Shown piece after piece: positions 1 through 33,982 of a stretch of 33,982 nucleotides of DNA. Origin of the DNA: Deltaproteobacteria bacterium (GTDB lineage: Bacteria > Myxococcota > JACRCW01 > JAFGSX01). The position numbers and the translations under genes were made by a program. The notes beneath the pieces were generated by a model, which did not search any database, had not been told where the DNA came from, and saw only the letters and a list, made by a program, of their open reading frames with translations. Location: positions 1 to 33,982 of the forward strand of contig JAFGSX010000130.1 in the NCBI GenBank assembly GCA_016934455.1, in the 5' to 3' direction. The stretch's first letter is position 1; every line of letters begins with the position of its first letter.

Positions 1-1476
1 AAGCTGCTGTTTCTGGACCACGAGGCGCTGCTCGACGGCGGCGCCTACTGCAGCTTCGGCATCGCCACCGTCTATTACTCCGGCAGCCTGCTCGGCGCGC
101 CCTATCGCCTGCCCAACATGCGCTACCGCGGCACGCGCGTGGTCACCAACAAGCCGGCCTGCGGCGCTCAGCGCGGCCACGGCGGCGTGGTGGCGCGCGC
201 GCTGTTCGAGATGCAGCTAGATCGGCTGGCCGACGAGCTAGGCCTGGATCCGATCGAGCTGCGGCTGCGCAACGTGATGGAGGCCGGCGAGACGACGTGC
301 AACGACCTCGCCATGTCGAGCCTGGGCATGCGCGAGTGCCTGACCGCGGTGCAGCAGCAGTCGGGCTGGCAGGATCGCCGCGCCAGGCGAGCGCCGGGCC
401 GCGGCATGGGAGCGGCCTGCGGCTTCTTCGTCTCGGGCGCCGGCTATCCGATCTATCGGTCGCGGACGCCTCACGCGACAGTGGTGATCCAGGCCGACGA
501 GGCGGGCGGCGGCATCGAGGTGCGCTGCGGCTGCGCCGAGATCGGCCAGGGCTGCGAGACCGTGCTGGCGACCATCGCCGCGGAGGCGCTGGGCATCTCG
601 CTCGACGCGGTGCGCGTGATCACCGGCGACTCGACGCTCTCGGTCGATCTGGGCGCCTATTCGAGTCGCACCACGCTGATGGCCGGCCATGCCGCCAGGC
701 AGGCGGCCGAGTCGGTCAAGCGGCAGATCCTCGAGGTGGTGGCGGGCGCCATCAAGGTCGGCGCGGACGCGCTCGACATCCGCGGCAGCCGGGTGGTCAA
801 CGCGCAGGATGGCAACCCGGTCAACAGCGACGAGATCCGCACCGAGTACCGCAAGGAGCACCGCGGCTGGGACCTGCGCCTCGACGGCCAGGCGTTGACT
901 TTCACCGAGGCCTCGCGGCTGGCGTTCCTGGAGCGCGGCACCATCGTCGGCACCGGCGAGTACCACCCGCCCCGGCTGGGCGGACAGTTCAAGGGCGCGG
1001 CCGTGGGCACCTCGCCCGCCTACGGCTGCTCGGCGCAGGTGGCCGAGGTCTCGGTCGATCTCGAGACCGGCCGGGTCAAGGTCGACAAGATCACGGCGGC
1101 TCACGACTGCGGCCGCGCCATCAACCGCACCCAGGTCGAGGGGCAGATGCACGGCTGCGTCTCGATGGGGCTGGGCGAGGCGCTGATGGAGGAGGTGGTC
1201 TACACCGCCGACGGCAAGGTCGCCAACCCGACGCTGGCCGACTACCGGATACCGACCGCGCTCGACATGCCGTCGATCGAGACCATCATCGTCGAGAGCG
1301 ACGAGCCCAACGGCCCGTACGGCGCCAAGGAGGTGGGCGAGGGCGGTATCATGCCGACCATCCCGGCCATCCTCAACGCCATCTACGACGCCACCGGCGT
1401 GCTGGTCGACGAGCTGCCGGCGTCGCCCGAGCGGATCCTGGCGGGGCTCAGGAAGCGCGCGGCGGAGACCGAGTAG
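1..1476 (+). CDS. Xanthine dehydrogenase/aldehyde oxidase family molybdopterin-binding large subunit, 3' part (5' end outside window)
   Basis: Frame 1 is open from base 1 (KLLFLDHEALLDGGAYCSFG...), continuous with the 118..1476 ORF. Contains GAQRGHG and the C-terminal GPYGAKEVGEGGIMPTIPAILNAIYDATG motif of Mo hydroxylases. Confidence 0.93.
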   Translation, partial: KLLFLDHEALLDGGAYCSFGIATVYYSGSLLGAPYRLPNMRYRGTRVVTNKPACGAQRGHGGVVARALFEMQLDRLADELGLDPIELRLRNVMEAGETTCNDLAMSSLGMRECLTAVQQQSGWQDRRARRAPGRGMGAACGFFVSGAGYPIYRSRTPHATVVIQADEAGGGIEVRCGCAEIGQGCETVLATIAAEALGISLDAVRVITGDSTLSVDLGAYSSRTTLMAGHAARQAAESVKRQILEVVAGAIKVGADALDIRGSRVVNAQDGNPVNSDEIRTEYRKEHRGWDLRLDGQALTFTEASRLAFLERGTIVGTGEYHPPRLGGQFKGAAVGTSPAYGCSAQVAEVSVDLETGRVKVDKITAAHDCGRAINRTQVEGQMHGCVSMGLGEALMEEVVYTADGKVANPTLADYRIPTALDMPSIETIIVESDEPNGPYGAKEVGEGGIMPTIPAILNAIYDATGVLVDELPASPERILAGLRKRAAETE

Positions 1477-3427
1477 CACTGATTGCGCTCGTCATCATGG
1501 TTGATCCTGTTGACTGCCTGCGGGGTCCTGTCACCGGCTTTCCCCGTCTCTCAGGCTCGTCGGGGGCCCCAGCCGGCGCCACCCCTCCGGCAGGCTCAAT
1601 CTTCGTGATCGGCGCTATGAGGCGCCCGAGCAGGAACAGCGCGAGCAGAGCGAGAGCGGCAGCCGGGACGCGGTGTGAACCGTCCAGCGCGCAGGAGCAG
1701 CCTTCACCCACCGCTCCTGGCGAGGTCGTGCTTGTGGTCCGAGCGTCTGCGGTCGAGCCGGCGTCGGTCGAGGCAGCGTCGGGCAGGGCCGCGTCGCCGG
1801 CAGCGGCGTCGGTCGAGGCGGCGTCGGGCCGGGCCGCGTCGCCGGCAGCGGCGTCGGTCGAGGCAGCGTCGGGCAAGGCCGCGTCTCCGGCAGCGGCGTC
1901 GGTCGAGGCAGCGTCGGGCCGGGCCGCATCGGTGGCAGCGGCGTCGGTCGAGCCGGCGTCGGGTGGCGGCACGATGAACTCGTAGGCGCCGATGTCGTAG
2001 AGTGAGTTCTGAGGACGCGCGGTGCCAACATAGTCATCGACGATCGAGGCGATCGTGTTTCCGTTATCTCGCAGCGGCGAGATCTCCAGCAGGCCGAAGT
2101 CGTTCGTGCCGCCGCCGCTGTTGTGGTAGCTCTTGAAGTGAGGAGCCAGATTGTTGGTCAGGTCGGACCCTCCGGCGGTCCCGGTTCCCGATCTCCAGTA
2201 AGGGGGGCCCCCCACCGGGGTGCTGCCATCCGACATGGTGCACAGGTTGTAGTCCATGTTCACGTTGGTGGAATTGACGGCGTCGAGACACCTGAATTTG
2301 AAGTCCACGAACACGTTGTTCCACACCCAGATCCCGTTGTGGTTGTTCGCGATGACCCCTCTCGGCCAGGCCGGGTACTGGCTGGGCGCGGCCAGCGTGC
2401 CCCGGAAGACGTTGTTGTAGAGGTAGACGTTTTCGACATACCCGTCGCCGCCCGTGCAGTAGCCGAGCACGCCCTCGAAGATGTTGTTCTGGATGGTCAG
2501 ATTCCTGGCCGGTCGGCCGGGCGTGCCTTCTATCATAAAGGTCGCAAAACGGATGCCAGGATCTTCGATGGTCTCCGGTGCATAGGTCAGCTCGTTGGCC
2601 GCTGGATCGCCGATGAAGGAGTGGTTCTTTTCGATCAGGGTGTCCTGTGCGGCGTTGTCGCAGCAGGTCTGCCAGACATCGAAATGCGGAATGACGACCG
2701 TCTTGTTCTCCTCCATGTCCGACAGATAGATGTCGTGTATGTAGTTGCCCCTGAAGACGTGGTTGTCACCGCTGAACTGAAAGGCATTGGCGTCGTTGAG
2801 GTAATGCCCGCGATAGGAACCTCTCTGGCGCGAGACGTCGTTGTTGAGGATCGCGTTGTGGGAGCCGTTGACCATGATGGCGGCCTGGATGTTGTCGTAG
2901 ATGGTGCAATGGTCGACGACGCCGTCGGAGCCGTAGGCAGAAATGCCGATGTAGGTCACGTCGTGGACCGTGCAGTCGACGACGATGATGCTGTCACCCT
3001 GCACGCCGAGCGCACCGGTCCAGTCGGGCGCGCCGTCCAGCCCCGAGATCTCGAAACCGTCGAACTCGATGTGATCCCCGCTCAGCAGCACGCGGTTGCC
3101 GGTGATGACGACCGGGCCGTTCGCTTTCCAGGTGCGCTCGCTGCCCACGCCATTGCCGCTCCTGCTGTCGACGAGACGGGAGGACAGGGCATAGGTGCCA
3201 GCCTCGACGTTGATGGTGTTGTCTCCGGCCGGCACGGCGCTGGCCGCGTGTTCCATGGTCTGCCACGGCCCGTTCAGGCCGTGCTGGTAGGTCGGAGAGA
3301 GGCCATCGTAGGTATCGTCGCCCGACGTGGAGACGTAGTACTGCGTGCCGCCAAGCGCAAGGGAAGGCAGGCCGCAGAGGCCAAGCAAGGCCACGACCAC
3401 GATGATCGGTTCGCGCTGAAGTGGCAT
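1448..3427 (-). CDS. Secreted right-handed parallel beta-helix protein with a TDAA/PDAA repeat linker and MYXO-CTERM-like C-terminal segment
   Basis: Signal peptide MPLQREPIIVVVALLGLCGLPSLALGG, then YYVSTSGDDTYDGLSPT... with repeated N/V/I/D beta-helix turns; C-terminal GEGCSCALDGSHRVPAAALALLALFLLGR. The tracked start at 3706 runs through the neighbouring gene, so 3427 is preferred. Confidence 0.85.
   Translation of the reverse strand: MPLQREPIIVVVALLGLCGLPSLALGGTQYYVSTSGDDTYDGLSPTYQHGLNGPWQTMEHAASAVPAGDNTINVEAGTYALSSRLVDSRSGNGVGSERTWKANGPVVITGNRVLLSGDHIEFDGFEISGLDGAPDWTGALGVQGDSIIVVDCTVHDVTYIGISAYGSDGVVDHCTIYDNIQAAIMVNGSHNAILNNDVSRQRGSYRGHYLNDANAFQFSGDNHVFRGNYIHDIYLSDMEENKTVVIPHFDVWQTCCDNAAQDTLIEKNHSFIGDPAANELTYAPETIEDPGIRFATFMIEGTPGRPARNLTIQNNIFEGVLGYCTGGDGYVENVYLYNNVFRGTLAAPSQYPAWPRGVIANNHNGIWVWNNVFVDFKFRCLDAVNSTNVNMDYNLCTMSDGSTPVGGPPYWRSGTGTAGGSDLTNNLAPHFKSYHNSGGGTNDFGLLEISPLRDNGNTIASIVDDYVGTARPQNSLYDIGAYEFIVPPPDAGSTDAAATDAARPDAASTDAAAGDAALPDAASTDAAAGDAARPDAASTDAAAGDAALPDAASTDAGSTADARTTSTTSPGAVGEGCSCALDGSHRVPAAALALLALFLLGRLIAPITKIEPAGGVAPAGAPDEPERRGKPVTGPRRQSTGSTMMTSAISATRSPPRAS
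1761..1964. repeat. 45-bp in-frame tandem repeat, about 4.5 copies, encoding TDAAxxDAAxPDAAS
   Basis: Units at 1761, 1806, 1851 and 1896 plus a partial unit at 1941, all starting gcgtcggtcgag; few substitutions between units. Confidence 0.93.
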
Positions 3428-3456
3428 CCGCCGTCCTTCCCTGTGCCGCGATCGAG

Positions 3457-3777
3457 CTACACGCAGCCATCGGGCCTGGGCAGACCCGCCACCTTGGCCG
3501 CGCCCATGGCCGGCCCCGACGGAAAGAGCTGGTAGATGTGCTTGAGCGTGAACCCGGTGCTCTTGCAGATCAGCCGGATCAGAGGCGCCAGCTTGTTCTC
3601 GAGATAGAAATCGCGGATGTAGTCGACGACCGCCCAGTGCTCCTCGGTCAACGCGGCGATGCCCTCGGCGCTCTCGGCCAGCACCGCCGCCAGCTCGCGA
3701 TCCCACTCCTCCGGATGGAGCAAGAAGCCACTGTCGTTGAGCTCGATCTGGCGACCGTGGTGGACGAGGTGCGGCAT
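3457..3777 (-). CDS. DsrC/TusE family sulfur-carrier-like protein (single C-terminal Cys)
   Basis: WDRELAAVLAESAEGIAALTEEHWAVVDYIRDFYLE...FPSGPAMGAAKVAGLPRPDGCV; the C-terminal arm is diagnostic of DsrC/TusE. Confidence 0.92.
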   Translation of the reverse strand: MPHLVHHGRQIELNDSGFLLHPEEWDRELAAVLAESAEGIAALTEEHWAVVDYIRDFYLENKLAPLIRLICKSTGFTLKHIYQLFPSGPAMGAAKVAGLPRPDGCV

Positions 3778-3827
3778 GCGCGTGCTCTTTGCCCCGACAA
3801 TATCAAAACTGTACTACAAAGGGCTCG

Positions 3828-4991
3828 ATGATCTACCTCGACAACGCGGCGACGGTCTTTCCCAAGCCCGAGGCGGTCTACCGCGCCATGGATCAGTTTG
3901 CCCGGCACTACGGGGTCAATCCGGGCCGCTCGGGCTACACCCGGTGCATCGAGGCCAACGCCGTCGTCGAGCAGACCCGCAGGCTGCTGACCGATTTCTT
4001 CAACGCCGGTTCCGATCCCGACCGGCTCTGCTTTGGCCACAACGCGACCGACGCCCTCAACCTGGTCTTCGCGGGCGTTCTCAGGCCCGGCGACCACGTC
4101 GTCACAACCTGCCTCGAGCACAACTCGGTGCTGCGGCCGCTGCACCAGCAGAGCCAGCGCAACCGCGTCGAGGTGGAGCACCTGCCATGCGATCGCCGCG
4201 GCTTCATCGATCCCGGGGACCTGGCCGGCAGGCTCAAGCCCAACACCAGGCTCGTCGTCGTCAACCATGCCTCCAACGTCATCGGCACGGTGCAGCCGAT
4301 CGCCGAGATCGGCGCGCGATGTCGCGAGCGCGGCATCCTGTTCGTGGTCGATGCCTCGCAATCGGCCGGCCGCGTCCCGATCGACATGCAGGCGCAGCAC
4401 ATCGACGTCGTGGTCTTCACCGGCCATAAATCGCTGTGCGGCCCCACCGGCGTCGGTGGTCTGTACCTGCGGCCGGGGGTCGAGATCGGGCTGACCCGCG
4501 CCGGCGGCACCGGCGTGCGCTCGGCGATCCGCGGCCACCTCGAGGAATATCCCTACCGGCTCGAGTACGGTACCATCAACGCCGTGGGCATCGCCGGCCT
4601 GCAGGCCGGTGTCCGGTGGGTCATGCAGCAGGGCATCGCCGCGATCCACGCCCGGGAGATGGAGCTGACCACCGTGCTTCGCGACGGCCTGCAGCAGATC
4701 GAGCGCGTCAGGCTCTATTGCCAGGGCGATCTGAGCGACCACATAGGCGTGCTTCTGTTCAACGTCGAGGGCATGGACGCGCGCCAGGTCGGCGAGTTGC
4801 TGGACGTGGACCACGACATCGCCTGTCGCACCGGGCTACACTGCGCGCCGCTGGCGCATCAGGTTCTCGGTACGGACGCCCACCAGGGCGGGGTGCGGTT
4901 CAGCGTCGGGCCGTTCAACACCGAACAGCATGTGGCCGCTGCGATCGAGGCGGTCAGTCACGTCGCAGCCAGCGGCCGGAGCGGTAGATGA
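3828..4991 (+). CDS. Cysteine desulfurase family protein (class V aminotransferase, EF2568/TIGR01977-like)
   Basis: MIYLDNAATVFPKPEAVYRAM...NPGRSGYTRCIEA...FTGHKSLCGPTGVGGLYLRPG...CRTGLHCAPLAHQ...GGVRFSVGPFNT. ATG 3828 preferred over the upstream tracked start. Confidence 0.93.
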   Translation: MIYLDNAATVFPKPEAVYRAMDQFARHYGVNPGRSGYTRCIEANAVVEQTRRLLTDFFNAGSDPDRLCFGHNATDALNLVFAGVLRPGDHVVTTCLEHNSVLRPLHQQSQRNRVEVEHLPCDRRGFIDPGDLAGRLKPNTRLVVVNHASNVIGTVQPIAEIGARCRERGILFVVDASQSAGRVPIDMQAQHIDVVVFTGHKSLCGPTGVGGLYLRPGVEIGLTRAGGTGVRSAIRGHLEEYPYRLEYGTINAVGIAGLQAGVRWVMQQGIAAIHAREMELTTVLRDGLQQIERVRLYCQGDLSDHIGVLLFNVEGMDARQVGELLDVDHDIACRTGLHCAPLAHQVLGTDAHQGGVRFSVGPFNTEQHVAAAIEAVSHVAASGRSGR

Positions 4992-6208
4992 CGGCGGGCG
5001 CCGCAATCCCGCTCGCCCGCGGGCTTCGGCTCGCGCTGGCGGCGATGCTGTGCGTTGCCGCGGCCACGAGCCAGTCGTGCCGGTGTGACGACGACGCGGT
5101 GGCCGCCGCGATGAACCTGCCGGAGTCGTCGGGCGCCTGTGCGTTCGAGAGCGACACGGTGCTCGCCGATCACGCCGTCGGCCCGAGCTGGATCCACTGG
5201 ACCAGCGCCTGCCTGCCCGGCGCGCGCGTCGTCTACGTGGATCGCGACCAGTGGAACATCTGGGTCATGGGCGACAGCGGCGAGGAGCCGCGCTGCCTCA
5301 CCTGCTACGGCGACAACGCGCTGGGGGTCAATTTTCCGCTCGACGACGACGGCCAGCCGCCCGACGTCCACTGGAAGGGCGATCCCGAGGCGCACCCGAC
5401 CGAGCCGATCATCCTGTTCAAGGCCGAGAACGAGCACAGCGATCACCGGGCGCTCACCAACGCGCCCAGCATCGGCTGGGACAACGACATCTGGGCGCTC
5501 AACGTCTGCACCCGGCAGTACCTGCGGCTGACCGCGCTGGCGGCGGGCGAGGGGGTCCAGCACTCGGCGATCTCAGAGGATGGGCGCTGGTACGTCTACC
5601 CGCGTCGCCGCCAGGCTCCCGTCGCCACCAGCGATTTCGATTTCGCGTCGATGGTCTTCGGAGGCCTGGCGGTTGACAGCGGCGGCGCCCTGCATTTCGA
5701 GCAGCGGTTCGCGGTCGAGCCCAACGGCGAGATGTACTACGAGCCAAATGACATCCACGGCGACGGGTCAGGCCGCTACTCGCTCTACTACACCGCGGGT
5801 GCCGACAAGATGCTCGACCCCTACCGTTATGACTGGTGCGAGGCGGGAGAGTGCGCCGCGACCAACAGGCGGCTCCTCGAGACGGCGGCGGTGCACGAGG
5901 AGTTCACCATGGTCTCGCCGTCGGCGCACAAACTGGTCTGGATGCGCGGTCCGTTGCAGGGGCTGGCCTACCACGCCGATCTCTTCATCTCGTCGCTCGA
6001 CCTGACCGGGATCGAGCGCGTCACCTGGTACAACGACTGCGACCACTGGCCAGACAGGTGCCAGGCGCACGGCGCCCAGCTCAGCCGGCTCGAGTGGAAG
6101 GCCGACGGCACGGCCGTCTACTACGGCTTGTGGGAGCACGGGGCGCTCGGGCCGTTCGAGAACGTGCGGCTGCACCGCCTCGATTTTGCCGGCGCCTGCG
6201 GGCAGTGA
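4988..6208 (+). CDS. Exported TolB/PD40-like beta-propeller protein
   Basis: N-terminal signal-like segment ending in SQSC; repeats such as DQWNIWVMGDSGEEPRCLTC and DNDIWALNVCTRQYLRLTAL. ATGA overlap with the desulfurase stop. Confidence 0.7.
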   Translation: MTAGAAIPLARGLRLALAAMLCVAAATSQSCRCDDDAVAAAMNLPESSGACAFESDTVLADHAVGPSWIHWTSACLPGARVVYVDRDQWNIWVMGDSGEEPRCLTCYGDNALGVNFPLDDDGQPPDVHWKGDPEAHPTEPIILFKAENEHSDHRALTNAPSIGWDNDIWALNVCTRQYLRLTALAAGEGVQHSAISEDGRWYVYPRRRQAPVATSDFDFASMVFGGLAVDSGGALHFEQRFAVEPNGEMYYEPNDIHGDGSGRYSLYYTAGADKMLDPYRYDWCEAGECAATNRRLLETAAVHEEFTMVSPSAHKLVWMRGPLQGLAYHADLFISSLDLTGIERVTWYNDCDHWPDRCQAHGAQLSRLEWKADGTAVYYGLWEHGALGPFENVRLHRLDFAGACGQ

Positions 6209-6242
6209 TTCCCGCCGCACCCTTCACCCCAGAGGAGCGCCC

Positions 6243-6803
6243 ATGCAACCAGCCATCATCGTCGTCGACATGGTCAAGGACAATTTCTTGGAAAACACGC
6301 GCAATCCGATCACGCCGCTGGCCAGGGCGGTGCTGCCCAGGGTCAACGAGCTGACCGCGGGCGCGCGCGAGCGCGGCTGGCCCGTGGTCTTCGCCTGCGA
6401 CAGCTTTTTGCCTGGCGACTTCCTGTTCAAGGGCAAGATGAAGGAGTGCTCGTTGCGCGGCCAACCGGGATCGCAGGTGACGGACCTGCTCGACATGAAG
6501 CCCGGCGACGTCTATCTGCCCAAGCGCCGCTTCAGCGCCTTCTTCAAGACCGACCTCGACCAGACCCTGCGGCTGTGGAGCGTCGACACCGCCGTGGTGT
6601 GCGGCATCGCCACCCACTTCTGCGTTTTGAGCACGGCGTTCGACGCCCTCTGTCTCGACTTCAGGGCGATCATCGTCGAGGACGCCAGCGCCTCCTACAG
6701 CGCCGAGCTGCACCAGCAGACGCTGGGGCTGTTTCGCAAGAACCCGCTCTACCCGCTGTTCCAGGTGCTCACGGTCGAGCAGGTGCTGCAGCCGGCGCCG
6801 TGA
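6243..6803 (+). CDS. Isochorismatase-family cysteine hydrolase
   Basis: IIVVDMVKDNF (Asp), KRRFSAFFKTDLDQTL (Lys), VVCGIATHFCVLSTAFDA (Cys): the D-K-C arrangement of the family. Confidence 0.93.
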   Translation: MQPAIIVVDMVKDNFLENTRNPITPLARAVLPRVNELTAGARERGWPVVFACDSFLPGDFLFKGKMKECSLRGQPGSQVTDLLDMKPGDVYLPKRRFSAFFKTDLDQTLRLWSVDTAVVCGIATHFCVLSTAFDALCLDFRAIIVEDASASYSAELHQQTLGLFRKNPLYPLFQVLTVEQVLQPAP

Positions 6804-6879
6804 TCCCTTCCCCGTCGGTTGCCTGGCCGCAGGGCATGTTCTATCTTGCGTGAGTCTCGGTCAGGTCAGGAGGATCGCC

Positions 6880-7791
6880 ATGCGGTTGCTCACACGTTCG
6901 GATTTCGACGGCATCTGCTGCGCCGTGCTGCTCAAGGAGCTGGGAGTCATCGAAGAGATGGTCTATGCCCACCCCAAGGATCTGCAGGACGGCAAGATCC
7001 CGGTGACCGCCAACGACGTGCTCGCCAACGTGCCCTACGTCGAGGGCTGTGGGCTCTGGTTCGACCACCACACCAGCGAGGAGGAGCGGCTCGACTCCAA
7101 GATCAAGTTCCAGGGCCGCAGCGAACCGGCGCCGAGCGCCGCGCGTGTCATCGCCAACCACTACGGCACAGAGAAGCTGGCCAAGTTTGACGAGATGCTC
7201 CGCTACGTCGACAAGGTCGACTCGGCTCAGCTCACCCGCGACGAGATCATGAACCCGACGGGCTGGGTGCTGCTGGGGCTGATCTGCGATCCGCGAACCG
7301 GCCTCGGCTACCACAAGTCCTTTCGCATCAGCAACCTGCAGCTCATGAAGGATCTGATGGATCTGATGCGGCAGAAGACCATCGACGAGATCCTCGCGCT
7401 GCCCGACGTCAAGGAGCGGACCGACCTCTACTTCGAGAGCGCCAAGAAGTTCGAGGCGTTTTTGCGCGAGCGCTCGCGGCTCGACGGCCCGGTCGTCATC
7501 ACCGACGGCCGCGGCGTCGCCGAGATCCCGCCCGGCAACCGCTTCATGATCTACGCCCTCTATCCCGACGCCAACATCGCGGTCCGCCTCATCGACGGCA
7601 AGGGCAAGGCCAACGTCGCCTTCTCGGTCGGCTACAGCATCCTCAACCGCACCTCGCAGGTCGACGTGGGCTCGCTGATGCTCAAGTACGGCGGCGGCGG
7701 CCACCGCGCCGTCGGCACCTGCCAGGTGGCCTACGCCGACGCCGACCGCGTGCTGGCCGAGATGGTCGCCGCGATCAAGGCGGCGGGCTGA
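6880..7791 (+). CDS. DHH family phosphoesterase (exopolyphosphatase-like)
   Basis: RSDFDGICCAVLLKE, GLWFDHHTSEE, C-terminal DHHA1 motif KYGGGGHRAVGTCQV. Confidence 0.93.
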   Translation: MRLLTRSDFDGICCAVLLKELGVIEEMVYAHPKDLQDGKIPVTANDVLANVPYVEGCGLWFDHHTSEEERLDSKIKFQGRSEPAPSAARVIANHYGTEKLAKFDEMLRYVDKVDSAQLTRDEIMNPTGWVLLGLICDPRTGLGYHKSFRISNLQLMKDLMDLMRQKTIDEILALPDVKERTDLYFESAKKFEAFLRERSRLDGPVVITDGRGVAEIPPGNRFMIYALYPDANIAVRLIDGKGKANVAFSVGYSILNRTSQVDVGSLMLKYGGGGHRAVGTCQVAYADADRVLAEMVAAIKAAG

Positions 7792-7836
7792 GCGCGCAGC
7801 TCACCGCGGTCGATCCCGCTCTGGTGATGGACGCGA

Positions 7837-9114
7837 TCAGTTGACGGACTCGAGGATCAAGGCGATTCCCTGCCCGCCGCCGATGCACATGGTGACCAGG
7901 CCGTAGCGCTTCTTGGTGCGGCGCAGGGCGTAGGCGCAGGTCAGGGTGAGGACGGCGCCGGTGGCCCCGAGCGGGTGGCCGAGCGCGATGGCGTTGCCCA
8001 TCTGGTTTATCTTCTCCGGGTCGATGCCCATCTCGGCGAAGTCCTTGATGCAGGCCAGCGCCTGCGGCGCGAAGGCCTCGTTGAGCTCGATCCAGTCGAG
8101 GTCCTGCCCCTTGAGGCCGGCGTTCTCGAGGGCCAGCCGGGTGGACGGCACCGGGCCCCAGCCCATGATCTGCGGGTCGCACGACGCCACGCCCATGCCG
8201 GCCAGGCGCACCAGCGGCTTGCAGTTGTGCTTCTTGACGTCGCTCTCCTTGCCGATGACCATGGCCGCGGCGCCATCTACCACCGCGCTGGCGTTGCCGG
8301 CGGTGACGATGCCGCCCGGCTCGAAGGCCGGCCGCAGCCTGGCCATCTTCTTCAGGTTGACGTCCTCCAGGATGTGGGTGTCGTACTTGACCTCGATGGG
8401 CGCCTTGGCGCCGTCGACCACCACCGACACCGGCTCGATCTCCTCGTCGAACCAGCCGGCGTCGCGCGCCTTTTTGGCGTTGACCTGCGAGCGGTAGCCG
8501 AACCGGTCGGCCTCCTCGCGCGTGATCTTGTAGCGCCGCCCCAGCTCCTCGGCGGTGTTGCCCATGGCCATCTTGGCGCCCGGGTCGAACAGGCCCATGA
8601 GCAACGCGTCCTGCAGGTGTGCGCCGGGCGGCAGACCCTTGATGTCGACCGGACCGTACTTCTGGATCGCCGTGCCGACCTTCTTGCCGCGCCAGTTGAA
8701 GAGGCAAAACGGGTACTGCATGCTCTCGCCGCCGCCGACCACCATGAACGGCCGCTTCTTGTCGTGGCGCACGCCGGCCAGCATGATCTCGGAGCCGACC
8801 GCGATCGCCTCGGCGCCGCTGCCGCAGATGCGCGCCACGGTCAGCGCCGGCACGTCGTGGCCGAGGCCGCCCCGGCGCCGCATGCCCTGCGCCGCGTAGA
8901 TCGAGTCGCGGTTGGCGTGCTGTGCCATTCCCATCACGACGTGGCCGATCAATCCCTGGTCGACCGCGGTGTGCTCGAGCGCGTGCTTGATGGCCATGCC
9001 GCCGAGCTGGGTCGCGCTGAAGCGCGAGAACAGGCCCGGCTTCTGGTTGTTGACGAGGATGTCGGCGCGCGGCAAGCGCCGTCCGCCGTCGAGAATGAAG
9101 ATCGATTCGGTCAT
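7837..9114 (-). CDS. Thiolase (acetyl-CoA C-acyltransferase)
   Basis: ARICGSGAEAIAVG active-site Cys, GGGESMQ, GNAIALGHPLGATGAVLTLT, C-terminal CIGGGQGIALILE. Confidence 0.95.
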   Translation of the reverse strand: MTESIFILDGGRRLPRADILVNNQKPGLFSRFSATQLGGMAIKHALEHTAVDQGLIGHVVMGMAQHANRDSIYAAQGMRRRGGLGHDVPALTVARICGSGAEAIAVGSEIMLAGVRHDKKRPFMVVGGGESMQYPFCLFNWRGKKVGTAIQKYGPVDIKGLPPGAHLQDALLMGLFDPGAKMAMGNTAEELGRRYKITREEADRFGYRSQVNAKKARDAGWFDEEIEPVSVVVDGAKAPIEVKYDTHILEDVNLKKMARLRPAFEPGGIVTAGNASAVVDGAAAMVIGKESDVKKHNCKPLVRLAGMGVASCDPQIMGWGPVPSTRLALENAGLKGQDLDWIELNEAFAPQALACIKDFAEMGIDPEKINQMGNAIALGHPLGATGAVLTLTCAYALRRTKKRYGLVTMCIGGGQGIALILESVN

Positions 9115-9173
9115 CGTTTCCTCCGCAGCGCTGGCGTCTTCGGCCTACGGGGTGCTGTCGTATACCTTTCGGT

Positions 9174-11138
9174 TCACTCGTGCATGAAGGCCGCCGGCAC
9201 GCGCGGACCGTTGATGATGAAGTTGGCCATGCCGATCTTGTAGTCGGCGGTGGCGTGGCAGCGCGCGAAGTAGGCGGCCTCGACCTTGAGCCCGTCGGGC
9301 AGCGGCTTGCGCAGCCCGTCGCGGATGGTCTCGCACAGGATCTGGTCGATGGCCAGCGAGTGCTCGCCGATGTCGACCTCGGGCAGCTCGGCCGGAACCG
9401 GTACCGGCTCGGGGTTGACCGGTGCCAGCCTGACCTTGCCCGCGAAGTGGTCGCGCAGCAACTGCTTGGCCGCGGCCACCGGGTCGGTCGCCGGCTCGCC
9501 GTTGGCCCAGCCCCACTCGCACGCCTCCCTGGCGCCCACCGCGCGGCCGGTGCGCAGCAGATCGCTGCCGCGCTCGAAGCCGATCAGCCGCGGCAACCGC
9601 TGGGTGCCGCCGTAGCCCGGGATGATGCCGAGGTTGACCTCGGGCTGGCCCACCATCAGCTCCTTGCCGACCACCCGGCCGTGGCAGCCCATCGAGATCT
9701 CGGAGCCGCCGCCCAGCACCGGCCCGTCGACCGCCGCCACCACCGGCTTCTTCATGGTCGCGATCTGAAGGGTCACCTGCTGGCCGCGCAGGCACTTCTC
9801 CTCGGCCTCCTTGCCGTCCTTGAGCGCGGCCAGCTCGTTGATGTCGGCGCCGGCGATGGCGCCGTCGAAGCTGGTGAGCACGATGCCCTTGATCGCCGCG
9901 TCGTGGCCCAGCTCGTCGAGCGCGCTCGAAACCTCGTTCATGGTCTGGTCGTTGAGCGCGTTTTTCACCTCGGGCCGGAACAGCATGATCGTCGCGATGT
10001 CGCCGTCGCGCAGCACCTTGACGTTGCGGCGGTACCTGGCGAGCTGCTTGTCCTGGATGCTCCTGGGCACGGTGAAGCCCTTGAAGCGCGCCGCGTACTT
10101 GGTGCACAGCTCGTGGCAGCGGTCGGCGCCCAGCCGCGCCGCCAGATCGAGCAGACCCTCGCCGTAGCCCAGCGCCATGCGCGACAGCCAGTTGAAGTCG
10201 GTCGCGTCGCAGATGCCGTTGTCGACGACAAAATAGGTGCGGCCGACCAGCACCGCCAGGATGCGGTCGAGCACCTCGTTCTTGAGCGCCTCGCTGTGGC
10301 TGGGATCGCCCGGGTTCTTCTTGTCGTGCCACGGCGCGTTGGCCTGCTGGGTGAAGATCGGGGGCGGTTCGAACCACGGGCTGCCGGTCGGCGCGTCGCG
10401 CATGAGCTGCAGGCAGTGCACGTTGAGCAGGTTGCCGCGCGTCAGGTCCATGACGTTGAACGGCCCGCCGCCGCCGACGGCGTCGTTGACGATCTGGTCG
10501 ACCTGCGCCGGTGTGGCGGTGCCCTCGGCCACGATGCGCGCCGCCTCGGCGCAGTAGTTGACGAAGATGTCGTCGGCCGCGAAGCACTCGACGTCCGCGG
10601 TAATGATCGGCACCTTGCCCAGGTGCTTGAGCGTGGCCAGCATCTTCTCGGTCAGCGCCTTGTCCTCGGACGGCACCACCTCGATCGGCGGCGAGCGCCA
10701 GGCCGGGAAGAACGGGTGGTTGACGAAGCAGCGCGCCGGGTGCTTGGCCTCGGCCGCGATCTGCTTGCGCGGCAGTCCCGACGTGGCAAAGCCGATCAGG
10801 CAGTCGGGCCGCACCACCGCCTCCAGGCTCTTGAGGATCACCTTCTTGATCTTGAGGTCCTCGGTCGCCGCCTCGAGCACATAGTCGCAGTCCTTGAGAT
10901 CCTCGATCTTGAGCGTGGGGATCAGCCCCTGCTGGATGCCCCCGGCCGCCTTGGGCGCCAGCTTGCCCCTCTGCAGCGCCTTCTCGACGTAGCCCTTGGC
11001 GCGCGCCATGCCGGCTTCGAGCGCCTCGGGCTTGATGTCGTGCAGAAAGACCTTGCCGCCCTCCTTGGCGATGGCGGAGATGAATCCGTACGCCAGGTCG
11101 GGCCCGATCGACCCCGAGCCAATCACGCCGACGATCAT
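9174..11138 (-). CDS. 3-hydroxyacyl-CoA dehydrogenase (N-terminal) / enoyl-CoA hydratase (C-terminal) fusion
   Basis: N-terminal MIVGVIGSGSIGPDLAYGF Rossmann motif and CFVNHPFFPAW; C-terminal crotonase domain GAIAGADINELA, AAVDGPVLGGGSEISMGCHGRV, QPEVNLGIIPGYGGTQRLPRL. Start ATG 11138. Confidence 0.93.
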   Translation of the reverse strand: MIVGVIGSGSIGPDLAYGFISAIAKEGGKVFLHDIKPEALEAGMARAKGYVEKALQRGKLAPKAAGGIQQGLIPTLKIEDLKDCDYVLEAATEDLKIKKVILKSLEAVVRPDCLIGFATSGLPRKQIAAEAKHPARCFVNHPFFPAWRSPPIEVVPSEDKALTEKMLATLKHLGKVPIITADVECFAADDIFVNYCAEAARIVAEGTATPAQVDQIVNDAVGGGGPFNVMDLTRGNLLNVHCLQLMRDAPTGSPWFEPPPIFTQQANAPWHDKKNPGDPSHSEALKNEVLDRILAVLVGRTYFVVDNGICDATDFNWLSRMALGYGEGLLDLAARLGADRCHELCTKYAARFKGFTVPRSIQDKQLARYRRNVKVLRDGDIATIMLFRPEVKNALNDQTMNEVSSALDELGHDAAIKGIVLTSFDGAIAGADINELAALKDGKEAEEKCLRGQQVTLQIATMKKPVVAAVDGPVLGGGSEISMGCHGRVVGKELMVGQPEVNLGIIPGYGGTQRLPRLIGFERGSDLLRTGRAVGAREACEWGWANGEPATDPVAAAKQLLRDHFAGKVRLAPVNPEPVPVPAELPEVDIGEHSLAIDQILCETIRDGLRKPLPDGLKVEAAYFARCHATADYKIGMANFIINGPRVPAAFMHE

Positions 11139-11294
11139 CGACAATCTCCTTCGCTGTGTTTGCTGACGACGACAGCGGGCCGCCGCAACCCCGGCGGCAA
11201 GCCCCGTGATCACGCCTTCAACGGTCGGCGGATCATCACACACGGCGCCCGGAGTTCAAGCCAAAAGCCCGGGCTATCGCGCTTGCGGGAGTCC

Positions 11295-13052
11295 CTACAG
11301 CAAGTCGAAGGCCAGCACGCCGCCGGCCGAGTGAACGACCAGGAACTTGTCTCCGACCGGTCTGATCTCGACGATCGCGTCCTGGTAGACCAGGCCGCGC
11401 ACCGGGGTGCCGCCGGTGAACAGCCGGATCGTCTGGCCAGACTCCAGCGTGCCACCGTAGCCGTTGAGGACGGCAAAGCGATCGCTGCCCGCCGAATAGA
11501 CCGAGAAGTCCCCCATGCCGTAGTCCGGGCTCTCCGGGCAGCTCATCGGCACCTGCGGGCCGAGCTGGCCTCCGGTCCAGGTCCTGGCGTAGACGGCGAC
11601 GTCGTCCTGAGTCGTCAGCTCGTCGTACACCAGCAACACGGGATCGCCGTTGCCGGCGGCGTACTGCGGGAACATCGTGCAGTAGCCGGGGTCGTTGTTG
11701 ACGACCACCGGTGCTCCAAAGGTCTCGCCCGTGACCGTCACCAGGTTCAGGCCCGTGTCGTCGCCGCCCCAGGTCACAAGCCCGGCCTCTGAAAATGGAG
11801 AGGGCAAAAAGCGCAAGAACGGGTCGTGAAAACTGGTCAGGTCGCCGCGGTGTCCGATGGTGGCGGTGGCGCTGAGAGCTGTGCCGTTGTGGAAGGTGCC
11901 GCGAAAGTCGCCGGACCTCACCTGGTAATAGATGAAGGCCTTGTCCACGGTCGGGAAGAAGACCGCGCGCGCGCGTGCCTCGGCCTGCCTGGCAGCATCA
12001 ATGGGCTCTGCCGCGGAGAAGGCGTCTGCGTTGTACTTGATGACTTGATAGGAGTTGCTGACGTCCGTGAACAGGATCAGCCCCCAATCCGCGTGCGGCG
12101 ATGCGGCCGTGTACAACAAGCCGGTGTTGGGGAATATGGGGTTGGCGATGTTCTCCGTCATCAGCAGGGTCGATGTAGACAGCCCGCTCGCGGTGAGGGC
12201 GATGGCGCGCAATTCCCTGGTGGTCACCGTGTCATCGTGTACGTAGTACGGCATGACGGCGCGCCCGCCCGCGGTGAACTGCGGAACATACCAGTTCTCC
12301 AGCTCCCACCCGGTCGCCACGATCTGCTGGGGCGCGCTCAACGAGGTCCCGTCCCAGCTCACCACCCACATGGTCCCGGTGTAGCGCGGGGTGATCACGA
12401 AAGCGCGATCGTACTCCTTGGAACAGGCCACGAACGAGGGGGCCATGGTGAAGGACGTGGCCGGCTCGTCCTCGACCAGGACCGCCTGCTGGTAACCGCC
12501 GGCGCCGTCACCGACCGCGACGTAGTTGCGAAATCCGTCGGCGTCCGCGCCGTCGATCGCGATGATCGGCCGGCCCGAGGGACCGGCCATGCAGGTATCG
12601 ACGGCACCGCCAAAGCCGAGGGACTCGGCCGGGGCATGCAGCGTCGCCGCCGTGCCGAAAGCGGTCCCGTCGAAGACCGCGACCCCGAGCGCGGTATCCT
12701 GTTCGACCTGATAGGTCAGCAGCTTCTGGTTCGAGTCGGGTCTGCTGTACAACGCGGCGATGCCGATGATGTGCCCGCTGGTCGCGGTGGCGATGATGGT
12801 CCCTCCGGTGGCTATCTCACAGGCCGCTCCCGACGTGTCTGTCCCTCCGGCATCGGGAGTCGCCGCGTCAGCGGTCCCCGCGTCCGGCGCTGCAGCGGCA
12901 TCGGATCCGGACGCCCCATCGGTCGGTCCGCTGCCGGAGTCGTCTGGCCCCGGGTTTTCACAGTTGTCCGCGCAGCCTGCTGCCAGGAACAGCAAGGCAG
13001 CCAGCAGCCAGCATTGCGTCCTGGGGTCCAGCCCTGTTCGGTGTCGTCTCAT
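11295..13052 (-). CDS. Large predicted lipoprotein with D/A/T/P-rich linker, probable propeller-like ectodomain
   Basis: MRRHRTGLDPRTQCWLLAALLFLAAGCADNC lipobox; linker DGASGSDAAAAPDAGTADAATPDAGG; long repetitive secreted region. Confidence 0.75.
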   Translation of the reverse strand: MRRHRTGLDPRTQCWLLAALLFLAAGCADNCENPGPDDSGSGPTDGASGSDAAAAPDAGTADAATPDAGGTDTSGAACEIATGGTIIATATSGHIIGIAALYSRPDSNQKLLTYQVEQDTALGVAVFDGTAFGTAATLHAPAESLGFGGAVDTCMAGPSGRPIIAIDGADADGFRNYVAVGDGAGGYQQAVLVEDEPATSFTMAPSFVACSKEYDRAFVITPRYTGTMWVVSWDGTSLSAPQQIVATGWELENWYVPQFTAGGRAVMPYYVHDDTVTTRELRAIALTASGLSTSTLLMTENIANPIFPNTGLLYTAASPHADWGLILFTDVSNSYQVIKYNADAFSAAEPIDAARQAEARARAVFFPTVDKAFIYYQVRSGDFRGTFHNGTALSATATIGHRGDLTSFHDPFLRFLPSPFSEAGLVTWGGDDTGLNLVTVTGETFGAPVVVNNDPGYCTMFPQYAAGNGDPVLLVYDELTTQDDVAVYARTWTGGQLGPQVPMSCPESPDYGMGDFSVYSAGSDRFAVLNGYGGTLESGQTIRLFTGGTPVRGLVYQDAIVEIRPVGDKFLVVHSAGGVLAFDLL

Positions 13053-13285
13053 ATCTTTCTCCTTGGCGAGCTCGTATTGTCTGGTTGTGGAATCTCGAGT
13101 ACCACATTCTACTATTTCTTTCGTGCTGTTCCATGGTTGAGATTCGCAGCCGGGCGTATACTGCTCAGCGACGGCCAAAAGCGATCCCTGGCGTCGAACA
13201 GCGCTCGTCGTCAATATCGCGCCGGCCAACCGCAGCTTCGAGGTCGGCCGCGGTCGAAGAGATCCGTCGCCGAGGAGATGGCGGC

Positions 13286-13534
13286 ATGCAATACGATCGG
13301 GACAAGGTTGATGATATGACGCTGGCGTTGCTCTATCTGGTCACGACCAGGGAACAGGGAGGAGAGGGGGGCCGGGCCTGGAAGGGATTGCACCTGGAGA
13401 CGATGAGGCGCCTTCAGCAGAAGGGATGGATCAAGGAGACGAGCAGAAAATCGCTGTCGCTCCAGGTCACGGCAGAGGGCTTCAGGAGATCGGAGCAGCT
13501 TTTTTTCGAGCATTTCGGGAAAAACGACAAATAA
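13286..13534 (+). CDS. DUF6429 family protein
   Basis: MQYDRDKVDDMTLALLYLVTTRE...GRAWKGLHLETMRRLQQKGWI...SLSLQVTAEGFRRSEQLFFEHF fits the family pattern. Confidence 0.8.
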   Translation: MQYDRDKVDDMTLALLYLVTTREQGGEGGRAWKGLHLETMRRLQQKGWIKETSRKSLSLQVTAEGFRRSEQLFFEHFGKNDK

Positions 13535-13571
13535 CATTGGCCTGCACCGGCCACCGGGGAGGGAGGCGAGC

Positions 13572-14192
13572 ATGGACCTGGACGAGAGAGCATATCCGCT
13601 GACCGCCGGTTACCTGAGATCGCTGCCCCACGGGCTGCAGAGCTTTCCCGCGTGCAAGGTCAGGAGCTCTGTCTTCGAGGACATCAAGCAGGACTTCCCG
13701 GAGCTGGGCCAGAGGCATCCCCTGCCCCCCATCGTCCGCAACGCGATCGACGGCAACTGCGGAGAGGAGTGGATCGCCGAGGTCGTCGGAAACGCGCTGT
13801 TCATGGTCATGCGCGATTCGGTTCTCGACAGCGATGACAAGTTCATGGAGTGGCATCGCGGCAACATGAGAAGGCTGTATGGCAAACCCCTCAACCGGGC
13901 GCTGATCTACATTTTTTCGCCGACCCTGCTGATCATGGGTGCCACGAAAAGATGGAACCATTTTCACCTCGGCTCCGAGCTGGTGGCCGGGCCGGTGACC
14001 GAAGCGGATGGCCTGATGAGGGGCACGGCCAGATTTGTCAGCCCCGAAAACGTGTTCAACGAGCTCCTGCTGCGGAGACTCACCATCTCGTTCGAGGTGG
14101 CGCTCGAGGGATCGCGCGCCAGGGAACCGCAGGTGGAGTGGCAGCAGGTGAGCGCGACCGATTCTCTCTACAATGTGTCCTGGAAGAAATAG
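13572..14192 (+). CDS. Hypothetical protein, possibly related to the myxococcal TIGR02265/DUF2378 family (tentative)
   Basis: 206-aa ORF with upstream ggaggg; architecture and ...VSW terminus resemble that family by eye only. Confidence 0.6.
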   Translation: MDLDERAYPLTAGYLRSLPHGLQSFPACKVRSSVFEDIKQDFPELGQRHPLPPIVRNAIDGNCGEEWIAEVVGNALFMVMRDSVLDSDDKFMEWHRGNMRRLYGKPLNRALIYIFSPTLLIMGATKRWNHFHLGSELVAGPVTEADGLMRGTARFVSPENVFNELLLRRLTISFEVALEGSRAREPQVEWQQVSATDSLYNVSWKK

Positions 14193-14215
14193 CGGCGCGG
14201 GAAGGCAGGTCGGAC

Positions 14216-14509
14216 ATGATCATCTTGATCGGGTTGTTGATCGCCGCCTGCGCGGTGGCCCTGGTCTCCTTTGGCCTGTCGGGGCTCAAGCTGCAGAATC
14301 TGCTGGTGACCGTGCCGAAGGAAAGGCTCAAGGAGACCGGGCTCAATCTCGACATGATCGCGCTCAACATGCTGCCCAACTACCTGACCAAGATGAAGAA
14401 GCTCGGACATCCCGCGATCGAGCAGCTCGCGCGGCGGATGCAGATCGAGATGAGCGTTTTTTTCGGGATCTTCTTCGTGCTGCTGCTGTACGCGATCGTG
14501 GTCTCGTGA
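14216..14509 (+). CDS. Small membrane protein with two predicted TM helices
   Basis: MIILIGLLIAACAVALVSFGL...MSVFFGIFFVLLLYAIVVS, between co-directional genes. Confidence 0.65.
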   Translation: MIILIGLLIAACAVALVSFGLSGLKLQNLLVTVPKERLKETGLNLDMIALNMLPNYLTKMKKLGHPAIEQLARRMQIEMSVFFGIFFVLLLYAIVVS

Positions 14510-14526
14510 GCAGGGGGGCGCCGGTC

Positions 14527-15150
14527 ATGAAGAGTAAGTTCCTGGTGGCGCAGGGCAGCCTGACCGACGGCGGCGCCCTGCTGCTGGTCAACGCGGCCAA
14601 CACCAACGTCAACCTCGGCTCGGGAGTGTCGGGAGCGATCCGCGCGGCGTGCGGCCGGGGCTACCAGGATCGCATTCACGCGGCGCTGCAGGAGCGATAC
14701 GGCGGGCCCATGGAGCCGGGGCAGGTCCTGATCACCGACGCCGGCGCGCATCCGATTGCGCGCTGGGTCGCCCACGTCGCGGTGATGGACTACCGCCAGG
14801 GGTTCTCGGCGCGGTCGTTCCCGACCCCGGAGCGGCTCGAGCGCTGCTACGTCAATCTCTGGCGGGCGATCGAGACGATCGAGGAGGCGGACGAGATCTC
14901 GATCGCCGCGGTCGCGCTGGGGGCGGGGACCGGAAACGTCGGGCTGCGCAACTCGGTGGAGCGCGCTTGCGCGACGCTGGTCGAGCACCTCGAGCAGACC
15001 GAGCGCTCCCGCATCGGCGACGTCACCTTCTACGGTTACGAGTTGCCCGAGTACCTGGTCACTCTTGAGGTGGTGAGGAGCTTTTTTGAGGTCGACGCGT
15101 CGAGCGTCTCCGATGCCGCCAGGGAGTTTCTAGCGACCGGGGACGACTAG
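14527..15150 (+). CDS. Macro-domain protein
   Basis: LLLVNAANTNVNLGSGVSGAIRAACG, GQVLITDAGAHP, AVALGAGTGNVG match ADP-ribose-binding macro motifs. Confidence 0.88.
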   Translation: MKSKFLVAQGSLTDGGALLLVNAANTNVNLGSGVSGAIRAACGRGYQDRIHAALQERYGGPMEPGQVLITDAGAHPIARWVAHVAVMDYRQGFSARSFPTPERLERCYVNLWRAIETIEEADEISIAAVALGAGTGNVGLRNSVERACATLVEHLEQTERSRIGDVTFYGYELPEYLVTLEVVRSFFEVDASSVSDAAREFLATGDD

Positions 15151-15164
15151 CAGAGGGACCGACC

Positions 15165-15623
15165 ATGCAGCGAGGCGGGCACGCGCGCCGCCGGCGCGCC
15201 CGGGCCGTGATCGCCACCGGGCTGGCGGCCGTCCTGCTCGGACCGGCGTGCTCGCTCGCCCGGGAACGCGATCGCTACTGTCGAGAATCCACCGAGTCGG
15301 GATTCTGCCGGCCGGAGCGCATCGCCATCGAGCGGCTGATCGCTCGCGCCGGCGCGCACCACGGCCGGCGCGTGAAGGTCCGGGGCTACGCCCATCTCGC
15401 CGTCGACAACAGCGGCCTCTACCCGACGCAGGAGGACTGCGACGAGTGGCGGAGCCAGCGCGGCCTGTGGCTCGAGGTGCCGGCGCGCGGCGCGGACCCG
15501 CTGGACCGGATGGTCGAGGTCGAGGGCACCTTCGATCGGGCCAACCGGGGTCACCAGGGGCACTGGGCGGGAGCCATCACCCACGTCTTTCGACTGAAAC
15601 CGATCGCGGACGAGCCGCGCTGA
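15165..15623 (+). CDS. Predicted lipoprotein/exported hypothetical protein
   Basis: Arg-rich N terminus, AVIATGLAAVLLGPACS signal; 152 aa. Confidence 0.6.
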   Translation: MQRGGHARRRRARAVIATGLAAVLLGPACSLARERDRYCRESTESGFCRPERIAIERLIARAGAHHGRRVKVRGYAHLAVDNSGLYPTQEDCDEWRSQRGLWLEVPARGADPLDRMVEVEGTFDRANRGHQGHWAGAITHVFRLKPIADEPR

Positions 15624-15639
15624 GGCGGAGCACGGGCGA

Positions 15640-16194
15640 TTGGACTCACTGCCGCTGATCGGCGGACCGCCGCCCGACGCCTGGATCCTGGCGCTGCCGC
15701 TGGTGTTGCCCGGCCTCTTCCTGGCGCTGTTCCGGCGGCCGGTCCTGCGCCGCATGTCCGACCTGGTCGGCTACAGCCGGAGCGAGAGGCTATCGGCCAG
15801 TCTGGCTTCGATCGTGCAGTACCCCTTTTGGCTGATCACGATCTGGACGCCGCTGGCGGACTCGCCGGCGCTGCTGGTGGCCGGGTCCGCGCTCTACCTG
15901 GTCGGCGCCACCGCCTACTATGTCGCGATCGTCCAGTTCTCGACGATCCCGGACGGTCAGCTTCGGACGACCGGCCTCTACCGCCGGTCCCGCCATCCCA
16001 TGTATGTCTCGGCCAGCCTGGCGCTGATCGCGATCTGTCTGATCACGGCGAGCGCCCTGCTGACGGCGTGGCTCGCGGCGCTGCTCTGTTTCCAGCACGT
16101 CATGATCCGGGCCGAGGAGCGGCGCTGCGGCGACAAGTTCGGTGACGCCTACGCGGCCTACTGTCGACGCGTCCCGCGTTACCTGCTTATCTGA
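15640..16194 (+). CDS. Isoprenylcysteine carboxyl methyltransferase (ICMT/PEMT)-like membrane protein
   Basis: Multiple TM helices, LRTTGLYRRSRHPMYVS, ...RAEERRCGDKFGDAYAAYCRRVPRYL. TTG start likely. Confidence 0.87.
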   Translation: MDSLPLIGGPPPDAWILALPLVLPGLFLALFRRPVLRRMSDLVGYSRSERLSASLASIVQYPFWLITIWTPLADSPALLVAGSALYLVGATAYYVAIVQFSTIPDGQLRTTGLYRRSRHPMYVSASLALIAICLITASALLTAWLAALLCFQHVMIRAEERRCGDKFGDAYAAYCRRVPRYLLI

Positions 16195-16245
16195 CGGAGT
16201 GCGCCCGGCCCGATCGGCGGCGCGGGCGCATCGACGGAGGGGACG

Positions 16246-16902
16246 ATGGGACCGTATGTCACGACCGAGTCGCTGGCGGCCAAGACCGCGCGCTGGCTGG
16301 ACCAGATCGCGGAATTCAACTGCCACCGGATGACCCTGAATCGGTCGGGCAGCGCGCTGCTGGTCATCGACATGCAGCGTTTCTTTCTCGAGCCGGAGTC
16401 GGCGAGTTTCACCTGCGGTGGACCGGCCATCTTGCCCACGGTGAAACGCCTGATCGACGCCTTCAGGAGCCGCGGCCGACCGGTCATCTACACCCGTCAC
16501 GTGCACCATCCGCAGGGCAACGACCTGGGCATCATGGGCTGGTGGTGGCAGGACAACTGCGTCGAGGGGACGCCCGGGAGCGAGATCGCCGAGCCGCTCT
16601 CGCCGCTGCCGACCGAGAAGGTCGTGGTCAAGCATCGCTACTCGGCGTTCTTCGACACCGACCTCGAGACGGTGCTGCGCTGCCTCAAGATCGAGGATCT
16701 GGTGATCTGCGGCGTGATGACCAACATGTGCTGTGAGTCGACCGCGCGCGACGCCTATTTCCGGGACTACCGTGTCTTTTTCCCGGCCGACGCCAACGGC
16801 ACGATCAGCGAGGAGATGCAGGTCGCCAGCCTGCTCAATCTGGCTTTTGGCTTTGCCCAGGTGACGACGTCGGCGGAGGTGATCGCAGGGCTGTCGGCCT
16901 GA
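16246..16902 (+). CDS. Isochorismatase-family cysteine hydrolase (second copy in window)
   Basis: ALLVIDMQRFFLEP, KHRYSAFFDTDLETVL, ICGVMTNMCCESTARDAYFRDYRV. Confidence 0.95.
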   Translation: MGPYVTTESLAAKTARWLDQIAEFNCHRMTLNRSGSALLVIDMQRFFLEPESASFTCGGPAILPTVKRLIDAFRSRGRPVIYTRHVHHPQGNDLGIMGWWWQDNCVEGTPGSEIAEPLSPLPTEKVVVKHRYSAFFDTDLETVLRCLKIEDLVICGVMTNMCCESTARDAYFRDYRVFFPADANGTISEEMQVASLLNLAFGFAQVTTSAEVIAGLSA

Positions 16903-16999
16903 GCGGAGGGGGCTCGGCCGCTTTTCGCCTTGCCGCGCCCGGCCGGACGTGCTGGAGATGATACGGGGTGGACTTGTGCGACCGTCGCCGGAGGTCACC

Positions 17000-17551
17000 G
17001 TGAGGCGGATTTTCTGCGCAGGGCTGGTGCTGTCGGTCGCCGTCGGCTGCAACCTGAGCAAGGGCGGGCTCGACGTGCGGCTGGAGCTGCAGGGCCGCGC
17101 GATGAGGTTCGTCAATCACCAGCCGCTGCACGACGGCCGCGTGGTCAACTACGCGAGCGACGCCCCGCGCGACGCCAACGAGACCCAGTCGCTCTCGTTC
17201 AACCTCAGCCGCAAGCGGCCAGCCGAGCTGCTCGACCTGCTGGCGCAGGATCGCCGCAGCATCGCGAAGAAGATCCTGGGCAGCACCATCGAGGCCGAGG
17301 CCAGGTGCCTGGCCTACGAGGACCGCTGGGGCTCACGCAACGTGGCGTACATCGTCGTCGACCGCGACGGCGAGGTGAGCGTGGCCACCCTGTTCAACCG
17401 CAGCGCCAAGGCGTTGCCGGCCGAACGCGATCGCGAGTACGGTTGCGACCAGGCGGCCGCCACCTACGCCGAGTTGCACCGGCTGTACCAGGCCCAGCAG
17501 GCGCTGCTGAGACGGGAGATCACGGTGCCCTTCCTGGGTGCCAAGCACTGA
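17000..17551 (+). CDS. Predicted lipoprotein
   Basis: GTG start, VRRIFCAGLVLSVAVGCNLSKGG signal with Cys. Confidence 0.65.
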   Translation: MRRIFCAGLVLSVAVGCNLSKGGLDVRLELQGRAMRFVNHQPLHDGRVVNYASDAPRDANETQSLSFNLSRKRPAELLDLLAQDRRSIAKKILGSTIEAEARCLAYEDRWGSRNVAYIVVDRDGEVSVATLFNRSAKALPAERDREYGCDQAAATYAELHRLYQAQQALLRREITVPFLGAKH

Positions 17552-17564
17552 CGGAGAAAGAACA

Positions 17565-18020
17565 ATGCTCGTGGGTCGTCTGGTCGTGATCTCTACACTG
17601 GTCGGGGCGATCGCCGCCTGCGCCATGCCGGCGTCCGACGCGGGCGACTGCAACTGCAACTGCAGCGGGGACAACGCCTGCGGCGGGGAACAGGACTTCG
17701 TTTTTCTCGTCAACGGCGTGCTCTCCAACCAGTTCCCGACCATGTCCGACGTCGACGTCTCGGCCTACCGCGAGATCGTGGTCTACGTCGAGCAGGCGTC
17801 CGACGATTGCGTCGGCGGCAATGGCAGCGAGTATGTCGACGTCGTGTTCAAGGTCGACGACGGCTCTCCGGTGGGGCAGACCGGGCAGGGCTTCCAGTTC
17901 GTATCGGGGGGGGGGCGCTTCAGAGTCGACGGTGTGGCCATACAACTGCTGCCGCGCTGCGATGGCGTATTCTTCTTCAACTACACGATCGCGGGGGTCG
18001 CGTGCGTCAGCGACCAATGA
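17565..18020 (+). CDS. Predicted Cys-rich lipoprotein containing a G10 tract
   Basis: MLVGRLVVISTLVGAIAACAMPASDAGDCNCNCSGDNACGG; good lipobox. Confidence 0.7.
   Translation: MLVGRLVVISTLVGAIAACAMPASDAGDCNCNCSGDNACGGEQDFVFLVNGVLSNQFPTMSDVDVSAYREIVVYVEQASDDCVGGNGSEYVDVVFKVDDGSPVGQTGQGFQFVSGGGRFRVDGVAIQLLPRCDGVFFFNYTIAGVACVSDQ
17906..17915 (+). repeat. Poly-G tract (G10) inside a lipoprotein gene
   Basis: gtatcGGGGGGGGGGcgc read directly. Confidence 0.95.
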
Positions 18021-18634
18021 TAGCGATGCGGCCGACGGGCGCGCTGCTGTGCGGGGCGACGCTGGCGGTGCTGTGTGCCGCCTGCGCCCACCGGTCGGCG
18101 CGCGACGAGGCGCGCTACCAGACCAAGCCGCTGTGCGAGAACGCCGTCCGCAAGTCGACCTTTACCAAGTTCAGGGCCGGCTTTGGCAATGAGTACAGCT
18201 TCAACGAGCTGGAGGCGCTGACCGAGCTGGAGCAAAAATACATCGACTACACCGCGATCGAGATCGACTACCCCGAGGAGAGCTCGGAGGCGGCCCACCA
18301 GCGCTTCGAGCGTTCGCTGGCGCGCAAGGCCGCCGCGCTCGACGACGTGGTGCAGAGCTACGAGCCCTTCATCACCGCCGTCAACGAGGAGATCGTGGCG
18401 ATGAGCCTGTACCGCATCGGCGAGGCGCACGAGCAGTTCGCGATCGACATCGACAATCTGCGGGTGCCGAGCGGGCTCGACGAGCAGCAGAAGGACCAGT
18501 TCTGCAGCGCGCTGGCCAAGCGGTCGCAACCGATCTGGGAGGCCGCCCGCGCCGCCTACAAGAAGTGCGCGACCATGCCCGGCACCGCCAAGAGCCAGTG
18601 GCGCCTGCAGTGCGAGAAGAAGGCCGCGCAGTGA
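18017..18634 (+). CDS. Predicted lipoprotein resembling segments of myxobacterial TPR/gliding-associated proteins (tentative)
   Basis: GATLAVLCAACAH lipobox; SLYRIGEAHEQFAIDIDNLRVPSGLDEQQKDQFCSALAKRSQPIWEAARAAYKKC. ATGA overlap with the upstream gene. Confidence 0.7.
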   Translation: MIAMRPTGALLCGATLAVLCAACAHRSARDEARYQTKPLCENAVRKSTFTKFRAGFGNEYSFNELEALTELEQKYIDYTAIEIDYPEESSEAAHQRFERSLARKAAALDDVVQSYEPFITAVNEEIVAMSLYRIGEAHEQFAIDIDNLRVPSGLDEQQKDQFCSALAKRSQPIWEAARAAYKKCATMPGTAKSQWRLQCEKKAAQ

Positions 18635-19104
18635 TGGCGGGTCGAGAGCGAGGCGCGCGCTGGTGCGCGTTGCCGATGTCGCTGGCGGCGGGGATCCTGT
18701 GCGCGTCGTCCGGCTGCGACCGCGGGGCGGAACCAAGCGCCGTGCCGCTCGAGTCGACGTCGCTGGCCGAGTCGAGCGTCATCTTTCCGATCGGGTCGCG
18801 CAAGGAGATCCCGCTGACCGTGCCCTGCGCTGGCGAGCTGATCGTCACCATGCAGGTGCAGCGGGGCGAGACGCTGGCGGTGCGGCTGATCGAGCAGGGG
18901 GATTACGCCAACTACCTGAGCGGTCGCGACTACCGCTCGCGGCCGGAGTTCGACGCCACCTACGTGCGCGATTACCAGAAGACCGGCCCGGTGGCGGCGG
19001 GCAATTTTTACCTGGTGATATTCGATCCGACGGCCGCCGACGTCTCCAAGCACCCGTTCAACGACGTCCATTTCAAGGTCGTTGTCCGGCATGCTCGGCG
19101 TTGA
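18634..19104 (+). CDS. Predicted lipoprotein
   Basis: MSLAAGILCASSGCDRG lipobox; secreted 156-aa protein overlapping the upstream stop. Confidence 0.65.
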   Translation: MAGRERGARWCALPMSLAAGILCASSGCDRGAEPSAVPLESTSLAESSVIFPIGSRKEIPLTVPCAGELIVTMQVQRGETLAVRLIEQGDYANYLSGRDYRSRPEFDATYVRDYQKTGPVAAGNFYLVIFDPTAADVSKHPFNDVHFKVVVRHARR

Positions 19105-19158
19105 CCGCGCTGTCGCGCCGGCGCTATTTTTTACCTGGACCCTCGGCGGAGGGAGAGC

Positions 19159-19710
19159 ATGAAGGGCATACGCGCGACGCAGATGTTCATGGACATCTGC
19201 AGCGGGCGCCTCGGCATCCGCACCCGGCACGCCGAGGAGGCGCTGGAGCAGCCAGCCGCCACCTCCAAGCTGAGCGCCGAGGGGCTCCAGGTCAGGATCT
19301 GCTCGCGACCGATCGCCAGCGACCCGCCCCACACGCTGGTGGTGCTGGCGAGCGAGAAGGTGCCCGGCGAGGTCGCGATCGATTTCGGCTACAAGGCGTA
19401 TCCCGATCTGCAACGCGATCTGGAGCGCGCGACGCCGCTGGAGCTGACCAGGCGGCTGGCCGAGCGCTTTGGCGTTGAGATGCAGATCGGCGACCAGCGC
19501 AAGAAGCTCTTCGTCGAGGACAAGGTGACGGTGGATGACCGCGATCCGCGCCGCTACCTGCGGATCGCCAACGAGCGCGATCACCGGTTGGCGCCGCTGA
19601 CGTATCTGCGAACAGAAAGCCACGGTGCTCACCTGCGGGCGAGCTGCCTGCTCTGCTTTTGCATCGACATCACCGAGTACGAGGCGTGGCTGACCGCGCA
19701 GCGAGGCTGA
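19159..19710 (+). CDS. Hypothetical cytoplasmic protein
   Basis: Co-directional 183-aa ORF with ggaggga upstream of ATG; no recognised motif. Confidence 0.6.
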   Translation: MKGIRATQMFMDICSGRLGIRTRHAEEALEQPAATSKLSAEGLQVRICSRPIASDPPHTLVVLASEKVPGEVAIDFGYKAYPDLQRDLERATPLELTRRLAERFGVEMQIGDQRKKLFVEDKVTVDDRDPRRYLRIANERDHRLAPLTYLRTESHGAHLRASCLLCFCIDITEYEAWLTAQRG

Positions 19711-19740
19711 GGAGCGAGCCGCGGGGACGGGAGAGCGCAC

Positions 19741-20148
19741 ATGGGGGCGAGGAACAAGCGATGTGCGGCAGGTGGGCGCCGGTCGAGGGCGGCGCTGGGC
19801 GTCTGGCTGGCCGGGTCGATGCTGGGCAGCGCGAGCTGCGGCTCTTCGAGCGCGGCCGCCTACTGCGCCCAGCTCGAGCGCTGCGGCGAGATCGAGAGCT
19901 ACCGCTACCTCAACCGCGACAAGTGCCTGGCCGAGAACCAGCAGACCATAGATTGCCTCGACTCGTCGGGGCGCTCGCAGGCCTGCGCTCGCGCCTACGA
20001 GGAATATCTCTCCTGCATGGCCGAGAACGAGTGCATCGAGCTCAGGCGCCGGGACGTCGCGCACTGCGAGGAAGCCTCGGCCTCATTCTCGGAGAATTGT
20101 CAGTCCGTTCCCGAGCGCTGCTCATTTCACGACAGCGGCGACGGCTGA
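19741..20148 (+). CDS. Small Cys-rich predicted lipoprotein
   Basis: LAGSMLGSASCGSS then YCAQLERCG...DKCLAENQQTIDCL...ACARAYEEYLSCM...C..C. Confidence 0.65.
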   Translation: MGARNKRCAAGGRRSRAALGVWLAGSMLGSASCGSSSAAAYCAQLERCGEIESYRYLNRDKCLAENQQTIDCLDSSGRSQACARAYEEYLSCMAENECIELRRRDVAHCEEASASFSENCQSVPERCSFHDSGDG

Positions 20149-20334
20149 GGTGACGGTGCGCGGACCAGGGGCGCTGCAGTCGGCGGCGATCGACAAATCG
20201 TCTGGCTGCGCCGAGCACGCCGAGGCTATACTGCGGGCTATCGACAGCGAGGAGCCATTTGCGAAACCGGACACCGAGAGCGGCCCATACGTCGGCCGGG
20301 GGTCGGTGTTGAGCTTTGAACCGTGAGGTGAGGG

Positions 20335-20631
20335 ATGGTCGCCAAGAAGCTGCTCGAGATGCAGTCGCAGAAGCCGGCCATCGGCAGCGGAGTGCGGCGC
20401 GCGTTCTTTTTCGACGATCGGGTCGATATCGTCACCAGGCGCAAGAACTACTACACGCTGGTGACGTCGGTCCTGCTGGATGAGATCGCGTCGATCAAGA
20501 TCCGGCATGGCTTTGTGGCGTCGTGCATCGTGATCACGAAGAAGGATGGCCGCTCGGTGATGATCCAGGCGCTGGACAAGGGCGATGCGCTTCGGGCCGA
20601 GAAGTTCTTTCGCGCGCGGAGCATCTCGTAG
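20335..20631 (+). CDS. Small bacterial PH-like protein (tentative)
   Basis: FFFDDRVDIVTRRKNYYTLVTSVLLDEIASIKIRHGFVASCIVITKKDGRSVMIQALDKGDALRAEKFF. Confidence 0.55.
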   Translation: MVAKKLLEMQSQKPAIGSGVRRAFFFDDRVDIVTRRKNYYTLVTSVLLDEIASIKIRHGFVASCIVITKKDGRSVMIQALDKGDALRAEKFFRARSIS

Positions 20632-20664
20632 CCGCCGGCGCGAGCGCCGGTGCACTGGGCCTCG

Positions 20665-21021
20665 ATGCTCAACAATTTCGTGCAGACCGTTACGCTCGAG
20701 GTCGAGGCAGGCGAAAAGAAGATCGTCTCGGGCCCGGCCAACCTGCAGCGCGGACCGGAGGCGGTCGGAGGCGTGTTGACGCTGACCAACCAGCGGTTGG
20801 CATTTCGGCCGCACCGGTGCAACCGGGAGACCGCGCCGACGGATATCCGGTTGCAGACCATCGCGCGCGTCGACCTGGCCTGGAGCCGCGCCTTCAAGCG
20901 GCTGCCGCTCTGGCCCAACTCGATCCGGGTCGTGGTGGACGGCGGCACCAGCTTTCAGTTCGTGGTCGACCATCGCGCCGACTGGAAGAGAAAGATCGAA
21001 CAACAGGTCGATTGCCGCTAG
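20665..21021 (+). CDS. Small GRAM/PH-like protein
   Basis: GEKKIVSGPANL...GGVLTLTNQRLAFRPHR...IRLQTIARVD...RVVVDGGTSFQFVVD. ATG 20665 or GTG 20650. Confidence 0.65.
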   Translation: MLNNFVQTVTLEVEAGEKKIVSGPANLQRGPEAVGGVLTLTNQRLAFRPHRCNRETAPTDIRLQTIARVDLAWSRAFKRLPLWPNSIRVVVDGGTSFQFVVDHRADWKRKIEQQVDCR

Positions 21022-21071
21022 CCGTGTGCCGGCAGCGGCCCGTCGGCGGCGGCGATAGATCGGGGGTCACC

Positions 21072-21611
21072 ATGCGGGGAATGCGAGCGCTGTTCGCGAC
21101 CATCTGGCTGTGGCCGCTCGCGTGTGCCACGGCGCCGGCTCCGGTCGCGGGAGCCAAGCCCGTCTCGGCCGCCGTTCCTCCGGCGCCGGCGGTCGTGGTC
21201 GCCAAGCAGCAGGAGCTGTGTCAGGCGCAGCCGGCGGCGACCCGGAGCCAGCTCGAGGAGATCCTGACCAAGGTGAACGCCGACCTCGAGGCCAACGGCC
21301 AGCGCATCGCGATCGGGGCGGCCCAGATCGAAAACACCGAATGCTCGATCTCCGCCAGCGGCGGCAAGCACAACGTCGACGTCATCCAGCGCGTGGAGCT
21401 GAAGATCGAGGTGACGGGCAAGACGCCGGTTTCCGCCATGGCTTACCTCAGCCACTGCTACACCCTGGCGCCGGCCGCGGATGACACCGGCTGCGATATC
21501 GCGCCGTGCGAGAACGCCGAGGTGCTCGAGCGCTACAACATCGAGAGCCTGCAGACCGCCATCAACGACGAGCTGTACCGGCTGGAGCGCATCCGCGTCC
21601 AGATCGACTAG
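21072..21611 (+). CDS. Predicted lipoprotein
   Basis: MRGMRALFATIWLWPLACATAPAPVAG lipobox. Confidence 0.65.
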   Translation: MRGMRALFATIWLWPLACATAPAPVAGAKPVSAAVPPAPAVVVAKQQELCQAQPAATRSQLEEILTKVNADLEANGQRIAIGAAQIENTECSISASGGKHNVDVIQRVELKIEVTGKTPVSAMAYLSHCYTLAPAADDTGCDIAPCENAEVLERYNIESLQTAINDELYRLERIRVQID

Positions 21612-21630
21612 CGTTTGGGGACGGGCTCGC

Positions 21631-22080
21631 ATGAAATGGGTCGACGCATGTTGGTGGCTGGTGATCGCCGTAATCGGCAGTCTGGCCGGTTGCGCCGGGG
21701 ACGAGCCGGTGCGCCAGAAGAGGGCGCCCGCGGTCACTCCCCGCCCTTGCCTGGTGTCCGAGAAGAGCCCGATCAAGGAGTACCTGCGCGTCGACGGCAA
21801 CGTGGTCTACCGCGGCCAGCAGGAGTTGCTGGCGACGATCAACGAGCTGGGCGAGATCGAGGGCTACGGCAAGACCATCCGCACCATCGGCCGGTTCGAG
21901 GACAGTCGGCTCACCTACCTGGCCACGCCGCCGGCGACCAGCGAGCGCATCCACGACCGCGTCGTGAGGCTCCAGCTCGGCGGCCGCTCGCGGACGTTTT
22001 TCTACAGCCGGGCGTGCCGGCGGACGCAGGCCGCGCTCGGCGTGGCGGCTCTCCTGTTCAAGGAGGACGAGGGGCTGTGA
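21631..22080 (+). CDS. Predicted lipoprotein
   Basis: WWLVIAVIGSLAGCAGDE canonical L-A-G-C lipobox. Confidence 0.68.
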   Translation: MKWVDACWWLVIAVIGSLAGCAGDEPVRQKRAPAVTPRPCLVSEKSPIKEYLRVDGNVVYRGQQELLATINELGEIEGYGKTIRTIGRFEDSRLTYLATPPATSERIHDRVVRLQLGGRSRTFFYSRACRRTQAALGVAALLFKEDEGL

Positions 22081-22565
22081 CCGCGGCGCAAGCGGATCGC
22101 CTGATCAGGATGCTGCGGCTGGCGCCTCATCCAGAGGGCGGCTGGTATCGCGAGGTCTATCGGGCACGGCGCAGGGTCGAGACGACGCCACAGGCTCCGC
22201 GCCGATGCGCGGTGACGCAGATCTACTATCTGTTGCGGGGGGGGGAGCACAGCCGCTGGCATCGCATCGACGCCGACGAGGTGTGGCACTTTTACCAGGG
22301 GACGGGCCTGACGCTGGTGACGATCGATCGCCGGGATCGCCGCGTGGTGAAGACGCGGCTCGGGCCGCCGGGCCGTGGCCATCGGCCGCTGGCGGTGGTG
22401 GGGGCGGGTCGCTGGCAGGCGGCGTCGGTCGAGCGCGGCTACGCCCTGGTCGGATGCACGGTGGCTCCCGGCTTCACCTTCGATCGGTTCGAGTTGCTGG
22501 CGGAGAACCGGCGCGCCCGGACCGGGCTCGGGAAGGTGCTGGGGCGCTTCTCGCGGTTGCTGTAG
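22077..22565 (+). CDS. Cupin-fold DUF985 family protein
   Basis: LIRMLRLAPHPEGGWYREVYRA...TQIYYLLRGGEHSRWHRIDADEVWHFYQG. GTG start overlapping the upstream TGA. Confidence 0.9.
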   Translation: MTAAQADRLIRMLRLAPHPEGGWYREVYRARRRVETTPQAPRRCAVTQIYYLLRGGEHSRWHRIDADEVWHFYQGTGLTLVTIDRRDRRVVKTRLGPPGRGHRPLAVVGAGRWQAASVERGYALVGCTVAPGFTFDRFELLAENRRARTGLGKVLGRFSRLL

Positions 22566-22639
22566 AATGCCGTGCGCGACCGCGGTGCCTCACCGGCGCC
22601 GGGGGGCGGCGGGTTTTCGAGGTGTGACGGCGGGCGCGC

Positions 22640-23500
22640 TCAGGTCTCGACCGCCTCGAAGGTGACGCCGGCCAGGTTGCCGTCGCGGGTGCGACCGACG
22701 AGGTAGAGCTGGTAGGCACCCCGGTCTGTGGCCAGGCCGCCCGTGTCCTCGTCCCTGGGGCCGACCTTGAACGCGTGCACGTCGGTCAGGTTGTCATCGA
22801 ATATCTTCTTGATGCGGGCAAAGCCAGCCGCGCTCTCCTGGTAGTAGTCGTCGGCGTCGGGTTCGGCGATGGCCAGCTCGGCAAGGTAGTTCGCGGCGTC
22901 AAAGGTGTCGAAGGCCAGCTTGTCGAGGTGGTCGTAGTCGTCGCCGTAGTCGAGGTACTGGGCCAGGATCGCGTCCTCGAACGCCGTCATCACCGCCCCG
23001 CCCGCGATCGGCCGGTCGGCCGGCCACGGCGTCGCGACGAAGGTCGGCTGCGAGTCGGACTCGGAGATGTAGTAGGTGTCCTTGGCCGCGACCGCCATCG
23101 CCTTGCCCAGGTCCGAGGTCGACAGCGCGCCGCCGGCCGCGGCGCCCTTGAGCTGCTTGGCCAGGTCGACCGCCAGCTTGCCGGTCAACGACATCTTGGC
23201 GATCTCGCTCTTGGACAGGCCGTTGTTGTTGAGGTCGTACTTGTCTACCATCTTCTCCCTGGCGTAGGCCACGGCGCGCTCGACGTCGGACCTGGTGAGC
23301 TGGGCGCCGGCCTTGAAGTCGCGGTGGTCCATGAAGCGGTAGAAGATGTCGGTCAGCTTTTTCTCGGTCCCGCTCAGCTCTTCCAGCTTGACCCTGATGT
23401 CGGCGCGGCTGATGCGGCCATCGGCGCCTCCGGCATCGATGATGTTCCGGGCGGCGCGCTCGAGCGCGGCGTGGACGGACTGTTTGGAGATCCTGGTCAT
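22640..23500 (-). CDS. EF-hand-like protein (degenerate Ca-binding loops)
   Basis: MTRISKQSVHAALERAARNIIDAGGADGRISRADIRVKLEEL...DKYDLNNNGLSKSEIAKM. The tracked longer ORF runs through the next gene. Confidence 0.65.
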   Translation of the reverse strand: MTRISKQSVHAALERAARNIIDAGGADGRISRADIRVKLEELSGTEKKLTDIFYRFMDHRDFKAGAQLTRSDVERAVAYAREKMVDKYDLNNNGLSKSEIAKMSLTGKLAVDLAKQLKGAAAGGALSTSDLGKAMAVAAKDTYYISESDSQPTFVATPWPADRPIAGGAVMTAFEDAILAQYLDYGDDYDHLDKLAFDTFDAANYLAELAIAEPDADDYYQESAAGFARIKKIFDDNLTDVHAFKVGPRDEDTGGLATDRGAYQLYLVGRTRDGNLAGVTFEAVET

Positions 23501-23516
23501 CAAAACCTCCCTGCTG

Positions 23517-23870
23517 TTATCTGGACAACCTGAGGCCGAGCGGCGAGCTGCCGCCGGCCAGGAAATAGCCGAGCCTCTCGAGCACGCGCAGGTCGCCGGC
23601 AAACGAGATCTCGCGCCGGCCGACCGCGTCCGCCGCGTCGAGGGTACCCTCGATGAAGGCGCCGAACGCGGCGGCGCTGACGTCGAGCTTGAGGTCGGCA
23701 GCGGCGTCGGCGCCGGGCGCGATCGGCAGCTCGGGGTCTCCGAAGCGGATGGTCCAGGCCCCCACCTCGCGCACGCTGATGGCGACGCTGCCCTGGGTCT
23801 TGACGAACTCGAGAAACCGCTGGTGCACCAGATGCGGCAGCACGCGTTCGAAGAACTCTCTGATCTGCAT
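23517..23870 (-). CDS. SCP2 sterol-binding-domain-like protein
   Basis: VAISVREVGAWTIRFGD...ADLKLDVSAAAFGAFIEGTLDAADAV...ISFAGDLRVLERLGYFL. Confidence 0.7.
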   Translation of the reverse strand: MQIREFFERVLPHLVHQRFLEFVKTQGSVAISVREVGAWTIRFGDPELPIAPGADAAADLKLDVSAAAFGAFIEGTLDAADAVGRREISFAGDLRVLERLGYFLAGGSSPLGLRLSR

Positions 23871-24010
23871 GCGGCGCGTCCTGTCGCCGAGCGTTGGCCA
23901 GCGGAGCCGAACCGGTCTTCACGATAGGAAGCGCTCTGCCGCGCTGTCAAGGTGTGGCTCGTTGACAGCGCCCGGCGGAAGCGATTGCATCGCGGCAACG
24001 GTATACAGAG

Positions 24011-24652
24011 ATGAGCGAAAGCGCCAGGCCATCCGGACCGCCGCTGCGCCTCAACCTCGGTTGCGGCGACAGCAAGCTGACCGGCCACGTCAACATCGAT
24101 GCCGTGGCGAGCGTGGCGCCCGACCTGGTGCACGACCTGGCGCTGCCGCTCCCGTACCCCGACCGGTCCGTCGACGAGGTCGTGGCCAGCGATCTGCTCG
24201 AGCATTTCGACAAGTACCAGCGCTGGCTGGTCGCTCACGACTGGTCGCGCGTGCTGCGCCTGGGCGGCCGGCTGCAGGTGCAGGTGCCGGACTTCGGCCG
24301 CATCCTGCGCAAGCTGCTCTGGCACGGGCTCGAGATCGGAGTCGATCAGATCTTCGGCGAGACGCTGTGGCGCTCGACGACCTACCTGGGGGCCTTTGGC
24401 AGCCACAAGTGGGGCTACACCCGGCGTTCGCTGATCGCCTTTGTCGAGACCCTGGGCATCGAGCCGACCGAGGTCGCGCGCCGTGGCTCCAATTTGAGGT
24501 TGGTCGGCGTCAAGGTGCGCCACGTCGACTGGAGCGAGCTGTCCGGGCGGCCGGTCCACTCCCACGCCAACGCCGGCGGCGTGGGCGAGGCCAGCGTCAC
24601 GCTCGGCACGGCGCGAGCTGCGATCGAGGCCTTCCGGGAGCGATCGCGATGA
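24011..24652 (+). CDS. Class I SAM-dependent methyltransferase
   Basis: LRLNLGCGDSKLTGHVNID...LPYPDRSVDEVVASDLLEHF...WSRVLRLGGRLQVQVPDF. Confidence 0.9.
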   Translation: MSESARPSGPPLRLNLGCGDSKLTGHVNIDAVASVAPDLVHDLALPLPYPDRSVDEVVASDLLEHFDKYQRWLVAHDWSRVLRLGGRLQVQVPDFGRILRKLLWHGLEIGVDQIFGETLWRSTTYLGAFGSHKWGYTRRSLIAFVETLGIEPTEVARRGSNLRLVGVKVRHVDWSELSGRPVHSHANAGGVGEASVTLGTARAAIEAFRERSR

Positions 24653-24768
24653 ACGTGGTCATCACCGGCAGCACGCGCGGCTTGGGTCATGCCGTCGCCA
24701 ATGAGCTGCTGGCGCGCGGCTGCCGGGTCATGATCAGCCGCCGCATCCAGCAGACCGTGGTCGAATGA
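24649..24768 (+). pseudogene. Truncated SDR remnant (Rossmann N terminus only, 39 aa)
   Basis: MNVVITGSTRGLGHAVANELLARGCRVMISRRIQQTVVE*: TGxxxGxG motif and first beta-alpha-beta unit, then stop; no SDR remainder visible downstream in any frame. Confidence 0.75.
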
Positions 24769-25217
24769 TCATCTCGCGCCATCGCGGTTCGCGGTTCTGG
24801 ACCGTCGGCTGTGCAGTCGGCGCGCTGGCGTTTGGCCTGGCCGCCGGCTTTGGCCTCTGGTGCGCCGGCGCGCCGGACGACCTCTGCCTGTCCTGGTGGG
24901 GCGGTGTCGAGCCGGACGCCATCGGCTGCTATGGCTGGCTCTTCCTCGCGCTGTCCCTGCTGATGCTGGCCTGCCTGGCGTTCCTGCTGAGCTGCGAGCT
25001 CGAGCTGCGCGACGACGGACTGTCGCTGCGCTACGGCCTGTGGCGGAGGAACTGCCGGCTCGACGAGCTGCAGGATTTCTCCTTTCTCTACACCAGCCAC
25101 ATCCGGATGTACCGCATCCGGCTGACCGGGACCCGGCGGACGCTCTACTTGACCAGCCTTTTCAACCGCTTCGACGAGATAGAGAATTGGCTGACCGAGC
25201 GCGTGAAGCCGCTCTAG
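24765..25217 (+). CDS. Two-TM membrane protein with PH-like C-terminal region
   Basis: Two hydrophobic segments then LELRDDGLSLRYGLWRRNCRLDELQDFSFLYTSHIRMYRIRLTGTRRTLYLTSLF. Confidence 0.7.
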   Translation: MIISRHRGSRFWTVGCAVGALAFGLAAGFGLWCAGAPDDLCLSWWGGVEPDAIGCYGWLFLALSLLMLACLAFLLSCELELRDDGLSLRYGLWRRNCRLDELQDFSFLYTSHIRMYRIRLTGTRRTLYLTSLFNRFDEIENWLTERVKPL

Positions 25218-25287
25218 AAAATGGTGTCGCGCCGACGGTAGCTGCAGCCTGTACTCTGCACCTCCTAGGCGAGGAGATCCGCTTTTT

Positions 25288-25818
25288 GTGGTGACGACCT
25301 CGAACCGGGTGGCGACGCCGCTGGTGGTGCTGATCGCGCTCTACGTCGCGGCGCTGCTGCAGCTCGTCTGTTACGGATCCAGGCTGCCGGAGCGGGTGGC
25401 GGTCCACTTCGGCGGCGACGGCAGCCCCAACGGCTGGTCGACGCGGTCCTGCTTCTGGCTGGTGTACGGCGCGCTCCTGGTCGGCAGCGCGCTGCTCTGG
25501 ATCGCGATCCCGTTCGCGCTGCGCGCGACGCCGGCGCGGTCCCTGAACCTGCCCCACAGGGAGTACTGGCTGGCCCCTGAGCGCCGGGAGCGGACCCTGC
25601 GATTCCTGCGCGACTGGACGTGGTGGTTCGGCGCCGTCCTGACGGGGGCGCTGGTGGGCAGCTTTCAGGCGGTGATCCTGGGCAACCTGCGGCCGGTTGT
25701 TCACGTCGACAACCGCGTCTTTCACCTGCTGTTCGTGCCGTTTTTGATCTTCACCGCGGTCTGGACCGCCGGCGGCTATCTGCGCTTTCGGTTGCCGCGC
25801 GGCGCCGGCGACCGCTAG
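25288..25818 (+). CDS. DUF1648-domain membrane protein
   Basis: GSRLPERVAVHFGGDGSPNGWSTRSCFW is the DUF1648 signature; several TM segments. Confidence 0.85.
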   Translation: MVTTSNRVATPLVVLIALYVAALLQLVCYGSRLPERVAVHFGGDGSPNGWSTRSCFWLVYGALLVGSALLWIAIPFALRATPARSLNLPHREYWLAPERRERTLRFLRDWTWWFGAVLTGALVGSFQAVILGNLRPVVHVDNRVFHLLFVPFLIFTAVWTAGGYLRFRLPRGAGDR

Positions 25819-25842
25819 ATTGTGCCGCCAGGGAGACCGCCG

Positions 25843-26697
25843 ATGGCGCTCAAGCGCGATTTCCTGCTCAAGCTGTTCCTCGACACGGTCAAGTCCGACA
25901 TGCTGCACCTCGGCTACTCGGCGCCTGGCCAGCCGCTGGCATGGGCCGACCTGCCGGCGGCCCAGCTCGCGTACGAGGACCGGATGGTCGGCCTGATCCC
26001 GGAAGCGACGAGCTCCATCCTCGAGGTGGGGTGCGGCACCGGTCACACCACGGCCCGGCTGCAGCGCCAGGGCTTGCCGGTGCAGTGCCTGTCCCCGGAC
26101 ATCCTGCAGAAGGAGATCATCGAGAAAAAGTTCGGCCGCTCGATCGTCTTCCACAACACCACCTTCGAGGACCTCGACGTCGACGGCCGCTACCAGTTGA
26201 TCCTGATGCTGGAGAGCTTTGGCTACATCGCGCTCGAGCGCTGCCTGGAGCAGTGCCGCCGCTACCTGACAGCGGACGGCCGGGTGCTGATCGCCGACAT
26301 CTTCCGGCAGGATCGCAACCGCGAGTACAAGTCGTTCCACGTCTGGGACGACGTGGTGGCGGCGACCCGGAGCCACGGCTTCGAGTGCCGGCTGGTCGAG
26401 GACATCACCGGCAACATCGTGCCGACGCTGGATCTGGCGGCGTCGGTGTACGCGCAGTTCGTGGTGCCGATCGTCGACACCCTGTACGGCGCGGCCATGC
26501 ACTCGATCGACAAGAAGAAGCTCAAGAAGCTGCCGCTCAAGCTGGCGCGGGCGCTGTTCCAGAAGAAGATCGACGCGCTGCTGGCCGATGCCCACCAGCG
26601 GGTGCCCACCATTCTCAGCGGCGACTACTTCGCCCAGCACGCCCGCTACCTGATCGTCGAGCTGCGACCGGTGGCCGAAGGTCGGCCCGCGGCATGA
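25843..26697 (+). CDS. SAM-dependent methyltransferase
   Basis: SSILEVGCGTGHTTARLQRQG...YQLILMLESFGYI...YLTADGRVLIADIF. Confidence 0.9.
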   Translation: MALKRDFLLKLFLDTVKSDMLHLGYSAPGQPLAWADLPAAQLAYEDRMVGLIPEATSSILEVGCGTGHTTARLQRQGLPVQCLSPDILQKEIIEKKFGRSIVFHNTTFEDLDVDGRYQLILMLESFGYIALERCLEQCRRYLTADGRVLIADIFRQDRNREYKSFHVWDDVVAATRSHGFECRLVEDITGNIVPTLDLAASVYAQFVVPIVDTLYGAAMHSIDKKKLKKLPLKLARALFQKKIDALLADAHQRVPTILSGDYFAQHARYLIVELRPVAEGRPAA

Positions 26698-27455
26698 GCG
26701 AGCCGGCCGCCGATCGGAGCCCGCCGCTGGCCCGGCCCTCGCGCCGCGAGCGGCTGCGCCAGCTCCGGCGCCGCGTCACCTACTCGAGCTTCGTCACCGG
26801 GCTGATCGCCTGCGGGCTGTGGCTCTTCATCTGGCTCTACTTCAAGACCCTGCGGGTGGAATACGTCTACCACCCGGATTTCGATCGCGAGCAGCGCGAT
26901 CGGGTCTGCTACGGCTTCTGGCACGGTCGGCAGTTCTTGCTGGTCCCGAGCTTTGGCTGGGTGCACCCCGCCATCATGACCGACATAAGCTGGATGGGCG
27001 CCATCCAGGCCAAGATCCTAAGGCGCTTCGGCTATGTCGTGGTGCGAGGGTCGAGCAAGCGCCGCGGCGCGCAGGCCCTGCTCGAGGTGAAGCAGGAGCT
27101 CGAGGCGGGCCGCTCCGCCGCCTTCGCGCTGGACGGGCCGCGCGGGCCGATCCACCAGGCCAAGCCCGGCATCGTTTTTCTGGCGCAGAAGCTCGGCTAC
27201 CCGATCGTGCCGCTGCTGGCCAGCGCCGAGCGCGCCTGGGAGCTGGACAACTGGTGTCGCTACCAGCTTCCCAAGCCGTTCTCCCGCTGCTGGGTGGGCG
27301 TGGGCCAGCCCTTTTCTCCGGCCCAGTTCGACCGCGACGCCGCGGTCCAGGAGTGCAACCGCCGGGTCAACTGCTGGCTGGCCGAGCTCGACCGGCGCGC
27401 CGGGCACGGCGATCTCGCCGCTGTTCCGCCCGCCGGCGACCGCGCGGCAGGCTGA
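26694..27455 (+). CDS. Lysophospholipid acyltransferase-like protein (DUF374)
   Basis: CYGFWHGRQFLLVPSF, VVRGSSKRRGAQALLEV, AFALDGPRGPIHQAKPGIVFLAQKLGYPIVPL. ATGA overlap upstream. Confidence 0.92.
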   Translation: MSEPAADRSPPLARPSRRERLRQLRRRVTYSSFVTGLIACGLWLFIWLYFKTLRVEYVYHPDFDREQRDRVCYGFWHGRQFLLVPSFGWVHPAIMTDISWMGAIQAKILRRFGYVVVRGSSKRRGAQALLEVKQELEAGRSAAFALDGPRGPIHQAKPGIVFLAQKLGYPIVPLLASAERAWELDNWCRYQLPKPFSRCWVGVGQPFSPAQFDRDAAVQECNRRVNCWLAELDRRAGHGDLAAVPPAGDRAAG

Positions 27456-27544
27456 ACGAATCAGCGCGCGGTCGGGAGCAAGCGCCAAAAACCTGGCGCG
27501 GACGATAATGCTATTGTTGCCGGCGAGCAGCGAACGTTATTGGT

Positions 27545-28063
27545 ATGAGCGAGGTCGGCATGGCGAATCGGATCGGGCAAGCACCGGTTTTTCCGATCGG
27601 TGTTCCCGTCAATGCGCCGCAGGCGACCGGGAGCGCGGCAGCTCAGGCCGGTTCCGTGAACGCGCCGCTGACCGAGCAGCAGGTGGCGCAGCGCACCGGG
27701 CTGGCGGCCCAGCAGCAGGCGGTGCAGAACTTCGCGCAGGGCGGCGAGCACCAGGTGGCGCCCAAGAAGCTCGGCCTGCTCAACCTGCTGCAGCGCGTCG
27801 GCGGCGGGCCCGCGGACTGGGGCCGCGTCCCGGCCGAGGCGCGCACGGCGCAGTTGCTGCAGCTTGCGCAGCAGGCGCGGGCGCAGGCAGGCAGCGGCGG
27901 CACCGTCGACGTCGATCGCGATCCCATGCTCTCCGCGCTGGCCAAGGACATGGGCTGGCAAAAGCCGTTCAGCTTTGAAGAGGTGTTGTTCCTGCTGCAG
28001 ATGAAGTACGCGGCCAAACAGGAGCAGGAACTGCTGGCCAAGATGAACGAGCTGGCCAAGTAG
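27545..28063 (+). CDS. Hypothetical Gln/Ala-rich protein
   Basis: 172-aa ORF ending in a helical SFEEVLFLLQMKYAAKQEQELLAKMNELAK segment. Confidence 0.65.
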   Translation: MSEVGMANRIGQAPVFPIGVPVNAPQATGSAAAQAGSVNAPLTEQQVAQRTGLAAQQQAVQNFAQGGEHQVAPKKLGLLNLLQRVGGGPADWGRVPAEARTAQLLQLAQQARAQAGSGGTVDVDRDPMLSALAKDMGWQKPFSFEEVLFLLQMKYAAKQEQELLAKMNELAK

Positions 28064-28191
28064 CGCGATCGCCCTCCTTCTGGTAAAACGCAATCGGCCA
28101 CCTGACCCGGGGCTGGCTGCGAATGCCCGAGGGCAGAAGGGAGCGGGTCTGACCGCGGCGACGCCCGCCAGGTGCGGCCAGTCAGGGGAGG

Positions 28192-29397
28192 ATGGGCATG
28201 TCGACGCTCTGCCCGGTCTGCCATGCGGTGGTGGCGGATGGTGGGGCGAGCTACTGCGCGAACTGCGGATGCGCGCTGGATGACGGGCTGTCCGCGGCGG
28301 CGACCGTCCCCGATCTAGACCGCGGCCAACTTCTGGAGCAACCGCTATCCGGGCCGCCGACGCATCGCGCCGCGGCCGTGGTCGCAGCGCCAGTGACGCT
28401 GCCGCCGTGGTTTGGCGAGGACGGTCAGGCCCCGGACACCGTGCCCGATCTCGATGCGCGCGCGATCGCCGGCAGAACTTTGACCACGGAGCCGATCGAG
28501 GCCAGACCGGCTCCGCGCGAGCTGGAGACAACTCTCGAGTTGCCCACCTCCAGCACAAGCGACGTCTTCGATCAGCCGACCCAGCCGGTCGATCGCCGAC
28601 AGCGGCCGGTGCCGTCCTGGCTGGCCGAGACGATCGGGCCGGCGTCGCAAGAGGAGCTGCCCCGGGACCCGTGGGCGGTCGACGATCCGAAAACCGGGAC
28701 GCAGCGGCCTTATGCCCTGGCGTCGACCACCCCATCCGGGCGAATGCCGGCCGCGGCAGCGCCGCTGGCGCCGGCGCTCTCGTCCACGGATACGCGGTCG
28801 GTCTTCGGGCCACTTGACGCGGCCCCGGTGCCAGAGCCTGCACCGCCGTCAGCACCGGCGATCGCGCTGGAGCTGGCAGGTGGCTCCCCCGGATCTCCGG
28901 CTGGCCAGTTTATCCCAAATCCATCGGTGGTCCCGGTCACCCCGTTTTCGGCTTCGAGCCTGCCGGTAGACTATCCCGAGCCGGATGCCGCGCCGGACGC
29001 GGCCGACATCGCACCCGAGCTTCCGCTCTACACGCCGCACGCGGCATTTCATCAGGACCAGCCCGCGAGCGCGATGGCTGCGCCTGCTCTGAGTTGCTGG
29101 CAGTGCGGCACCCCGATCGCGCCCCGCTCCACCTATTACCGGATCTCCGGCAGACCCTGGTGCGCCACCTGCGCTGAGCCCTACCTGCCAAGGCAGATCC
29201 GGAGCCTGGGCCAGGTGATGCTGCTGCTGGCAAAGCTGACGCTTCTCGTTGGAGCGATGGCAGCGACCTTCTGGTGGCTGTCGAGATACCGGCTTGTCGG
29301 TGCCATTATCGCCGGGGCGCTCATGTTTTTGCTGCTTTTTTTCAGACCCCGACGCAGTACCGGGATCAAGCGAATAGATCCGGTCAAACCCGGATAG
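28192..29397 (+). CDS. Zinc-ribbon membrane protein with Pro/Ala-rich linker
   Basis: N-terminal CPVCHAVVADGGASYCANCG; second CWQCGTPIAPRSTYYRISGRPWCATC; then two TM helices at the C terminus. Confidence 0.8.
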   Translation: MGMSTLCPVCHAVVADGGASYCANCGCALDDGLSAAATVPDLDRGQLLEQPLSGPPTHRAAAVVAAPVTLPPWFGEDGQAPDTVPDLDARAIAGRTLTTEPIEARPAPRELETTLELPTSSTSDVFDQPTQPVDRRQRPVPSWLAETIGPASQEELPRDPWAVDDPKTGTQRPYALASTTPSGRMPAAAAPLAPALSSTDTRSVFGPLDAAPVPEPAPPSAPAIALELAGGSPGSPAGQFIPNPSVVPVTPFSASSLPVDYPEPDAAPDAADIAPELPLYTPHAAFHQDQPASAMAAPALSCWQCGTPIAPRSTYYRISGRPWCATCAEPYLPRQIRSLGQVMLLLAKLTLLVGAMAATFWWLSRYRLVGAIIAGALMFLLLFFRPRRSTGIKRIDPVKPG

Positions 29398-29422
29398 CGG
29401 GTCAAGACCTGCTGCCGCGGTC

Positions 29423-29451
29423 TTGCATGGCAGACAAATGTCTGTTATTGT
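29423..29451 (+). promoter_or_regulatory. Candidate sigma70-like promoter with palindromic operator CAGACA-AA-TGTCTG in the spacer
   Basis: TTGCAT (29423-29428), 17-nt spacer, TATTGT (29446-29451); perfect inverted repeat 29431-29444. Confidence 0.5.
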
Positions 29452-29457
29452 GGCCCG

Positions 29458-31005
29458 GTGAACAGCTCCTCCAGGCCATCGACTCAACAATCTCCGGCGC
29501 CAGCTCGGGGCGAGCCGGATCTGGCGTGCGCGCTGGTGCCGGCGCTGCCGCTGCAGATCCTGCTGCGCTGCCACCCGGAATGGCGATCGCATCCGGTGGC
29601 CGTGGTCAGCGAGGACCGCCCGACCGGCCTTGTTGTCTGGCGCAACCAGCAGGCCCGGCGCGCCGGGGTGGCGGCTGGCATGCGCTATGTCGGGGCGCTG
29701 GCGCTGGCTCCTGATCTGCGCGCCGGCTGTGTCGCCGCGGCGGAGATCGAGACCCGCGCCGCGGATCTGACCGCCCTGCTCTGGTGCCACACGCCAGGCG
29801 TCGAGCCGTGCCCGGATCTGCCCGGGGTGTGCTGGCTCGATGCCTGCGGTCTGAGCCGGCTGTACCCCGATCTGGAGGGCTGGGCAGCCGCGATCCGGTC
29901 GACGCTGCAACAGGCTGGCTGGGTAACGCGGATCGCGGTCGGCCGGACCCGGTTTGGCACCCTTGCCGCGGCCCGGGTCTGTCGCCACCAGGTGGTGTTC
30001 GGGAGCGCGGCGGCCGAGCACGCTGCGGCCTGCCAGGTGCAGCTCGAGCGCCTGGATCTCGCCCCCGACATCCAGCGGGCCCTGGCCAGGCTGGGGGTGC
30101 AGACCGTGGGTGACCTGATCCGGTTGCCCGCAGGCGGGCTGCGGTTGCGCTTCGGGCCCGAGATCCACCTGCTGCACCGGCTGGCGAGCGGCGAGCCCGA
30201 CCGGCCGCTCGAGCCGGCGCGTCCGCCCGCGCCGATCCGCGGGCGGTGCCTGCTCGACGAGGCCGAGTCCGACAGCTCGCGGCTGCTGTTCGAGATCAAG
30301 CGGCTGCTGCACCCGTTGCTGCGAGAGCTGGCGCGGGGCGGTCGGGCGCTCGCCGCGCTGTGGATCCGGCTGCTGCTCGATCGCCGCGCCGCGGCGCGCT
30401 CGGTCGAGCAGAGGATTCAGCCGGCGCGGCCCACGCTCGAGGCCATGCAGTTGCTGGATCTGGTGCGGCTGTGGCTCGACCGGCTGCGGCTGGAGGCGGG
30501 AGCCATCGAGATCGCGCTCGAGGCGGAGGCGGTGGCAGCCACGGCCGAACAGCTCCGGCTGTTTTCCGATCAGCCGGGTCGCGATCTGGCGGCGGCCGAG
30601 CGGGCGCTGGCTCGGATCCGGGCCGAGCTCGGCGCGGCTGCGGTGGTGCGCGCCGAGGTGCGCGACGCGCACCTGCCCGAGGCGAGTTTTATCTGGTCGC
30701 CGGTCGCGCGCCTGGCGCTGGCTCGGTTCGCGGCCAGCGGGTCGCGGCCGCTGGTGCGGAGGCTGAACACGCGGCCGGTCGAGCTGCCGCCGCGGCTGTG
30801 GCTGGCGCCCGAGGGCTGGATGCTGGGGCGGCCCGGGCGCGGGGCGGTGGTCCGACTGCGCGGCCCGTACGTCGTCTCGGGCGGCTGGTGGGCGCGCGAG
30901 GTGGTGCGCGACTACCATTATGCCGAGACCGAGCGCGGCGAGATTTTATGGCTCTATCGCGATCGGCGGCGGCGGCGCTGGCTGATCCAGGGCGCGGTCG
31001 AGTGA
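29458..31005 (+). CDS. imuB: ImuB-like, predicted catalytically inactive Y-family DNA polymerase
   Basis: LACALVPALPLQILLRCHPEWRSHPVAVVSED...AARRAGVAAGMR-type region...PGVCWLDACGLSRLYPD...AVGRTRFGTLAAAR...; ImuB-type C terminus GEILWLYRDRRRRRWLIQGAVE. The GTG start is uncertain. Confidence 0.88.
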   Translation: MNSSSRPSTQQSPAPARGEPDLACALVPALPLQILLRCHPEWRSHPVAVVSEDRPTGLVVWRNQQARRAGVAAGMRYVGALALAPDLRAGCVAAAEIETRAADLTALLWCHTPGVEPCPDLPGVCWLDACGLSRLYPDLEGWAAAIRSTLQQAGWVTRIAVGRTRFGTLAAARVCRHQVVFGSAAAEHAAACQVQLERLDLAPDIQRALARLGVQTVGDLIRLPAGGLRLRFGPEIHLLHRLASGEPDRPLEPARPPAPIRGRCLLDEAESDSSRLLFEIKRLLHPLLRELARGGRALAALWIRLLLDRRAAARSVEQRIQPARPTLEAMQLLDLVRLWLDRLRLEAGAIEIALEAEAVAATAEQLRLFSDQPGRDLAAAERALARIRAELGAAAVVRAEVRDAHLPEASFIWSPVARLALARFAASGSRPLVRRLNTRPVELPPRLWLAPEGWMLGRPGRGAVVRLRGPYVVSGGWWAREVVRDYHYAETERGEILWLYRDRRRRRWLIQGAVE

Positions 31006-31033
31006 GCGATCGATTGTTGCAACGCAAAAAGAG

Positions 31034-31780
31034 CTAGAACGAGAGGCCGCCGTCGACGTCGACGGTGCGCGAGGTGAAGTAGTCGCACTCGAGCGCGAAC
31101 TTGACCGCCAGCCAGATGTCCTCGGGCAGGCCGATGCGGCCGGCCGGGATGCGCTCGATCGCAGCGTCGCGCGCCTTCTGGTTCATGCCCCGGGTCATCG
31201 GCGTCTCGACCATGCCGGGCGCCACCGCGGCGACTCGGATCCCGCTCGGCCCGAGCTCGCGCGCCCAGGTCAGGGTGTTGGCGGCGAGCGCCGCCTTGGC
31301 CGCCGTGTAGTTGCTCTGGCCGCGGTTGCCGTGGCGCGAGATCGACGAGATGTTGACGATGACACCGGGCCGGGTATCGGTCTCGAGCATCCTGGCCGCC
31401 ACCTCGCGCGCCATCAGGGTGGCGCCGGTCAGGTTGACGGCGATGACCGCGTCCCAGTCGGCGCGCGCTAGCTTTCTGATCTGTCCGCTCTGCCGGTCTT
31501 TTTTTACCAGCAGGCCGTCGCGCAGGATGCCGGCGTTGTTGATCAGGCCGTTGAGCCCGCCCATGGTCCGATCGGCCCAGGCCACGAAGTTGGCACCGTC
31601 CTGCTCGTCGCTGACGTCGAGCCGGCGTCTGTGCACGCCCGCCGGCAGGGCCTCGAGACCGGCGGCGTCGATGTCGCCGGCGGCGACCTGGGCGCCGGCC
31701 TCGGCGAGACGTCTGGCAAAATGCGCGCCCATGCCCGAGCTGGCGCCGGTGACGATGATCTTGAGTTGCTTGAGATCCAT
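31034..31780 (-). CDS. SDR family NAD(P)-dependent oxidoreductase
   Basis: IIVTGASSGMGAHFARRL, LINNAGILRD, SNYTAAKAAL, PGMVETPMT, VDVDGGLSF. Start ATG 31780. Confidence 0.95.
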   Translation of the reverse strand: MDLKQLKIIVTGASSGMGAHFARRLAEAGAQVAAGDIDAAGLEALPAGVHRRRLDVSDEQDGANFVAWADRTMGGLNGLINNAGILRDGLLVKKDRQSGQIRKLARADWDAVIAVNLTGATLMAREVAARMLETDTRPGVIVNISSISRHGNRGQSNYTAAKAALAANTLTWARELGPSGIRVAAVAPGMVETPMTRGMNQKARDAAIERIPAGRIGLPEDIWLAVKFALECDYFTSRTVDVDGGLSF

Positions 31781-31850
31781 GGCTCGCTCCCCGGTCGGGC
31801 GGGCGCCGCGCCCGCGCGTCGGTTCCAGCACTAGGTGCCGCCGGGCCCGT

Positions 31851-31958
31851 TGTCAAGAAAATATTGCGATGCAGCATAATTGCCGGCGCGGAAGGCCGCT
31901 GATTGGCCAATTTGCTGGATTATTTGCTTGACAAATGATGCGTTGCAGTAAGTAAACT
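31851..31958. promoter_or_regulatory. Divergent promoter region between SDR and acyl-CoA ligase genes with repeated GCGWTGCAGYA motif
   Basis: TTGACA on the minus strand (31856-31851) and plus strand (31928-31933); GCGATGCAGCA at 31866 and GCGTTGCAGTA at 31940. Confidence 0.5.
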
Positions 31959-31990
31959 TTTGCTCATGCAACAACGGACAGCGGGCGGAG

Positions 31991-33523
31991 GTGACCGTGG
32001 CCGACCTCGACGTCAACATCGGGCACTGGGTGCGCAAGAACGCGCAGATCTATCCGGACAAGACGGCGGTCAAGTCGCTGGGCCGCGCCTTCACCTACCG
32101 CGAGCTGAGCGATCGCATGAACCGGCTGGCCAATGGGCTGCGCGGTCTGGGGCTGGCCAGGGGCGACCGGGTGGCGTTGCTGCTGCTCAACGGCACCGAG
32201 TACGTGGAGGCGGTCTTTGCGTGCTCGGCGATCGGCCTGATCGCGGTGCCGCTCAACTGGCGGCTCGGCCAGGACGAGCAGGCGTTTGTCGTCGCGGACT
32301 GCGCCCCGCGGGTGCTGATTCACCACGCCGCCTTCGAGGAGCGCGCGCTGGCTCTGCAGCGGGAGTGCGCGTCGATCGAGCACCGGCTGGCCGTCACCGA
32401 CGCCGGCGGCAGCTCGCCGTACGAGGAACTCCTGGCCGCGGCGCCGGCCGCCGACGCCGTCGATCCGGCCGTCGGCGGCGACGACCCGCACCTGATCATG
32501 TACACCGCCGGCACCACCGGTCATCCCAAGGGTGTGGTGCTCACGCACGCCAACTGCTTCTGGCAGTCGGTCAATGGCTGGGCGCTGGGCGTCAGCCCGA
32601 AGACCGTCGCCCTGGTGGTGCTGCCGCTGTTCCACGTCGGTGGCCTCAACGGCTCGGTCACACCGATGATCCACGTCGGCGCCAGCGTGCTGCTGCCGCC
32701 CAAGTTCGACGTCGCCGAGACGCTGGAGACGATCGAGCGCGAGCGGGTGTCCGGCCTGCTCGCCGTGCCCGCGGTGTACCAGATGATGTACGACCACCCG
32801 CGCTTCGCGAGCACCGACTTCTCGTCGATCGAGGCCCTAATCTCGGGCGGCGCGCCGCTGCCGCTGGACCTGATCCGCAAGTACCACCAGCGCGGCCTCG
32901 AGTTCAGGCAGGGTTACGGGCTGACCGAGACCGCGCCCGGCGCCACCGGCATGGGGCCGGGCGAGTGCCTGGACCACGCCGGAACGGCCGGCCGCGCCTG
33001 CCTCTACGTCGACCTCGCGATCGTCGACGACGGCGGCCATCCGCTGCCGCCGGGACAGGCGGGCGAGGTCTGCGTCCGCGGCCCCAACGTGATGCGGGGC
33101 TACTGGAACCGTCCCGACGAGACCGCCAGCGCGCTCCGCGGCGGCTGGTTCCATTCTGGCGACATCGGTTTTGTCGACGACGCCGGCTACCTGACGCTGG
33201 TAGACCGCAAGAAGGACATGATCATCTCGGGTGGCGAGAACGTCTACCCGGCCGAGATCGAGAAGGTACTGCAGGAGCACGCGGGCGTGGCCGAGGTGGC
33301 GGTGGTGGGACGGCCCGACGCCAAGTGGGGCGAGGTGCCGGTCGCCTTCGTGGTGCCGCGGCGCGGCTGCCAGCTCACGGCCGACGAGCTGCTCGCCTTT
33401 TGCCGGGATCGCATCGGCCGCTACAAGCAGCCCAAGGAATTCTTCTTCAGGCAGGCTCTGCCGCGCAACGCGGCCGGCAAGGTGCTCAAGCCGGAGCTCA
33501 GGCGCGAGGCCGGCAACGGATAG
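31991..33523 (+). CDS. AMP-binding acyl-CoA synthetase/ligase
   Basis: MYTAGTTGHPKGVVLTHAN, GYGLTETAPG, RGPNVMRGYWNRPDET, LVDRKKDMIISGGENVYPAEIE, PRNAAGKVLKPELR. Confidence 0.95.
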   Translation: MTVADLDVNIGHWVRKNAQIYPDKTAVKSLGRAFTYRELSDRMNRLANGLRGLGLARGDRVALLLLNGTEYVEAVFACSAIGLIAVPLNWRLGQDEQAFVVADCAPRVLIHHAAFEERALALQRECASIEHRLAVTDAGGSSPYEELLAAAPAADAVDPAVGGDDPHLIMYTAGTTGHPKGVVLTHANCFWQSVNGWALGVSPKTVALVVLPLFHVGGLNGSVTPMIHVGASVLLPPKFDVAETLETIERERVSGLLAVPAVYQMMYDHPRFASTDFSSIEALISGGAPLPLDLIRKYHQRGLEFRQGYGLTETAPGATGMGPGECLDHAGTAGRACLYVDLAIVDDGGHPLPPGQAGEVCVRGPNVMRGYWNRPDETASALRGGWFHSGDIGFVDDAGYLTLVDRKKDMIISGGENVYPAEIEKVLQEHAGVAEVAVVGRPDAKWGEVPVAFVVPRRGCQLTADELLAFCRDRIGRYKQPKEFFFRQALPRNAAGKVLKPELRREAGNG

Positions 33524-33606
33524 GGGACCCAGGCCAATACGAACCGAATCATCCGGATTTCGTATGCGTCCCGACCAACTTCACCCAACCAGCACGGCCC
33601 GTCCGA

Positions 33607-33982
33607 TCACCGCGTGCAGACGCAGATCTCGCTGCCGCGGACTGTGTCGCACGTGTCACCCATCCATTCCCGGCGGTCGCAGACCGGGGTGACGTTGTCA
33701 AAGGCATCGAGACAGGTCTGGCCGAGCCCGAAACAGAGCACACCGCAGGTGCTGCTGCTGGTGGTGGCGGCGAACTCGCAGGTCGTCGCGTTCTCGTGGC
33801 ACAACTCGTAACCGTTGACCCCGCCGTACAAGCTGTCGCAGCTCGGCCGGCCACCGGCGTCGACGCCGCTGCCGCCGTCGGGAGTCGTCGCCGCGATGCG
33901 ATCGCCGATGCACGGGGCGGTCTGCCACGTCGGGTCGTCGCCGGCGATCGAGACATCGGCTCCCAGCGTGCCGTGGCTGCCG
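33607..33982 (-). CDS. Secreted Cys-rich protein, C-terminal part (5' end outside window)
   Basis: The frame is open to the window edge: GSHGTLGADVSIAGDDPTWQTAPC...TTPDGGSGVDAGGRPSCDSLYGGVNGYELCHENATTCEFAATTSSSTCGVLC...C..C.C. The tracked start at 33831 is internal. Confidence 0.7.
   Translation of the reverse strand, partial: GSHGTLGADVSIAGDDPTWQTAPCIGDRIAATTPDGGSGVDAGGRPSCDSLYGGVNGYELCHENATTCEFAATTSSSTCGVLCFGLGQTCLDAFDNVTPVCDRREWMGDTCDTVRGSEICVCTR

Follow-up and report, generated by a model that had tools for sequence, protein, structure and literature searches.

The 33,982-nucleotide stretch of DNA analysed here (the window) carries at positions 29431-29444 a palindrome, CAGACAAATGTCTG (CAGACA-AA-TGTCTG), which is most probably the operator through which a cassette-type LexA protein, LexA2, controls the gene imuB; we put the probability of this reading at about 0.92. 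What the sequences themselves provide are the box, its position within a promoter, its restriction to the promoters of the mutagenesis cassette, and the domains and catalytic residues of LexA2. The sequence-only reading of this region had put the palindrome forward as a candidate SOS operator, and that proposal is strongly supported by an exact copy of the box at lexA2 and by boxes at 70 of 80 lexA2 loci in public genomes.

The palindrome consists of two 6-nt arms with full complementarity and a 2-nt centre. As first described, this 14-bp perfect inverted repeat lies between a -35-like hexamer, TTGCAT (29423-29428, plus strand), and a -10-like hexamer, TATTGT (29446-29451, plus strand), and occupies part of the 17-nt spacer which separates them. 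The GTG start codon of imuB, at 29458, is located six nt past TATTGT, so that the imuB mRNA may be leaderless. Taken alone the hexamers are weak (3/6 and 4/6 matches to the consensus, respectively), and they were not called by a consensus promoter scanner. The same architecture is found at the lexA2 promoter, with a layout of TTGCAA-aa-CAGACAAATGTCTG-g-TATATT versus TTGCAT-gg-CAGACAAATGTCTG-t-TATTGT at imuB. The -35-like element is further supported by conservation of its TTG, which 58 of 69 related promoters have 7-9 nt upstream of the box as compared with one of 69 at a control offset, indicating that the box usually lies within the -35/-10 spacer. Base preferences on the other side of the box agree with the -10-like element, the commonest bases in relatives being T at +2 (57/69) and A at +3 (50/69).

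The imuB gene (29458-31005, plus strand, with a frame open to 31005) specifies a 515-amino acid Y-family-like ImuB protein containing the Pfam IMS domain (PF00817). The protein is 45-48% identical to the ImuB proteins of imuA-imuB-dnaE2 operons in relatives, and 45% identical to that of the lexA2-imuA-imuB-dnaE2 operon of one genome of the same phylum, G051. Reading by eye revealed a clamp-binding-like EQLRLF in the C-terminal part, while the DinB-like N-terminal catalytic motif was not seen. The gene is solitary in the window and is followed by a short-chain dehydrogenase gene on the opposite strand. Directly upstream of imuB is a 401-amino acid ORF (28192-29397) that contains CxxC pairs resembling those of zinc ribbons, ends in a hydrophobic C-terminal stretch and gave no match in Pfam or NCBIfam. 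A separate intergenic inverted repeat, GTTGCA / TGCAAC with the arms 19 nt apart (31942-31972), is situated between the minus-strand short-chain dehydrogenase gene and a plus-strand gene for an acyl-CoA ligase-like protein; it is possibly the operator of a fatty-acid regulator.

The window corresponds to contig C300 of a genome of 5.6 Mb in 613 contigs, estimated to be 82% complete with 4.8% contamination. A scan of this genome with CAGACANNTGTCTG gave two exact copies plus a single one-mismatch site, whereas the reversed-pattern control gave one; from the base composition approximately 0.15 exact copies would be expected. The two exact copies precede imuB in the window and lexA2 on contig C171 (27845-27858), and none is found elsewhere in the genome. 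The latter copy is 56 nt upstream of lexA2 and, as at imuB, inside the -35/-10 spacer. The evidence that lexA2 and imuB share an organism consists of the bin and of a tetranucleotide correlation of 0.92 between C171 and the window. These results bear out two expectations attached to the original proposal, namely that the motif would recur upstream of a lexA gene and that it would not be common at random sites; a third, that it would also precede recA, failed, with no CAGACA box at fewer than four mismatches at the recA locus of this genome. The one-mismatch copy (C383:2357) falls within an ORF for a cysteine-rich protein and was taken as a chance occurrence. Sites at two mismatches were likewise rejected as further regulon members, since 68 matches in the genome versus 46 in the control suggest that the signal is mostly background.

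The genome encodes two LexA proteins, LexA2 on contig C171 and LexA1 on contig C181, which are 34% identical and are separated by a supported branch in the LexA tree. LexA2 scores 156.9 bits against TIGR00498 (cut-off 110.95) and has the two domains of the family, the LexA DNA-binding domain (PF01726) and the S24 peptidase domain (PF00717). The Ala89-Gly90 cleavage site and the Ser-Lys dyad (Ser123 and Lys160) are invariant in five homologues. The lexA1 promoter contains GAACATCTGTTC, a GAAC-N4-GTTC box, and the CAGACA box is absent from it, although an ACA-N2-TGT core is common to the two types of motif. Judged from these sequences, the different box at lexA1 and the absence of a CAGACA box at recA mean that the palindrome is not the general SOS box of this genome.

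Public genomes were scanned with an alignment of LexA2, yielding 80 lexA2 loci, to which about a dozen different phylum labels are attached; these labels come from MAG titles and are reliable only as far as the bins are. In the 300 bp upstream of lexA2 the box is exact in 32 loci, has one mismatch in 29 and two mismatches in nine, so that 70/80 promoters contain it at ≤2 mismatches, compared with 0.95% of shuffled sequences. Nine of the 80 loci lack a box with fewer than four mismatches, although at several of the nine there is a symmetric palindrome of related sequence. Beyond the two arms the consensus extends to TTGCATAC-CAGACA-NN-TGTCTG-GTAT. Within 810 kb of sequence around the lexA2 loci, sites with ≤1 mismatch are confined to lexA2 promoters and one detached imuB. 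The box was originally thought to be lineage-specific; this part of the proposal has to be given up, as the box follows the lexA2-imuA-imuB-dnaE2 cassette under about a dozen phylum labels.

Several observations were made in individual relatives. In G016 and G023 (loci L083 and L084) a second palindrome, AAGACGnnCGTCTGGA, is found after the main box and before lexA2, and the two are possibly tandem operators. Identical LexA2 proteins are encoded in MAGs labelled Binatia and Gemmatimonadetes (L110 and L112), which reflects either a mislabelled bin or recent transfer. A search of plasmids gave a best identity to LexA2 of about 42% among the matches listed, so that no members of the LexA2 clade were seen there. 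The genome of G051 contains 11 exact copies of CAGACANNTGTCTG, and 18 with ≤1 mismatch, against two in the control. One of the exact copies is at the lexA2 promoter; the other ten (L065, L069-L071, L073-L078) fit no cassette, mostly have G or C at the centre, and share no promoter context that could be found to be consistent, several being inside ORFs, including purH-like and dehydrogenase-like ones.

In the 80 relatives lexA2 usually heads a lexA2-imuA-imuB-dnaE2 operon. In two genomes of the same phylum as the source, G051 and G014, imuA and imuB come after lexA2, with an exact box at both lexA2 promoters; in G051 dnaE2 is part of the same operon, the cassette being intact. In the source genome lexA2, imuA, imuB and dnaE2 are not in one operon. 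There C171 carries lexA2 and imuA, which are separated by two genes, imuB is on the window contig with a box of its own, and dnaE2 is on C337, where it is incomplete at the contig end with its promoter beyond it. The genes between lexA2 and imuA (L081:328-5168, on C171) encode a 1431-amino acid DUF4382/TIG/subtilase/FG-GAP protein and a 182-amino acid lipoprotein-like ORF, and the G+C content of this stretch is 0.60 versus 0.67. The two genes appear to be an insertion into the cassette. Comparable rearrangements occur in Planctomycetota: in L159 an exact box lies directly upstream of an imuB separated from imuA, and in L162 divergent lexA2-imuA and imuB-dnaE2 units have a box-like palindrome on each side.

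In relatives the two arms of the box tend to vary together, and the variants tend to go along with particular residues in the recognition helix of LexA2. Symmetric variants include CATACA/TGTATG and CTGACA/TGTCAG, and substitutions of the third half-site base often affect both arms (CATACA/TGTATG, CCAACA/TGTTGG). LexA2 proteins in which the residue equivalent to E. coli Ser39 is Ala nearly always go with G as this third base; where the residue is Ser, Thr or Asn, the base is mostly T, C or A. A change of Val to Phe in the recognition helix accompanies CTGACA. For unique helix-site combinations at ≤2 mismatches the association has a Fisher p of 1e-4, a figure which excludes six further hand-picked sites used in one version of the test. 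A phylogeny-corrected test went in the expected direction with too few independent pairs for significance, and the covariation is therefore regarded as supporting evidence only.

Three other explanations were weighed. That the site is bound by the canonical LexA1, making imuB an atypical target within the ordinary SOS regulon, is very improbable, but it draws on the ACA-N2-TGT core which the two motifs have in common and on imuA-imuB operons of the phylum lacking LexA2, several of which (G006, G037, L041, L043, L045, L060, L061) carry a GAAC-N4-GTTC-like, LexA1-type box before imuA. Against LexA1 as the regulator stand four observations: its own promoter has GAACATCTGTTC in place of CAGACA, no CAGACA box was found at recA in this genome, the promoters of 25 other LexA genes of the phylum contain no CAGACA site with fewer than three mismatches, and in relatives the box accompanies LexA2. 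We consider it slightly less probable still that a different, unlinked transcription factor co-regulates lexA2 and imuB by way of the box. What speaks for such a factor is that binding by LexA2 is itself a prediction; yet LexA2, encoded immediately downstream, is the only regulator to recur at these promoters in about a dozen phyla, and the box variants track its recognition helix.

Short palindromes are common, and G051 has an excess of exact copies of this one; the window site might on these grounds be a palindrome that arose by chance, or the hairpin of a small RNA, with no regulatory role. This is the least probable of the explanations, given that the 5.6 Mb hold only two exact copies, each of them upstream of a cassette gene, and that the box recurs in 70 of 80 lexA2 promoters. 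A hairpin is further disfavoured by the location of the window box upstream of the likely transcription start, which implies that it is not in the RNA.

If the palindrome is the operator of LexA2, the following course of events would be predicted. A LexA2 dimer would sit on CAGACA-N2-TGTCTG between the imuB -35 and -10 elements and block RNA polymerase sterically. On DNA damage, RecA assembled on single-stranded DNA would trigger self-cleavage of LexA2 at its Ala-Gly bond; the operator would be freed, imuB would be made together with LexA2, ImuA and DnaE2, and ImuA, ImuB and DnaE2 would then carry out error-prone translesion synthesis. In most relatives a single operator before lexA2 would serve the whole lexA2-imuA-imuB-dnaE2 operon, while in the source genome, where the cassette is broken up, imuB would have kept a separate operator. 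Each step of this scheme, from dimer binding and repression to cleavage prompted by RecA and induction by damage, is extrapolated from what is established for the LexA family.

The LexA box of E. coli is CTGT-N8-ACAG. The window site would resemble it in being a palindrome for a LexA dimer (by prediction in our case) which overlaps a promoter; its half-site sequence and spacing are different, and the mismatch to the E. coli consensus pointed out in the sequence-only reading is thus confirmed. In Pseudomonas putida LexA2 is not known to control genes outside its cassette, and therefore the absence of the box before recA in our genome counts against a general SOS box but leaves the case for an operator of LexA2 untouched. 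P. putida has GTAC-N4-GTGC as its LexA2 box, which by inspection does not match CAGACA-N2-TGTCTG. As in the source genome, a LexA1 with a different box is also present and the LexA2 regulon is apparently limited to the cassette; unlike P. putida, the source genome has a broken-up cassette with a separate operator at imuB. A review, PMC3901139 (citing Abella et al. 2004, 2007), describes the P. putida lexA2-imuA-imuB-imuC(dnaE2) cassette as being under LexA2 control, that is, a second, cassette-encoded LexA heads and represses the operon. We liken the two LexA2 proteins by their role in the cassette, and a common clade is not implied.

The relatives of the source genome recovered in the search carry Myxococcota titles. 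The LexA box of Myxococcus xanthus, CTRHAMRYBYGTTCAGS (PMC9705874), resembles the lexA1 promoter of our genome and not those of imuB or lexA2. It has an ACA-N2-TGT-like core in common with the lexA1 box, and its outer half-site is GAAC/GTTC as opposed to CAGAC/GTCTG here. In the Bacteroidetes imuA-imuB-dnaE2 cassettes are subject to LexA-type control via CTAA-N5-TTAG (PMC8565304); the target genes are the same, but the protein is a non-canonical LexA and the motif is unrelated.

LexA-headed imu cassettes of the LexA2 type are already known, as are differences in the LexA operator from one bacterial group to another and the divergence of LexA motifs after duplication, with 17 motifs reported by 2021 (PMC8565304). 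CAGACA-N2-TGTCTG was not found as a LexA motif in a literature search whose coverage missed key LexA papers, and its novelty is accordingly likely rather than proven. On balance we lean towards a broader view, in which ATAC-CAGACA-N2-TGTCTG-GTAT is an undescribed LexA motif, a LexA2 clade has taken this operator along with its cassette into about a dozen phyla, in part through transfer, and inducible mutagenesis forms a private SOS circuit apart from the main LexA. A well-conserved LexA motif here appears to go with a mutagenesis cassette and not with the host lineage, in phyla where the SOS response has seldom been studied experimentally (Myxococcota, Binatota, Acidobacteriota, Planctomycetota, Spirochaetota, Gemmatimonadota and others). 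The box is a ready marker for such cassettes and regulon members in metagenomes, and the helix and half-site variants offer a natural series for studying shifts in LexA specificity. The imuB of the window, for its part, would be a gene torn from its operon that has its own predicted copy of the operator.
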